Assembly (NCBI GenBank): GCA_903923905.1
Contig: CAIXZH010000050.1
Coordinates: forward strand, 1-64,000
Source of the DNA: an uncultured Bacteroidia bacterium
GTDB lineage: Bacteria > Bacteroidota > Bacteroidia > Bacteroidales > Prolixibacteraceae
Direction: 5' to 3'
DNA: 64,000 nucleotides
The notes under the pieces: generated by a model
Told to the model about the DNA's origin: nothing
Database searches by the model: none
The model's input: only the letters and a program-made list of their open reading frames with translations
Part shown: in pieces, positions 1-64,000 of the stretch
Numbering within the stretch: position 1 is the first letter of the stretch
Layout: every line of letters starts with the position of its first letter
Position numbers and translations under genes: made by a program

Positions 1-1289
1 CCCATTCTGATTTCCAATAATTTAATTATATCTTCCCGGACGATCTCCCTTCTGAATCTGGGTTTCCAGGGTGTTAGCCGATTGTCGATATGACTAATCG
101 CAGCGTCAATATTTGCCGATTCCTCAAAGGCCTTATCCTTATAAATCCGCTCATCGATAAAAATCTGTTCGAGGGAGGCAAAATGCCATTGTTCCTCGAG
201 TTCGCCCATATGAATTTCAAGCTCAAGCTTAAGTAATTCAACAGTTTTTTCTACTGATCGTTTAAGGATTTCTGTAACATTTATAAATCTGGGCTTGTCG
301 TCTTCAACAATGCAGGCATTGGGCGAAATTGAAACTTCGCAATCGGTAAAAGCATAAAGCGCATCAATCGTTTTGTCTGAACTGATTCCCGGCATTAGGT
401 GAATCAAAATCTCGACATTTGCAGCTGTATTGTCATCAATTTTTTTGACCTTGATTTTCCCTTTATCGTTGGCTTTAACAATTGATTCAATTAAAGAAGA
501 GGTTGTCCGGCCAAAAGGTATCTCTGTAATAGCAAGGGTTTTATTATCGAGTTTTTCGATTTTGGCCCTGATCTTAACTGCACCACCTCGCAAGCCATCA
601 TTATATTTGCTGACATCGATGTAACCGCCTGTCAGAAAATCGGGAAAAAGTTCGAAATTTTCTTCGTTAAGATACGCAATACAGGCATCAAGTAACTCGA
701 TAAAATTATGAGGGAGAATTTTTGATGCCAGACCCACCGCAATTCCTTCGACTCCCTGGGCCAACAGCAGGGGAAATTTGACCGGAAGGGTTACAGGTTC
801 GCGGTTTCGGCTGTCGTATGAGAGCTGCCACTTAGTCGTTTTGGGATTAAACATAACCTCAAGTGCGAACTTTGAGAGTCGTGCCTCAATGTATCTTGGA
901 GCCGCGGCTCCATCACCAGTAAGTATATTTCCCCAGTTTCCCTGAGCATCAATTAACAATTCCTTCTGCCCAAGCTGAACAAGAGCATCGCCAATCGAAG
1001 CATCGCCATGGGGGTGGTACATCATCGTCTGCCCGATAATGTTGGCAACTTTAGTATACCTGCCATCGTCCATCTGCCTCATTGCATGAAGAATACGGCG
1101 TTGAACAGGTTTAAGTCCGTCATTTACATAAGGCACTGCCCTCTCCAGGATCACATATGAAGCATAATCAAGGAACCAGGTCTGATACATCGATGACAAA
1201 TAAACAATATGGTGAAGCTCCTTTTTAGCCTCTTTTGCCTCATTCTCTTCCGGCATCGGTAATCCTTCTGTAACTTCCTCGTTAGACAT
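1..1289 (-). CDS. parC: DNA topoisomerase IV subunit A (GyrA/ParC-type), C-terminus truncated by window edge
   Basis: Reverse-strand reading from ATG at 1289 gives MSNEEVTEGLPMPEENEAKEAKKELHHIVYLSSMYQTWFLDYASYVILERAVPYVNDGLKPVQRRILHAM...YHPHGDASIGDALVQLGQKELLIDAQGNWGN, the type IIA topoisomerase A core. It runs off the left edge so is missing from the ORF track. Adjacent to parE. Confidence 0.93.
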   Translation of the reverse strand, partial: MSNEEVTEGLPMPEENEAKEAKKELHHIVYLSSMYQTWFLDYASYVILERAVPYVNDGLKPVQRRILHAMRQMDDGRYTKVANIIGQTMMYHPHGDASIGDALVQLGQKELLIDAQGNWGNILTGDGAAAPRYIEARLSKFALEVMFNPKTTKWQLSYDSRNREPVTLPVKFPLLLAQGVEGIAVGLASKILPHNFIELLDACIAYLNEENFELFPDFLTGGYIDVSKYNDGLRGGAVKIRAKIEKLDNKTLAITEIPFGRTTSSLIESIVKANDKGKIKVKKIDDNTAANVEILIHLMPGISSDKTIDALYAFTDCEVSISPNACIVEDDKPRFINVTEILKRSVEKTVELLKLELEIHMGELEEQWHFASLEQIFIDERIYKDKAFEESANIDAAISHIDNRLTPWKPRFRREIVREDIIKLLEIRM

Positions 1290-1363
1290 TTTTCACGAAT
1301 GAATTGGAGTTGCTAATATGATTTGTCGGTCATCGTCAAACAATGACAGGTGGTTATCATTAC

Positions 1364-3196
1364 TTAAATTTCATCTTTTTCTACATGGAGATTCTCAATA
1401 ATGAAGTCCTGACGATCGGGGGTGTTTTTACCCATGTAAAATTCGAGCATCTCGGAAACGGATTCATTTTTATTCAGAATAACTGAGTCGAGGCGAATAT
1501 CCTCGCCAATAAAATTCTTAAACTCATCGGGCGATATTTCACCCAATCCTTTAAAACGAGTTATTTCAGGACTGGCCCCAAGGGCTTTTACTGCCTGATC
1601 GCGTTCCTGCTCAGAATAACAATAAGCTGTTCTTTTTTTATTACGAACCCGGAAAAGGGGTGTCTGTAAAATATAAAGATGCCCTTTTTTAATCAACTCA
1701 GGAAAGAACTGCAAAAAGAAGGTGATTAGCAACAAACGGATATGCATACCGTCAACATCGGCATCAGTGGATATGATCACCTTGTTATACCGCAGTTCGT
1801 CTATACCCTCTTCGATATTCAGAGCGGCCTGAAGCAAGTTAAACTCTTCATTCTCGTACACGATCTTCTTGGTTAGCCCATAACTGTTCAGTGGCTTGCC
1901 CCGAAGACTAAAAACAGCCTGAGTCGTAACATCACGTGATTTGGTAATCGACCCACTTGCCGAGTCCCCTTCGGTAATAAAAATCGAGCTGTTTTCCTTA
2001 AGTTCATGGCTGGTGTTATAGTGAATCCTGCAGTCCCTTAATTTCTTATTATGCAGACTTACCTTTTTCGCCCTCTGTTTTGCCAGTTTTTGAATGCCTG
2101 AGATTGCCTTACGTTCCCTTTCTGATTCCTGGATTCGTTTTAAGAGAATGTCAGCGGTTGTACCATTCTTATGAAGGAAGTTCCCTAACTCCTTTTGGAC
2201 AAAATTCATTATAAAATTACGCACAGAAGGACCCTCAGGCCCCATGTCCTTTGAGCCCAGTTTTGTTTTGGTCTGAGACTCAAATATTGGTTCTTCAACC
2301 TTAATGCTGAGTGCAGAAACTATTGAGGCGCGGATATCGGAAGCATCGAACTCTTTATGGTAAAAATCCCGGATTGTTTTGACAAGTGCTTCACGGAAGG
2401 CTGCCAGGTGAGTTCCACCCTGAGGAGTAAACTGACCATTTACAAAGGTGTAATAATCTTCACCGTACTGGTTGCTGTGAGTCAGCGCAAATTCAATGTC
2501 CTCACCTTTGAGATGGATTATCGGATAAACCGGATCCTGATCGAGGTTTTCCTCCAGAAGATCATAAAGACCATTTTTTGAGAGGTATTTTTCTCCATTA
2601 AAATTGATTATTAATCCGGCGTTTAGAAAGGTGTAATTTTTCAATAATGGGACTACAAACTCCTCGATGTAGTGATAATTCCTGAAGATCTCATTATCAG
2701 GGGTAAAAGCTACTGCGGTACCGTTTACCTCCTCGGTAGGAATCTCATCATGGTCTTTTAATATCTCGCCCTTCGAAAAATCAATTCTTTTTAAACGGCC
2801 ATCCCGAACGGATTTAATCGAAAACTTATGCGACAGCGCATTTACGGCTTTAATTCCCACCCCGTTTAACCCTACCGATTTCTTGAAAACCTTTGAATCG
2901 TATTTAGCACCCGTATTCATACGAGAAGCCACATCCATCAGCTTACCAAGCGGAATACCACGGCCATAGTCTCGCACAGAAACCAGATCATCAGAAACAG
3001 ACACATCAATCTTGCGCCCGTTGCCCATCATAAATTCGTCAACAGAATTATCCAGAACCTCCTTTAGAAGGACATAAATTCCATCATCGGCCGCTGAGCC
3101 ATCGCCCAACTTACCAATGTACATACCGGGTCGCTTGCGGATATGTTCTTTCCAATCAAGCGTACGAATTGATTCTTCAGAATAACCTGGGACCAT
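1364..3196 (-). CDS. parE: DNA topoisomerase IV subunit B
   Basis: [38 protein letters not shown] and [19 protein letters not shown] motifs. ORF is open to 3253, but [15 protein letters not shown] at 3196 is the likelier start. Confidence 0.95.
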
Positions 3197-3605
3197 TTTA
3201 AATCGATTTTGCACAAATATAGTGAAAATCAAAGGTGTCACAAACGAAATCAACAGCCAGTAATGAACACAATTTAGTTGATAAGTTTCAGACGCGGCCC
3301 TAAAGATGGATGTGAAAGATATTTTTAATTATTTAATCAACCCTGGCTCATTTACATACAACTAATTCTATTATAGCTACTTGTGTGATTAATTGCAAAT
3401 ATTAAACAGTTGAACGATTTCAGTTAAAAATCTGAAGGCAGATGGTTGCAATTGACCGGCCGCATTAGAAATAATCAAAATTTTCTCTACCAAAAATCAC
3501 TGCTATAGCTGCAAAAATTCAATGATTCGTTTGAATAAAAAGAAGAAGGTTATGAATATTCTAGGATTAAAAGAATAATTTTGAGATTCGGGTTTAGCCC
3601 GTGAT

Positions 3606-5759
3606 TTGAATAGGCTAAAAATGGATAAAGTACTTGATAATCTGCAGCATATATTTCAAAGACCATTTCAGAGTTCAGTCCTGATATTTGCATTGATCTT
3701 GTTCATTATACTGCTTGCACCTATTTTATTCAGAAGATTTAAAGTTCCCGGAATAATCGGATTGATTATTGCCGGAGTAATTATTGGTCCGCATGGATTG
3801 AATCTCATTGCCAAAAATTCTGCAATAGATCTCTTTTCAACCATCGGATTGCTTTATATCATGTTTCTTGCCGGCCTCGAACTGGACCTGAAAGGCTTTT
3901 CCAACTACAAGCACAAGAGTTTGGTATTTGGCTTCTTTACATTTATTTCCCCCTTTGCTATTGGATACCCTGTCTGCCGGTATTTGCTGGAGTTTAGTTT
4001 CGAGACCAGTTTTTTAGTTTCAAGTATGTTTGCCACACATACACTGGTGACTTATCCCATCGTCAGCCGTTTCGGTATTTCAAGGAATGAAGCGGTAGGG
4101 ATAACCGTTGGAGGAACTATGCTGACCGATACTGCAGTATTAATAATTCTGGCAGTTATTAGTGGTTCTGTAAACGGTGAAATTACTCCTGGTTTTTGGA
4201 TAAGATTCTCAATTTCTGTATTACTATTCCTTGGCATCGTTTTATGGCTTATTCCGAAACTTGCCACCTGGTTTTTCCGGCATTTTGAAGGGGAGAAAAA
4301 TTCACATTTCATCTTTGTCCTGGCCATGGTTTTCCTTTCCGCATTTTTATCTGAACTAGCTGGTCTTGAGCCAATTATTGGAGCATTTGCAGCCGGAATT
4401 GCGTTGAACAAACTAATTCCCCACACCTCATCCCTGATGAACAGGCTGGAGTTTGTTGGCAATTCCCTATTCATTCCATTTTTCCTGATCAGTGTCGGAA
4501 TGCTGATTAACCTGCATGTACTTTTGGAAGGCCCTCATGCATTGATTATTGCAGCAACACTTACGATTGTTGCACTCATCGGAAAATACATTGCAGCCTG
4601 GATTACCTCTGCAATATTCAAGTATTCCAAAGCTAACCGCCACCTGATATTTGGATTGAGCAGTTCGCATGCCGCAGCTACAATCGCCGTAATTATGGTA
4701 GGTTTCAGAATTGGAATTGTAGATGAGAATATACTGAATGGAACAATCGTATTAATTTTGGTAACCTGTCTTGTAGCTTCATTTGTTACGGAACATTCTG
4801 CTAAACATGTTTTAATCACCGATAAATCCGAATCTCCTGCCCTACCTTCCATCAGTGAGCAAAAAATACTTGTTCCGATCTATAACCCCAATAATATGGA
4901 ACGATTGCTCGACCTGGCCATCGCAATAAAAAATCCTAAAAACCGTTTTCCGATCGTTAGTTTGTCAGTTGTGGAGGATGACCTTCAGGCAAAGCAAAAG
5001 CTGGTCGAAGCAAAGATAAACCTTGAAAAAGCGATCATTCATGCCTCTGCCTTTGATCAGGAAGTTGAAATTATTACAACGATCAGTCAAAACGTTCCCA
5101 GCGGAATTAAACGGGTAGCCACTGAGATATTTGCCACTGAGATTATTATTGGATTTGCCCTTAAAAGCCAGTTTACTGACATCCTGTTTGGAAATGTAAT
5201 AAAATATATCGTGGAGAATACGAATCAGGCTGTCTGGGCTTGCAGTATCTCCCCTCAACTAAGCGGGCACAAAAAAATTGTGGTTATCTGCCCCCGGTAT
5301 GCAGATCGGGAATACGGATTTAATCTGTGGCTTGACAGAGTATTTCGGCTGGCTAGGACCTTAAAGGTATCCTGCCAATTTCTCTCGACTCCTCAAACCT
5401 TCAGGCACATTAAAGAATACCTGCATTCGAGTAAAATGGTTATTTCCTTAAAACATACAGAGTTTACCGATTGGAATGATTTCACCGAAATCTCAGCCTA
5501 CATTCAGCCAACAGACCTTGTAATTATTACACTACCGCGAAACGGCGGCATTTCTTACAAAATCAACCAGGAGAGTATTCCGCGACTGATGGCCAAAAAT
5601 TTTGAAAACTACGACTTCATCCTGATTTATCCGAACGAGATTGAGGATAATCCTGAAATGATGTTCTCAGACGATTTCGACAAAAGCCTGATTGAAGAGG
5701 GTATTAATAAGCTTTCAAATAAAGCAAGATCGCTTACTGAGATCTTCCGCAAGAGATAG
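3606..5759 (+). CDS. CPA2-family cation:proton antiporter (KefB/NhaS-like) with C-terminal Usp-like cytosolic region
   Basis: About 12 hydrophobic segments with GLIIAGVIIGPHGLN, FLAGLELDL and GAFAAGIALN; soluble C-terminus (KILVPIYNPNNMERLLDLA). Confidence 0.88.
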   Translation: MNRLKMDKVLDNLQHIFQRPFQSSVLIFALILFIILLAPILFRRFKVPGIIGLIIAGVIIGPHGLNLIAKNSAIDLFSTIGLLYIMFLAGLELDLKGFSNYKHKSLVFGFFTFISPFAIGYPVCRYLLEFSFETSFLVSSMFATHTLVTYPIVSRFGISRNEAVGITVGGTMLTDTAVLIILAVISGSVNGEITPGFWIRFSISVLLFLGIVLWLIPKLATWFFRHFEGEKNSHFIFVLAMVFLSAFLSELAGLEPIIGAFAAGIALNKLIPHTSSLMNRLEFVGNSLFIPFFLISVGMLINLHVLLEGPHALIIAATLTIVALIGKYIAAWITSAIFKYSKANRHLIFGLSSSHAAATIAVIMVGFRIGIVDENILNGTIVLILVTCLVASFVTEHSAKHVLITDKSESPALPSISEQKILVPIYNPNNMERLLDLAIAIKNPKNRFPIVSLSVVEDDLQAKQKLVEAKINLEKAIIHASAFDQEVEIITTISQNVPSGIKRVATEIFATEIIIGFALKSQFTDILFGNVIKYIVENTNQAVWACSISPQLSGHKKIVVICPRYADREYGFNLWLDRVFRLARTLKVSCQFLSTPQTFRHIKEYLHSSKMVISLKHTEFTDWNDFTEISAYIQPTDLVIITLPRNGGISYKINQESIPRLMAKNFENYDFILIYPNEIEDNPEMMFSDDFDKSLIEEGINKLSNKARSLTEIFRKR

Positions 5760-6011
5760 ATTCTAAGGAATAGGCTTGTTATGAAAAAGTGAACTTACCT
5801 CCGAAGTAGTTCAGCCAGATGCAAAAAATAGTTTGCCGGCTGCACCGGTCCAAATTTCCAAATTACACATACCAAATAATCTAAGACATTATTCCTTTGG
5901 TCTGATTCCCTACTTCATCAATAAGACAATATTAATTTTACCTATTCATAACCTATTAGAACCTGATACTTAAATAGGCATTCCTATCTTTGTCCAACCA
6001 ATTTTGAATTT

Positions 6012-6911
6012 ATGTGGGCACTCTTTGCCGTTCTTTCGGCTATTTTCCTTGGAACATACGATGTTTTTAAAAAATTATCGCTGAGTCATAATGCTGTTCT
6101 GCCAGTTCTCTTTTTTTCAACGTTCACATATGCCGTCACCTTTCTTCCTTTAGTCCTGATATCCGCTTACTACCCTGAATTACTGAAAAACACTATTTTT
6201 TTTATTCCTGAAGCACCTCTTGCACAGCACGGCTATTTTTTCCTTAAATCGGTGATTGTCACAAGCTCCTGGATTTTCGCATTTTTCGCAATCAAGCACC
6301 TTCCTTTGACAATCGTTTCTCCAATACGTGCAACCGGTCCCATCTGGATTATTTTGGGAGCCATCGTTATTTTTTCAGAACATCTGACTATGATACAGTG
6401 GATTGGAACAGCTATTACTCTGGTCTTTTTTTATTTTTTATCGCTTGCAGGGAAGTCTGAAGGGTTTCATTTTTCGACTAATAAATGGGTTCTGTTTTTA
6501 ATTGCCGGTACTCTGCTTGGATCAATAAGCGGGTTTTATGATAAATTCCTTGTTCGTAATTTCGACCGGATGGCTATGCAGGCATGGTCATCGATATACC
6601 AGGTTGGCCTACTTTTACCGATAGTCCTTTTTCTCTGGTACCCGAATCGTAAAGAAAATACCCCATTTCAGTGGCGTTGGTCAATCCCGATGATCGGTCT
6701 TTTTTTGGTAGTTGCTGACTTCCTGTATTTTTATGCGATTGGTTTTGACGGATCTCTCATTTCCGTAATATCGGCTCTGCGACGTGGAGGAGTCGTCATC
6801 TCATTTACCCTCGGAGCTGTAATATTTCATGAAAAGAATGTCCGGCAGAAAGGTTGGCTTCTACTCGGAATTTTGACAGGGGTTATTATTTTGGTATTAG
6901 GCAGCAAATAA
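6012..6911 (+). CDS. EamA/DMT-family membrane transporter
   Basis: 10-TM architecture in two halves, SPIRATGPIWIILGAIVIFSE; 299 aa. Confidence 0.82.
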   Translation: MWALFAVLSAIFLGTYDVFKKLSLSHNAVLPVLFFSTFTYAVTFLPLVLISAYYPELLKNTIFFIPEAPLAQHGYFFLKSVIVTSSWIFAFFAIKHLPLTIVSPIRATGPIWIILGAIVIFSEHLTMIQWIGTAITLVFFYFLSLAGKSEGFHFSTNKWVLFLIAGTLLGSISGFYDKFLVRNFDRMAMQAWSSIYQVGLLLPIVLFLWYPNRKENTPFQWRWSIPMIGLFLVVADFLYFYAIGFDGSLISVISALRRGGVVISFTLGAVIFHEKNVRQKGWLLLGILTGVIILVLGSK

Positions 6912-6947
6912 TATTTTAGAGCCACGAAGTATTACGTCTCTAAAATT

Positions 6948-9581
6948 TTACGGTTTGATTACTTTCATCAATGCTCCCGGAACCTGAATAAGGTCAAAGT
7001 CATGATCATAGATCAGGAATTTGTTCTCCCATATAGTTGCAAATTTCTCCTTATATTCCCGTAACCCCTTATATTGTGAAAATCCCCTTATTTTCTCATA
7101 GGCAAACTTCATGGACTTTTCTTTGAAAGTATGGGGATCGTTTAATCCTGACATTGGTGCAAAACCCATATTGACATACGAATATCCTTCGGATTTAAGG
7201 TGACGGAATAATTCGATAATAATAAAATCCATTACCCCATTTGGAGCATCTGACGTTTTTCGAATTAAATCACAAGTACCTTCTCCCCTGGCGAAATCGG
7301 GAATGATGTTTAAAAATGCCACAATTTTCTCTTCAGAGTTCTCAACCGTAATAAGCGTTTGCTGTTTCAGTTCACCCCATATAAACATCCCCTGCGAGAA
7401 GATTATTTCACTTCTGCCGGTATCCTCAAGCCATTCGTCAGATACCGATTTAATTTTCTGAAGAAGACCATCTTTAATCGGAGGAGTATGAATTTGGGTT
7501 TTGTAACCCCTATCCTTTACTTTAGAGAGCGCATTCCTGATCGACTTCTTAGAGCCCCCTTCCAATGAAAAAGTATTCAGATCTACCAACCCCTCCTGCC
7601 CCAAAAACATTACCTTTTTTTTCAAACTTTGATAAATCGGCAGATCGGCTTCTGGGACGCGATAATAAATACTTTTTAATCCAATTTCAAAACAAAACCG
7701 GTCAAATTGGCTAATACAAAGCTTCATCTGATTTTCATCCTCCGCAACCGGGTTTTCAAGAACAACAGCATAATTTCCAGCTGGCCGATAGGCAATGAAT
7801 GCATTTATTCCTTCAGGTTCAAAGATCATTTTATCCTGGTAAGTCTTGAAATAATCAAGAGCCGATTTTCCATGTTGTTCAACTAATTCCCTGGGCCGTT
7901 CAAGTTCAAGCGGAGAAGGAAAAATCTTCAGGAAGTAAGGACGAATAAGGGTATAAATCAGGAAACAAAGTGTTAAAAATCCGCTTACATTAATCGACAA
8001 AAGAAATTTATGGGCAAACCGATCAGCTGGAATCAAATCGGTGCTGCCAACCAGAAAATAGTTCTGCAATGCATACCTGATGGATTGCAGGAAACTAAAA
8101 TCAATATTAAAGTGTTTTTTGTCAAGATAATAGAATCCGATTACGCTATAAACCAATACCGCAAATATGCTCAATATCGCAGTTTGTATTCCAACCGATC
8201 GCAAACGGGGATTGTTTTTTACATAATAGTCTTTCTTGGTAAATATCAAAACGACAATGACTAAAAACGCAGCAATAGCCTCCTCGTAATCCACAGCTTT
8301 AGTGAGATTACCTATCATGGAAACAAATGAGAGGAAAAATGCAAACCACCAGGCAATTTTTAGCCCTTTGAGCATAAAAGAAGCGGTAACCAATAAAAAC
8401 AGACCCAGCCCAAGAACAAAATAATTCGAAACAATAATTGCATCTATTGGCAAAAAGTCCCTTAACCAGTGAACCCGTTCTGATATTGCTGGAGTCAGCA
8501 CAGAAACTATATTAATTATTCCCAATGATAATAGTAGCAGAGCTGGTATAATTCTCATCAGTAGCTTATTGATTTTCACCAAAAAACTAAATATACCAAG
8601 GACTAATGGAAGCCAGAATTCAAAGAAGCGGTAGAGAAGTGTGGTTGTAACAGCCTCAATATTTGAAAAGCCAAAACGGATAAGGACAAAAGTCATTGAA
8701 ACTTCAATGGCGCCAAGACCTCTTAGAAATGGCGAAACAATTAAAAAGATAACTGAAATGACATAACCCACGAAAGCAGCAATAAAGGAAGGATTATAGC
8801 CCAGGGCCAACATCGCAATGTAAAGATGGGCAATGCCGGCAAATTCAATAAGAACAGAATAAAAGACAGTTATAAAGAATTGTTTTTTACTAATCCTGTT
8901 GTTCCTGATATCTACCGAAAATACTTCAAAAAATGAGAATGATTTAACCAGCCATCTATAAAACAACCCTTTTTTTACGATTGACCGATACATAAAATAT
9001 AAAATAACTATAAGCGCAAACATTGCAAAAAATGCAATCCATTCACCAGAATTGAGTCCGCCTGCAATTAATGAGTACATAAATATGGGAATTGCAACTA
9101 CTATCACAGACAAAATCCCAACGAATCCATAAACAGTGGAGGCAAAATGGATTTGCGATTTTGTTATTCCCTTCTTCTCAATCTCACCCGTAAAAAAAGC
9201 AAGGGAAGAAATGCCTCCGGCAGGTAAGAAAATACTTACCAAATTTCTTTTCAGGAATAAAACTATGGCACTGATTAATGAGATACGTTTCCGAATTGAC
9301 GCAAATGAAGCCACATACATCAATCCCTGTAAAATAACGTATCCAAACGTTAAAAGAATTCCAATACATACAAACTTCCAGTCAGCCGAAAACAGCAATC
9401 GATTTACTTCCGCTAACTCGGTATGTTCACTTTTAATAAACCAAATAGCAATGGCAATTGAAAAAATGGTAAATATTGCCTGAGCCAGCATTTTGCTGTT
9501 CTCTAAAATAAAAGGAAGACTTCTCTCTTTAATAAATTGACCAATATAAAGAAAAGGTCGGCTAGCTTTAGTCAAAAACAT
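6948..9581 (-). CDS. mprF: MprF-like bifunctional phosphatidylglycerol lysyltransferase/flippase
   Basis: Long N-terminal polytopic domain followed by a DUF2156 synthetase domain (GINAFIAYRPAGNYAVVLENPVA..., YVNMGFAPMSGL). Confidence 0.85.
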   Translation of the reverse strand: MFLTKASRPFLYIGQFIKERSLPFILENSKMLAQAIFTIFSIAIAIWFIKSEHTELAEVNRLLFSADWKFVCIGILLTFGYVILQGLMYVASFASIRKRISLISAIVLFLKRNLVSIFLPAGGISSLAFFTGEIEKKGITKSQIHFASTVYGFVGILSVIVVAIPIFMYSLIAGGLNSGEWIAFFAMFALIVILYFMYRSIVKKGLFYRWLVKSFSFFEVFSVDIRNNRISKKQFFITVFYSVLIEFAGIAHLYIAMLALGYNPSFIAAFVGYVISVIFLIVSPFLRGLGAIEVSMTFVLIRFGFSNIEAVTTTLLYRFFEFWLPLVLGIFSFLVKINKLLMRIIPALLLLSLGIINIVSVLTPAISERVHWLRDFLPIDAIIVSNYFVLGLGLFLLVTASFMLKGLKIAWWFAFFLSFVSMIGNLTKAVDYEEAIAAFLVIVVLIFTKKDYYVKNNPRLRSVGIQTAILSIFAVLVYSVIGFYYLDKKHFNIDFSFLQSIRYALQNYFLVGSTDLIPADRFAHKFLLSINVSGFLTLCFLIYTLIRPYFLKIFPSPLELERPRELVEQHGKSALDYFKTYQDKMIFEPEGINAFIAYRPAGNYAVVLENPVAEDENQMKLCISQFDRFCFEIGLKSIYYRVPEADLPIYQSLKKKVMFLGQEGLVDLNTFSLEGGSKKSIRNALSKVKDRGYKTQIHTPPIKDGLLQKIKSVSDEWLEDTGRSEIIFSQGMFIWGELKQQTLITVENSEEKIVAFLNIIPDFARGEGTCDLIRKTSDAPNGVMDFIIIELFRHLKSEGYSYVNMGFAPMSGLNDPHTFKEKSMKFAYEKIRGFSQYKGLREYKEKFATIWENKFLIYDHDFDLIQVPGALMKVIKP

Positions 9582-9591
9582 ATCGGCAACA

Positions 9592-10716
9592 CTACTTTAT
9601 TGAAAATCGATAGACACACGCTGAAGAATAAATTTCACCAGGTCTTAATACAACAGTTGGAAAATTGGAATGATTTGGAGAGTCCGGAAAATGTTGGGTT
9701 TCAAGACAGAATGCAGACCTGAAATTATAAGGTTTACCTTTTTTCCCTATCTCTTTACCTTTAAGAAAATTACCAGTATAGAACTGGATACCGGGTTCAT
9801 TGGTGAACACTTCCATATAGCGTCCACTTAGCGGATCATAAACCGAAGCTGCAAACGAAACCCTTTCATTTTTTGTTTTATTTAATACAAAGTTGTGGTC
9901 ATAACCATGACCAAACACCAACTGCTGAATAGGGTCATTAATCCGCTTTCCAATAACCAAAGGCAGAGTGAAGTCAAAAGGTGTCCCCTTCACTGGTTCA
10001 AGATTTCCGGTTGGAATAAGGGTGGAGTCTACCGGGGTAAAGTAATCGGCATTGATGTACATCTTGTGATCGAGAATATCACCATGTCCTGCTCCATGGA
10101 GGTTAAAATAGGTATGATTCGTTAAGTTAATCACTGTTGGCTTATTGGTTTTTGCGGAGTAAAAGATGTTCACCTCGTTTTTATCTGTAAGCTTGTAGAT
10201 CATCATAACCTTCAATTCTCCGGGATAACCCTCATCCATGTCAGGCGAAACCAATGTCATCTCTACCTCGTTATCCCTATTTTGAACACCATTCCAAATT
10301 TTGGAGGAGAATCCTTTGATTCCCCCGTGCAGACTATTGGGAATATTATTTATCGCAAGTTTATATTCCAGATTGTCGAGTTTAAATGTACCTTTTGAAA
10401 TACGATTTCCATACCGCCCTATTGCAGCACCAAAATACTGTTCTTTGGCGTTAAGGTAACCGGTTAGACTATCATAACCCAAAACAATATCCTCCTTCTT
10501 TCCACTTCTGTCGGGAACCATTAAAGACACGATTCGTCCGCCATAATTGGTGACTGACATCTCCATCCCGTTTTTGTTTCTTAATGTGAAAAGTTCAACC
10601 TGTTTTCCATCAATCTTTTTATTAAAAGCATCAGGCGAAATTACCGTCCTGGATTTTTTTTGGTCACAGGAAACCACAGCAAAGGCAACAAGCAGAGTCA
10701 GTGTTATTATTTTCAT
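9592..10716 (-). CDS. galM: Aldose 1-epimerase, lipoprotein form
   Basis: Lipobox-like N-terminus (LLVAFAVVSC); TNYGGRIVSLMVPDR, GRYGNRI, NLTNHTYFNLHGAG and FCLETQHFPDSPN motifs. Confidence 0.93.
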   Translation of the reverse strand: MKIITLTLLVAFAVVSCDQKKSRTVISPDAFNKKIDGKQVELFTLRNKNGMEMSVTNYGGRIVSLMVPDRSGKKEDIVLGYDSLTGYLNAKEQYFGAAIGRYGNRISKGTFKLDNLEYKLAINNIPNSLHGGIKGFSSKIWNGVQNRDNEVEMTLVSPDMDEGYPGELKVMMIYKLTDKNEVNIFYSAKTNKPTVINLTNHTYFNLHGAGHGDILDHKMYINADYFTPVDSTLIPTGNLEPVKGTPFDFTLPLVIGKRINDPIQQLVFGHGYDHNFVLNKTKNERVSFAASVYDPLSGRYMEVFTNEPGIQFYTGNFLKGKEIGKKGKPYNFRSAFCLETQHFPDSPNHSNFPTVVLRPGEIYSSACVYRFSIK

Positions 10717-10889
10717 AAACTAAGTAGAAATTTTCTAATTACAATAGTTGCAAAGGTAATCAATAAATTTTATTGACCTTACCAGATATTTATTATGGAA
10801 TATTAACTATTTTGCGCACCTCTGCCATAGGCAACCATTTTTTATTTAACCCGGAAATAGATTAACATCAATAATTCTTAAACTAGTAG

Positions 10890-12197
10890 ATGATGGAAGA
10901 AAAAAACAAGGAAACACGCAGAAGTTTTATTAAAAAATCTGCTGCAGCATCTGCATTGCTTTCAGTTCCCAATATTATTCCAGCTCATGCATTTGGGGCA
11001 AATGACAGAATCAATGCAGCAGTCCTGGGGGTAAACGGACGGGGAAAAAGCCATATCGAAGGATTAATGGCACAAAAGAATGTTCAAATCACAACTTTAG
11101 TAGACCCTGATCTCAATGTTGCCGGCGAACGGGCAAAAGAGTTTGAGAAGAAATACGGCCAAAAGGTGAATACTTTTCAGGATATGCGAAAAGTATTTGA
11201 CAATAAGGATATTCACGTAGTAACAGTAGCAACCCCGAATCACTGGCATACTCTTGCAACTATATGGGCTTGTCAGGCCGGGAAAGATGTATATGTCGAA
11301 AAGCCTGGCTCTCATAATATCTGGGAGGGTCGTAAGATGGTTGAAGCCGTTCATAAATATGACCGGATTGTCCAGCATGGCGTTCAATTACGTAGTTCTG
11401 TCGCTATCCGCGAAGCAATTCAGCTTTTACGCGACGGATATATTGGGAAAGTTTATATGGCCAGAGGCCTGGTTTTCAGGAAAAGAGGGGATATCGGGAA
11501 TAAACCAGTTGAGCCTGTTCCTGAAGGTCTTAATTATGATCTTTGGACCGGACCAGCTCCAAAGCGGCCATTTACTAAAAATCTGGTTCATTACAATTGG
11601 CATTGGCATTGGGATTATGGCAATGGAGACGTTGGAAATCAGGGAATACATGAGACCGATCTGTGTATGTGGGGTTTAAATGTTGGTTTACCTTCAAAAA
11701 TAACTGCAATGGGAGGAAAGTTCCTTTGGGAAGATTGCAAGGAGACTCCCGAAGTTTTGTCTTCAGTTTTTCATTTTCCTGAGGAAAAGAAAATTATCCA
11801 GTTCGAGGTGCGCCCATGGTACTCCAATGCCGAGGATGGTGCTTCTGTTGGCAATATTTTCTACGGGGACAAAGGATTTATGGTAATTAAAGGATATGAC
11901 ACCTACGAAACATATCTTGGAGATGACAAAACGCCGGGTAAAAAGGGGAAAGAGGGAGGCGACCACTTTAAAAACTTCATTGATGCTGTAAGAGCTCATG
12001 ATTCCTCCATGTTGAATGGTCCTGTTGAAAGTGCTCATCTCTCATCCGCTCTTGCACATCTTGGAAATATCGCTTATCGAACAGGAAGAGTTTTGACTTT
12101 CAACCCAAAATCCGAGTCATTTGTAAACGATCCTGAAGCAGACCGGATGTTAAGCCGCAATTACCGGGCCCCATATATTGTGCCCGAAATTGTTTGA
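10890..12197 (+). CDS. Gfo/Idh/MocA-family oxidoreductase with Tat-type signal
   Basis: N-terminal RRSFIKKSAAASALLSVPNIIPAHAFG; Rossmann segment AAVLGVNGRGKSH; EKPGSHNIWEGRKMVEA. Confidence 0.92.
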   Translation: MMEEKNKETRRSFIKKSAAASALLSVPNIIPAHAFGANDRINAAVLGVNGRGKSHIEGLMAQKNVQITTLVDPDLNVAGERAKEFEKKYGQKVNTFQDMRKVFDNKDIHVVTVATPNHWHTLATIWACQAGKDVYVEKPGSHNIWEGRKMVEAVHKYDRIVQHGVQLRSSVAIREAIQLLRDGYIGKVYMARGLVFRKRGDIGNKPVEPVPEGLNYDLWTGPAPKRPFTKNLVHYNWHWHWDYGNGDVGNQGIHETDLCMWGLNVGLPSKITAMGGKFLWEDCKETPEVLSSVFHFPEEKKIIQFEVRPWYSNAEDGASVGNIFYGDKGFMVIKGYDTYETYLGDDKTPGKKGKEGGDHFKNFIDAVRAHDSSMLNGPVESAHLSSALAHLGNIAYRTGRVLTFNPKSESFVNDPEADRMLSRNYRAPYIVPEIV

Positions 12198-12226
12198 TTA
12201 AATTTTCTCAGAACAAAAGTATAAGT

Positions 12227-12257
12227 AGAGACGCGATTGATCGCGTCTCTTTTTTTT
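12227..12257 (+). terminator. Intrinsic terminator downstream of the Gfo/Idh/MocA gene
   Basis: AGAGACGCGAT-TG-ATCGCGTCTCT followed by a T run: perfect 11-bp stem. Confidence 0.88.
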
Positions 12258-12348
12258 ACCATAGGTGAATAGATAGGTTATAAAATGTTATAACCATTTG
12301 TTTGATAATTTTTTATACTTTTGATGTTAGGAATTAAACAAATAAAAA

Positions 12349-13344
12349 GTGATGAATTACGATTCAACCCCGGATGTCTACACCCGAATCAAAGATCTTG
12401 AAAAGGAAATCTCTTCATTGCGCGAGCAAATCTATTTCCTTGAAAACGAGAATAAATCGATCCAGGAAGAGAAAGAAAAATACCAGCTCATTTCTGATTA
12501 TGCGTTAGACTGGGAATTCTGGATCGATACCAGGGGAAAATTTAAGTGGATTTCTCCATCGTGTAATGATTTAACTGGTTACACTGCAAATGAATTTTTT
12601 CAGGATACGAATCTATTCTTTGAAATTATTTATGCCGATGATGTAAACCGGATTCGTCAATTTCTGCATGACTCAATCAGTTTTATGCAAATAGGTCAGT
12701 TTATCGAATTCAGATTGCTCACGCGAACCAAGCATCTGAGATGGTGTGAATTAAACAGCAAAGCCATATTTGACCAAAGGGGAAGCTATTTGGGTCAAAG
12801 AGGATCAATCCGTGATATAACCCGGTTAAAAACTGCCCTTGGACAAATCAGGGAAATGTCTGAATCGCAGGTTTGGGAAATGAAAACCAAACAAAAATAC
12901 AGGGACCAAATTGCCGGTAAGGACCGTGAAATGGTCTCCTCACTGGTCAGAATCGCACAAAAAAACGAAATGGTTCTATATTTAAGAAAGAACTTGTCTG
13001 TGATCCAAAATACCCTTCCGGGACCGATCCGGAACAAAGTGTCAGCAATGTTGGTGAAAATTGATGAACACCAGCGTACACAGATTTTTAACTGGGATGA
13101 TTTCAAACTCCATTTTGAAAAAGTTCACCAGGGTTTTTTCGAACGTCTTAAAGGGAAGTATCCGCATCTGACGATAAAAGATCAACGCCTTTGCGCTTAT
13201 ATTCACCTCGGCCTGTCGACCAAAGATATTGCCGGACTGATTAATATCACACCCGAGAGTGCAGAGATCGGAAGGATACGTCTGCGTAAAAAACTCGAAT
13301 TGGACCGTTCACAAAATCTTGCACTCTTCCTTCAAAAGATATAG
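12349..13344 (+). CDS. PAS-domain protein with C-terminal LuxR-like HTH
   Basis: N-terminal coiled coil, PAS region (WEFWIDTRGKFKWISPSCNDLTGYT...), C-terminus LTIKDQRLCAYIHLGLSTKDIAGLINITPESAEIGRIRLRKKL. Confidence 0.8.
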   Translation: MMNYDSTPDVYTRIKDLEKEISSLREQIYFLENENKSIQEEKEKYQLISDYALDWEFWIDTRGKFKWISPSCNDLTGYTANEFFQDTNLFFEIIYADDVNRIRQFLHDSISFMQIGQFIEFRLLTRTKHLRWCELNSKAIFDQRGSYLGQRGSIRDITRLKTALGQIREMSESQVWEMKTKQKYRDQIAGKDREMVSSLVRIAQKNEMVLYLRKNLSVIQNTLPGPIRNKVSAMLVKIDEHQRTQIFNWDDFKLHFEKVHQGFFERLKGKYPHLTIKDQRLCAYIHLGLSTKDIAGLINITPESAEIGRIRLRKKLELDRSQNLALFLQKI

Positions 13345-13513
13345 TAGTAAGGCATCTCAAAATTTATTTTTAAATATATTAGGTTCTATATTACTGTTAA
13401 TAAATATATTAAATATTTTTGTTATAACACAAAAATAAATGTTAGGTTTATTTTTGAATATTCCATCTTTTAAAGATTCTTTTTATCCTTCCTTTGCGCG
13501 GAACATCTAAATT

Positions 13514-15538
13514 TTGGGTATGAGACATCATCAATATCGTAAACTGGCAAATGAAGAAATTGCACAGTTAATTATGCAGGGATGTTATTGCGACGACTGG
13601 AATCTGATTGAGGTCGTTGGTGACTTCTTACCCGATCAAATCAAAAACTCCCGGTTTTCGGGATATAATTACCTGGGGAGATTCGATGAGGAGATTACCC
13701 TGTTCGGAGGGGTAAAGATGAAAACAGGGATCCTTAATGCCCATATTCACAATTGCACAATTGGGAATAATTCACTGATTAGTAATATTAAGAGCTATAT
13801 TGCCAATTATAAAATCGGTGAACGGGTCGTCATTCATAATCTAAACCAACTTGCCGTTGAAAATTTATGTTCCTTTGGGAATGGGATAAAGGTAAAAGTG
13901 ATCAATGAAACAGGGGGTCGCGAAATCCCCATATACGACCATTTGTCGGCTCACGTAGCCTACATCCTGGCACTATACCGCCATCGTACCAAAGCAGTTG
14001 AAGTGATTGAAAAATTCGTTTCCAATTATACTGATTATATCTCTGATACGGTAGGTGAAATTAGCACTGGTGTTCAGATTATTAACTGCGGTATAATGCG
14101 GAATGTTAAAATTGGTCCATATGCTTCGCTCGAAGGGGTCTCTAAACTGATTAACGGCTCAATTAACAGTTCCGCAACTGATCCGGTTGAGATCGGTCAG
14201 GGTGTAATTCTTGAAAATTTCATTGTCTGTTCTGGTTCACGAATCACCGATTCAACACTGATCTCGAACTGTTTTGTTGGTCAGGGGTGCATTCTGGACA
14301 AACACTATTCAGCTGTTGAATCGGTGTTTTTTGCAAACTGCCAGGGTTTACACGGTGAAGCCTGTTCTATTTTTGCCGGGCCCTATACGGTGTCACACCA
14401 TAAATCCACCTTGTTAATTTCCGGGCTTTTCTCGTTTCTCAATGCAGGGAGCGGTTCAAATCAAAGTAATCACCTCTATAAGCTAGGACCAATCCACCAG
14501 GGTATTGTAGAGCGGGGAGCTAAAACGGCAAGTGATTCGTACCTGTTGTGGCCCTCCAGGATTGGCGCTTTTTCTCTGGTGATGGGACGTCACTACAGGC
14601 ATTCTGACACTACAGACTTTCCGTTCTCTTATCTTATTGAGGATAAAGACGAAAGCCGACTGATCCCCGGAATTAACCTTCAGAGTATCGGAATCATTCG
14701 CGACTCCCAAAAGTGGCCCCAACGTGATCGCCGTAAAGATTCTAATTTGCTGGATTTAATCAATTTCAATCTGCTGAGTCCATATACAATCCAGAAAATG
14801 ATCAAAGGAAGGGCAATTCTTATGGAACTTTTAAGTGCTTCCGGTGATACTGCCCCATTTTACACCTATCATGGGATGGTCATTAAAAATAGTGCTCTCT
14901 ATCGGGGAATATCGCTTTACGAGAAAGCAATCTGGAAATTTCTGGGCAATTCATTGATTTCCAGATTACAAAGAAATAAAATCAATATCGTTCAGGATAT
15001 TGCGGATGCCCTTAAAAAAGATACCCCGCTCGGCAGTAACTGTCGGTGGCTCGATCTCACAGGAATGATTTGTCCCTCCGATGCAATAAATCAATTGATT
15101 GATGCCATCGAAAGCGGAGGAATCCATTCGCTTGAAGAGCTAAATGCTTCCATTAGGACTATACACGAAAACTATTATACCTACGAGTGGTCATGGGCTA
15201 TTGATGTTATTGAAGAGTTTTATGGCATCCCGGTGAAGGATTTTACCCCTAAGGATGTGATTGTAATAACCCGCAAATGGATAAGTGCAGTACTCGAAAT
15301 TGACAACCTTCTTTATAATGATGCCAGGAAAGAATTTTCCCTTATCAAGCAAACCGGTTTCGGAATTGATGGCGACAAAACAGCACAGCAACTTGATTTT
15401 GATCAGGTTATGGGTGAATTTGAAACACACGCCGAAGTTGGTTCAATCAGAGATCATATGGTTAAAAAGGAGGCTCTTGGAAAATTGGTGATTGAAAAAA
15501 TGGAGGAACTACTTATCTTAGAATCAATAAAAAACTAA
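13514..15538 (+). CDS. DUF4954-family protein (left-handed beta-helix/hexapeptide-like)
   Basis: 674 aa with hexapeptide-like stretches (GILNAHIHNCTIGNNSLISNIKSYIANYKIGERVVIHN), typical of the DUF4954 family as I know it. Confidence 0.72.
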   Translation: MGMRHHQYRKLANEEIAQLIMQGCYCDDWNLIEVVGDFLPDQIKNSRFSGYNYLGRFDEEITLFGGVKMKTGILNAHIHNCTIGNNSLISNIKSYIANYKIGERVVIHNLNQLAVENLCSFGNGIKVKVINETGGREIPIYDHLSAHVAYILALYRHRTKAVEVIEKFVSNYTDYISDTVGEISTGVQIINCGIMRNVKIGPYASLEGVSKLINGSINSSATDPVEIGQGVILENFIVCSGSRITDSTLISNCFVGQGCILDKHYSAVESVFFANCQGLHGEACSIFAGPYTVSHHKSTLLISGLFSFLNAGSGSNQSNHLYKLGPIHQGIVERGAKTASDSYLLWPSRIGAFSLVMGRHYRHSDTTDFPFSYLIEDKDESRLIPGINLQSIGIIRDSQKWPQRDRRKDSNLLDLINFNLLSPYTIQKMIKGRAILMELLSASGDTAPFYTYHGMVIKNSALYRGISLYEKAIWKFLGNSLISRLQRNKINIVQDIADALKKDTPLGSNCRWLDLTGMICPSDAINQLIDAIESGGIHSLEELNASIRTIHENYYTYEWSWAIDVIEEFYGIPVKDFTPKDVIVITRKWISAVLEIDNLLYNDARKEFSLIKQTGFGIDGDKTAQQLDFDQVMGEFETHAEVGSIRDHMVKKEALGKLVIEKMEELLILESIKN

Positions 15539-15543
15539 ATAAG

Positions 15544-17382
15544 ATGTGCGGAATAATAGGATACATTGGACAGGAAAATGTATATCCGATTCTAATCCAG
15601 GGTCTTCAGCGACTGGAATACAGGGGCTATGATTCAGCAGGTATTGCAATTTTAAACGGCTCACTAAAAGTTTTTAAATGCAAGGGAAGAGTTTCGGATC
15701 TGGAGCAACATGTAAAAGATGAGGATATTTCCGGAACAATAGGAATTGGCCATACACGTTGGGCAACTCATGGTGAACCAAACGACCGGAACGCTCACCC
15801 GCATACGTCGATGAATGGTAAATTTGTCCTTGTCCATAACGGAATCATTGAAAACCATACCGAACTTAAAACTGATCTAATGAAAAATGGATTCCGGTTT
15901 CAATCAGAAACGGATACCGAAGTTCTGGTAAATCTGATAGAATATTTTTACAGTAAGGGAGAAGCTATAGATGGTGAAATGGCTATTCGGCTTGCTCTTT
16001 CAAAAGTAGTAGGTGCCTATGGAATTGCAGTAATCTGCACAAAGGAAAAGGATCAGCTAATCGTTGCCCGAAAAGGGAGTCCTCTGGTGATTGGGGTTGG
16101 AGAGGGCTCCTATTTTATAGCATCGGATGCTTCTCCAATCATTCCATATACCAGGAATATGATCTACCTGAATGACAACGATGTGGCCATTATCAACAGG
16201 CAGGGTCTAATCCTGAAAACTGTTGAAAATATTCCCGCAGTGTTCAATATCACTAAAGTCAGCATGACCATTGGTGAAATTGAAAAGGGGGATTTTGATC
16301 ATTTCATGTTGAAAGAAATCTTTGAACAACCCAAGATTATTGAGGAGACCTTCCGTGGGCGCATTACATCAGATCATTCGACAATTATACTTGGAGGTTT
16401 AATGGATGTTTTCCCAAAATTACTCAGTGCACAACGCATTATTATTATTGGTTGTGGCACTTCATGGCATGCTGCTCTTGTCGGTGAATACCTTATCGAA
16501 ACCTATGCCAGGATTCCGGTTGAAGTTGAATATGCTTCTGAATTCAGGTACCGGAATCCGATTTTGACTAACACGGACGTGGTCATTGCTATCAGTCAAA
16601 GCGGAGAAACTGCTGACACTCTTGCCGCAATAAGAATGGCCAAAGCCAATGGTGCAACCGTTTTGGGTATCTGTAATGTAGTGGGATCAACAATAGCACG
16701 CGAAACAGAGGGTGGTGTCTTTACCCATGCGGGAATTGAAATTGGAGTTGCTTCAACGAAAGCTTTTACGGCACAAGTTACCGTTTTAACACTACTGGCA
16801 CTAAAACTGGCAAAGGAAAATGAAAAGATGACTCAGGAAACCTATCAGTGCCTAATTCAGGAATTGATTAATGTACCTGCAAAAGTGCAATCAATTCTGC
16901 AAAAACATCTACATATTAAAGAAGTTGCATCGAAGTACAAGAAGGCAACCAATGCCCTATATCTGGGTCGTGGTTTACTTTTCCCGGTAGCATTGGAGGG
17001 TGCTCTAAAACTTAAGGAGATCTCCTACTTGCATGCTGAAGGATACGCCGCCGGAGAGATGAAACATGGCCCTATCGCCTTGGTTGACGATAACCTTCCA
17101 GTAGTAGTAGTAGCTGCAAGAGACGATTATTATACAAAAATCGTAAGTAATATCCATGAGGTTAAGGCCCGCAAAGGCAATATCATTGCGGTAGTAACTG
17201 AAGGGGATAATAATCTCAACAGTCTGGTCAACGATTTATTTGAAATTCCGGAATCACATCCAATCGTAACTCCGATTTTAGCAATCATTCCTCTACAATT
17301 GTTTTCCTATTATATCGCAGTAAGCCGCGGATGCAATGTCGACCAGCCCAGGAACCTGGCCAAATCGGTAACCGTGGAGTAG
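15544..17382 (+). CDS. glmS: Glutamine--fructose-6-phosphate aminotransferase (isomerizing)
   Basis: MCGIIGYIGQ, GLQRLEYRGYDSAG, GHTRWATHGEPNDRNAHPH, two SIS domains, C-terminal DQPRNLAKSVTVE. Confidence 0.98.
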   Translation: MCGIIGYIGQENVYPILIQGLQRLEYRGYDSAGIAILNGSLKVFKCKGRVSDLEQHVKDEDISGTIGIGHTRWATHGEPNDRNAHPHTSMNGKFVLVHNGIIENHTELKTDLMKNGFRFQSETDTEVLVNLIEYFYSKGEAIDGEMAIRLALSKVVGAYGIAVICTKEKDQLIVARKGSPLVIGVGEGSYFIASDASPIIPYTRNMIYLNDNDVAIINRQGLILKTVENIPAVFNITKVSMTIGEIEKGDFDHFMLKEIFEQPKIIEETFRGRITSDHSTIILGGLMDVFPKLLSAQRIIIIGCGTSWHAALVGEYLIETYARIPVEVEYASEFRYRNPILTNTDVVIAISQSGETADTLAAIRMAKANGATVLGICNVVGSTIARETEGGVFTHAGIEIGVASTKAFTAQVTVLTLLALKLAKENEKMTQETYQCLIQELINVPAKVQSILQKHLHIKEVASKYKKATNALYLGRGLLFPVALEGALKLKEISYLHAEGYAAGEMKHGPIALVDDNLPVVVVAARDDYYTKIVSNIHEVKARKGNIIAVVTEGDNNLNSLVNDLFEIPESHPIVTPILAIIPLQLFSYYIAVSRGCNVDQPRNLAKSVTVE

Positions 17383-17400
17383 AAGCAGAGAGATGAGTGA

Positions 17401-17435
17401 TAAGTTATGAGTTAAAAGTGATAACTCATAACTTA
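17401..17435. terminator. Bidirectional hairpin between convergent glmS and the 17440 gene
   Basis: TAAGTTATGAGTTA (17401-17414) and TAACTCATAACTTA (17422-17435): perfect 14-bp inverted repeat. Confidence 0.65.
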
Positions 17436-17439
17436 AAAC

Positions 17440-18276
17440 TTACATTTTTAAGATCAACCGGGGACTAAGTGGTAGTGACTTATAAAGAATCGTAGCATCC
17501 GACTTGGGGATAACAATCTCAATATGAGGCTTAACCGGTTCCCTGTTAAATTTAGTTAATGCCTGTATTGATCTTGAAATCTCATTTTTGTTATATTTCC
17601 TGCGGATATCCGAAATAAGCTTCAGGCCATCTGCGTCGGGTTGTTCGTTCTGTGAAATGATAAGTCTTAAGTTACGTTCAAATTCCATAACAACAAGAAC
17701 ATCACCTAGCTTTGCCTCCTTAGGCTCAGTGACCATCTTATTGGCTTCAAGGGTATCTTTAGGCGCAATTTTTTCAACATACGATATCTTGGGGATAGTA
17801 GCCTCGACATTTCGAAGTACAAATGGTTCAGCCATCCAACCCAACAAAGCATCCTTATTGTACAACTTAATTGAATTACTGATAGTTGCATGAATAATAT
17901 GACACTCGTGCAAAGGTATACCCTTGAGTTCCAGGATGGCCAGGTTATTAATCAGATCCAGGACAAGATAAGTGGAATCCTCTGTAGCAAGAATTAACCT
18001 GGACCGAAGCAAATTTTCCTTTCGCTTCAACTCAAGAAGTTTATTTTGGGAATCTTTACTATTACTGATTGTTTCAGTGGCAGTTGCAGTATCCTCACCG
18101 GGATTAATAATTTCATCCTTACCAACCTTTTTCTTTTCTTCAGAATAATTCCTGACTGTTGCTTTTGGCAGAGGGTTCTTTGTGAAAACAGGACGAATAA
18201 TGGTCGTAATAGCAACAAATATGAGACAAGCAGTTAATAACAGAGTAATGATCCAAAAGGCTATCTTATTTTTCAT
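17440..18276 (-). CDS. Hypothetical membrane-anchored protein in the L,D-transpeptidase cluster
   Basis: N-terminal TM (IAFWIITLLLTACLIFVAITTI); 10-bp gap to the next gene on the same strand. Confidence 0.7.
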   Translation of the reverse strand: MKNKIAFWIITLLLTACLIFVAITTIIRPVFTKNPLPKATVRNYSEEKKKVGKDEIINPGEDTATATETISNSKDSQNKLLELKRKENLLRSRLILATEDSTYLVLDLINNLAILELKGIPLHECHIIHATISNSIKLYNKDALLGWMAEPFVLRNVEATIPKISYVEKIAPKDTLEANKMVTEPKEAKLGDVLVVMEFERNLRLIISQNEQPDADGLKLISDIRRKYNKNEISRSIQALTKFNREPVKPHIEIVIPKSDATILYKSLPLSPRLILKM

Positions 18277-18286
18277 TGTCGGATTT

Positions 18287-18982
18287 TTAATAAATATATA
18301 CTTTCGAACCTTTACTTAGTGTGTTGTAAACTACTTCGAGGTCTTTATCTCCAAGACGCACACAACCATGAGTCACGGGAAGTCCGAGGAATCGCTGATA
18401 AAGGGTGCCATGAATCATATATCCGTTTCCGATTTCCATAGCATAATCTCCTAATGTACTGTAATCTATCCGCTCCGCCGATCTGGCTGATGGAATTGGT
18501 AATCCATCCTCTATAAATGCCCAGTCAGGTTTTACCCATGGACGGTTCTGCTGCTTATTTCGGACGGTAAAGATTCCTTTAGGTGTCTTAAAGATAATTC
18601 GTTTATTTCCGGCAATTAATAATTCATTTTTACCTGTTGAACAAACTCCTGTCCGGACAGTATCCCCATCAACATTTCGCAGAGAAAAGCGGTTCTCTGT
18701 CGTGTTTACGACAATATAAGGCTTTACCGGCTTAAGTTTCTCAAGCTTGGTTTCAATCGAACTTATAGTACGGCCGGACCGAAGTACCATATTTTCGATG
18801 GCTTCGGGGGATTTCCCTTCAAAAAGAGATTTGCCGGCAAACAAGAATTTCACTTTAAAGGCACTATCCTGAAATACAGGCGTATAAAGAATCATCATTA
18901 CCGACAAACAGAATAGAAATACCGGAATGATCCAAATTAGGATACTGAGAAATGGCCGGCTTTTTTTTTCTTCGATTTCCAT
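18287..18982 (-). CDS. L,D-transpeptidase (YkuD domain)
   Basis: N-terminal TM; IHGTLYQRFLGLPVTHGCVRLGDKDLEVVYN contains the HGCVRL catalytic motif. Confidence 0.92.
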   Translation of the reverse strand: MEIEEKKSRPFLSILIWIIPVFLFCLSVMMILYTPVFQDSAFKVKFLFAGKSLFEGKSPEAIENMVLRSGRTISSIETKLEKLKPVKPYIVVNTTENRFSLRNVDGDTVRTGVCSTGKNELLIAGNKRIIFKTPKGIFTVRNKQQNRPWVKPDWAFIEDGLPIPSARSAERIDYSTLGDYAMEIGNGYMIHGTLYQRFLGLPVTHGCVRLGDKDLEVVYNTLSKGSKVYIY

Positions 18983-18993
18983 TATATTGATAT

Positions 18994-20109
18994 TTAGTTT
19001 AATAACTCCGAAAGTGATTTCATCGATCCTACGATAGTAACAGGGGTTCCAACTGCAGCACGGCTAAAAAGTTCATCTATCTCTGAATTTGAAAGTGCAA
19101 TACAACCGCTCGTCCAATCAGCCCCTTTGCCCCCTTCACCATGAATTTCGATCAAACCACCTATTCTGCTGTTTCTTGATATAATACCCTGCTTCTTTTT
19201 GCTGTTAAACATCGCATAATCCTCATCATTGGGATAATTAATTAGCATGGCTTTGTAGTATTTTGAATCTCCGTTACCTTTTTTCTTGATAATTCGGTAC
19301 ATCCCTTCCGGAGTTGCCTTATCGCCGGCAAAAAACTTATTCCCAATCCAGTTTCTGCCAAACTCGACATCGTATTCTTTACTTAGTTTCCCTTTATAAT
19401 AAAGGTATCCTTTATGTTGTATCTTGTCGACAATGAAAGCATATGCGTTATTCTGCGCAGACAATCGAATAGTAGCTGCAAACCAGCTTTGCCATTTTGA
19501 AAAGCTGCTGAAATATTCTTTTAAAAGTACATTGACCTCTTTATCAGCAATGCTGATCCTGATTTTGCCTTCATTGAGTTTTTTGGTAGCAAGCATGATA
19601 TCTCCACTACTGAAAGCATTTAGACCCTGTTCCAACGACAACTTCCCAAATTCATAATTTTTTCTCAGACTTACTTTTAACGGCAGGTGGATGAACAGAT
19701 CATGGTAGTTGTCTAATTTTTTCTTGAGCAATTCAGCTTCCTGCAAATATTTCATCTTTAATGAATTCTTATTTGCACCCGAAGAGGCATTGGCCTCCTC
19801 TGCTTTTAAAGTAGCAGTTAAGATGAGCCCCCTTGCCTTTGAATAATTTCTTTTGAAGAAAATTCGTTCATTTTGAATCTTCCATTCTATTAGAGCAGCC
19901 TGATATTTTCGTTCAGCAGCTCCATAGTACTCAGGCGAATACACATCGGCATTAGCTCTTTTTGCCTTCGCCAGTATTGATTGACATGATTTAAATTCGG
20001 TTAAAGGTGGCTTTTCCATGGTTAGGATGAGCACCATATAAACGATTACAAATATTGAAAGTAGTATTCCAAAACTAACAAATAATTTCTTTTTCCAGCC
20101 CAGTTTCAC
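18994..20109 (-). CDS. L,D-transpeptidase (YkuD domain) with N-terminal helical domain resembling the adjacent lipoprotein
   Basis: IEIHGEGGKGADWTSGCIALSNSEIDELF is an HG...SGCIAL catalytic signature; N-terminal TM then AKRANADVYSPEYYGAAERKYQAALIEWKIQNERIFFKRNYSKARG. Confidence 0.88.
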   Translation of the reverse strand: MKLGWKKKLFVSFGILLSIFVIVYMVLILTMEKPPLTEFKSCQSILAKAKRANADVYSPEYYGAAERKYQAALIEWKIQNERIFFKRNYSKARGLILTATLKAEEANASSGANKNSLKMKYLQEAELLKKKLDNYHDLFIHLPLKVSLRKNYEFGKLSLEQGLNAFSSGDIMLATKKLNEGKIRISIADKEVNVLLKEYFSSFSKWQSWFAATIRLSAQNNAYAFIVDKIQHKGYLYYKGKLSKEYDVEFGRNWIGNKFFAGDKATPEGMYRIIKKKGNGDSKYYKAMLINYPNDEDYAMFNSKKKQGIISRNSRIGGLIEIHGEGGKGADWTSGCIALSNSEIDELFSRAAVGTPVTIVGSMKSLSELLN

Positions 20110-20331
20110 TCTGACAAATTTAGATTAACACTTTTAAAATCAGATATCTCATTCGGGAAGAGCCCTCTTGATATTCATCTGCTATTTCTAATTATTGATT
20201 CGTGGGGCCTTTATTCAGAATCAGGTAAAATCCCCAAAATATATTCCGCGTAAGCGGTCAGCAAAGGAACTGAAAAATATGATTGATTAGGGAACAACCA
20301 TGGGGAAATTTCCCAAATAAATTTCAAAAAG

Positions 20332-20357
20332 AACCCCCGGAAATTCATCCGAGGGTT
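20332..20357 (-). terminator. Putative terminator of the Ala-rich lipoprotein gene
   Basis: AACCC..GG-AAATTCAT-CC..GGGTT stem just beyond the 20381 stop, followed on the minus strand by TTTTTGAAAT. Confidence 0.6.
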
Positions 20358-20380
20358 AAAGTTTTTAAGCTTTCAAAGAT

Positions 20381-21043
20381 TTACTTTTTAGCTTTTTTGC
20401 CACCTTTACTTTTTGCTTTGTCAATAACTTCTGTCAATTCAGTGCTGATAGCTTTTGCTTTTTCAACAGCTGGTTTGATTTTGCCAGAAAGAGTTAAGAT
20501 GTCTTCGTTGTTTGTAACACCAGCAGTAACTTCAGTGCCAACAGTTTCAACAGCAGCAATTTCCTGTCCGATAGCTTCAACAGCAGCTTTGCCTTCTTTT
20601 CCCTTAGGAGCTTTTGCTAACAATTCCTTGTTTGCAGCGGTAATGGTACCAAGTTCAGTAAGAGCAGCAGTAACTTCAGCTTTTAAAGCGGCTTTCTTTG
20701 CAGTTGTTTCTTCAACAGCTTTAGCTGCAAGAGTGTTTACTGAAGCAAGAGTTGTCTTAGCAGCATCATAATTGCGGAATAACGCAAATTTTGAATTCTG
20801 CTCTTCAACAGCTGTAACAGCAGTTTTTAATGCTTCAGAAGCAGCATTGAAAGATTCAGGTACATAACGATCAGCACCTGCAGTTTTAGCAGCTTCGATA
20901 GCAACGTTTGCAGCATCAATTTCAGCTTGAGGAGCTTTGGCACAACTAGCCAATGTAACAACTAAAACACTAAAAGCAACCAGTTTTAATAATCCCTTTT
21001 TCATAATTTTGAAGATAAATTTAAAGTAATAAATGTTTTTCAA
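20381..21043 (-). CDS. Ala-rich alpha-helical lipoprotein (DUF4398-like) with Lys-rich C-terminus
   Basis: Signal and lipobox LVAFSVLVVTLASCAKAPQ; Ala/Glu/Lys helical body; C-terminus ELTEVIDKAKSKGGKKAKK. Confidence 0.82.
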   Translation of the reverse strand: MKNIYYFKFIFKIMKKGLLKLVAFSVLVVTLASCAKAPQAEIDAANVAIEAAKTAGADRYVPESFNAASEALKTAVTAVEEQNSKFALFRNYDAAKTTLASVNTLAAKAVEETTAKKAALKAEVTAALTELGTITAANKELLAKAPKGKEGKAAVEAIGQEIAAVETVGTEVTAGVTNNEDILTLSGKIKPAVEKAKAISTELTEVIDKAKSKGGKKAKK

Positions 21044-21169
21044 TTCTTAAAAATATACAGTTTAGACGCAAACCTGTGGAGAGGTCACAATATTTTGAGA
21101 TTTTTTTTTAATTTTGACGGGTGAATTATTATAGAATCTTTATTTCTAATGTTTTATCGTTTTTAAAAG

Positions 21170-21736
21170 ATGACAATAAAAAGTTCTGTTAAGGATTATT
21201 CTGATAAGGAAATCATCAGACTTATTAAGCAAGAACACAATACAAACCTTTTTGAAGTGCTTTACAAACGCTACTCAGATAAGGTTTACGACAAATGTTA
21301 TTCTTTGCTGAAAGATAAAACTCTTGCCCAGGAATTTGTACAGGACATATTTTGTAAAGTTTTCGAGCGTCTGACCGACTTTAGAGGGGAATCTAATTTC
21401 TCTACCTGGCTTTATGCGATTACTTATAATAATTGTATAGAGTACCTGCGTACAAAAAAGAAGATGAATTATCCTGACTGGAACAGCCAGCATGAACTAC
21501 CTGACGTAATCGATGAATTGAATGAAAAGGAGATCAATAGTGAACGTCTGATGAAAATCCTTGAATATATCCATCCTGAAGAAAAAGCTTTACTCACCAT
21601 GCATTATATAGATAATGTACCTATAGCCTATATTCAAACTGCATTAAAGATTAGTGAAAGTGCTACCAAAATGCGATTAAAACGGGCCCGGGACCGGGTA
21701 GCATTCTTGTACAAAGAACATTATAATCAAGATTAG
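21170..21736 (+). CDS. ECF-type RNA polymerase sigma factor
   Basis: Sigma-70 region 2 (FEVLYKRYSDKVYDKCYSLLKDKTLAQEFVQDIFCKVFERLTDFRGESNFSTWLYAITYNNCIEYLR) and region 4 (IAYIQTALKISESATKMRLKRARDRV). Confidence 0.92.
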   Translation: MTIKSSVKDYSDKEIIRLIKQEHNTNLFEVLYKRYSDKVYDKCYSLLKDKTLAQEFVQDIFCKVFERLTDFRGESNFSTWLYAITYNNCIEYLRTKKKMNYPDWNSQHELPDVIDELNEKEINSERLMKILEYIHPEEKALLTMHYIDNVPIAYIQTALKISESATKMRLKRARDRVAFLYKEHYNQD

Positions 21737-21793
21737 TTTTCTTTTTGAATGTGACTTTTGTGTTAAATTCCGTCTCAAAGAGAAAACCATTCT

Positions 21794-22219
21794 ATGAAAG
21801 ATTTTATCCTAAAATACTTATTCCGGATTAATCCCAATACTCCCGGACAACCACTTTTGAAATCATTTGATCTGCTTTTTCCTGAAGCCACCAATGTTGA
21901 ATGGTCAAAAGAAAAGGAAGGTCATTTCGAAGTTATTTTCCGTATTAATGGTATAGAAATGATTGCCTGGTTCGAAAAATCGGGTAAATGGCTTAAAACG
22001 GAGACAAATTACAAAATTGATATGCTTAATCCTGTAATCAGGGAAAAACTCGAAACATTTGGCCAAATCATGAGTTCGATATTTATCGAAAAGGCTGAAT
22101 ATCATCCTATTTATGAGTTTATCATCCGTGACCATTTTCAGGTACGCCATATATTTATTACCGATTCAGAAGGCAATGTAACCGAAAGACGTAATTTCGA
22201 TGAAGGTGAACTCCTTTAA
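21794..22219 (+). CDS. Hypothetical small protein, PepSY-like putative fold
   Basis: 141-aa ORF with good coding character; 58 bp downstream of the ECF sigma gene. Confidence 0.6.
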   Translation: MKDFILKYLFRINPNTPGQPLLKSFDLLFPEATNVEWSKEKEGHFEVIFRINGIEMIAWFEKSGKWLKTETNYKIDMLNPVIREKLETFGQIMSSIFIEKAEYHPIYEFIIRDHFQVRHIFITDSEGNVTERRNFDEGELL

Positions 22220-22289
22220 TTAAACCTTATTATTGCATTTACTATCAAAGTATTAAATTGTTCAAAAGATCATTTGGCGGAGGCAATTT

Positions 22290-22862
22290 CTAACTATTTC
22301 CACCTAATTCCCTATAACGATAACAATTAATCAGGTGATCATTGACCATTCCTGTGGCTTGCATATGGGAATAAATGATTGTAGGTCCTACGAAAGTAAA
22401 CCCCCTTTTTTTCATATCCTTCGATATGATCTGGGAACTTTCTGTTTCCGCAGGAACTTCTTTAATAGATTTATGCATGTTATGAATTGTTTGCCCATTT
22501 AAAAATCCCCAGATATACCGGTCAAAACTGCCAAATTTCTCTTGAACAGCGAGAAAAGCCTGAGCATTTTTTACCGTGGATACAATCTTCAACCGGTTTC
22601 TGATAATTCCGGTATTATTCAATAGTTCAACTATTTTATCCTCATTGTAACTGGCTATTCTTTGAGGATTAAAACCATCAAAAGCGAGACGATAACGCTC
22701 TCTTTTCCGCAGTACTGTTAACCAACTCAATCCCGCCTGAGCCCCTTCGAGGGTGAGAAATTCAAAGAGCTTTTGATCGTCATGAACAGGCACCCCCCAT
22801 TCCAGATCGTGATACTGAAGATACAGATCATCCCCTAAACACCAATCACACCTATTTAACAT
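22290..22862 (-). CDS. tag: DNA-3-methyladenine glycosylase I
   Basis: RCDWCLGDDLYLQYHDLEWGVPVHDDQKLFEFLTLEGAQAGLSWLTVLRKRERYR..., KRGFTFVGPTIIYSHMQATGMVNDHL. Confidence 0.97.
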   Translation of the reverse strand: MLNRCDWCLGDDLYLQYHDLEWGVPVHDDQKLFEFLTLEGAQAGLSWLTVLRKRERYRLAFDGFNPQRIASYNEDKIVELLNNTGIIRNRLKIVSTVKNAQAFLAVQEKFGSFDRYIWGFLNGQTIHNMHKSIKEVPAETESSQIISKDMKKRGFTFVGPTIIYSHMQATGMVNDHLINCYRYRELGGNS

Positions 22863-22960
22863 GCTTTATACATTATTATATTAAAATTAAAAACCATAAC
22901 TCAGCCAACGAACACAATTTTGCTATTTTTGCACACTTACAAATTGCTATTCACCTTCTG

Positions 22961-25021
22961 ATGAAGAAAATATTTACCATACTTATTTTTGCAGGCATTT
23001 CATTGTCAACATTCGCCCAACTCAATATTGATCAGTATTTTTATATTGGACGTAGCCGGATTTATTTCGGAAATTACGTCAGTGCAATAGAAAATTTAAA
23101 TATAGTTATAAAACTAAGACCCAATCTCCCGGAACCCTACTTTTTCAGGGGAATGGCAAAGCATTATATCGATGACTACCGGGGGGCTAAAAATGATTAT
23201 GATAAAGCCATAGATATCAAACCATTCTATCCTGAAGCCTATATGTACCGGGGTATGGCCAACTATGAGCTTAAAAACTACAAAGAGGCGTTAAGTGATT
23301 ACACCAAAGCGCTTGAATATAAGAGTGATGATCAGGCTATTTATACCAACCGGGGAATCACCAAAGCCGCTTTGGAAGATCTCCCTGGTGCAATAGACGA
23401 TTATACTAAGGCACTCGAAATTGATCCGTTGCAGGCCAATACATTTCTCAACAGAAGCTCCGCCAAACAAATGAAAAATGATTTGGACGGCGCTATCAAA
23501 GATTGCGACGAAGCGATTAAGATCAGACCTCACTATGCCAGTGCCTACCTGATGAGGGGAATTGCCAAATTTGAGAAACAGGATTATGCCAGTGCATTGA
23601 AGGATTACGATCTATGTATCAGGCTCGACCCAAAAATGGCCCAGGCATTTGCCAATCGCGGAATTGTCAAACATAAACTCGATGATACAAGGGGTGCAAT
23701 TCCCGATTACGATATGGCTATCAAATTAAACCCGGAAATTGCCGTTGCCTGGCTAAACCGGGGCATCGCAAAAGAATCTCTTAAAATCCCCGGCTTTGAA
23801 GCAGATTTTGCAGTTGCAGAACAACTTGATCCAAAATTCGCCCAATACAGAAAACGTATCGACGCTGAACAGGAAAAGGAAAAACAAAGACGCTTGTATG
23901 GATTCGTACTGCCAACAGCCAATCAAAAATCCCAGAATAAAAACGGCCAGAATAAACAGGCAAATACGAATCCGCAGAACCAACAGGCTAATGCCAATCA
24001 GACAAACCAGCAATCGAATGTGAATCAGCAAAATCAAATTGCGGCTGGTGGAGGATCTGCCAGTCAGGCTAATGCATTAGCCCAAAATAATACTAATAGT
24101 GGAACTGCTACCGATTCAACAGCAGTAGAACAGGAAAACAATAAGGGACCTGTAACCCAAAAACGCGCCCGGCGAAATATTATTGTAAATACCGGAGGTG
24201 AAGTGACCGAAACTGAGATCGCCAGGGGAATGGTTCAGAACCGGAACGTGAAGATTGAATTGAAACCCGAATTCATTATTTCAATTTTCCATAAAGATTC
24301 AGTGGATTATCAGAGATTACAGTATTACAGCATGGAGGTGGATGCCATGAATCGTAAAAACAACAATCAGCCTTTCATGCTCATCACCAATAAACCAGTC
24401 AAAAACGATGATTGGAGAAGTGAAGAATACAATGAAAATATCACTCTTTGGGAGAAAAAGATACAAAATAATAAGAAAAATCCGGATTCCTATTTCAACA
24501 GGGCAATCTATTATGAACTCTTGAAAAACTACAATCAGGCAATTGAAGATTATAACCGAACGATTAAAATAGATGGTCGGAATGTCTTGGCTTATTTCAG
24601 CCGGGCCAACGCTATGACCAAACGGGTCGATTTCATCCGGATGCCGGGGATTCTTCCGGAGCCGACAACACTAAATATAAACGGGGCTAAAGCTTCACCG
24701 GATGCTCCTAAGGAAGAGAAAATCCTGGATTACGAAGATATCATAAAAGATTACGAATCAATATTATACATGAATCCAAGATTCATATTTGCATGGTATA
24801 ATATGGGAAATACAAAAGTTAAAAAGAAAGATTACCTGGGTGCTATTAACGACTACTCAAAAGCGATAGAACTTGAACCCGATTTTGCTGAGGCCTATTT
24901 TAACCGGGGATTGACCCGAATCTATCTGGATGATATGGAGGGTGGCTCACTCGATTTAAGTAAGGCAGGAGAATTAGGGCTTACTGACGCTTACAATGTA
25001 ATTAAAAGGTATTGTAACTAA
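22961..25021 (+). CDS. Secreted tetratricopeptide repeat protein with N/Q-rich linker
   Basis: Signal peptide MKKIFTILIFAGISLSTFAQ; at least eight TPR motifs (AYMYRGMANYELKNYKEALSDYTKALE...). Confidence 0.93.
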   Translation: MKKIFTILIFAGISLSTFAQLNIDQYFYIGRSRIYFGNYVSAIENLNIVIKLRPNLPEPYFFRGMAKHYIDDYRGAKNDYDKAIDIKPFYPEAYMYRGMANYELKNYKEALSDYTKALEYKSDDQAIYTNRGITKAALEDLPGAIDDYTKALEIDPLQANTFLNRSSAKQMKNDLDGAIKDCDEAIKIRPHYASAYLMRGIAKFEKQDYASALKDYDLCIRLDPKMAQAFANRGIVKHKLDDTRGAIPDYDMAIKLNPEIAVAWLNRGIAKESLKIPGFEADFAVAEQLDPKFAQYRKRIDAEQEKEKQRRLYGFVLPTANQKSQNKNGQNKQANTNPQNQQANANQTNQQSNVNQQNQIAAGGGSASQANALAQNNTNSGTATDSTAVEQENNKGPVTQKRARRNIIVNTGGEVTETEIARGMVQNRNVKIELKPEFIISIFHKDSVDYQRLQYYSMEVDAMNRKNNNQPFMLITNKPVKNDDWRSEEYNENITLWEKKIQNNKKNPDSYFNRAIYYELLKNYNQAIEDYNRTIKIDGRNVLAYFSRANAMTKRVDFIRMPGILPEPTTLNINGAKASPDAPKEEKILDYEDIIKDYESILYMNPRFIFAWYNMGNTKVKKKDYLGAINDYSKAIELEPDFAEAYFNRGLTRIYLDDMEGGSLDLSKAGELGLTDAYNVIKRYCN

Positions 25022-25079
25022 CAGGATCCTGGTCAGGTTTTCTCCCGCAAATTATTAACGGTATAATTTCATTCAACGT

Positions 25080-26351
25080 ATGTCCAACCAACCCCTGGCA
25101 GAAAGATTAAGGCCCTCGACTCTGAAGGACTATATTGGCCAGAAACATTTGGTTGGCGAGGGTGCGGTACTCCGGAAAATGATTGACTCCGGAAACCTCT
25201 CCTCCATCATTCTTTGGGGACCACCCGGTGTTGGAAAAACAACCCTTGCAAAAATTATCGCCAATTCACTGAACCGCCCCTTCTATATACTAAGTGCCAT
25301 TAATTCAGGGGTAAAGGATGTTCGTGAAGTAATTGATAAGGCCAGAAGTAACCGCTTCTTTACCGCCCCAAATCCGATCTTATTCATCGATGAAATTCAC
25401 AGGTTTAGTAAGGCGCAACAGGATTCGCTGCTTGGAGCTGTAGAACAGGGTCTTGTGACCTTGATTGGCGCTACTACGGAGAATCCATCTTTTGAAGTGA
25501 TCTCTCCCCTCCTCTCCCGCTGTCAGGTTTACATCCTGAAATCGCTTGAGAAAGAGGATCTAATCACCTTGCTTAACCATGCTCTTTCTTCAGATTATGA
25601 GATCAGTAAACGAAAAATAATAGTGGAGGAGAATGAAGCAATTCTCCGGTTCTCAGGTGGTGATGCCCGCAAATTGCTTAATGTTCTCGAAATTGTATTG
25701 AATGCGGTCACCGGGGGCGAGGTAATTATTACCAACGAACTGGTAACAAATCAATTACAGGCCAACCTGGCATTGTATGACAAAAACGGAGAGATGCATT
25801 ACGATATCATCTCGGCCTTTATCAAAAGCATACGCGGAGGTGACCCGGATGGCGCAGTCTATTACCTGGCAAGAATGATTGAAGGTGGCGAGGATGTCAA
25901 ATTCATCGCACGCCGGTTGCTGATATTATCCTCTGAAGATGTGGGACTTGCAAACCCAAATGCGTTTCTGATTGCACAAAATACCTTTGACGCTGTTCAT
26001 AAAATAGGAATGCCCGAATCCCGCATTATCTTATCCGAGTGCACCATTTACCTGGCCACCTCTCCCAAAAGCAATTCAGCTTATGAGGCTATCGATGCCG
26101 CCCTGGCTGAGGTGCGCGAATCAGGCCATCTTCCCATACCGCTCCACCTGCGGAATGCTCCCACCAAACTGATGAAAGATCTCGGTTATGGGAAAGAGTA
26201 TAAATATGCCCATGCCTACGAAGGGAATTTTGTCGATCAGGAGTTTCTCCCAGAAAAAATCAAAGACAAACGATTCTATACCCCTCAAAACAATGCTTCA
26301 GAGCAAAAAATTCTTGAAAGGCTCAGGATGTGGTGGAAAAAAAGATATTAA
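25080..26351 (+). CDS. rarA: Replication-associated recombination protein A (MgsA/RarA AAA+ ATPase)
   Basis: PLAERLRPSTLKDYIGQKHLVGEG, GPPGVGKTTLAK, FIDEIHRFSKAQQDSLLGAVE, GATTENPSFEV. Confidence 0.97.
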   Translation: MSNQPLAERLRPSTLKDYIGQKHLVGEGAVLRKMIDSGNLSSIILWGPPGVGKTTLAKIIANSLNRPFYILSAINSGVKDVREVIDKARSNRFFTAPNPILFIDEIHRFSKAQQDSLLGAVEQGLVTLIGATTENPSFEVISPLLSRCQVYILKSLEKEDLITLLNHALSSDYEISKRKIIVEENEAILRFSGGDARKLLNVLEIVLNAVTGGEVIITNELVTNQLQANLALYDKNGEMHYDIISAFIKSIRGGDPDGAVYYLARMIEGGEDVKFIARRLLILSSEDVGLANPNAFLIAQNTFDAVHKIGMPESRIILSECTIYLATSPKSNSAYEAIDAALAEVRESGHLPIPLHLRNAPTKLMKDLGYGKEYKYAHAYEGNFVDQEFLPEKIKDKRFYTPQNNASEQKILERLRMWWKKRY

Positions 26352-26488
26352 GGAACCACGGCTTCGCAGCACAAATTCTGAACAAAAAGTTAATGTCAGA
26401 CGTTAGCAATATATAAGAAATAAAAGATAAATGATCTGCAGCGGAATCCCTTTGCTGATTTCAGAATAATCACGATAAAATTAAGCAT

Positions 26489-29400
26489 ATGGCAATTCTC
26501 GTAGCTATAAAACACAATACCTCATATAAATACGATCATTTAATAAACATGGGTCCCCATGTCATCCGGTTAAAACCCGCCCCCCATTGCCGCACAAAAA
26601 TCCATTCCTATTCCTTAAATATTGAGCCAAAGGAACATTTTATAAATTGGCAGCAGGATCCCTTCGGAAATTACCTGGCCCGGATTGTCATGCATGAAAA
26701 AGTAAAAGAATTTAAAGTCGGCGTTGAAGTAATAACCGAGATGACAGTGATTAATCCATTTGATTTCTTTGTTGAAGAGTATGCCGGAAAATTCCCGTTT
26801 CAATATGTTAAACAAGATATTAAAGAATTGGCCCCTTATTTTGAACTATCAGAAAATGGTCCGTTTTTAAAGCATTGGATAGCGAAGCTTGCCCAATTTA
26901 AGGATATGTCAATCGTTGATTTTCTGGTGGCAGTAAATAGTGAACTTTACAAAGAGCTGGAATATACAGTCAGGATGGAACCCGGAGTTTTTACCTGCGA
27001 AGAGACTCTTCAAAAAAAATTGGGTTCATGCCGTGATTCAGCCTGGGTTCTGGTGCAATCCATGCGTCATCTTGGGCTTGCTTCGCGGTTTGTATCGGGT
27101 TACCTGGTACAACTCAAAGCAGACCAAAAGGCTTTGGGTGGTCCATCAGGAGCTGAAAAAGATTTTACTGATTTACATGCCTGGTGCGAGGTTTATATTC
27201 CCGGCGCAGGTTGGATCGGACTCGATCCAACTTCGGGATTACTGGCCGGAGAAGGGCATATTCCGTTATGTTGCACACCTGCACCATCAAGCGCAGCTCC
27301 AATTACCGGTGCAATTGATCCGTGTAATGTGGAGTTTACCCATTCAAATGAAGTTATTCGCATTCATGAAGATCCACGTGTAACCAAACCTTACTCGGAT
27401 CAGCAATGGGCTGAAATAATGGCACTTGGCAACGTTGTTGACCATAAACTGGAAGCTGGTGATGTTCGTCTAACAATGGGTGGAGAACCCACCTTCGTTT
27501 CTGTCGACGACATGGAATCGGACCAATGGAATACTGCTGCTGATGGTAAAGAAAAACAAAAATTGGCCAATTCGCTGATCAAAAAACTCAGTGTCCATTT
27601 TGGTGCAGGTGGTTTATTCCATTATGGCCAGGGAAAATGGTATCCGGGTGAACCGACTCCAAGATGGCAAATGGCTTTGTACTGGAGAAAAGACGGGAAG
27701 CCAATATGGAAAAACAAGAAATTGCTGGCTGATTTCAGCAAGGACGATATTTATACTGTTGAAAATGCCAGAAGATTTATGGTTCAACTGACCAAAATGC
27801 TGGGAGTATCCGAGAATAACATCATCGCGGGGTACGAGGATGCCTTCTACTACCTCTGGACTGAACGCAAACTTCCGGTAAATATTGATCCTGCAAATAT
27901 GAACCTTAAAGATTCTCTCGAGCGAAAAACGCTTATGGAACAGCTCGACAGAGGATTGAATAGCCCGGCAGGCTACGTATTACCCCTTCAGTGGGCTTAT
28001 CCCAAAAAAGGATGGATCTCGTGTAAATGGGAATTCCGTGGAGAAAATATGTTCCTGATTCCGGGAAATTCCCAAATGGGACATCGCTTACCACTTGATT
28101 CACTTCCTGTTGTGCCAGAGTCTAAGAAACCAAAACCTATCGAGCGAAGTCCTTTTGAAGAGATCGTAAATCTGGGTGATTTTCATAAATCAGTTGAAGA
28201 AAGGTCTATGACAATACCTGATTATGCCATTCCTGATGAACTATTAAATCCCAAAATATACGACTTCAAGAAAGAGGATGAGGAAATCAATAAAAATAAA
28301 CATCTCCCCTTTCAGAAATCAAAAGAGCTAAAGGATGAATTTGCTCCTTTATTTGATTCATTTACAATTAGAACAGCTATTGTGTCAGAGATCAGGGAAG
28401 GAAAGATTCACCTCTTTTTGCCGCCTGCCGAAATGATAGAGCATTACCTGGACCTCGTAGCAGCCATTGAACTGACCGCCGAGGCGCTTCAAATTCCGGT
28501 TGTTGTTGAAGGCTATGCCCCTCCTAAGGATAAACGGATTGAAAAATTGATGGTTACTCCCGACCCCGGGGTAATCGAAGTGAATATTCATCCGGCGAAA
28601 TCATGGGATGAAGTTGTAAATAACTACAACATACTCTTTGAATCGGCCCTTGATAGCAGGCTTGGTTCAGAGAAATTTATGCTCGACGGGAAACACACCG
28701 GAACAGGTGGCGGAAACCACATAACCTTGGGGGGAATCACCCCATCTGATTCACCGTTATTGAGGCGGCCCGATCTTTTGAGAAGTATGTTGACTTTCTG
28801 GCAGCACCACCCGGGATTATCCTATCTCTTTTCCACCGCATTCATCGGGCCTACCAGTCAGGCTCCCCGGGTTGACGAGGGACGACAAGAACTACTTTAT
28901 GAACTTGAAATTGCTTTTGCCCAGATTCCTGAGCCGGGACAGGGAGATGTTCCATTTTGGTTGGTCGACCGGTTATTCAGGAATTTGCTGATCGATCTTA
29001 CTGGCAACACGCACAGGGCAGAATTCTGCATCGATAAACTTTATTCCCCCGATTCCTCAACAGGGAGATTGGGAATCCTAGAATTAAGGGGGTTTGATAT
29101 GCCGCCAAACAAGCAGATGTGCCTGGTTCAGCTTCTTTTAATCAGGACTTTGGTAGCCTGGTTCTGGGAAAAACCCTATAAAGGAAAACTGGTTCGCTGG
29201 GGTACAGAATTACATGATAAATTTCTTACGCATCACTTTGTAAAAGATGACCTTAAAGATATTGTGAATCAATTGAATGATGCCGGATATCCCTTTGATG
29301 TCAACTGGCTGGAACCATTTTTCGAGTTTAGGTTCCCCCACATCGGCAGAGTGAAATTTAAGGATATCGAACTGTCTTTGCGCACTGCCATTGAACCCTG

Positions 29401-29962
29401 GAATGTTTTGGGTGAAGAGATGTCCAGTTCGGGAACGGCACGTTTTGTGGATTCATCCGTAGAGCGGATTGAATTAAAAGCAACCGGGTTAACTGGAGAA
29501 CGATATGCCATTTTATGTAACGGGATGCGGATTCCAATGGCCAACACCGGAACAAAAGGGGAATTTGTAGCCTCCCTGCGTTACAGGGCCTGGCAACCAC
29601 CCTCAGCACTCCATCCGAATCTTGGAGTTGACACGCCTTTGGTATTCGATATCTTTGATTTATGGGTAGGTAAATCTGTGGCAGGGTGTACATACCATGT
29701 TTTTCATCCCGGTGGAAGAGCCTATGATTCCTTTCCTGTTAACAGTTTTGAGGCTGAAGGGAGGCGTGTATCCCGTTTCTACAATGAAAATCATACCCAG
29801 GGAGTTTATACTCCAAAGGAAATCAGTCCCGATATTAAAAGATATATTTTGGAAAAGGAGGTGGAAATCGATCAGAAAATTGCCCTGACTCCAACAATTA
29901 TTGAACCTGATCCGGAGTATCCTCACACCTTTGATTTGCGTAAGTATAAGCTGAAAAGGTAA
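26489..29962 (+). CDS. Transglutaminase-like plus DUF2126 protein
   Basis: TG core (GSCRDSAWVLVQSMRHLGLASRFVSGYLVQ; DLHAWCEVYIPGAGWIGLDPTSGLLAGEGHIPL) then VRLTMGGEPTFVSVDDM and GKHTGTGGGNHITLGG typical of DUF2126; 1157 aa. Confidence 0.92.
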   Translation: MAILVAIKHNTSYKYDHLINMGPHVIRLKPAPHCRTKIHSYSLNIEPKEHFINWQQDPFGNYLARIVMHEKVKEFKVGVEVITEMTVINPFDFFVEEYAGKFPFQYVKQDIKELAPYFELSENGPFLKHWIAKLAQFKDMSIVDFLVAVNSELYKELEYTVRMEPGVFTCEETLQKKLGSCRDSAWVLVQSMRHLGLASRFVSGYLVQLKADQKALGGPSGAEKDFTDLHAWCEVYIPGAGWIGLDPTSGLLAGEGHIPLCCTPAPSSAAPITGAIDPCNVEFTHSNEVIRIHEDPRVTKPYSDQQWAEIMALGNVVDHKLEAGDVRLTMGGEPTFVSVDDMESDQWNTAADGKEKQKLANSLIKKLSVHFGAGGLFHYGQGKWYPGEPTPRWQMALYWRKDGKPIWKNKKLLADFSKDDIYTVENARRFMVQLTKMLGVSENNIIAGYEDAFYYLWTERKLPVNIDPANMNLKDSLERKTLMEQLDRGLNSPAGYVLPLQWAYPKKGWISCKWEFRGENMFLIPGNSQMGHRLPLDSLPVVPESKKPKPIERSPFEEIVNLGDFHKSVEERSMTIPDYAIPDELLNPKIYDFKKEDEEINKNKHLPFQKSKELKDEFAPLFDSFTIRTAIVSEIREGKIHLFLPPAEMIEHYLDLVAAIELTAEALQIPVVVEGYAPPKDKRIEKLMVTPDPGVIEVNIHPAKSWDEVVNNYNILFESALDSRLGSEKFMLDGKHTGTGGGNHITLGGITPSDSPLLRRPDLLRSMLTFWQHHPGLSYLFSTAFIGPTSQAPRVDEGRQELLYELEIAFAQIPEPGQGDVPFWLVDRLFRNLLIDLTGNTHRAEFCIDKLYSPDSSTGRLGILELRGFDMPPNKQMCLVQLLLIRTLVAWFWEKPYKGKLVRWGTELHDKFLTHHFVKDDLKDIVNQLNDAGYPFDVNWLEPFFEFRFPHIGRVKFKDIELSLRTAIEPWNVLGEEMSSSGTARFVDSSVERIELKATGLTGERYAILCNGMRIPMANTGTKGEFVASLRYRAWQPPSALHPNLGVDTPLVFDIFDLWVGKSVAGCTYHVFHPGGRAYDSFPVNSFEAEGRRVSRFYNENHTQGVYTPKEISPDIKRYILEKEVEIDQKIALTPTIIEPDPEYPHTFDLRKYKLKR

Positions 29963-29976
29963 TCTTATGAAGATGC

Positions 29977-30015
29977 GACCGGGTGACTGTTCAGGTCATG
30001 AATAGTCACCCGGTC
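29977..30015. terminator. Bidirectional terminator hairpin between convergent genes
   Basis: GACCGGGTGACT (29977-29988) pairs with AGTCACCCGGTC (30004-30015). Confidence 0.75.
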
Positions 30016-30032
30016 ACTAAAATACAATTCTC

Positions 30033-30737
30033 CTAATCCTCAAAATGGAGGAACTTCGGCAGTTCGTTGGCCGCATTAACAAGCATCTCATTCCAGCGTT
30101 TCGCAGTACCCTTTAATTCATCTTCAGTCTTTCGGAATTCCTGGATATCGTAACTTCCATTTTTATAAAGGGCAAAATCGAGAGGAAAATCAACATCACT
30201 CGCATTTTTAAACGTTGCGTCAAACGAAAGAAAGGCCACTTTTATCGCCAGATCAAAGTTAATCTCCTCATGTAAAAGCCGCCGAAGGATAGATTTTCCA
30301 AACCCGGTATTCCCGATCACGGTATAGGGTGACTCGTCAGAAACCTCTACCCAGTTCCCTTCCGGGAATACAAGAAAAACTGTCGAACGTTTATCCTTAA
30401 AGCATTGTCCTCCAATAATAAAATGTGCATCAAAGAAAAATTTACTTTTCTGCAGATCTTCAAGATCTTCAGCCCGGACTCTTTTCACCATATTCCCAAC
30501 AAGATTTGCAACTTTATAGAGTTTATCCGATGGATGGTCAGGCAATTCGTCCTCAAACATATTAATCACTTTATCCCGTATGGACCGTAATCCTGATGAC
30601 ATGATGAAAAATGCATTGCCATCGGCTTTGTATGTCTGAATCTTTTTGGACGTTGATACCCCCAGCCCACTGCTGATACGGGTATCGGATAATGCGACAA
30701 CCCCTGTTTTACTCTTAATTGCGAGACAAAATGTCAT
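30033..30737 (-). CDS. Anbu-type (ancestral beta-subunit) proteasome-like peptidase
   Basis: MTFCLAIKSKTGVVALSDTRISSGLGVSTSKKIQTYKADGN...: Ntn-hydrolase N-terminus with Thr2. Sits with alpha-E, transglutaminase and CP-ATP-grasp genes. Confidence 0.88.
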   Translation of the reverse strand: MTFCLAIKSKTGVVALSDTRISSGLGVSTSKKIQTYKADGNAFFIMSSGLRSIRDKVINMFEDELPDHPSDKLYKVANLVGNMVKRVRAEDLEDLQKSKFFFDAHFIIGGQCFKDKRSTVFLVFPEGNWVEVSDESPYTVIGNTGFGKSILRRLLHEEINFDLAIKVAFLSFDATFKNASDVDFPLDFALYKNGSYDIQEFRKTEDELKGTAKRWNEMLVNAANELPKFLHFED

Positions 30738-30739
30738 AG

Positions 30740-31585
30740 TTATTGATTAGTGATAGTTACTGAATGATTACTTCGCTGCATTCCTGTTGCCTCAAGGATC
30801 CCTATGATCGGACTGCAATCGCGGTAATCGGTACCATGAGCAATCTTTAAATAATGATGATCGGCGAGCAGATTATTGGTTGAATCAAACCCGACCCAAC
30901 CCATTCCGGGGATCAGTGCCTCAGCCCAGGCATGCATCTGACTTGACCCGATAAAATCCACACCCTGGTTCAGATATCCACTAACATACCGGGCCGGTAT
31001 TTTGTTTTTGCGACATACTGATATAAACAGGTGAGCATAATCCTGACACACCCCCTCCCGATAGAGCAATACCTCTTCGATGCGGGTATTAATATCGGTA
31101 CTTTGAGGAGAATAATGCAATAGTTTGAAAATGAAAGTATTTAATTCCAACAGGAAATCAAATACTTGAATACCTTTAGAATACTCAGGAAAAGAGATGG
31201 ATGATGATGAAGGCAGTGTAGTCAGATTAGTTACCGATAGAAAAAGAAAATTATCAATTTGAAAATCCGGCAGGTTGATCTCTTCGTATTCTGCACCAGG
31301 GGCCCATGGGCTTAACTGGAAAGGATTAAGTTCAGGCCTCTCTATTTTAGCCGATAGCTTAAACCAAAATTCTGTGAAAGGCTTATCGATATAATATTGA
31401 ATGGTTTTAAAACCAAAGATGTTTTTCGACAGATGCATATCCTGAGTTCCGGAACAATAGAATTTTAAATCGCTGATTTTCTGATCTTTTCCAGAATCCG
31501 GGATTACAAGCAACTGAAAGTTTGCCCTTCGTACAGGTTGTTCATAACTGTTTTCAATAGTGTATTCTAATTCAAACTCATTCAT
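30740..31585 (-). CDS. Transglutaminase family protein
   Basis: REGVCQDYAHLFISVCRKNKIPARYVSGYLNQG...SQMHAWAEALIPGMGWVGFDSTNNLLAD catalytic Cys/His/Asp segments. Confidence 0.92.
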   Translation of the reverse strand: MNEFELEYTIENSYEQPVRRANFQLLVIPDSGKDQKISDLKFYCSGTQDMHLSKNIFGFKTIQYYIDKPFTEFWFKLSAKIERPELNPFQLSPWAPGAEYEEINLPDFQIDNFLFLSVTNLTTLPSSSSISFPEYSKGIQVFDFLLELNTFIFKLLHYSPQSTDINTRIEEVLLYREGVCQDYAHLFISVCRKNKIPARYVSGYLNQGVDFIGSSQMHAWAEALIPGMGWVGFDSTNNLLADHHYLKIAHGTDYRDCSPIIGILEATGMQRSNHSVTITNQ

Positions 31586-32523
31586 CAGAAAGAGAGGTAT
31601 TTTTTTTCAAGTTCCGAACTTATCTCCATAACCATATCCTGGGTGTTATTTAACAGCCCGTAAATATCATCTTTATATTCATCATAAGAAAGATATTTAT
31701 ATTGTGCGCACAGTTTTCCTATCTTAAAAGTTAAGGATTTTGCATCCTTACTATCGTCATTGCTGATTTTTGCCATATACTTCTCTATTCCATTTACGGA
31801 GTGGGCAATAGATCTTGGACATTGCGGATTCAGCATTATAAATTCAAGAACCTGTTCCCTGTTTGGAATTGAACGGTAAAATTTCCGGTTCATATCTAAG
31901 GATTCCGTGCACCTTAACATGGTCGTCCATTCAAAACTCATCTCAGTTACAGGATGACCTGCAAGTTCAATCTTATAAATATCGTGCAATTTTGAATTGA
32001 TAATCTTAATTACCTGGATAACCCTTTCAATATGCATCCCCAATAAAATTATTGCCCACTCTTCGTCATGAAGAAGGGTTCCCGAAATTTTTCCCTGTAC
32101 AATGGAGGTCTGTTCCAAAATAATCTGAGTCAGGTCGTAAAATCCTGTCGAAATATAAGTCTCAACAGAATAATTGTTTACCAGGTGATAATACTTATTT
32201 ATGGCTTCCCAGAGGTCTGTTGAGATTGCATTTCGCGCTCCGCGGGCATTTTCACGTGCAATAGTGATGATGCTGATAATTGAATTTGGATTTTGGGTAT
32301 CCAGCCCAATCTTGTATAAGACATCTTTCTCTTCAATAACCTCCATATCAAAAATACCGGTCAAATAGAGCATCGACTCCAGTACAAATTTTCTGTCGTA
32401 AGTCTTCATAATCGGGGCATCCAATGAAGAGAAATAGATCTCTTTACTATATCTGGCAAAATGTTCGGCTCTTTCGATGTACCGACCCATCCAATATAAA
32501 TTATTTGCTACTCTCGATAACAT
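31585..32523 (-). CDS. Alpha-E domain-containing protein
   Basis: MLSRVANNLYWMGRYIERAEHFARY is the alpha-E signature; coupled to the downstream transglutaminase gene (TGATG overlap). Confidence 0.93.
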   Translation of the reverse strand: MLSRVANNLYWMGRYIERAEHFARYSKEIYFSSLDAPIMKTYDRKFVLESMLYLTGIFDMEVIEEKDVLYKIGLDTQNPNSIISIITIARENARGARNAISTDLWEAINKYYHLVNNYSVETYISTGFYDLTQIILEQTSIVQGKISGTLLHDEEWAIILLGMHIERVIQVIKIINSKLHDIYKIELAGHPVTEMSFEWTTMLRCTESLDMNRKFYRSIPNREQVLEFIMLNPQCPRSIAHSVNGIEKYMAKISNDDSKDAKSLTFKIGKLCAQYKYLSYDEYKDDIYGLLNNTQDMVMEISSELEKKYLSF

Positions 32524-32548
32524 AATTCAGTTTTTTATCCTTTAACAA

Positions 32549-34060
32549 TTAATCCAAAACCCAGGTATCCTTGGATCCCCCGCCCTGTGATGAATTGACA
32601 ATCAGATTGCCCTTTTTCAGGGCAACCCGTGTAAGTCCACCCTTCAAAACATATTCTTCATCTTTTCCCATCAGACAAAAGGTGCGCAGATCGATATGCC
32701 TTGGTTCAAATTCCTTTGATTCTTCGATATAGGTGGCATGCACCGAAAGACTCATGATAGGCTGGGCAATATATTTTCTTGGGTTGGATTTAATTCTCAC
32801 TTTCACCTCCTCAATTTCAGCTTTTGTGAGTCTGTTTCCAATAGTAATCCCATAGCCTCCTGACTCATCTACAGGTTTAACAACGAGTTTATCAATGTTT
32901 TCCAGCACATACTTCCCTTCAGATTCATTCTCACAGTGAAACGTTTCTACATTATTGAGAATCGGTTGTTCATTAAGATAATATTTGATGATGTCGGGCA
33001 CATAATGGTACACCGCCTTGTCATCGGCAACACCGGTACCCGGAGCATTGGCAAGAGTTACATTCCCGGCACGATATGCATTCATCAAACCGGCAACTCC
33101 CAGCATAGAGTCTTTTCTAAAGCACAGCGGATCAATAAACTCATCATCAACCCGACGGTATATAACATCTACTTTGATGGGACCATAAATAGTTTTCATG
33201 TACACAAAATCCTTTTCCACAAATAGATCCCGACCCTCAACAAGTTGAATACCCATTTTTTGAGCAAGAAAAGAGTGCTCAAAATAAGCTCAGTTAAACA
33301 TTCCCGGAGTGACAACCACAATTGTCGGATTATCCGTATTTTTTGGCTTGACCGATTTTAACATCTCAAGTAAATGTTCCGGATATTGGTATATTGCCTT
33401 TGTCTTTAGTTTATCAATCAGTTCAAACAACGATTTTTTTAAAGCCACACGGTTAGACAAAACATAACTAACTCCTGAAGGACATCTTAAATTGTCTTCC
33501 AGAATATAATATTCTCCGTTGGTATGTTTGATAAGGTCTGTTCCGGAAATGTGTATATAAATTCCACCCTCCGGGGTAAAATCGATCATCTCTTTAAGGT
33601 AGTTCTTCGATGTAAAAATCAGATCTGCCGGAACGACCTTATCCTTAAGTATCTTCTTTTGGTGATAGATATCGTGAAGAAACAGGTTAATCGCCTTATT
33701 TCGTTGAATTACACCCTTTTCCAATTGCATCCATTCTGAATTGGGAATAATACGGGGAATGAGATCAAAGGGAAAGATCCGTTCATCCGGTTTCTTATCC
33801 TCTGCATAAACAGCAAACGTGATCCCCTGGTTCAGGAATGCAGTTTTTACCTCGTTGTTGATCTGTTCGAAATCAATCAGGCTCAATTGATTAAAGCGCT
33901 CCACCATCGTGGCATAATGGTCTCTGGGCTGTTTGGAGTCACCATAAATCTCATCATAGTGGATGTTCCCAAGGGTATAGGAATCTAAAATTCCGTTTTT
34001 AAGCTGTTTCATATCCATAACTGTTAAAGAGGTCCTTTTTTCTTGACATTTTATTGTCAA
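32549..34060 (-). pseudogene. Circularly permuted ATP-grasp protein interrupted by one in-frame TGA (33290-33292)
   Basis: ORFs 33290-34060 (ends PTIVVVTPGMFN) and 32549-33256 (starts [11 protein letters not shown]) lie in the same frame; reading through the TGA gives ...[28 protein letters not shown]..., which restores a family-like sequence. Confidence 0.85.
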
Positions 34061-34207
34061 ATATCAACTCATGGACTCATTATGTCACGAATATAAAAAT
34101 TATATGGCCAATATGATATTTTTGTCGTTGAATTAATGTAATAGTAACAATAAGGATATGATTTATATACAAAAAGTCTTTTTCTGACAAGATAAGGCCA
34201 AAATAAA

Positions 34208-34250
34208 GGGGTATCTATTCTGAATAATCATAAATAGTTACATATACCCC
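34208..34250 (-). terminator. Putative hairpin downstream of ppk2
   Basis: GGGGTAT (34208-34214) and ATACCCC (34244-34250) with inner CTATT/AATAG pairing; T-rich on the minus-strand exit. Confidence 0.5.
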
Positions 34251-34314
34251 CATAAAAAATGTATATAACATAGCAAAAAATGATAAATAAAGAAGCAAAG
34301 ACCTGTAAGGTGTT

Positions 34315-35139
34315 TTAATAAACCTCCGGCACAAATGTCTGATCGGTAACAGGTGGACGAACGTAACCTATATCAGATTGCTTAACCGGTAATTGGATCT
34401 CTTCCTGTTCAATTTCATGATAAGGGATCAGAGACAACAGGTGGTGGATACAATTTAGCCTGGCTTTCAGTTTATTATCCGATTTTACCACGTACCAGGG
34501 GGCCTGTTTAATATCGGTGTACTGAAACATGGTGTCCTTTGCCTTTGAATATTCGAGCCATTTGGAGCGGCTGAGCACATCCATCGGACTGATTTTCCAT
34601 CGTTTGGCCAGGTTATGAATCCGTTCCTGGAACCTCCGTTCCTGTTCCTCGTCACTCACTGAAAACCAATATTTTATTAGTATTATACCCGAACGCACAA
34701 TCATCCGCTCAAATTCGGGACATGACCGGAGAAATTCCTCATACTCTCCGGGTGTACAAAAGCCCATCACCTGCTCCACACCTGCCCTGTTATACCAGCT
34801 CCGGTCGAAAAGGACCATCTCTCCGGCAGCAGGTAAGTGCTTAATATACCGCTGAAAATACCATTGTGTTTTTTCCTTTTCGGTTGGAATACCCAAAGCC
34901 ACTACCCGGCAGAACCGGGGATTTAAATATTCCATAACCCGCTTAATCACACCACCTTTACCCGCAGCATCACGCCCTTCGAATAAAATGACAACCTTGA
35001 GTTTTTTTACTTTAATCCATTCCAGCAATTTAACAAGCTCTAACTGAAGCCTTTCAAGTTCCTTCTCCAAACTCTTTTTTTCATCCTTCGAAAGTTCGGG
35101 TGTTTGATGTGACTCATTTCGGTGAAAATTATCTTCCAT
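34315..35139 (-). CDS. ppk2: Polyphosphate kinase 2 family protein (class I-like)
   Basis: VVILFEGRDAAGKGGVIKRVMEYLNPRFCRVVALGIPTEKEKTQWYFQRYIKHLPAAGEMVLFDRSWYNRAGVE. Confidence 0.95.
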   Translation of the reverse strand: MEDNFHRNESHQTPELSKDEKKSLEKELERLQLELVKLLEWIKVKKLKVVILFEGRDAAGKGGVIKRVMEYLNPRFCRVVALGIPTEKEKTQWYFQRYIKHLPAAGEMVLFDRSWYNRAGVEQVMGFCTPGEYEEFLRSCPEFERMIVRSGIILIKYWFSVSDEEQERRFQERIHNLAKRWKISPMDVLSRSKWLEYSKAKDTMFQYTDIKQAPWYVVKSDNKLKARLNCIHHLLSLIPYHEIEQEEIQLPVKQSDIGYVRPPVTDQTFVPEVY

Positions 35140-35322
35140 AGCAGAATTTTAGATTACTTTCCTTATTGGGTTGGGCCAATATTCCGGGTCAATGGTTAAA
35201 TAGTTATCCTGAAACACAAATTTAATCAATAGTCGAGTCTTTAGGTGTTTTTTGGTTCTTTTTTTGTTGTTGAACCGATTTTAACTTATTAATTTTTTTC
35301 CCTGTTTTAAACTCCTGACAAT

Positions 35323-36504
35323 TTAAATAAAGTGACCCCCACTCATTTCCAAATTGAAAAAGTTCAGTCTTAGTCCAGATATATCGGTGGCCTTTTTTAC
35401 ACATTCATGGCAAATATAGTCCGGATAACGATCATATTTCTTAAGTTTTATACCGCAGATCGGGCATTTATGTTCAAAGTTTAAATTCAGATAATAGCCA
35501 AAAAGTCTGTTACTTAATCCCTGTATATCATCCCTTCCGGCAATTTTACCGATCCATTTTTTCGGAATGGAATCGTAGCCATAACAAAGTCCTGCAAGTC
35601 CCCCGGTAACAGCCCCTGTGGTATCAGCATCATCACCCAGATTTACCGCCAGTAAAACTGCCTCTTCATAACTGGTTGAATTAATCAGGCACCAGATACT
35701 TGCCTCAAGGGTATCCACGATATACCCGCTTGATCGTATTTCATTTGCTCTTACTTTGGTAATGGATGATATTGAAGTATCCATTAATTTTGCGGTTTGA
35801 TCAGCTTCTCCGTCTGTTTTTCCTGAATTTTCATTATCGCAGCAACTCATTTCACCAAATAGTCGCTTAAAGTGAACTATCTCATTTTTGAGTTCCGGAA
35901 AATCTTCTATATCATGCTCAAAGTTCCAGGTTAATGTTTCCAACGCTGAAACAGGCTCTTCATGCATCAGATTCAGCGCATATTCCAATAGTATAACGCA
36001 TCCTAAAACCGATCTCGGATGCCTGTGCGTGATGGAAGATACCTCTTTGATTAGTTTATAACGCTCCTTAAAATCCAAATTAACAATCTGAATTAGCAGA
36101 GGTAGAATCCTCATTAAAGAACCATTTCCATTTGAGTTAATACCAGTCTCGCCTGCAAATAAAGGCTCAATCCCGTTTTTCAGGTTTACTATTGCATTGC
36201 GTGTTGTGCCGCCGATATCGAAGACCTTCCCGTAAGGTGTCCAGAACCCTGTGTCCAGCCATTTGACAAAATTCGAGGCAATGTCGTTAAGGTTGTAACC
36301 ATTACATAATGACTCAGCCAGGCAAAATGTGAGGGAACTGTCATCAGACCATGTTCCTGGAGGCTGATTATGGGTGCCATAACCCAGCATCCCTTTGACC
36401 GGATTCCTGGCAATGGTCGATCTGCTCATGAATTCAACCGGCACACCCAGCGCATCCCCAACGGCAATGCCGAAAAGAATATCTTTGCAAATATTTGATT
36501 TCAT
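35323..36504 (-). CDS. ADP-ribosylglycohydrolase family protein with C-terminal zinc-ribbon-like segment
   Basis: DILFGIAVGDALGVPVEF, GTWSDDSSLTFCLAES, NLGDDADTTGAVTGGLAGLCYG; C-terminus CPICGIKLKKYDRYPDYICHEC. Confidence 0.93.
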   Translation of the reverse strand: MKSNICKDILFGIAVGDALGVPVEFMSRSTIARNPVKGMLGYGTHNQPPGTWSDDSSLTFCLAESLCNGYNLNDIASNFVKWLDTGFWTPYGKVFDIGGTTRNAIVNLKNGIEPLFAGETGINSNGNGSLMRILPLLIQIVNLDFKERYKLIKEVSSITHRHPRSVLGCVILLEYALNLMHEEPVSALETLTWNFEHDIEDFPELKNEIVHFKRLFGEMSCCDNENSGKTDGEADQTAKLMDTSISSITKVRANEIRSSGYIVDTLEASIWCLINSTSYEEAVLLAVNLGDDADTTGAVTGGLAGLCYGYDSIPKKWIGKIAGRDDIQGLSNRLFGYYLNLNFEHKCPICGIKLKKYDRYPDYICHECVKKATDISGLRLNFFNLEMSGGHFI

Positions 36505-37145
36505 AACTATTACTTATTACAATTAAATGAATTATTCTCTTCAAACAATAATCTATCTCAATAAAGCTTCATGACTTGACCGCTATATTTTTTATATGAA
36601 AAGTTTGGATAGAGAAACCTTATTTTAGCTCTCCCAACCTCAGAAGCCGAAAACAGAAAGACAATAATACCTTATTGCCTTATTTAAGTTGATTTGAACC
36701 TTTAAATGTACTACATCCATCCTTAAAGGAATAAGGTTAATCTTGATGTATTATCATTTTCTACTAAAGTTAAAAAAAAGAAATAAGGTTTAAATTTTCC
36801 CGTGACTTAAGTATTGATTACTAGTTTATCAATAACTGGCAAATTTCCATTTTCCTCAATATCAACATTATCTGAATTATATTTCATACGCGGATATTTT
36901 CAGCCCGCTTTTCATTTTTGATTAAGGAAGGCAAAAATATCGTAAAATATTTCGTCCAGTCCATCTCATAAAGTTAAGATAATATTTATTTTAAATTGGC
37001 TTCACTTCATAGGAATTCCTCGTAAATAACACCCAATAAAACTCAGTGATACAGAGCGTTAGAGTGAAATAAATCCCTGATGGATTGAAAATCAAATTTT
37101 AAATCACCTTCTGTTTTATTCTTAGTTCAAAAGTATATACTGGCT

Positions 37146-37319
37146 ATGTCAAAACGCGTCACACCACGAATCAAACTGAAATTTATTCCTAAAACAAAAT
37201 CATTCTCAACATATTGTAATGATCAGGTGACGGTTCGTGACCCGGATAATCACAGGATCACTCATCTGCACGAAATATTGCTTCCAATAATAATCGGAAG
37301 AACATTGGGGCATCTTTAA
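37146..37319 (+). CDS. Possible small basic ORF (57 aa), speculative
   Basis: MSKRVTPRIKLKFIPKTKSFSTYCNDQVTVRDPDNHRITHLHEILLPIIIGRTLGHL*, read from sequence; below the ORF-track cutoff, in an otherwise ORF-free gap of about 900 bp. Confidence 0.2.
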   Translation: MSKRVTPRIKLKFIPKTKSFSTYCNDQVTVRDPDNHRITHLHEILLPIIIGRTLGHL

Positions 37320-37378
37320 GTATGGGTTTTTAAGAAATTTAAAGATTGCATCTGAAATTCATTTTGATAATTCAAAAG

Positions 37379-37419
37379 TTAGCGGGTGAATATTCCTGAC
37401 TTGAACATTCACCCGCTAA
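37379..37419 (-). terminator. Terminator hairpin downstream of the 37433 gene
   Basis: TTAGCGGGTGAAT (37379-37391) and ATTCACCCGCTAA (37407-37419): perfect 13-bp stem; minus-strand exit is AACTTTTG. Confidence 0.75.
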
Positions 37420-37432
37420 CTCAACACGCGGC

Positions 37433-37810
37433 TTACACCGTTTTTACCACCTTAACTGCCTGCACAGAGTCATCAACCTGAAATCCCCATTCTGATAACC
37501 GTTTGGGATTTTTCGGATTTAAGGCTTTCAGTAAATTGCGGCTTGCCATTACTGCCTCCATAATCTGGGGAGTATAACGGTCCCGCTCCCTGTAGGCCAA
37601 CTCCATCTGGCTCTTGAATGCCTCAGCCTGCTGATGTTTACTCAATGCCGTTTCAATGGTTGGACCAACAACATTCCATTGAATACCGTCAAGATTAATA
37701 AGGGGGGATGCGGCTCCGTCGGCCAGGTGTTTTGCATAAACTTTAGATGCCAGGTTAAGCATTTCTCCAGCATTCTGCGAAATAACAATTCTTCCTGATG
37801 TTCTTGTCAT
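37433..37810 (-). CDS. Conserved hypothetical protein (125 aa)
   Basis: Intact ORF with good coding character and a terminator hairpin immediately downstream. Confidence 0.65.
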   Translation of the reverse strand: MTRTSGRIVISQNAGEMLNLASKVYAKHLADGAASPLINLDGIQWNVVGPTIETALSKHQQAEAFKSQMELAYRERDRYTPQIMEAVMASRNLLKALNPKNPKRLSEWGFQVDDSVQAVKVVKTV

Positions 37811-37854
37811 AATACTGAATTTAAATTGTTTATCAGTAAATATAACGAATTAAA

Positions 37855-38025
37855 ATGAATAATACAATCCCGGATATGATTAATCATTCTGCCATTACCA
37901 TTAATGATTTCGCCATAATGAATAATCAGATCGCCATTATTATCAATCTTTTCGCCGTTATCATTAATGATTTCGCCAAAATAAGTATTAACACGTCGAA
38001 ATATGGATTGACCATGGCAATATAA
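37855..38025 (+). CDS. Possible 56-aa heptad-repeat micro-ORF, speculative
   Basis: MNNTIPDMINHSAITINDFAIMNNQIAIIINLFAVIINDFAKISINTSKYGLTMAI*, coincident with the 21-bp tandem array. Confidence 0.3.
   Translation: MNNTIPDMINHSAITINDFAIMNNQIAIIINLFAVIINDFAKISINTSKYGLTMAI
37881..37985 (+). repeat. Degenerate 21-bp tandem repeat, five units
   Basis: taatcattctgccattaccat / taatgatttcgccataatgaa / taatcagatcgccattattat / caatcttttcgccgttatcat / taatgatttcgccaaaataag. Confidence 0.8.
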
Positions 38026-38086
38026 AGTCCGGGGCTGACTCGAAGCTTATATAGTCCGGGGCTGACTCGAAGTCGGACCCGGACTA
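38026..38086. repeat. 20-bp direct repeat whose second copy forms a long hairpin
   Basis: agtccggggctgactcgaag at 38026-38045 and 38053-38072; 38052-38086 folds as TAGTCCGGGGCTGACT-CGA-AGTCGGACCCGGACTA (16-bp stem, one mismatch, one G-T). Confidence 0.8.
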
Positions 38087-38092
38087 AATCAT

Positions 38093-39010
38093 CTACTTTA
38101 TATCATGCAAATCATATGGTGTCTCCTGGTAGACATAGTAATTGAGCCAGTTCAGGAAAAGGAGGTTGGCATGTGAACGCCAGCTCAGGACAGGCTCCTT
38201 CGAAGGATCATTATCCTTATAATAGTTTTTAGGCAAATCAATTGGAAGACCCTTCTCAAAGTCACGTTTGTATTCGCGGTTAAGGGTTCCCCGTGAATAT
38301 TCAGGATGACCGGTGATAAACAGTTGTTTCCCTTCGTTGGCCATAACCATGTGAACTCCGGCTTCATCTGATTGCGAAATCAGCTCAATTTCAGGTACAT
38401 TAAGAATATCACGGGCCAGAATCCGGGTATGTCGTGAGTGGGGAGCCCTGAAAATATCATCAAAACCACGGAATATCGGAAGCTTAGCCTCGGAATGGTG
38501 ATGATCAAAAACACCAAACATTTTCTTGTTTAACGGATATTTTTCAACACCATAAAAATAGTGAAGACCGGCCTGAGCAGCCCAGCAAATAAACATGGTA
38601 GAGGTGACATGGTGTTTTGTCCATTCAAATATCTCACAGATATCCTTCCAGTAATCAACCTCCTCAAAAGGAAGATGTTCAACCGGAGCCCCGGTAATGA
38701 TCATCCCATCATACTTATTCTCTTTGACTTCCGAAAAAGTATGATAAAAAGTGTTTAAATGGTCGAGGGAAGTATTCTTTGAGACATGACCTTCAATCTG
38801 CAGAAAGTCGATTTCGATCTGGATCGGGGAATTGGACAACAGCCGCAATAAATCGGTCTCAGTTGCGATCTTCAGAGGCATAAGATTGAGAATAATGATC
38901 TTTAGCGGACGGATATCCTGATGAGCCGCCTGGGTTTCATTCATTACAAAAATATTCTCCTTGCGCAGAAGATCGATAGCCGGAAGGCCGTCGGGAAGAT
39001 TTAATGGCAT
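38093..39010 (-). CDS. metA: Homoserine O-acyltransferase (MetA family)
   Basis: MPLNLPDGLPAIDLLRKENIFVM, ILNLMPLKIATETDLLRLLSNSPIQIE, MIITGAPVEHLPFEEVDYW, MFICWAAQAGLHYFYGV. Confidence 0.97.
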   Translation of the reverse strand: MPLNLPDGLPAIDLLRKENIFVMNETQAAHQDIRPLKIIILNLMPLKIATETDLLRLLSNSPIQIEIDFLQIEGHVSKNTSLDHLNTFYHTFSEVKENKYDGMIITGAPVEHLPFEEVDYWKDICEIFEWTKHHVTSTMFICWAAQAGLHYFYGVEKYPLNKKMFGVFDHHHSEAKLPIFRGFDDIFRAPHSRHTRILARDILNVPEIELISQSDEAGVHMVMANEGKQLFITGHPEYSRGTLNREYKRDFEKGLPIDLPKNYYKDNDPSKEPVLSWRSHANLLFLNWLNYYVYQETPYDLHDIK

Positions 39011-39199
39011 GTTACAATTTTTTAATTTAATTCAGATGTTCATATTTGACTTAATTCAAATCTGAACAGATTTTTTGAAAGAACAAAGATAGATACTCAT
39101 ATAGTACGCCACCAGGAAAAGCCCAAATTTTCACCAAAATGCATTGCTTGTCATTAACATCTTAGTGCATCCTGATGACTACTATATAACTCTTTTTCA

Positions 39200-39531
39200 T
39201 CACGCAAAGTCGCTAAGCCGCAAAGTTTTATTTCTCCGTGACTCCTGTATAACTCTTTTTATATCGGACTCTAAGATTCAAAGGTGCAGAGCACCGTTTA
39301 TATTTGTAGACCAAGGATTAAATGTATTCAAACAAGGTACAGGGTACCGCAACTTCTTCTTTATAAATTGTTTGAATAGGAATAATATGTCGGTACGCTG
39401 TACCTCCCAATAACGGTAATTCACTTTTTCTACAAATCTTGCGGTACTCTGTACCTTTTTCTTATAGAATCATCCTCAAAAGTTATCTGTTTTGATGTTG
39501 GAGTTTCACAACTCCCGGATACTTTGCGTGA
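39200..39531. repeat. Intergenic module of nested palindromes bounded by an 11-bp inverted repeat
   Basis: TCACGCAAAGT (39200-39210) versus ACTTTGCGTGA (39521-39531); GGTGCAGAGCACC 39283, GGTACAGGGTACC 39336, GGTACGCTGTACC 39392, GGTACTCTGTACC 39443. Confidence 0.6.
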
Positions 39532-39538
39532 GTTTTAA

Positions 39539-40882
<1,344 letters not shown>

Positions 40883-40960
40883 CTATTTCTATCAATTTCA
40901 ATTTTTCATTTGTTTCTGAAGTTTCTATGGTCTATAATTGTTTCTGTGGATACTAGTTAA

Positions 40961-42355
40961 CTATACTGATGGAGAAATTGTTTCAAAAAATTCCTCATGG
41001 ATAGCTTTAACTGCAGGAATACAGTCATTTTTCCGGACCAGAAAATAGCAGACAATTGGAGATGCTCCCAGGCAACTCATCATCACATTTATCCCATTAC
41101 TTGCCAGGGCTGTAAAAATACGTGCTGCCACTCCGTAATTTTCGGCAATTCCATTTCCAACTGTTGCGACAACAGCAATATCCTCGATAATCTGTACACG
41201 CCCGACAGCCGAAAGTTCTATTGCACTTACTACGGAGTAGGCAGTTTTCAGGTCTTTCTTCGCAATTAAAATGTTAATCGATATTTGAGAAGTGAGTACA
41301 GAATTTATATTTATGCCTGCCAGATGCAACGCCGTAGTAACTTTCGCCAGTATACCCGGTTTTGCACCAACACCTGAGCCTTTTAATTTCAGAATGCCAA
41401 AATCTTCACTGGATGTAACGCTTTTTACTACTCCTTTAGTGACTATTTTTTCTGCATTTACCACAGATCGAGGGTTTTCCAGATCCGAATCCCCGAAAAT
41501 ATTAAAGATTCTGATCGGAATATGAGGTGAAGATAAAGGTTCAACTGTACGAGGATGTAGAATCTTAGCTCCAAAATAGGCTAATTCTGCAGCCTCATTA
41601 TAGGTTAGCTGACTAATTTGTACCGGATTATCTACTGTTTTTGGATCAGCACTTAAAAACCCATTGACATCTTTCCAGATATCTAATGAAGGGGCACCAA
41701 GACAACGGGCAATTGATGCAGCAGAATAGTCACTGCCTCCACGTCCGAAGAGGGTTGTTTTACCTTCCGGAGAGAGTCCGTAAAACCCGGGAACAACGTA
41801 GACCAGGTCACCGGATAGCGCTTCACGGACTTTTGCTGTTGATTTCACAAAATCTACAGAAGCCGTACCAAACTCGCCATCCGTGATCAATCCAATAGAT
41901 TCCGGAAGGGCAACCTTCGTTTCGATCCCTTCAAAATTGAGAATACCTGCCAGAAATACCGCTGAAATACGTTCTCCATAAGCCTGCACATGATCTTCAA
42001 GTGCCGGAGAGGCATCCCCCGTTAGTGCAATCCCCTGAAGATATCTTCCAAGTTCCTCCAGTAGGGCACTTATCTCTGATAAGATCCGATTTATCACATT
42101 CGTATCGCCAACATGCAACTCAAGGGTCTCCCTTTTAAGACTTAACAGATAATCAATAGTTTTTTGGGCAATCGACTCATCGTGACGTGCTTTATTCAGT
42201 GAATCAATCAGATAATTGGTGACACCATAAAATGCGGAAACGACAACTACCACAGGTCCTTCATATTTTTTGATAACCCGAATAATATTTCCAATATCCT
42301 CCTTACATTTAAGGTTGGATCCGCCGAATTTAACGACAGCTTTAGGCATACTCAT
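40961..42355 (-). CDS. Aspartate kinase (with ACT domains)
   Basis: VVKFGGSNL, FGRGGSDYSAASIA, DVNGFLSADPK; C-terminal ACT repeats. ORF open to 42394; likely start MSMPKAVVKFGG at 42355 or 42349. Confidence 0.95.
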   Translation of the reverse strand: MSMPKAVVKFGGSNLKCKEDIGNIIRVIKKYEGPVVVVVSAFYGVTNYLIDSLNKARHDESIAQKTIDYLLSLKRETLELHVGDTNVINRILSEISALLEELGRYLQGIALTGDASPALEDHVQAYGERISAVFLAGILNFEGIETKVALPESIGLITDGEFGTASVDFVKSTAKVREALSGDLVYVVPGFYGLSPEGKTTLFGRGGSDYSAASIARCLGAPSLDIWKDVNGFLSADPKTVDNPVQISQLTYNEAAELAYFGAKILHPRTVEPLSSPHIPIRIFNIFGDSDLENPRSVVNAEKIVTKGVVKSVTSSEDFGILKLKGSGVGAKPGILAKVTTALHLAGININSVLTSQISINILIAKKDLKTAYSVVSAIELSAVGRVQIIEDIAVVATVGNGIAENYGVAARIFTALASNGINVMMSCLGASPIVCYFLVRKNDCIPAVKAIHEEFFETISPSV

Positions 42356-42410
42356 GCAATTTAAAATAATGTTTAAAATAGGGAATTGCTCCAAAGGAAC
42401 ATTTAGATAA

Positions 42411-42462
42411 AGCCTTCAAACAGGTTTTGCCCGTAGGAAGGCTATCGCATATCCATAGACAT
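42411..42462 (-). promoter_or_regulatory. Candidate leader: Met-rich mini-ORF followed directly by a stem-loop
   Basis: Minus strand ATG TCT ATG GAT ATG CGA TAG (MSMDMR*), 42462-42442; hairpin AGCCTTC...GAAGGCT at 42443-42411 with inner ACGGG/CCTGT pairing. Confidence 0.35.
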
Positions 42463-42630
42463 GGAGCGGATTAAAGATTCATTATAAAGAAAACCGGAGA
42501 AACATGGCTGCTTCCCCCTAGCAAAAATAACACTATTTAAGTTTTCTCGTTTCATCCTGACTACTCAGCTAAAGTTGAATTTTATCCTCCGACAAACTTA
42601 GCGAGCGGAATTTAGATTTCCAAATATCTT

Positions 42631-42996
42631 TTAATTATTCTTTTTGATCTTTGACAGAAAGGCATCCGCCATCTTCCTTCCACGAAATTTGGCCCTCTCA
42701 GCGACGATTCCCTCAAAATTGGCCTCAATAGTTTCGTTCCAGATTATTAACCATCTTTCAAAATGGTGTTCGTCAATATTCATCCCAAAATGAATCGGAA
42801 CAGGATTCCCAAAATAATCGGGTCGTCGCAGTAATACAGTATGCCAAAAACGATAAAGCTTTTGGTGATGCATCTCCCACCGACCTGAAAGTCGGACATT
42901 AAATATAGGTCCGATCATGGAATCCTGCTGCACCACATTATAAAACTGGTCGACCAGAAACTCTATATCCTTTAACGTTGTAATGTCCTTCTTCAT
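42631..42996 (-). CDS. Group III truncated hemoglobin
   Basis: LVDQFYNVVQQDSMIGPIFN...WEMHHQKLYRFWHTVLLRRPDYFGNPVPIHFGMNIDEHHFERWL. Confidence 0.88.
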   Translation of the reverse strand: MKKDITTLKDIEFLVDQFYNVVQQDSMIGPIFNVRLSGRWEMHHQKLYRFWHTVLLRRPDYFGNPVPIHFGMNIDEHHFERWLIIWNETIEANFEGIVAERAKFRGRKMADAFLSKIKKNN

Positions 42997-43124
42997 AGAT
43001 TGCCTGTTGGGTCAAATTTCATGATTTTATGGTTATCAATCAAATTTTGAAGAACTATATTTGGGAATTATTCATTCCAAAAGGGAAAGCGATTTGTTTA
43101 AGCAATAAATATTTCTATATAACC

Positions 43125-43958
43125 ATGATAATAAATGACTTAAAAGGAACCGTTCAATTGTCAAACGGGGTAAGTATGCCCTGCTTTGGGTTAGGTGTAT
43201 TCAAGACTCAGGAAGGTTCGGAGGTAGAGAATGCGGTAAAATGGGCTCTGGAGGCCGGTTACCGTCATATTGATACTGCGGCAATTTATAGGAATGAACG
43301 AGGTGTAGGAAATGCGGTAAGGGCCAGTGGCATTCCCCGAAATGAGCTGTTTATCACAACTAAGTTATGGAACGACAATCAGCGAAACGACACTGTTATG
43401 GCGGGATTTGAGGAAAGTCTCGGATTACTTCAGACTGATTATATCGATTTGTACCTGATACACTGGCCTGTGAAGGGAAAATTCACGGCAACATGGAAGG
43501 TCATGGAGGATATTTATCGCTCCGGAAGAGTCCGCGCAATTGGTGTGAGTAATTTTTTGCAACATCATCTTGAAGATTTGTTCAGAATAGCAGATATTAA
43601 GCCGATGGTCAACCAGGTGGAATGCCATCCTTACCTTGTTCAACAGCAATTGATCGATTTCTGCCATGCTCATCACATGGTTTATGAAGCCTGGAGCCCG
43701 ATTATGCGGGGGAAAGTCAATGATATTCCACTCTTGGAAGAACTTTCTGATAAATACCATAAATCACAAGTACAGATTGTTCTAAGATGGGATTTACAAA
43801 AAGGGATTGTGACGATTCCGAAATCGGTCCATCAGGAGCGGATACGTCATAATGCCGATATTTTTGATTTTGAGTTGTCGGCTGAAGATATGGATTTGAT
43901 CGATAAATTGGATAAAAACCATCATTTTGGAGCTCATCCAGATAATTTTACCTTTTAA
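43125..43958 (+). CDS. Aldo/keto reductase
   Basis: VQLSNGVSMPCFGLGVFKTQEG, GYRHIDTAAIYRNERGVG, LYLIHWPVKGKF, AIGVSNFLQHHLEDL. ORF opens at 43029; M at 43125 is the likely start. Confidence 0.95.
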   Translation: MIINDLKGTVQLSNGVSMPCFGLGVFKTQEGSEVENAVKWALEAGYRHIDTAAIYRNERGVGNAVRASGIPRNELFITTKLWNDNQRNDTVMAGFEESLGLLQTDYIDLYLIHWPVKGKFTATWKVMEDIYRSGRVRAIGVSNFLQHHLEDLFRIADIKPMVNQVECHPYLVQQQLIDFCHAHHMVYEAWSPIMRGKVNDIPLLEELSDKYHKSQVQIVLRWDLQKGIVTIPKSVHQERIRHNADIFDFELSAEDMDLIDKLDKNHHFGAHPDNFTF

Positions 43959-43994
43959 ACAGACCCCAAAAGTTTTAAAATCCTTCGGGGTCTG

Positions 43995-45113
43995 TTATCT
44001 AACCGATTGATAACCGCCTGGCACCCCATTCCTGGAGAGTACTATCTGCCATAACTGACAACGTCTTGACCTGAATGCCGCGGCGGCTGAAAGTAGATAG
44101 TATTTCCACATCCTGTAAAAGCGTTCCGACAGGTCGCTTTTCAATTTGTCCCAGTTATTTACGAAATTTTCATGCCAGGCCATCAGCGTCCTGTCGTAGT
44201 CAGGCCCAAAATTATGCCAATCTTCCAGAACAAAAAGTTTTTCAAATGCATTGGATAGTTGGCTGGCCGAGGGGATCATCCCATTTGGGAAAATATATTT
44301 ATTCGTCCATGGATCTGTTGCTTTGGCAGGTTCCATATGGCCAATGGTATGTAGAAGAAATAAACCATCCTCTTCAAGACATCTGCCGGCAACCTTAAAA
44401 AAGGTATTGTAATTCCGGTAACCTACATGTTCAACCATTCCAACACTTACAATCCGGTCAAACTTCTCCTTCATATTCCGGTAATCCATCAGCCTGAAAT
44501 CAACCGGAAGCCCATCACATAATCGTTGGCCAAGTTGCACCTGCTCCCTGGAAATAGTAATTCCCGTAACCTCAACCTGGTATTTTGAAGCAGCATATTT
44601 ACCAAACGGTCCCCAGCCACAGCCAATATCAAGAATTCGCATACCGGGTTTGAGATAAAGTTTACGGCAGATTAAATCAAGTTTATTTTCCTGCGCTTCA
44701 TCCAGATTGGTGGCATCTTTCCAATAACCGCAACTATAATTCATCCGACGGTCAAGCATACTTTCAAAAAGATCATTGCCCAGATCATAATGCTTTTCAC
44801 CAATGATGAATGCCCTTCGTCTGGATTGCAAGTTGATAAACTTATCAGTAAAAAGCTTCATAAGTAATGAAAATTTCAACCGAATTTTTTCATCCAAACG
44901 GGCAACTAAAATCCGGTGTATCAATTCATCAATTTTTTCAGCTTCCCACCACCCATCCATATAGGATTCCCCCAATCCCAGTTCACCTTCAGTTAGAGCT
45001 CTGCGGTAAAAATCCTTGTTATGAATCCGGATATCCCACGGATTACTACCATCAACCTTCACACCTGCCAAACCCAAAAACTCGGCTGTTATCTTCTCGT
45101 AACTATTTCCCAT
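43995..45113 (-). CDS. cfa: Cyclopropane-fatty-acyl-phospholipid synthase
   Basis: GLGESYMDGWWEAEKIDELI, YDLGNDLFESMLDRRMNYSCGYW, MRILDIGCGWGPFGKYAA, MVEHVGYRNY. Confidence 0.96.
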   Translation of the reverse strand: MGNSYEKITAEFLGLAGVKVDGSNPWDIRIHNKDFYRRALTEGELGLGESYMDGWWEAEKIDELIHRILVARLDEKIRLKFSLLMKLFTDKFINLQSRRRAFIIGEKHYDLGNDLFESMLDRRMNYSCGYWKDATNLDEAQENKLDLICRKLYLKPGMRILDIGCGWGPFGKYAASKYQVEVTGITISREQVQLGQRLCDGLPVDFRLMDYRNMKEKFDRIVSVGMVEHVGYRNYNTFFKVAGRCLEEDGLFLLHTIGHMEPAKATDPWTNKYIFPNGMIPSASQLSNAFEKLFVLEDWHNFGPDYDRTLMAWHENFVNNWDKLKSDLSERFYRMWKYYLLSAAAAFRSRRCQLWQIVLSRNGVPGGYQSVR

Positions 45114-45228
45114 AATATAATCCCTTAAATATTAAAATTTTGTCTTTATTCCTTCAAAGTTTGATGGCAGAAATTTTTAACCTTTAAGTACCGTATTATT
45201 TTAAATATGAGCTATTTTTAAGGTGATA

Positions 45229-45726
45229 TCAGTCCAATTTGGCTAACAGGACGACATAATTTTCGCCATACTTTTTGGCACATTTAGGGCAGGTTGTATA
45301 CCACATATAGATCTTTCCGTACTTATACCCCTTTGAGTTTAAAATGCTTTTAAAATTAGTACACCATTTTCCTGTTTCCTGGAAAGGACCTTCATAAACT
45401 TTGCAGTAAAATTTGCCGCTGATAGTCACATTTTCAGTGCCCGGTATCTCTTTATTGACTGCCAGATAAAGATCCATATTCCATTTTGAGGTTTGATCTG
45501 ACAGGCAAAGGTAATCAGGCATTTCTGCTCCGGCAGTGGCCAGACTTTTGCCAAACCGTTTCATAACACGGCCAAAATTAAGAGGCATGTAAAACAAAGT
45601 AAAGACACGGTCTTTAACGAATTTTTTATTCTCCCATTGCAGAATTTTTTCGTCCCATGGGGCAGGATCAAATTTTGGACAGCAAATTGTCTCTTCTTCA
45701 GATTGAGTTTTCATAATAATCTCCAT
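45229..45726 (-). CDS. Conserved hypothetical protein (GyrI-like putative fold)
   Basis: CCPKFDPAPWDEKILQWENKKFVKDRV...FYCKVYEGPFQETGKWCTNF...WYTTCPKCAKKYGENYVVLLAKL. Confidence 0.7.
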   Translation of the reverse strand: MEIIMKTQSEEETICCPKFDPAPWDEKILQWENKKFVKDRVFTLFYMPLNFGRVMKRFGKSLATAGAEMPDYLCLSDQTSKWNMDLYLAVNKEIPGTENVTISGKFYCKVYEGPFQETGKWCTNFKSILNSKGYKYGKIYMWYTTCPKCAKKYGENYVVLLAKLD

Positions 45727-45875
45727 TTAAAAAATCATTTAACACTCAAATAAAAATAATCTCGCTAATAAGAACTACCTTGCATTCTGGTTTTCAATCT
45801 TCTTAAGATAGAAATTAACTCAAAGTTACGCTATTGCCAGATTAATTGTGTGAAAACAGCCTGAAAAATTAAAAC

Positions 45876-45914
45876 AAAAAGAGGGTATCTCAAAGATTGA
45901 GATACCCTCTTTTT
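45876..45914. terminator. Bidirectional rho-independent terminator
   Basis: AAAAGAGGGTATCTCA ... TGAGATACCCTCTTTT, perfect stem with A/T flanks. Confidence 0.9.
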
Positions 45915-45956
45915 GGTATTAAAACCAAAGGTTTGCCTCTGTAAAATTACTTCATT

Positions 45957-47057
45957 TTATACATTGAATCTGAAGTGCATTATGTCGCTATCCTGAACAA
46001 CATATTCCTTCCCCTCGATATAGATTTTCCCAACCTCCCGGCAGGCAGCCTCTGAACCAAGTTTCACATAATCATCATACTTAATAACTTCAGCCCGAAT
46101 AAACCCTTTTTCAAAATCGCTGTGGATAATTCCAGCTGCTTTTGGCGCCTTAATCCCTTTGACAAAGGTCCAGGCCCGGCTTTCATCGGCTCCGGTCGTA
46201 AAATAGGTCTGAAGATTGAGCAATTTGTAAGCTGAATGGATCAGTTTATTGACCCCCGGTTCATCAAGTCCGAGATCTTCGAGAAAAAGTTGCTTCTCTT
46301 CATAACTCTCCAGTCCGGCAATGTCGGCTTCGGTTGCTGCAGCAATAATCAGTATTTCAGCATTTTCATCAGTAACAGCCTCTTCAAATTGCCGGGTGAA
46401 TTTATTCCCTTTTGCTGCCGAGGATTCGTCGACGTTGCAAACATAAAGAACAGGCTTTTTGGTCAGCAGAAAGAAATCGTGGATAAGCGCCTCTTCATCT
46501 TCGGTTAATTCTAAGGTTCTGGCACTTTTACCGGTTAGCAAGACCGATCTTAATCTTTCTGCAATGGCAACTGTTTTCTGGGCAATTTTATCATTTCCTA
46601 CCTTTGCCTGCTTTTGCAATTTGGCGATCCTGTTCTCGACCGTTTCCAGGTCCTTTAATTGTAATTCGATATCAATCACCTCTTTATCACGGACAGGATT
46701 GATAGAGCCATCAACATGAATGATATTTTCATTCTCAAAGCAGCGGATAACATGGATAATTGCATCAACTTCACGGATATTTGCCAGGAACTGATTACCG
46801 AGTCCTTCTCCCTTGCTGGCCCCTTTTACAAGTCCGGCAATATCAACAATTTCAACAGTTGTTGGAACGACCCGCTTAGGCTTATCAATTTCAGCCAGTT
46901 TGATCAGTCTTTTATCCGGAACGGTGATTACCCCAATATTGGGTTCGATCGTACAAAAAGGAAAATTTGCTGCCTGCGCTTTTGCATTCGAAAGGCAATT
47001 AAAAAGTGTCGATTTCCCGACATTGGGAAGTCCGACGATTCCACACTGTAAAGCCAT
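45957..47057 (-). CDS. ychF: Redox-regulated ATPase/GTPase YchF
   Basis: GIVGLPNVGKSTLFNCLSNA, NFPFCTIEPNIGVI, DIAGLVKGASKGEGLGNQFLANIREVDAI, C-terminal TGS-like domain. Confidence 0.97.
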   Translation of the reverse strand: MALQCGIVGLPNVGKSTLFNCLSNAKAQAANFPFCTIEPNIGVITVPDKRLIKLAEIDKPKRVVPTTVEIVDIAGLVKGASKGEGLGNQFLANIREVDAIIHVIRCFENENIIHVDGSINPVRDKEVIDIELQLKDLETVENRIAKLQKQAKVGNDKIAQKTVAIAERLRSVLLTGKSARTLELTEDEEALIHDFFLLTKKPVLYVCNVDESSAAKGNKFTRQFEEAVTDENAEILIIAAATEADIAGLESYEEKQLFLEDLGLDEPGVNKLIHSAYKLLNLQTYFTTGADESRAWTFVKGIKAPKAAGIIHSDFEKGFIRAEVIKYDDYVKLGSEAACREVGKIYIEGKEYVVQDSDIMHFRFNV

Positions 47058-47195
47058 TATAAATACGGTATATTTTAATCGGACAAAATTACTAATTTAG
47101 CTGAGAAATCTTACCTGAGTTCTCGCTAAGAAACAAACATGAGAATGCCAAACAGATAATCTGGGAGCCAATAGTAACAATAACCAAAAACTACA

Positions 47196-48002
47196 TTGTC
47201 TATGAAGAATATCTTCTACTTATTTTTGATTTTAAATTTTATATCAATTACCGGATTTAGCCAGGACCGGATAATCAAAGTAACCCGTGATACGATCAAA
47301 TGTCAAATCAAGGAGATCGGGGATGATGAAGTAAAATATACTCAGCAGAATCTTTATGGTGATGTGGTTTTTGGTATAGATAAAAACAAAATTCACCAGA
47401 TCATTTTCAGTGACGGGAAAGAGGTTAAAATCAAAGATTCGATGTACGACTCGGAACAATACGAAAAGCAGCATAAGAATGCTGTCAAAGTAGGATTTTT
47501 ATCCCCTTTATTTGGGGCAACGAGTTTTACATTCGAACATAATCTAAAGCCGGGTAGCAGTATTGAGGCAACATTGGGTATCATCGGACTTGGAGATAAT
47601 ATTAATGGTGATTCTTCAGAAGGTATATATCTCAAATTTGGCTATAAATTCATCAAAAGTCCAGACTATTATTTTAAGGGGACCCGGTATGCCCATATTT
47701 TAAAAGGGACTTATATCAGACCCGAGATATCGCTTTTAACTTATAGTGAAATACCAAATATTGACAACTATTATACTTCTGGCAGCGGCGCAAGAGAAAC
47801 GGTTACGATGTTTGCCATTATGCTTAATACCGGTAAACAATGGATTGTGAACAACCGCTTTTTATTCGACTGGTTCATTGGAGGCGGTTATGGATTTGGA
47901 GATGCAAAAAATAGTAACGCATTTAGGTTTACATTTTTAGGAGGAGGAACAGATTCCAAGTTAGTACTTACTTCCGGGATCAGGATAGGTGTTTTATTTT
48001 AG
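47196..48002 (+). CDS. Hypothetical secreted/outer-membrane protein
   Basis: Signal peptide MKNIFYLFLILNFISITGFSQ; beta-barrel-like glycine/aromatic C-terminus. Confidence 0.7.
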   Translation: MSMKNIFYLFLILNFISITGFSQDRIIKVTRDTIKCQIKEIGDDEVKYTQQNLYGDVVFGIDKNKIHQIIFSDGKEVKIKDSMYDSEQYEKQHKNAVKVGFLSPLFGATSFTFEHNLKPGSSIEATLGIIGLGDNINGDSSEGIYLKFGYKFIKSPDYYFKGTRYAHILKGTYIRPEISLLTYSEIPNIDNYYTSGSGARETVTMFAIMLNTGKQWIVNNRFLFDWFIGGGYGFGDAKNSNAFRFTFLGGGTDSKLVLTSGIRIGVLF

Positions 48003-48052
48003 AATTAAACCTTTTTCGGAATAAAGAGTCTTAATGACAGAATATCATACAA

Positions 48053-48619
48053 TTGTGGGTAGCTAAAATGGATTTAAACGAAAAGGAACTAATTGCCAAT
48101 CTTAAATCTGAAGCAAGCAGGGAGCAGGCTTTTCAACTACTGGTAAAAATGTACCAGCAGCGGCTTTACTGGCATATCCGGAAAATAGTCATGAATCATG
48201 ATGATACCGATGATATTCTGCAAAATGTATTTATAAAAGTATGGAAGAACATTGAAAGTTTCAGGGAGGATTCGTCACTATTCACCTGGCTGTTCAGAAT
48301 CGCGACCAATGAATCGTTAAGCCATCTGCAAAAGCAAAAGCGCCATTCATTAGTTTCGATCAATGAAATAGGCGATTATCTTTCTGAATCACTCGAATCG
48401 GATGTTTATTTTGAGGGAGATGAAATTCAGAGGAAATTTCAATTGGCGATCCTTCAATTACCTAATAAACAGAGAATAGTATTTAATATGAAATATTTTG
48501 ATGAAATGAAATATGAAGAGATTTCCCTGGTCCTTAAGACTTCTGTTGGGGCATTAAAAGCCTCGTATCACTTTGCGGTAAAAAAAATAGAAGAATTTTT
48601 GAAAGAAGATCCTAAATAG
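48053..48619 (+). CDS. ECF-type RNA polymerase sigma factor
   Basis: YWHIRKIVMNHDDTDDILQNVFIKVWKNIESFREDSSLFTWLFRIATNESLSHL; region 4 MKYEEISLVLKTSVGALKASYHFAVKKIEEFL. Confidence 0.93.
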   Translation: MWVAKMDLNEKELIANLKSEASREQAFQLLVKMYQQRLYWHIRKIVMNHDDTDDILQNVFIKVWKNIESFREDSSLFTWLFRIATNESLSHLQKQKRHSLVSINEIGDYLSESLESDVYFEGDEIQRKFQLAILQLPNKQRIVFNMKYFDEMKYEEISLVLKTSVGALKASYHFAVKKIEEFLKEDPK

Positions 48620-48654
48620 GGATTAAACCATTTGCGATCATAAATGTCAAATAG

Positions 48655-49125
48655 TTGTTAGAAATGAAAGAGAAAAACGTAAATATTGAAAATCTGTTCG
48701 GAAAGCTCAAAAAAGAAACCCCTTTCAGGGTTCCAGAGAACTATTTCGAAACCTTCGCTGACCGACTTAATGTGCGAATTCAGGAAGAGAAGAATTCTTA
48801 TAATAAGAGATCCTTATTTATCTACTTCAAGCCAATGATGGCAGTGGCTGCTATTTTAGTGCTTGCCATGCTGCTGATTTATATACCAATCACAAAGCTA
48901 CTACCATCTGATTCGGGAAATATCGTTCAAAATCGCTCAGAAAAGAACGTCAATGATTCAGTCAGTGGTATTCCCGCAGCTTTAATCTCGAATTTCTCAG
49001 AAGAACAGCTCCTCGCTGCATTTTCAGCCTCCAATGATTTGGACTCAAAGACCCTAACCGCTGATAATCTTGCAGTTTACATTGCAGACAATTACAGCAG
49101 TTACGAAATTCTTACCGATAATTAA
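48655..49125 (+). CDS. Putative anti-sigma-like single-TM membrane protein
   Basis: Single TM (MMAVAAILVLAMLLIYIPI), immediately downstream of the ECF sigma gene. Confidence 0.65.
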   Translation: MLEMKEKNVNIENLFGKLKKETPFRVPENYFETFADRLNVRIQEEKNSYNKRSLFIYFKPMMAVAAILVLAMLLIYIPITKLLPSDSGNIVQNRSEKNVNDSVSGIPAALISNFSEEQLLAAFSASNDLDSKTLTADNLAVYIADNYSSYEILTDN

Positions 49126-49135
49126 AAATAGAACC

Positions 49136-49693
49136 ATGAAACGACCAATCTCAACCAGGATAAATTGCGAAGAAAGCAATTTCCGGCTATTTTCAACCCA
49201 CTTTAAGAAATCATGGAGTTATTTCTTGAATATCAATGTACTAATTATTGGTTTAATCCTGACCTCCTATGTTGGGATGGCTCAACAAAAACTTGATCCT
49301 CAGACGCTTGAATTGATCAAAACCAAAAAAATAGCATTCCTGACCGAACAAATCGGACTGACTTCTCAGGAGGCCCAAAAATTCTGGCCGGTATATAACG
49401 AACTCGATAAAGAGAAATCTCTGCTTATGGATAAAAAGAGAGAACTCGAGTCACGCGGTGATACACCAAAACCAGGAATGAAAGAGGCCGATTTCCGCCA
49501 ATTGGCCATAGAAATGGCCTCAATTCATACCAAAGAGGGTAAATTAAGTGAGGAGTACAATATAAAATTTTTAAATATTCTCTCTGCTGAGAAGGTGGTG
49601 AAACTTTACCTTGCTGAAGGCAAATTCAGAGCTACTTTATTGCACGAATTGCGCAGGAGTCAGCAGGATAAAAAAGAAAATGAACATAAATAG
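49136..49693 (+). CDS. Periplasmic Spy/CpxP-like protein
   Basis: N-terminal TM/signal, then LTSQEAQKFWPVYNELDKEKSLLMDKKRELE...LNILSAEKVVKLYLAEGKFRATLLHELRR. Start M at 49136 rather than 49070. Confidence 0.65.
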   Translation: MKRPISTRINCEESNFRLFSTHFKKSWSYFLNINVLIIGLILTSYVGMAQQKLDPQTLELIKTKKIAFLTEQIGLTSQEAQKFWPVYNELDKEKSLLMDKKRELESRGDTPKPGMKEADFRQLAIEMASIHTKEGKLSEEYNIKFLNILSAEKVVKLYLAEGKFRATLLHELRRSQQDKKENEHK

Positions 49694-49756
49694 ATGATAT
49701 GTTTAGCTAGTGAAAGTAGTTTAAGTAGAGTAGTTTTTAGTAGTGAATTTTCGGTT

Positions 49757-49800
49757 AAGAGGTTGTCAGAAATCAGCGATTTATTGACAACCTCTTTTTT
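49757..49800 (+). terminator. Intrinsic terminator of the sigma-factor operon
   Basis: AAGAGGTTGTCA ... TGACAACCTCTT plus T run. Confidence 0.88.
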
Positions 49801-49905
49801 GTAAAAGGATGTTAGACTATTAGGCTATTAGGGGTTGAATATTATTTGCTGGTTTTAAGTCTATCTTCCAAAACGCCTAACAGCCAAAAGCCTATCTTCC
49901 AGCCG

Positions 49906-51270
49906 TTACACTTTTAATGCGATAACCAGCTCTGTTACTGAAATGAGCTGTTGTTCCCCGGTTTCCATATTTTTTAAATTAACCATTCCCTTTTCGATTT
50001 CAGACTCTCCAGCCAGTACAACAAATTTAATACCCTTTCGATTGGCATAAACCATCTGCTTTTTCATTTTATCAGAATCGGGATAAATCTCACTGCTGAT
50101 ACCTGCTTGCCGCAAACAGGATAAAAGGGGAAGGCAGTAGCATTCTTCTTTTTCTCCAAAGTTTACAAACATCACTTTTGAAGAAGCCATAGCATCTTTT
50201 GGAAAAATGTCGAGTTGTGACATTACGTCGTAAATCCGGTCGGCTCCAAAAGAAATTCCAACCCCTGAAACACCTGAAAGACCAAATATTCCGGTAAGAT
50301 CATCATACCTGCCACCACCAGTAATTGACCCAATTTCAACATCCTTTGATTTGACTTCAAAAATTGCACCCGTATAATAGTTTAAGCCTCGCGCTAAAGT
50401 CAGATCCAATTCAATTTCGGATTCTAAATTAATGCCAGACAGGTAGTTAAAGATTGTGCGCACCTCCTTTATTCCCTGCAAACCTGTTGAGGACATTGAG
50501 ATCACCCGTTCAATCTGGTTTATTTTTTCAGTATTACTTCCATTTAAATGGAGAATTGGTTGAAGCTTAAGAATTGCTTCGTGAGTTACCCCTTTATGAA
50601 TCAGTTCTTCATTGACCTTATCAATACCGATTTTATCTAATTTGTCAATCGCGACAGTAATGTCGACAATCCTTTCAGCTTCTCCAATGGCTTCAGCAAT
50701 ACCTGCAAGGATTTTACGATTATTAATTTTGATTACCACTTTGAGACCAAGAAACCGGTAAACATGGTCGACAATCTGGATCAGTTCCACTTCATTCAGT
50801 AGCGAATCTGAGCCAATAATGTCCACATCACACTGGTAAAACTCACGATAACGTCCTTTCTGAGGTCGGTCGGCACGCCAAACCGGCTGAATCTGATATC
50901 TGCGAAAAGGAAATACAATATCATTCTGGTTTTGAACAACATACCTTGCAAAGGGTACCGTAAGATCATATCGCAATCCCTTTTCCGAAATCTTTGTAGT
51001 GAGTTTTGAACTGTTTGAAGCCGTTAATTCCTCAGAATTTACAGCCGAAAGGTAGTCACCGGAGTTTAGAATTTTAAACAACAATTTATCACCTTCTTCG
51101 CCATATTTCCCCATCAGGGTTGAAAGATTTTCCATTGCTGGTGTTTCAATCTGCTGAAAACCATACAATTGAAATACCCTTTTCACGGTATCAAAGATAT
51201 AATTCCTCCTTGCCATTTCATTGGGAGAAAAGTCCCGGGTTCCTTTGGGTATTGACGGTTTCTGTGCCAT
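49906..51270 (-). CDS. hisS: Histidine--tRNA ligase
   Basis: [96 protein letters not shown]. Confidence 0.98.
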
Positions 51271-51316
51271 GCTAATTTTTAAAAATTAAGGTGCAAAGTT
51301 AGGGAATAATCGCAAA

Positions 51317-51346
51317 AAAGAGGATGTCTTTGGGGACACCCTCTTT
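51317..51346 (-). terminator. Intrinsic terminator of the TonB-receptor gene
   Basis: Minus strand AAAGAGGGTGTC-CCCAAA-GACATCCTCTTTTTT: GC stem followed by a T run. Confidence 0.82.
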
Positions 51347-51425
51347 GAATTTAATAATTATGTCTGAGGGAATTTTTAATGCCCTCTACAACGATGTGCT
51401 GTTGTACAATAAATACTTTAATCAA

Positions 51426-54400
51426 TCAATTAAATAGGTATTTAATACCAAACATCATTTGCCATCTTGAACCAATAGCTGTTGAGTTTTGGAATGGTTG
51501 AGTAAACGGAGTTGTTCCTGTTTGGAATGGCAGTGAAAACGAAGGAGTTTTTCCATCGGCAGAGATACCTTCATATTTTAATATGTTTGTAGCAGTAGGA
51601 ATTTTAACCACACCCCAATCCCGGTTGATAAAATTTCCGGCATTAATCATATCCAATGAGAACCTGATCGTGTGAGATTCTTTGCCAACTTTAAGTTTTA
51701 AATCCTGAGTTATGTTTAAATCCAGTTTACTATAGTAAGGCAATACTGTGGCATTTCGTTTAGCGTATTGACCCCTGTGCGTATTCAGGTAGGTTGAATT
51801 GGAAATGAACGCGTCCAGCTGTGACCAAATTTGTGCAGCTGATCTTGTATCAGTTGACGTTCCTGTACCTAACCCACCTGAACCGACTTTAACCAGGTTG
51901 ATATCAGAAATTGTTTTTGGAATATACATCAGGTCATTACCCGTATTACCATCGCCGTTTAAGTCACCATTATAGACATACGAGGTTACACCATTGTTTG
52001 TCAATTCATAGATTGCTCCAAATGTTGTAGCAATATTTTTCCCTTCATTTAGTTTATAGGAGAAGTTGCCAATAACCCTGTGTGGCTGGTAATAGGATGC
52101 ATAACCTAAATTAGCTGCGTTAGGATCCTGATTGGCAACTGGTGCTGCACTCCATAATGATGAAGCAGTTGAACCACCTTCTGCAGTGTTCTTGGCCACT
52201 GAACGAGTGTATGCTATACCATAGGTTAAATTTTCAAGAGTTCTTTGAATCTTTGCAGTTAAGGTGTAGACAAAACCCTTACTTGTGTTACTCATTAAAA
52301 TTGCGTTCCCAATATTAGGATTTGCCAATGTCGTACCGGCATAATATTTATTTGTATTTGCAACCGAAGTTAAGTAACGGGTTCTGTTATCAATACCACC
52401 CAAAGCAAATCCGTTCGATTCATTTAAATTGACATTGGAGTAATAAACTGCATTGATGTCTTTGGTATAGTTGTATTCAGCACCAACTAACCAGCCTTCA
52501 TCCAATTTCTTGTCAACAGCCAATGTTGATTTCCATGCTGTTGGATATTTGAAGTTTTTAGCAACCAAAGCAGTACTGTATGAAGTATTGGCAGCACCGG
52601 CAGTAGGCCTGTAAGCGTTAGGGTCAGCATTAAATACTGTCTTGTTGGCAGCGTTGGTGAATGAACCAAATTGAATACCATTGTTCGAAGCCTGGTTAGA
52701 AATCCAGACGAATGGCGGAGGTCCTGCGAAGATACCGGTACCGCCTCTAACCTGTAATGTTTTATCACTATTGGGATTCCAGTTGAAACCTAATCTTGGT
52801 GATACAAGAACATTATTCATTGGTGCTTTACCAATATTATATGACACATTGTCTTTGAATTTCAATGCATCAAAGTTAGGGTTATCAGTCATTGCCTGTT
52901 TATAAATGGTCTCATCAAATCTTAATCCAGCAGTTACGGTTAAATCATTTGTAATTTTCCACTTATCCTGCACAAACTGCGATAACTCTGTTGATCCGGC
53001 ATAAGCCCAAGGGAAAGCCCCACTTGGCAAAGCAGAATATTGCAGGTAATATGATTTAGCATTTAATGTTCCGTTTTTTGCTGAATTATAGAAATCTGTC
53101 AGGCTATTGAATTGATAAACACCCTGATAACCAGGAGCAAATGCGTTCTGATATTTTTTAATTGAGTTTTGAGTACCAAAAGTTAGTTCATGCGCACCAC
53201 TATAATAAGTTAAAATGTCATTCAACTGATATACGTTGGTAAACAATTTATTGTTGTAAGTGTACATTTCATAACCGAAAGTGGTAGAAATATTTCCATT
53301 GTTTAAGATATCAACCAGTGGAAATGTAGAACTATTGGAGTGAGGAGAACGGAAATCTCTCAATGCGGTATAACCAATTTGTAATTTATTTGACAACTTA
53401 TTATTGAAATGGGTATTCAACTCAGCAATTAAAATATTAAAGTTGTTATTAATCACATAACCACTCCCAAAGAAAGGCATTGAATAGGTTCCTGGTTGTC
53501 CACCGGTTACCTGGCCAGAACCTGGTCGTGAAGTAGATGCAAATTGATCGGCAAATGATTTTAAGTAGTTATACTTCAATGTGAAAGTATTCTTGCTATT
53601 AATGTTCCAGTCTAATTTGGCTGTGACCTTATCTGAATTAGTTTTGAATGAATATCCCTGGAAAGAACCAGGGTCATATCCATACTTGGATTTTAGGAAA
53701 CCAGCTAAAGCAGTTAAAGTATCTGCGTTTGCCTGGGAATAATTTCCACCCGCAGCATGAGTTGCGTCAGAAGCCAACATTGAAGTAGCGGGAGCGTCTT
53801 GTCTTACTTGCTCCACACTAACATAGAAAAACAATTTGTCTTTAATAATTGGCCCACCTAAACTAAATCCTTTTATAGAGTAATTAAAAGGAGTTTTTGG
53901 AACTGTTGTCGGTCCCGCATTATAACCCAAATAATTTTCATTCCTGGAATATTGGTAAATACTACCTTTAAAAATATTTGTACCACTTTTAGTTACGGTG
54001 TTAACACCTGTTCCGGAAAATCCACCCTGTTTCACATCATAAGGTGATACATTAACCTGAATTTGCTCAATCGCTTCCAATGAAATTGGTTGTGCAGATG
54101 TTTGTCCACCCAGGATAGACGACAGTCCAAATGAATTGTTAAAATTAGCACCATCAACCGTCATATTATTGTATTGGTTACTTCTGCCACCAATATTCAA
54201 TCCGTTTGCCGTAGGTTCTAACTTAACAAAATCCTGAATTGAACGGTTAATTGTTGGTAAACGATCAATTTGAGTTCTGGTAATTAACTCCTGAGATCCC
54301 GTCCTTGAACTACTGAAAGTCTTATCATTTGAAAACTGAATCACAACTTCACCTAACTGAGTTGCCTGATCAACTAATTTAAAATTTTGTTTAAAAGTCT

Positions 54401-54698
54401 GACCCAAATTTAAATAAATGTCTGTTGCTGTTTCAGACTTGAATCCGACAAAAGAGGTGGTTAATGTATAAGGGCCGCCGATTTTCAAGTTTGGTAGATT
54501 ATACCGGCCATCATTACGCGTGGTGGTCATATATTTTGTACCTGTCGGGATATGAACTGCGGTTACATTTACATTTGGTAATGATCCAGTTACATCCGAA
54601 ATGGTCCCTGAAATTTCAGAAGTCGTTTCCTGAGACTTTGCGATAACGGCAAATAGGATTAGCATTATCAGTATCAACATACTTTTTAGTTTCCTCAT
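51426..54698 (-). CDS. TonB-dependent receptor, Oar-like, with carboxypeptidase-regulatory-like domain
   Basis: Signal peptide; SEISGTISDVTGSLPNVNVTAVHIPTGTKYMTTTRNDGRYNLPNLKIGGPY; plug region NRSIQDFVKLEPTANGLNIGGRSNQYNNMTVDGANFNN; C-terminal FGIKYLFN. Confidence 0.93.
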   Translation of the reverse strand: MRKLKSMLILIMLILFAVIAKSQETTSEISGTISDVTGSLPNVNVTAVHIPTGTKYMTTTRNDGRYNLPNLKIGGPYTLTTSFVGFKSETATDIYLNLGQTFKQNFKLVDQATQLGEVVIQFSNDKTFSSSRTGSQELITRTQIDRLPTINRSIQDFVKLEPTANGLNIGGRSNQYNNMTVDGANFNNSFGLSSILGGQTSAQPISLEAIEQIQVNVSPYDVKQGGFSGTGVNTVTKSGTNIFKGSIYQYSRNENYLGYNAGPTTVPKTPFNYSIKGFSLGGPIIKDKLFFYVSVEQVRQDAPATSMLASDATHAAGGNYSQANADTLTALAGFLKSKYGYDPGSFQGYSFKTNSDKVTAKLDWNINSKNTFTLKYNYLKSFADQFASTSRPGSGQVTGGQPGTYSMPFFGSGYVINNNFNILIAELNTHFNNKLSNKLQIGYTALRDFRSPHSNSSTFPLVDILNNGNISTTFGYEMYTYNNKLFTNVYQLNDILTYYSGAHELTFGTQNSIKKYQNAFAPGYQGVYQFNSLTDFYNSAKNGTLNAKSYYLQYSALPSGAFPWAYAGSTELSQFVQDKWKITNDLTVTAGLRFDETIYKQAMTDNPNFDALKFKDNVSYNIGKAPMNNVLVSPRLGFNWNPNSDKTLQVRGGTGIFAGPPPFVWISNQASNNGIQFGSFTNAANKTVFNADPNAYRPTAGAANTSYSTALVAKNFKYPTAWKSTLAVDKKLDEGWLVGAEYNYTKDINAVYYSNVNLNESNGFALGGIDNRTRYLTSVANTNKYYAGTTLANPNIGNAILMSNTSKGFVYTLTAKIQRTLENLTYGIAYTRSVAKNTAEGGSTASSLWSAAPVANQDPNAANLGYASYYQPHRVIGNFSYKLNEGKNIATTFGAIYELTNNGVTSYVYNGDLNGDGNTGNDLMYIPKTISDINLVKVGSGGLGTGTSTDTRSAAQIWSQLDAFISNSTYLNTHRGQYAKRNATVLPYYSKLDLNITQDLKLKVGKESHTIRFSLDMINAGNFINRDWGVVKIPTATNILKYEGISADGKTPSFSLPFQTGTTPFTQPFQNSTAIGSRWQMMFGIKYLFN

Positions 54699-54936
54699 GC
54701 TTTTTGTTTTTTAGTTTATGAATTCCTTAGTAATAACAGATGTAAATTTTACTGTTATTTAACAATTTTTAATATTTAACAAATTAAGACAAACTTAATT
54801 TCATTTCCCACACAATTGGATAACATTCCTGTTACATTTATGGCGCCACTGACCGATTATAGTTATTCCGCCAATCGTTTTCTGGTTAAAATCCGGTTGG
54901 AATGACTACTTTTGCAGCAATTGCAACAATAATTCG

Positions 54937-55929
54937 ATGTCAAAAGAAAGTTTTAATCGGTTAATAAAAATGCACGGCTACGTTAATCAGCCGATTGCCT
55001 CAGGTATTGACCTTCCGGGTGAGATCCGGAAAATGAAATTGGCAAAAAATGCAGTAATTCTGGGACATTATTATATTACTGCTGAACTTCAGGATATTTC
55101 TGATTTTCTGGGAGATTCCCTTGCCTTGGCACAACAGGCGCAAAAGACAGATGCTGATCTAATTCTATTTGTTGGGGTTCACTTTATGGGTGAGACTGCA
55201 AAGATTCTTAATCCGGATAAAAAAGTCATTGTTCCCGATCTGAATGCCGGATGTTCATTGGCAGAATCGGCGCCGGCTGAGGCATTTCAGGCTTTTAAAA
55301 TTCAACATCCTGATCACAAGGTCATTTCTTACATCAATTGCTCCGCTGAAATCAAGGCACTATCGGATGTTATTGTAACCTCATCAAATGCTATGAAGAT
55401 TGTGGAATCATTTCCAAAAGAACAACCTTTGATCTTTGCGCCAGACAAGAATCTAGGAAATTATATTAATTCGGTGACAGGAAGACAAATGGTTCTTTGG
55501 AATGGGGCATGCATGGTTCATGAAAAATATTCGCTGGAGAAAATTGTCAAACTAATGGACGAACAACCTAAAGCACTTTTTATTGCCCATCCGGAATGTG
55601 AACAACAGGTTCTTTTGGTCGCTGATTTCATTGGTTCGACAACTGCACTGCTTAATTATGTGGCTAAAAGTGAAGCCTCCGAATTTATCGTAGCAACTGA
55701 AAGTGGAATCCTCCACCAGATGCAGCGGAACTGCCCTGACAAAATATTTATCCCGGCACCTTCGATCGACTCAACATGTGGCTGTAATGACTGTAGTTAT
55801 ATGAAATTAAATACAATACAAAAACTATACCTTGCGCTAAAATATGAAAAACCCGAAATAATTCTCGATCCGTCAATCATTGAAAAGGCTAAAATACCCA
55901 TCCTCAGAATGCTTGAATTATCAATCTGA
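54937..55929 (+). CDS. nadA: Quinolinate synthase
   Basis: AVILGHYYITAELQDISDFLGDSLALAQQA, GVHFMGETAKILNPDKKVIVPDLNAGCSLAE, AHPECEQQVLLVADFIGST. Confidence 0.96.
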   Translation: MSKESFNRLIKMHGYVNQPIASGIDLPGEIRKMKLAKNAVILGHYYITAELQDISDFLGDSLALAQQAQKTDADLILFVGVHFMGETAKILNPDKKVIVPDLNAGCSLAESAPAEAFQAFKIQHPDHKVISYINCSAEIKALSDVIVTSSNAMKIVESFPKEQPLIFAPDKNLGNYINSVTGRQMVLWNGACMVHEKYSLEKIVKLMDEQPKALFIAHPECEQQVLLVADFIGSTTALLNYVAKSEASEFIVATESGILHQMQRNCPDKIFIPAPSIDSTCGCNDCSYMKLNTIQKLYLALKYEKPEIILDPSIIEKAKIPILRMLELSI

Positions 55930-56102
55930 TTGGAATTGAGTTTGACAAAAGGCAGCTGGCAATTAGCAACTGGCCACTTGCCTGGACCGGCTTCCCTTGA
56001 TGACTTTCTTTACCAGTCAAAGCTTTGAACAAATTTAAACTTATCCAACAAAAAATTATATCTCAGGCAGGCAGTTGCCAGTCGCAATTGCCGGAATCTT
56101 AT

Positions 56103-57116
56103 TTACTCAATAATTGTTGTCCAATTGTATGGGTCCGGTTCAAGACCATATTGAATTCCTCTAAGCTTTTCATAAAGTTGAACCGACACTTTGCCCGGTT
56201 CAGTTCCGTAGGTGTATTCTAAATTTTTGTCGGCATCAAAGACTCTTTTAATCGGAGAGATTACAGCAGCTGTACCGCAGGCTCCAACTTCATCAAATTC
56301 GGAGAGTTCTTCTACCGGAATCTGACGTTCTTCAATCTTCATCCCCATATCAGCAGCCAATTGTCGTAAACTCATATTGGTAATAGAGGGGAGAATTGAC
56401 CCTGATTTGGGAGTTACATAGGAATTTCCTTTAATCGCAAAAAAATTGGCAGGTCCACATTCATCAATATATTTCTTTTCCCTGGCATCCAGATAAAGTA
56501 CAGCTGAGAATCCCTCATGATGGGCACGCTGACCGGCAACAAGACTGGCTGCATAATTACCACCAACCTTAATTTTACCGGTTCCCAGAGGAGCTGCACG
56601 ATCGTATTCGCGATAGATTACCAGATCAGTCGGTTTAAAACCCTCTTTAAAGTAAGGACCAACAGGCATGACCAATACCAAAAAAAGATACTCATCTGCT
56701 GGATTTACACCGATTTGATGGCCTGTTCCAATGAGCAATGGACGAATATATAAAGATGCCCCGGATTCAAAAGGCGGAACAAAAGCCTCGTTTAATTTCA
56801 CAACTTTCTTTACTGCATCAGTGAATAATGGAGTTGGTACTTCAGCCATCATAATCCCTTGTGAAGAACGCTGCATTCGCTTTGCATTCTCTTCCATCCT
56901 GAAAACACGGATCTTTCCGTCTTTCCCTCTGAAAGCTTTTAATCCTTCAAAAGCCTCTTGTCCATAATGAAATGTAGTTGCCCCAATATGCAAAGTAACA
57001 TTTTCAGATTCAGACACTTCTAATTCACCCCATTTACCATTGCGATACCAGCAACGAATATTGAAATCCGCTTTGCTATACCCAAATCCAAGATTTTCCC
57101 AGTCTATTGTTTCCAT
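56103..57116 (-). CDS. ilvE: Branched-chain amino acid aminotransferase
   Basis: LHIGATTFHYGQEAFEGLKAFRGKDG, YIRPLLIGTG, KVGGNYAASL, VGACGTAAVISPIKRV. Confidence 0.96.
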   Translation of the reverse strand: METIDWENLGFGYSKADFNIRCWYRNGKWGELEVSESENVTLHIGATTFHYGQEAFEGLKAFRGKDGKIRVFRMEENAKRMQRSSQGIMMAEVPTPLFTDAVKKVVKLNEAFVPPFESGASLYIRPLLIGTGHQIGVNPADEYLFLVLVMPVGPYFKEGFKPTDLVIYREYDRAAPLGTGKIKVGGNYAASLVAGQRAHHEGFSAVLYLDAREKKYIDECGPANFFAIKGNSYVTPKSGSILPSITNMSLRQLAADMGMKIEERQIPVEELSEFDEVGACGTAAVISPIKRVFDADKNLEYTYGTEPGKVSVQLYEKLRGIQYGLEPDPYNWTTIIE

Positions 57117-57670
57117 ATCTTAATTTTATGCACTGATTCCGTCTGCTAAAGTACAATTAATCCATTAAAAGTTAGTTTTATTCAGAAAACAAAGCAATGA
57201 TATCCCTAAATTTTTATCGGTGTAACTTTGCCAAATTCTCCGACTGTGAACTTTACAAACCGACAATTCTGAAAAATTTATTAACCATTATATTAACAAA
57301 TATGATCTGCACAATAACGATGCATTGATATATTATATCATTGTATTTCAATCATTTATATATAAACATAAACCAATTTTTACAAATTTCCACATTTACT
57401 GCATTGAACTAAAAATGAATTTTCTTCGATTCAGCGTCTGGGATGAAAAATAAGTTTAAATTCTTCGTAAATTTGATAATGGATTCTAAAAATACCGATT
57501 TTAAAATAGTATTTGTAAGGTCTTGAAATAGTAATTATTGGAAATAGGTAAATTAAAATGAAAATAATCCATCCACCTGAAAGTGTAGGAATCCATGATA
57601 TCTTATCAAAAACGACACATTAGTAAATAAGAAATAAATCCTAAAATTCTTACCTTAAAACCCATTAGCA

Positions 57671-58909
57671 ATGGAAGAAAATTTGACTGAAGCATCTCCA
57701 TTAAGCATGGTTCCGGCAAGGGACCATGCAGTTCCCAATAAAAACAGGCTTTCAGTTCTCAGCTTCCCATACGATGAATCAATTCTTCAATTCATCGCAA
57801 AAAATTACCCGCATACGACAATCCATGACTGGAATAATTGGAACTGGCAGATAAAACATAGTATAGATTCTGCCGACCGGTTGAAGGAGATATTTGGGGA
57901 ATTCCATGAAAACGTGATCCGTTCATTGCCGGAAGACCATTTACCATTTCGCATAACTCCTTACTTTAGTTCATTACTAAGCCGTTTATCTCCCAATCAC
58001 CCACTTTTCAGAACCGTTGTTCCCGCCAAAGAAGAGCTAATTACAACTCCGGGAGAAATGATTGATCCTCTTTGCGAAGCAGAAATTACACCTGTACCTC
58101 ATATTGTTCATCGTTATCCTGATCGTGTATTATTTACTGTAACAGGTTTTTGTGCTGCATATTGCCGTTACTGTACACGAAGTCATATGGTGTCTCAACA
58201 AAATAAATGTCATGTTTCAATCCGAAGTTGGGATAGAGCTATAGAATACATCAGAATTAACAATTGCATCAGGGATGTCCTTATTTCAGGAGGGGATCCG
58301 CTTACCTTGTCAGACTCGGGTATCGAATATCTATTATCCCGCATAAGAGCCATTCCCCATGTTGAAATTATAAGGATAGGCACTAAGATCCCGGTTGTAT
58401 TACCGATGAGAATTACAAGGAGTTTGGTAAACATCATCAAAAAATATCATCCGGTGATGATGAGCCTTCATTTCTCACATCCGGATGAACTCAGCATTGA
58501 AGCGAGAGAAGCTTGCAACCGTCTGGCAGATGGTGGAATACCATTGGGAAGCCAAAGCGTCCTTTTGAAAGGGGTCAATGATCAGGTCGAAATCTTTAAA
58601 AAGCTTAATCATGAACTTTTAAAGGTCCGTGTCAGACCATATTACATCTACCAATGTGATCCAATTCCCGGCTCTGCCCATTTTCGGACTGAAATAAAAA
58701 AAGGGATCGATATTATTAATGGGCTTACCGGTTATACCTCGGGTTATGCTGTCCCGCATTTTGTAATTGACGCTCCTGGAGGAGGGGGGAAAATTCCAAT
58801 ATTGCCATACGCTATTAAAAGCACTAATAAAGAAGGTGTTACACTTATTAATTACGAAGGAAAAGAGTACATCTATCCTGAAAAGTTTTCACATAATTTG
58901 GAAATATGA
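57671..58909 (+). CDS. kamA: KamA-type lysine 2,3-aminomutase (radical SAM/PLP)
   Basis: CAAYCRYCTR (CxxxCxxC cluster motif), VLISGGDPLTLSD, YYIYQCDPIPGSAHFRTEI, VIDAPGGGGKIP (PLP Lys segment). Confidence 0.93.
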   Translation: MEENLTEASPLSMVPARDHAVPNKNRLSVLSFPYDESILQFIAKNYPHTTIHDWNNWNWQIKHSIDSADRLKEIFGEFHENVIRSLPEDHLPFRITPYFSSLLSRLSPNHPLFRTVVPAKEELITTPGEMIDPLCEAEITPVPHIVHRYPDRVLFTVTGFCAAYCRYCTRSHMVSQQNKCHVSIRSWDRAIEYIRINNCIRDVLISGGDPLTLSDSGIEYLLSRIRAIPHVEIIRIGTKIPVVLPMRITRSLVNIIKKYHPVMMSLHFSHPDELSIEAREACNRLADGGIPLGSQSVLLKGVNDQVEIFKKLNHELLKVRVRPYYIYQCDPIPGSAHFRTEIKKGIDIINGLTGYTSGYAVPHFVIDAPGGGGKIPILPYAIKSTNKEGVTLINYEGKEYIYPEKFSHNLEI

Positions 58910-59910
58910 TAAAAGTCGGCCTGACTTTCGACCTAAAGGAGGATTATTTGCAATTAGGATATACCCATGATGAGGTTGCTGAATTTGATACTCCGGAGAC
59001 TATAGACGCACTTGAACAAGCCCTGAATTCATTGGGTTTCGAAGTGATCCGGATTGGGAATATTTTCAAACTGGTGAATTATCTTAATGATCAGAGTCGC
59101 TGCGATCTTATTTTCAATATTTGTGAGGGAATGTTTGGAATCGCACGTGAGGCACAAGTGCCGTGTCTTTTGGATGCCTACCGGATACCCTACGTATTCA
59201 GCGAACCCGATATCCTGAACCTGACACTCGACAAAGGATTGACCAAACTGGTTCTAAAACAAGCTGGAATACCTACTTCTGAATTCAGCATAATATCGCA
59301 TATTACTGATCTTCATAATATTAGAATGCCATTCCCACTTTTTGTAAAACCTGTTGCAGAGGGGACGAGCAAAGGAATTGATGGATTCTCATTTGTTAAC
59401 GATCAAATTCAGCTCGAAAAATCGGTAAACTACCTGTTGACAACCTATCATCAATCAGTTTTAGTGGAATCCTTTCTTCCAGGAAGGGAGTTTACCGTTG
59501 GAATCGTTGGAAGCGGCGAAAATACAAAAGCGTTAGGAACCCTGGAGATCATTTTGAATGAACATACCCCCCACCCTTTCTATTCGTTTACCATCAAGAA
59601 AGAGTGGGAAAAATATGCCAGTTATCACCTGGCAACTGACGAAGTTGCTTTAAAATGTGCTGAAATTGCTGTCGATGTTTGGAAAATAATCAAAGGGAAA
59701 GATGGGGGTCGGATTGATTTCAGATTGGATGCCCAAGGAAAACCTAATCTGATAGAAATAAACCCTTTAGCAGGTCTAAATCCAATCTGGTCCGATCTGC
59801 CGATACTTGCCAGGTTGAGTGGAATGACCTATATTCAATTGATCAGTGCCATAATGGATTCAGCTCTAAAACGAACATCTTTAAATTATAGTGAATGGCA
59901 CATGCGATAA
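58906..59910 (+). CDS. ATP-grasp ligase, D-Ala-D-Ala ligase-like (paralog 1)
   Basis: FPLFVKPVAEGTSKGIDGFSFV, VESFLPGREFTVGIVGS, RIDFRLDAQGKPNLIEINPLAGLNP; ATGA overlap with kamA. Confidence 0.9.
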   Translation: MIKVGLTFDLKEDYLQLGYTHDEVAEFDTPETIDALEQALNSLGFEVIRIGNIFKLVNYLNDQSRCDLIFNICEGMFGIAREAQVPCLLDAYRIPYVFSEPDILNLTLDKGLTKLVLKQAGIPTSEFSIISHITDLHNIRMPFPLFVKPVAEGTSKGIDGFSFVNDQIQLEKSVNYLLTTYHQSVLVESFLPGREFTVGIVGSGENTKALGTLEIILNEHTPHPFYSFTIKKEWEKYASYHLATDEVALKCAEIAVDVWKIIKGKDGGRIDFRLDAQGKPNLIEINPLAGLNPIWSDLPILARLSGMTYIQLISAIMDSALKRTSLNYSEWHMR

Positions 59911-60842
59911 TTCTTCATAATCCCGTCAGCGATACATCCAGGCAGGATGAACTGGATGTCCTTGATCAGGTGGAATTGATTTCCGAAACACTGACCAATT
60001 TGGGATACAGCTATCAATCGCTGGAATTTACATTAAATAACAGCGACCTATTAAATTTATTGAAAAATAAGCCTGTTTCAGTGGTTTTTAATCTGGTTGA
60101 AACAATCAATGATTCCGGACGGTTCAGTTTTGTAGCCGCTGCAACGCTCGAATTATTCAAGGTTTCTTTTACCGGATCGGGGGCCGAAGCGATTTTTCTG
60201 ACTACCGACAAACTAGTTTGCAAAACTATACTTATCTTTAACAACATTAAAACACCTGCCTGGGCAAGGGAATTAGCAGATGTTGACCCGGACATCATTT
60301 ACCTGATCAAACCAATTTCCGAGGACGGTTCAGTGGGAATTGATGATGCACAGCTTTTCTCAGGAAAGGAACTCAAAGAGATCCCTGAAGGTTATTTTGC
60401 GGAAGAATATATTCATGGACGTGAATTTAATATTTCAATCATTGCCGGAGAAGAATCTTTTCAGGTATTACCAGCAGCGGAAATGTGCTTCTCAAAGGAA
60501 TTCTATAATGATAAACCGCGTATTTTGGGTTATAATGCCAAGTGGGATGAACATTCTATGGAGTATCAAAACACCAAAAGAAGTTTTCAATTTAACGAGC
60601 CTGATCAAATATTATATTCTGAATTACAGGAGATTGCAGGAAAATGTTGGCGAATTTTCGGACTCCGGGGATATGCACGCGTTGATATAAGGGTTGGAGA
60701 CGATGGCTTACCTCAGGTAATTGAAATAAATGCAAATCCCTGTATAGCACCAGACAGTGGCTTTATAGCTGCTTGTCATGAGGCAGGATTAAATAATATA
60801 GAAATTATAAAAAGAATTATTCATGATACAAAACAATACTAA
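59895..60842 (+). CDS. ATP-grasp ligase, D-Ala-D-Ala ligase-like (paralog 2)
   Basis: IYLIKPISEDGSVGIDD, AEEYIHGREFNISIIAG, YARVDIRVGDDGLPQVIEINANPCIAPDSG; overlaps the previous gene by 16 nt. Confidence 0.88.
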   Translation: MAHAIILHNPVSDTSRQDELDVLDQVELISETLTNLGYSYQSLEFTLNNSDLLNLLKNKPVSVVFNLVETINDSGRFSFVAAATLELFKVSFTGSGAEAIFLTTDKLVCKTILIFNNIKTPAWARELADVDPDIIYLIKPISEDGSVGIDDAQLFSGKELKEIPEGYFAEEYIHGREFNISIIAGEESFQVLPAAEMCFSKEFYNDKPRILGYNAKWDEHSMEYQNTKRSFQFNEPDQILYSELQEIAGKCWRIFGLRGYARVDIRVGDDGLPQVIEINANPCIAPDSGFIAACHEAGLNNIEIIKRIIHDTKQY

Positions 60843-61332
60843 CCAGGAATTTAAGAATAAGGGATTTAGAAAAACAGTCGTACCTACTGATATAATGACG
60901 GTTACAGATATATTGAAATCGACCGGCTTTTTTAAACCATTTGAAATAGATGTGGCCATCGAACTTCTCCAGGATCGGATGAAAAATGGAGAGGGATGCG
61001 GTTATCAATTTTACTTCCTTGAACTCGAAGGACGAACAGTGGCCTATGCCTGTTACGGTGAAATCCCATGTACCATCAAAAATTATGACCTTTACTGGTT
61101 GGCCGTGGATAATAATTTCAGAGGAAAAGGTCTTGGCACAATGCTGCTTCAAAAAATCGAAGAGGATATCAAAAAACATTCAGGAAGAGGCATCTATATT
61201 GAAACTTCCAATAAGGAACAATATGCCCCGACAATCGCTTTTTACAAGAAAAGCAGATACAAACAAATTGCTGTTTTTAAAGATTTCTATGCCATAAACG
61301 ACAATAAGGCAGTTTTTTACAAAAAACTTTAA
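60823..61332 (+). CDS. GNAT family N-acetyltransferase
   Basis: DLYWLAVDNNFRGKGLGTMLLQKIEEDIKKHSGRGIYIETSNKEQYAPTIAFYKKSRYKQI; overlaps the ATP-grasp gene by 20 nt. Confidence 0.9.
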   Translation: MIQNNTNQEFKNKGFRKTVVPTDIMTVTDILKSTGFFKPFEIDVAIELLQDRMKNGEGCGYQFYFLELEGRTVAYACYGEIPCTIKNYDLYWLAVDNNFRGKGLGTMLLQKIEEDIKKHSGRGIYIETSNKEQYAPTIAFYKKSRYKQIAVFKDFYAINDNKAVFYKKL

Positions 61333-61907
61333 ACCTCTTCGTACGGAATATCCTGGACCTCTGATCCGTTGTATTTCGGTGACTTGGGATCAATTTTGCG
61401 GGCTCTGAACAGGTCTGAGATTCCATTTAGTATGAGTAATGCTCCAAGAAACGGAAGAATTGCCTCTGCACTTTTAAAAGGATTGGAGAGTAAAAAGATG
61501 CCGCTTCCTAAAGTAAATAATCCAATAATCATAAAGAGCCATGCCCAGACTGAACGTGTAAGAGATCCCAATGATCCTGCCAATTGAATAAACCCCATGA
61601 TCAATAAGATAATTCCAATAAAAACCATGAATATTTTGATCATGATTGTCGGTGAGGTAATAAAAACCATCCCAAATATGATGTTCATCACTCCTTGAAC
61701 AGACCAAAATCCAATCCGGTTTCTGTTCATTCTTAGGTTCGACAGAATCAGAGTGATGAGTCCGCTTACCAAAAGCATGGCACCAATAACCATCATAACC
61801 GTTTTCATGGTTAAACCCGGAACAATTAAAAGAACACCGCCGATAAGAATAGTTGAAATACTTCGGGTTATTGAACCCTTGGAGTTTGAGACAAATAAAT
61901 TTTTCAT
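61329..61907 (-). CDS. HdeD/DUF308 family membrane protein
   Basis: 192 aa, six hydrophobic segments; GGVLLIVPGLTMKTVMMVIGAMLLVSGLITL. Confidence 0.82.
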   Translation of the reverse strand: MKNLFVSNSKGSITRSISTILIGGVLLIVPGLTMKTVMMVIGAMLLVSGLITLILSNLRMNRNRIGFWSVQGVMNIIFGMVFITSPTIMIKIFMVFIGIILLIMGFIQLAGSLGSLTRSVWAWLFMIIGLFTLGSGIFLLSNPFKSAEAILPFLGALLILNGISDLFRARKIDPKSPKYNGSEVQDIPYEEV

Positions 61908-62218
61908 AATTTCAGCATGAAAGTATTTTAAAACCTACAATTAACGAACTAACAAGAAACCTATTTTAATTTCATTTGAAAGGTATTCAAAAATGAATAT
62001 CCGGCAGACCGAAATTTATGCAAAATAGCTATTTCAATGATTATTTCGAAACTTAATCAGATTTTTTTGGAAAATCAGTTTAAATTTGCGCTCTGAAATA
62101 ACCATGATTCAGAAAATACTGAGGAAAATTATTTTTACGGACCTCCTACCCGGTAGGATTTGATCAAATAAAGAAGAAAGAATAAACAGATTAAACCTAA
62201 AGTTATTTAGCTCAATAT

Positions 62219-62932
62219 ATGGGACGCGCATTTGAATACAGAAAGGCCAGAAAGATGAAACGGTGGGGATCGATGGCCAGAACTTTCACGAAAATAGGAA
62301 AAGAGATTGCTATTTGCATAAAATCAGCAGGACCGGATCCGGTTTCAAACTCACGACTTCGTGTATTGATGCAAAATGCCAAAAATGCCAGCATGCCCAA
62401 AGAGAATATCGAACGGGCAATTAAGAAGGCAACATCAAAAGATCAGACCGATTATAAAGAGGTAGTATATGAAGGTTATGCCCCACATGGTATAGCGGTT
62501 CTTGTGGAAACAGCCACCGATAATACTACTCGTACAGTAGCAAATGTCCGGAGTTACTTCAATAAAAACGGCGGTTCACTTGGGACATCAGGATGCGTGG
62601 ATTATCTTTTTGAGCATAAATGCCTGTTCAAAGTAAAGAACAAGGAGGGCATTGATCTTGAGGAACTTGAATTCGAAATGATTGACTTGGGTGTTCAGGA
62701 GGTTTTTGCCGAAGATGAAAATATAATTATCTATGGCGACTTTGAAGCTTTCGGACCAATTCAAAAATATATCGAAGAAAATGATTTTGAGATTGTTAAT
62801 GCAGAATTTGAGCGGATTCCTTCCGAAGTTAAGGAGTTAAATGAAGATCAGATTGCTGAAGTTGAGAAGCTGTTAGAGAAACTTGAAGAAGATGACGATG
62901 TAACTAATGTTTTTCATAATATGAAAGATTAG
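62219..62932 (+). CDS. yebC: YebC/PmpR family DNA-binding regulatory protein
   Basis: MGRAFEYRKARKMKRWGSMARTFTKIGKEI, AKNASMPKENIERAIKKA, YEGYAPHGIAVLVETATDNTTRTVANVRSYFNKNGGSLGTSG. Confidence 0.97.
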   Translation: MGRAFEYRKARKMKRWGSMARTFTKIGKEIAICIKSAGPDPVSNSRLRVLMQNAKNASMPKENIERAIKKATSKDQTDYKEVVYEGYAPHGIAVLVETATDNTTRTVANVRSYFNKNGGSLGTSGCVDYLFEHKCLFKVKNKEGIDLEELEFEMIDLGVQEVFAEDENIIIYGDFEAFGPIQKYIEENDFEIVNAEFERIPSEVKELNEDQIAEVEKLLEKLEEDDDVTNVFHNMKD

Positions 62933-62970
62933 AAATGTTAAATTTCTATTAAAATTTAACATTTTTTTAT
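62933..62970 (+). terminator. Intrinsic terminator of yebC
   Basis: AAATGTTAAATTT ... AAATTTAACATTT plus T run. Confidence 0.8.
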
Positions 62971-63042
62971 TATTTTATTTGAATTTATTTTCCTAATATT
63001 GTACTCATAGAATTAAAAATACAAACAAGATATTCAAGACAT

Positions 63043-63120
63043 CCTTTCACCAGTTGAAAGGTTATTTAGGTTAGGTTTAGGTTAGGTAGAGCAAGGAGTC
63101 ATTCGACTCCTTGCTTGTTT
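63043..63120 (+). ncRNA. Candidate small RNA 3' part: two stem-loops then a T-rich tail, speculative
   Basis: CCTTTCA/TGAAAGG (63043-63061); GCAAGGAGTC-ATTC-GACTCCTTGC (63091-63114) followed by TTGTTTAT. Confidence 0.25.
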
Positions 63121-63131
63121 ATATCCCTATT

Positions 63132-64000
63132 CTATTGAGCTTCACCCAGAAGCATCTGCTTCCCTTTTTCAATATTTTCAAGTTGCTTAACTGTCAGTTT
63201 TGGATATTCAATTCCCAAAGAGCTAAGTTTTTCAACGATAATCTGGCATACAAGTAACTGCATAAACCATTTATGATCTGCGGGAATAATATACCAGGGA
63301 GCTATTGCAGTTGATGTGTGCTTAAAAGCCTGCTCATAGGCTGAATGGTAATCTGCCCAGTATTTACGTTCCTCAACATCCCGATCAGAAAATTTCCAAT
63401 TTTTTTCAGGATGTTCTATCCGCTTTAAAAACCGTCTTTTCTGTTCATCTTTAGAAACATTAAGGAAAAATTTCAGGATTAGTGTACAATTGTTGGAAAG
63501 GTACTTCTCAAAATTATTGATTTCGTTATATCGCTGAAGCCATAACGATTGGTCCGGGGCGACTTTGCTATAGTCGATCGCAAGTTTTTGACCGGCGAGA
63601 ATTTCCGGATGGACCCTGGTAACCAAAACCTCTTCGTAATAGGAGCGGTTAAAAATACCAATATCCCCTTTTGCAGGAGTAACCTTCATGCAGCGCCATA
63701 AATAGGCATGATCAAGCTCCTCAGCAGAAGGCACTTTAAAACTTGTGACATTACAACCCTGTGGGTTTATTCCAGACATCACATGCTTTATTGTGCTGTC
63801 TTTCCCTGCAGCATCCATTGCCTGGAAAATAATTAATAATGAAAATTTATCCTGCGCATAGAGTTTGTCCTGAATTTCAGAAAGACTTTCAATCCCCTGT
63901 TTTAGTTCATCTTCTGCACTTTTTTGATTTGTAAATGAGTTCTTGTCATCAGTTGGAAAATCGGATAGTTTCCTGCTCCCGTCGGCAGGAAAAATGTATT
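63132..64000 (-). CDS. ppk2: Polyphosphate kinase 2 family protein (second, class III-like); N-terminus beyond window
   Basis: MDAAGKDSTIKHVMSGINPQGCNVTSFKVPSAEELDHAYLWRCMKVTPAKGDIGIFNRSYYEEVLVTRVHPE. The frame stays open upstream of M63818 (...YAQDKFSLLIIFQAMDAAGKDS) to the right edge. Confidence 0.93.
   Translation of the reverse strand, partial: YIFPADGSRKLSDFPTDDKNSFTNQKSAEDELKQGIESLSEIQDKLYAQDKFSLLIIFQAMDAAGKDSTIKHVMSGINPQGCNVTSFKVPSAEELDHAYLWRCMKVTPAKGDIGIFNRSYYEEVLVTRVHPEILAGQKLAIDYSKVAPDQSLWLQRYNEINNFEKYLSNNCTLILKFFLNVSKDEQKRRFLKRIEHPEKNWKFSDRDVEERKYWADYHSAYEQAFKHTSTAIAPWYIIPADHKWFMQLLVCQIIVEKLSSLGIEYPKLTVKQLENIEKGKQMLLGEAQ

Follow-up and report, generated by a model that had tools for sequence, protein, structure and literature searches.

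What product would come of joining an aminomutase, two ATP-grasp ligases and an acetyltransferase in a single operon is the question raised by the plus-strand genes at positions 57671–61332 of the window (the whole 64,000-nt stretch of DNA analysed here). The original prediction placed four overlapping ORFs at this site, and both the coordinates and the overlaps of 4, 16 and 20 nt proved correct. The first gene (57671–58909, 412 aa) encodes a KamA-family radical SAM/PLP aminomutase, a predicted lysine 2,3-aminomutase of a short-tailed subclade. It is followed by two ATP-grasp ligases, namely ATPg1 (58906–59910, 334 aa), with the Ddl fold and a predicted non-Ddl specificity, and its divergent paralogue ATPg2 (59895–60842, 315 aa), and by a GNAT N-acetyltransferase (60823–61332, 169 aa) of the 2r7h type, distinct from AblB. 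Pfam and NCBIfam matches agree with the families initially proposed: LAM_C and Radical_SAM in KamA, Dala_Dala_lig_C (PF07478) in ATPg1 (E = 1.2e-28) and ATPg2 (E = 3.9e-17), and Acetyltransf_1 in the GNAT. Because alignments with close relatives begin at residues 2–10 of KamA and 1–6 of ATPg2, the start codons of these two genes are sound, and the overlaps suggest translational coupling of all four ORFs. The roughly 550 bp of non-coding DNA expected ahead of the operon measure 554 bp (57117–57670) and follow a divergent BCAT-like gene on the minus strand (56103–57116); a convergent DUF308 gene lies downstream. This intergenic region presumably contains the operon promoter and, when aligned among close relatives, displays partly conserved A+T-rich blocks and no clear motif beyond them. 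Control by a Na+ or c-di-AMP riboswitch, known for some ablA genes, was rejected, as neither the window nor 20 other operon loci matched any Rfam family.

The four-gene arrangement is found far beyond what chance would allow, as the same genes occur together at most testable loci in many phyla. A GNAT-alignment scan of GTDB genomes yielded at least 579 confirmed relatives of the GNAT, the best 80 of which were examined; 52 of these had at least 6.5 kb of sequence upstream of the GNAT and were therefore testable, with the genes located by tblastn. KamA, ATPg1, ATPg2 and the GNAT were all present at 44 of the 52 loci, which bears out the synteny expected from the original prediction. Within these best 80 of at least 579 relatives, the commonest orders were KamA>ATPg1>ATPg2>GNAT (31) and KamA>ATPg1>ATPg2>fusion>GNAT (17), the fusion being an extra gene, present in 19 of the 44 complete loci, in which a GNAT domain is joined to a deacetylase. 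In the same sample, the complete set spans at least ten phyla, several of which are MAG labels (Bacteroidota, Planctomycetota, Thermodesulfobacteriota, Acidobacteriota, Aminicenantota, Latescibacterota, Fibrobacterota, Calditrichota, KSB1, Nitrospinota and CSSED10-310), and the Spirochaetota carry rearranged sets of the module genes. Thirteen loci from outside the class, taken from their make-up to belong to Rhodothermia/Balneolia, keep both ATP-grasps and the GNAT, and most of them KamA, in the order ATPg1-ATPg2-GNAT-KamA. Co-occurrence is equally evident among 61 related genomes: ATPg2 at 39% identity or more was detected in 14, KamA at 53% or more in exactly the same 14, and KamA at 48–51% identity, with no close ATPg2, in 11 others. 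Across the phylum, 106 of 396 genomes encode an ATPg1 relative (E <= 1e-25), and at one locus (L075) the GNAT stands without the rest of the module, which counts against the biosynthetic reading given below. Prolixibacter denitrificans DSM 27267 (L076), a cultured bacterium, carries all four genes. The module is far more widespread than first suspected, and an additional GNAT-deacetylase fusion gene is a frequent companion. Spread by phages or plasmids was rejected, since ATPg1 had no viral and the GNAT no phage relative, and the plasmid matches were distant ATP-grasps of less than 35% identity, mostly rhizobial.

The catalytic residues of KamA point to a lysine enzyme. Its nearest solved structure is 2a5h, the Clostridium subterminale lysine 2,3-aminomutase (LAM; E = 1.2e-115), and it scores 340.9 bits with TIGR00238 (KamA family radical SAM protein), above the cut-off of 199.2. 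The LAM residues C125/C129/C132 of the CxxxCxxC motif, R134, D293, D330 and K337 are kept in all 36 operon KamAs. In LAM, the cysteines hold the cluster, D293 and D330 bind lysine and K337 carries the PLP. As these positions are invariant, lysine is the likely substrate, in keeping with the lysine-type KamA initially proposed. The operon enzymes nevertheless differ from AblA and from the fermentative lysine aminomutases: Cys268, the zinc cysteine of LAM, is missing and R202 is replaced by K in 36 of 36, while the tail after the PLP motif comprises 31–50 aa compared to 73–97 aa in AblA and the fermentative enzymes. The AblA/LAM equivalog model TIGR03820 gives 447.4 bits for the KamA of the window against a cut-off of 525.4, and the other operon KamAs likewise remain below it. 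A maximum-likelihood tree built by a quick method with SH-aLRT support places the operon KamAs, 36 in number and mostly sampled via their GNAT, on one side of a branch supported at 99, apart from the AblB-linked AblA and from 2a5h together with the enzymes of KamD-containing genomes. By these sequence features, the operon KamAs form a distinct family.

Both ligases look active, yet they do not look like D-alanine–D-alanine ligases. Their AF2 models (pLDDT 93.8 for ATPg1 and 92.3 for ATPg2) found DdlA/DdlB and DdlB, respectively, as the best PDB folds in Foldseek. Alignment of 30 ATPg1 and 28 ATPg2 sequences with the E. coli and Pseudomonas DdlB and with the genome's own Ddl revealed that nine ATP/Mg residues (K97, K144, E180, E187, K215, R255, D257, E270 and N272) are retained in all 30 ATPg1 and, save for one E270->D replacement, in all 28 ATPg2, so that in both residues and fold the two proteins conform to ATP-grasp carboxylate–amine ligases. 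The substrate residues of Ddl are exchanged: Ser150 corresponds to T/S in ATPg1 (T154) and A/G in ATPg2 (A/G145), and Tyr216 mostly to E/K in ATPg1 and always to W in ATPg2 (W217). Moreover, the acceptor-carboxylate loop has gained an Asp in both (L282->D297 in 27 of 30 ATPg1, H280->D287 in 28 of 28 ATPg2), and these replacements would fit positively charged acceptors. Scores remain well below the cut-offs of the Ddl models NF002378 (143.1 and 93.0 bits for ATPg1 and ATPg2, cut-off 243) and TIGR01205 (123.7 and 74.3, cut-off 245.65), and a true Ddl with standard motifs is encoded elsewhere in the genome. A housekeeping Ddl role was thus rejected for both proteins, and the possibility that would have undone the original prediction, that the two are ordinary Ddl enzymes, fell away. 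Some relatives of ATPg1 are fused to a peptidase of the beta-aminopeptidase family S58 and have a deacetylase gene beside them; others are fused to an M20 peptidase or a methyltransferase. A Thioflavicoccus plasmid encodes an operon-type KamA and an ATP-grasp beside 2,3-diaminopropionate (SbnA-like) and diaminobutyrate genes. These fusions and this plasmid suggest that the substrates are diamino acids and beta-peptides.

The GNAT finds its closest match in 2r7h (E = 2.7e-36), whose entry bears the name putative D-alanine N-acetyltransferase, and the GNAT motifs are invariant across phyla; the family fits the predicted N-acetylation. With 23.4 bits against a cut-off of 205.1 for TIGR03827, it is not an AblB. 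The deacetylase domain of the fusion gene is most closely related to acetylpolyamine amidohydrolases and has zinc-site motifs that are invariant in 24 members. The frequent presence of this gene in the operon suggests that the operon makes a small N-acetylated amine. The operon in the window lacks the fusion.

Other uses of KamA in the source genome explain the locus poorly. KamD was absent from this genome and from two other genomes with the operon, and present in three KamA-containing genomes without it, which served as positive controls; on these grounds, lysine fermentation was rejected. No EpmA above the cut-off was detected in the genome, the best match lying in a 576-aa frame that is probably a lysyl-tRNA synthetase, and EF-P modification was rejected as well. 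Nor did the genome encode an AblB above the cut-off, the true AblB elsewhere in the phylum being the positive control, which makes a plain AblAB pathway an equally poor explanation.

Gene content, conservation, catalytic residues and the separation of subfamilies are matters of observation, and the reading that accommodates them best, to which we assign a probability of roughly 0.52, is that the operon serves to make a small N-acetylated peptide containing beta-lysine. The substrates, reaction order, product and role of the operon we infer as follows. By radical SAM and PLP chemistry, KamA would shift the amino group of L-lysine from the alpha-carbon to C3, yielding beta-lysine. With ATPg1 as with ATPg2, a carboxylate would be converted to its acyl phosphate and coupled to an amine, beta-lysine being among the partners, and the two ATP-dependent ligations would yield an amide resembling a di- or tripeptide. 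The GNAT would acetylate an amine left free, in the simplest case the epsilon-amine, thereby neutralizing its charge, and where the GNAT-deacetylase fusion is present, it would both set and remove the acetyl group. The product is perhaps a compatible solute or stress protectant. This reading draws on the four-gene synteny (44 of 52 loci), the co-occurrence of KamA and ATPg2 in 14 of 61 genomes, the invariant D293 and D330, and the ligases that keep their catalytic residues while replacing those of Ddl specificity and gaining an Asp in both acceptor loops. It draws equally on the acetylpolyamine-type deacetylase with an intact zinc site in 19 of 44 complete loci, on the S58-fused ATP-grasps and the Thioflavicoccus plasmid, and on a genome without KamD, EpmA or AblB above cut-off. 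The original interpretation is thus supported in part, in its lysine-type KamA, non-Ddl ligases, GNAT, synteny and reach beyond AblAB, whereas beta-lysine as a ligase substrate, the sequence of two ligations and an adduct as product are predictions. The suggested tagging of a wall peptide with beta-lysine finds no support, for wall genes are not among the recurrent neighbours.

The enzymes are of known kinds, and comparison with described systems delimits what is new. D-alanine–D-alanine ligase shares the fold and the ATP/Mg residues with ATPg1 and ATPg2, but not the Ser/Tyr substrate residues, and all Ddl cut-offs are missed. Acetylpolyamine amidohydrolase is akin to the accessory deacetylase domain, which, however, is GNAT-fused and located in the operon. 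In the pyrrolysine pathway (PylB/PylC/PylD), lysine first undergoes rearrangement by a radical SAM enzyme, and what results is ligated by an ATP-grasp; ATPg2 matches PylC weakly (28.6 bits), but far below the cut-off of 248.3, there is no PylD, and the operon adds an acetyltransferase. The pathway for N-acetylglutaminylglutamine amide (NAGGN) follows a common logic, with a GNAT and an ATP-grasp producing an acetylated dipeptide osmolyte, whereas the aminomutase is unique to the operon, which also encodes its ligases as two distinct proteins and lacks an amidotransferase gene. NAGGN has been described as a solute (PMC1224877). A search of the open-access PMC literature, which leaves most subscription journals outside and takes no term with a comma, such as '2,3-aminomutase', verbatim, returned no paper linking KamA to such ATP-grasps or to beta-lysine dipeptides. 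Within that literature, both module and product are therefore without description, as expected of the undescribed system originally proposed. That the module defines a new metabolite class, an acetylated beta-lysine peptide made by four to five genes, deacetylated reversibly in some lineages and present in ten or more phyla whose members are mostly uncultured, has in our estimate slightly less than an even chance. If true, it would add an unrecorded class of metabolites in environmental bacteria and a pair of new ATP-grasp specificities, probably directed at diamino acids, and many lineages would have paired enzymes that acetylate and deacetylate a small molecule.

Best placed among the alternatives, and still unlikely, is an acetylation-switched cationic peptide, that is, a polyamine-like beta-lysine oligopeptide whose charge is toggled by the GNAT and the acetylpolyamine-type deacetylase. 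The kinship and invariant zinc motifs of the 24 deacetylases would suit such a switch, as would the pairing of two GNAT domains with a deacetylase at 19 of the 44 complete loci (best 80 of at least 579) and the CorA Mg2+ transporter gene directly downstream of the operon in an Aminicenantes/Acidobacteria lineage. However, the operon lacks a deacetylase gene at 25 of the 44 complete loci, including the relatives of the window, the Mg2+ link is confined to that one lineage, and two ligases with no elongating synthetase give no sign of repeated polymerization.

A little less probable still is plain AblAB-like synthesis of the osmolyte N-epsilon-acetyl-beta-lysine, in which case the substrate of the ligases would be unrelated. 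KamA and a GNAT indeed represent both AblAB activities and are what the operon has in common with the AblA/AblB pathway of methanogens and green sulfur bacteria. In methanogens, AblAB is salt-induced and essential for making this osmolyte (Pfluger 2003, cited in PMC3543383). Nevertheless, the operon KamA belongs to another clade, with a short tail and no zinc Cys, neither KamA nor the GNAT reaches its Abl cut-off, and the two ligases, often joined by the deacetylase fusion, are as regular in the operon as KamA itself. The original prediction had likewise placed the system beyond AblAB.

More doubtful again seems a peptide with beta-lysine and other diamino acids that is secreted as an antibiotic, a siderophore-like compound or a signal. 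Beta-lysine is a component of streptothricin and viomycin, and the gene company on the Thioflavicoccus plasmid would fit, but on chromosomes the module is compact, genes for exporters, resistance, NRPS or regulators do not recur beside it, and its four genes keep one order across phyla, unlike antibiotic clusters. Lysine catabolism, EF-P beta-lysylation or cell-wall precursor synthesis is highly improbable, because the fermentative and EF-P (EpmB) roles of KamA enzymes and the Ddl resemblance of ATP-grasps are offset by the KamD pattern, the EpmA score and the separate true Ddl described above.

The surroundings of the operon offer some indication of the role of its product. Several relatives of the operon come from lake MAGs, whose names we read as freshwater origin; the operon is therefore not confined to salty habitats, and, together with the lack of a riboswitch, this disfavours a purely salt-driven role. 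Families recurring among 96 proximal neighbours (raw counts) were CorA (6), histidine-kinase ATPase (5), PhoU (4) and mechanosensitive channel (3). An AblAB pair has been seen next to a mechanosensitive channel (PMC11201294), and ablA of Dehalobacter is controlled by a Na+/c-di-AMP tandem riboswitch (PMC9337991). Together with the ion-transport and mechanosensitive neighbours, these reports weakly favour a role of the product in solute or ion stress, and no more than weakly, because the CorA neighbours, like those of PhoU, derive mainly from one lineage and the count of mechanosensitive channels is small. MscS-type neighbours occur twice, each time in a different lineage, TrkA/TrkH accompanies the module at one locus, and a cation ATPase does so at another.

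A two-gene variant, in which an ATP-grasp gene adjoins the KamA gene, was found at seven loci (L158, L160, L161, L163, L169, L170 and L174), all in genomes of the same phylum as the window and of classes other than its own. Residue comparison showed that D293, one of the lysine-binding Asp residues of KamA, is replaced by Gln in 7/7 of these proteins, and their PGGGGK motif is shortened; together, these sequence changes suggest that this variant handles a different beta-amino acid. On the conjugative plasmid pTHIMO01 of Thioflavicoccus mobilis (L231), KamA and ATP-grasp genes are convergent and neighbour SbnA-like, ornithine cyclodeaminase-like and diaminobutyrate transaminase genes.

At three further loci (L156, L157 and L165), the ATP-grasp domain is fused in one protein to peptidase S58, the beta-aminopeptidase family, and the fusion gene is immediately followed by a histone-deacetylase-family gene. 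Such an arrangement may represent a make-and-break pair for beta-peptides. Other ATPg1-like ATP-grasps are fused to an M20 peptidase (L164:4599-6761) or a methyltransferase (L167:3996-5936).

In the Prolixibacteraceae genome carrying locus L075, GNAT alone of the four genes is retained (L075:7001-7504), at the same chromosomal site as the window operon and flanked by the BCAT-like and DUF308 genes, with KamA, ATPg1 and ATPg2 absent from the locus. In Planctomycetota and deltaproteobacterial hosts (L083, L085, L105, L106, L120 and L147), a gene for a small, metal-chelating CxxCxxCC protein of the YkgJ type lies between KamA and ATPg1 or immediately 5′ of ATPg1. Within one Aminicenantes/Acidobacteria lineage (L084, L086, L088, L097, L110 and L124), a CorA Mg2+ transporter gene directly follows GNAT on its 3′ side, at gaps of 3-9 bp.
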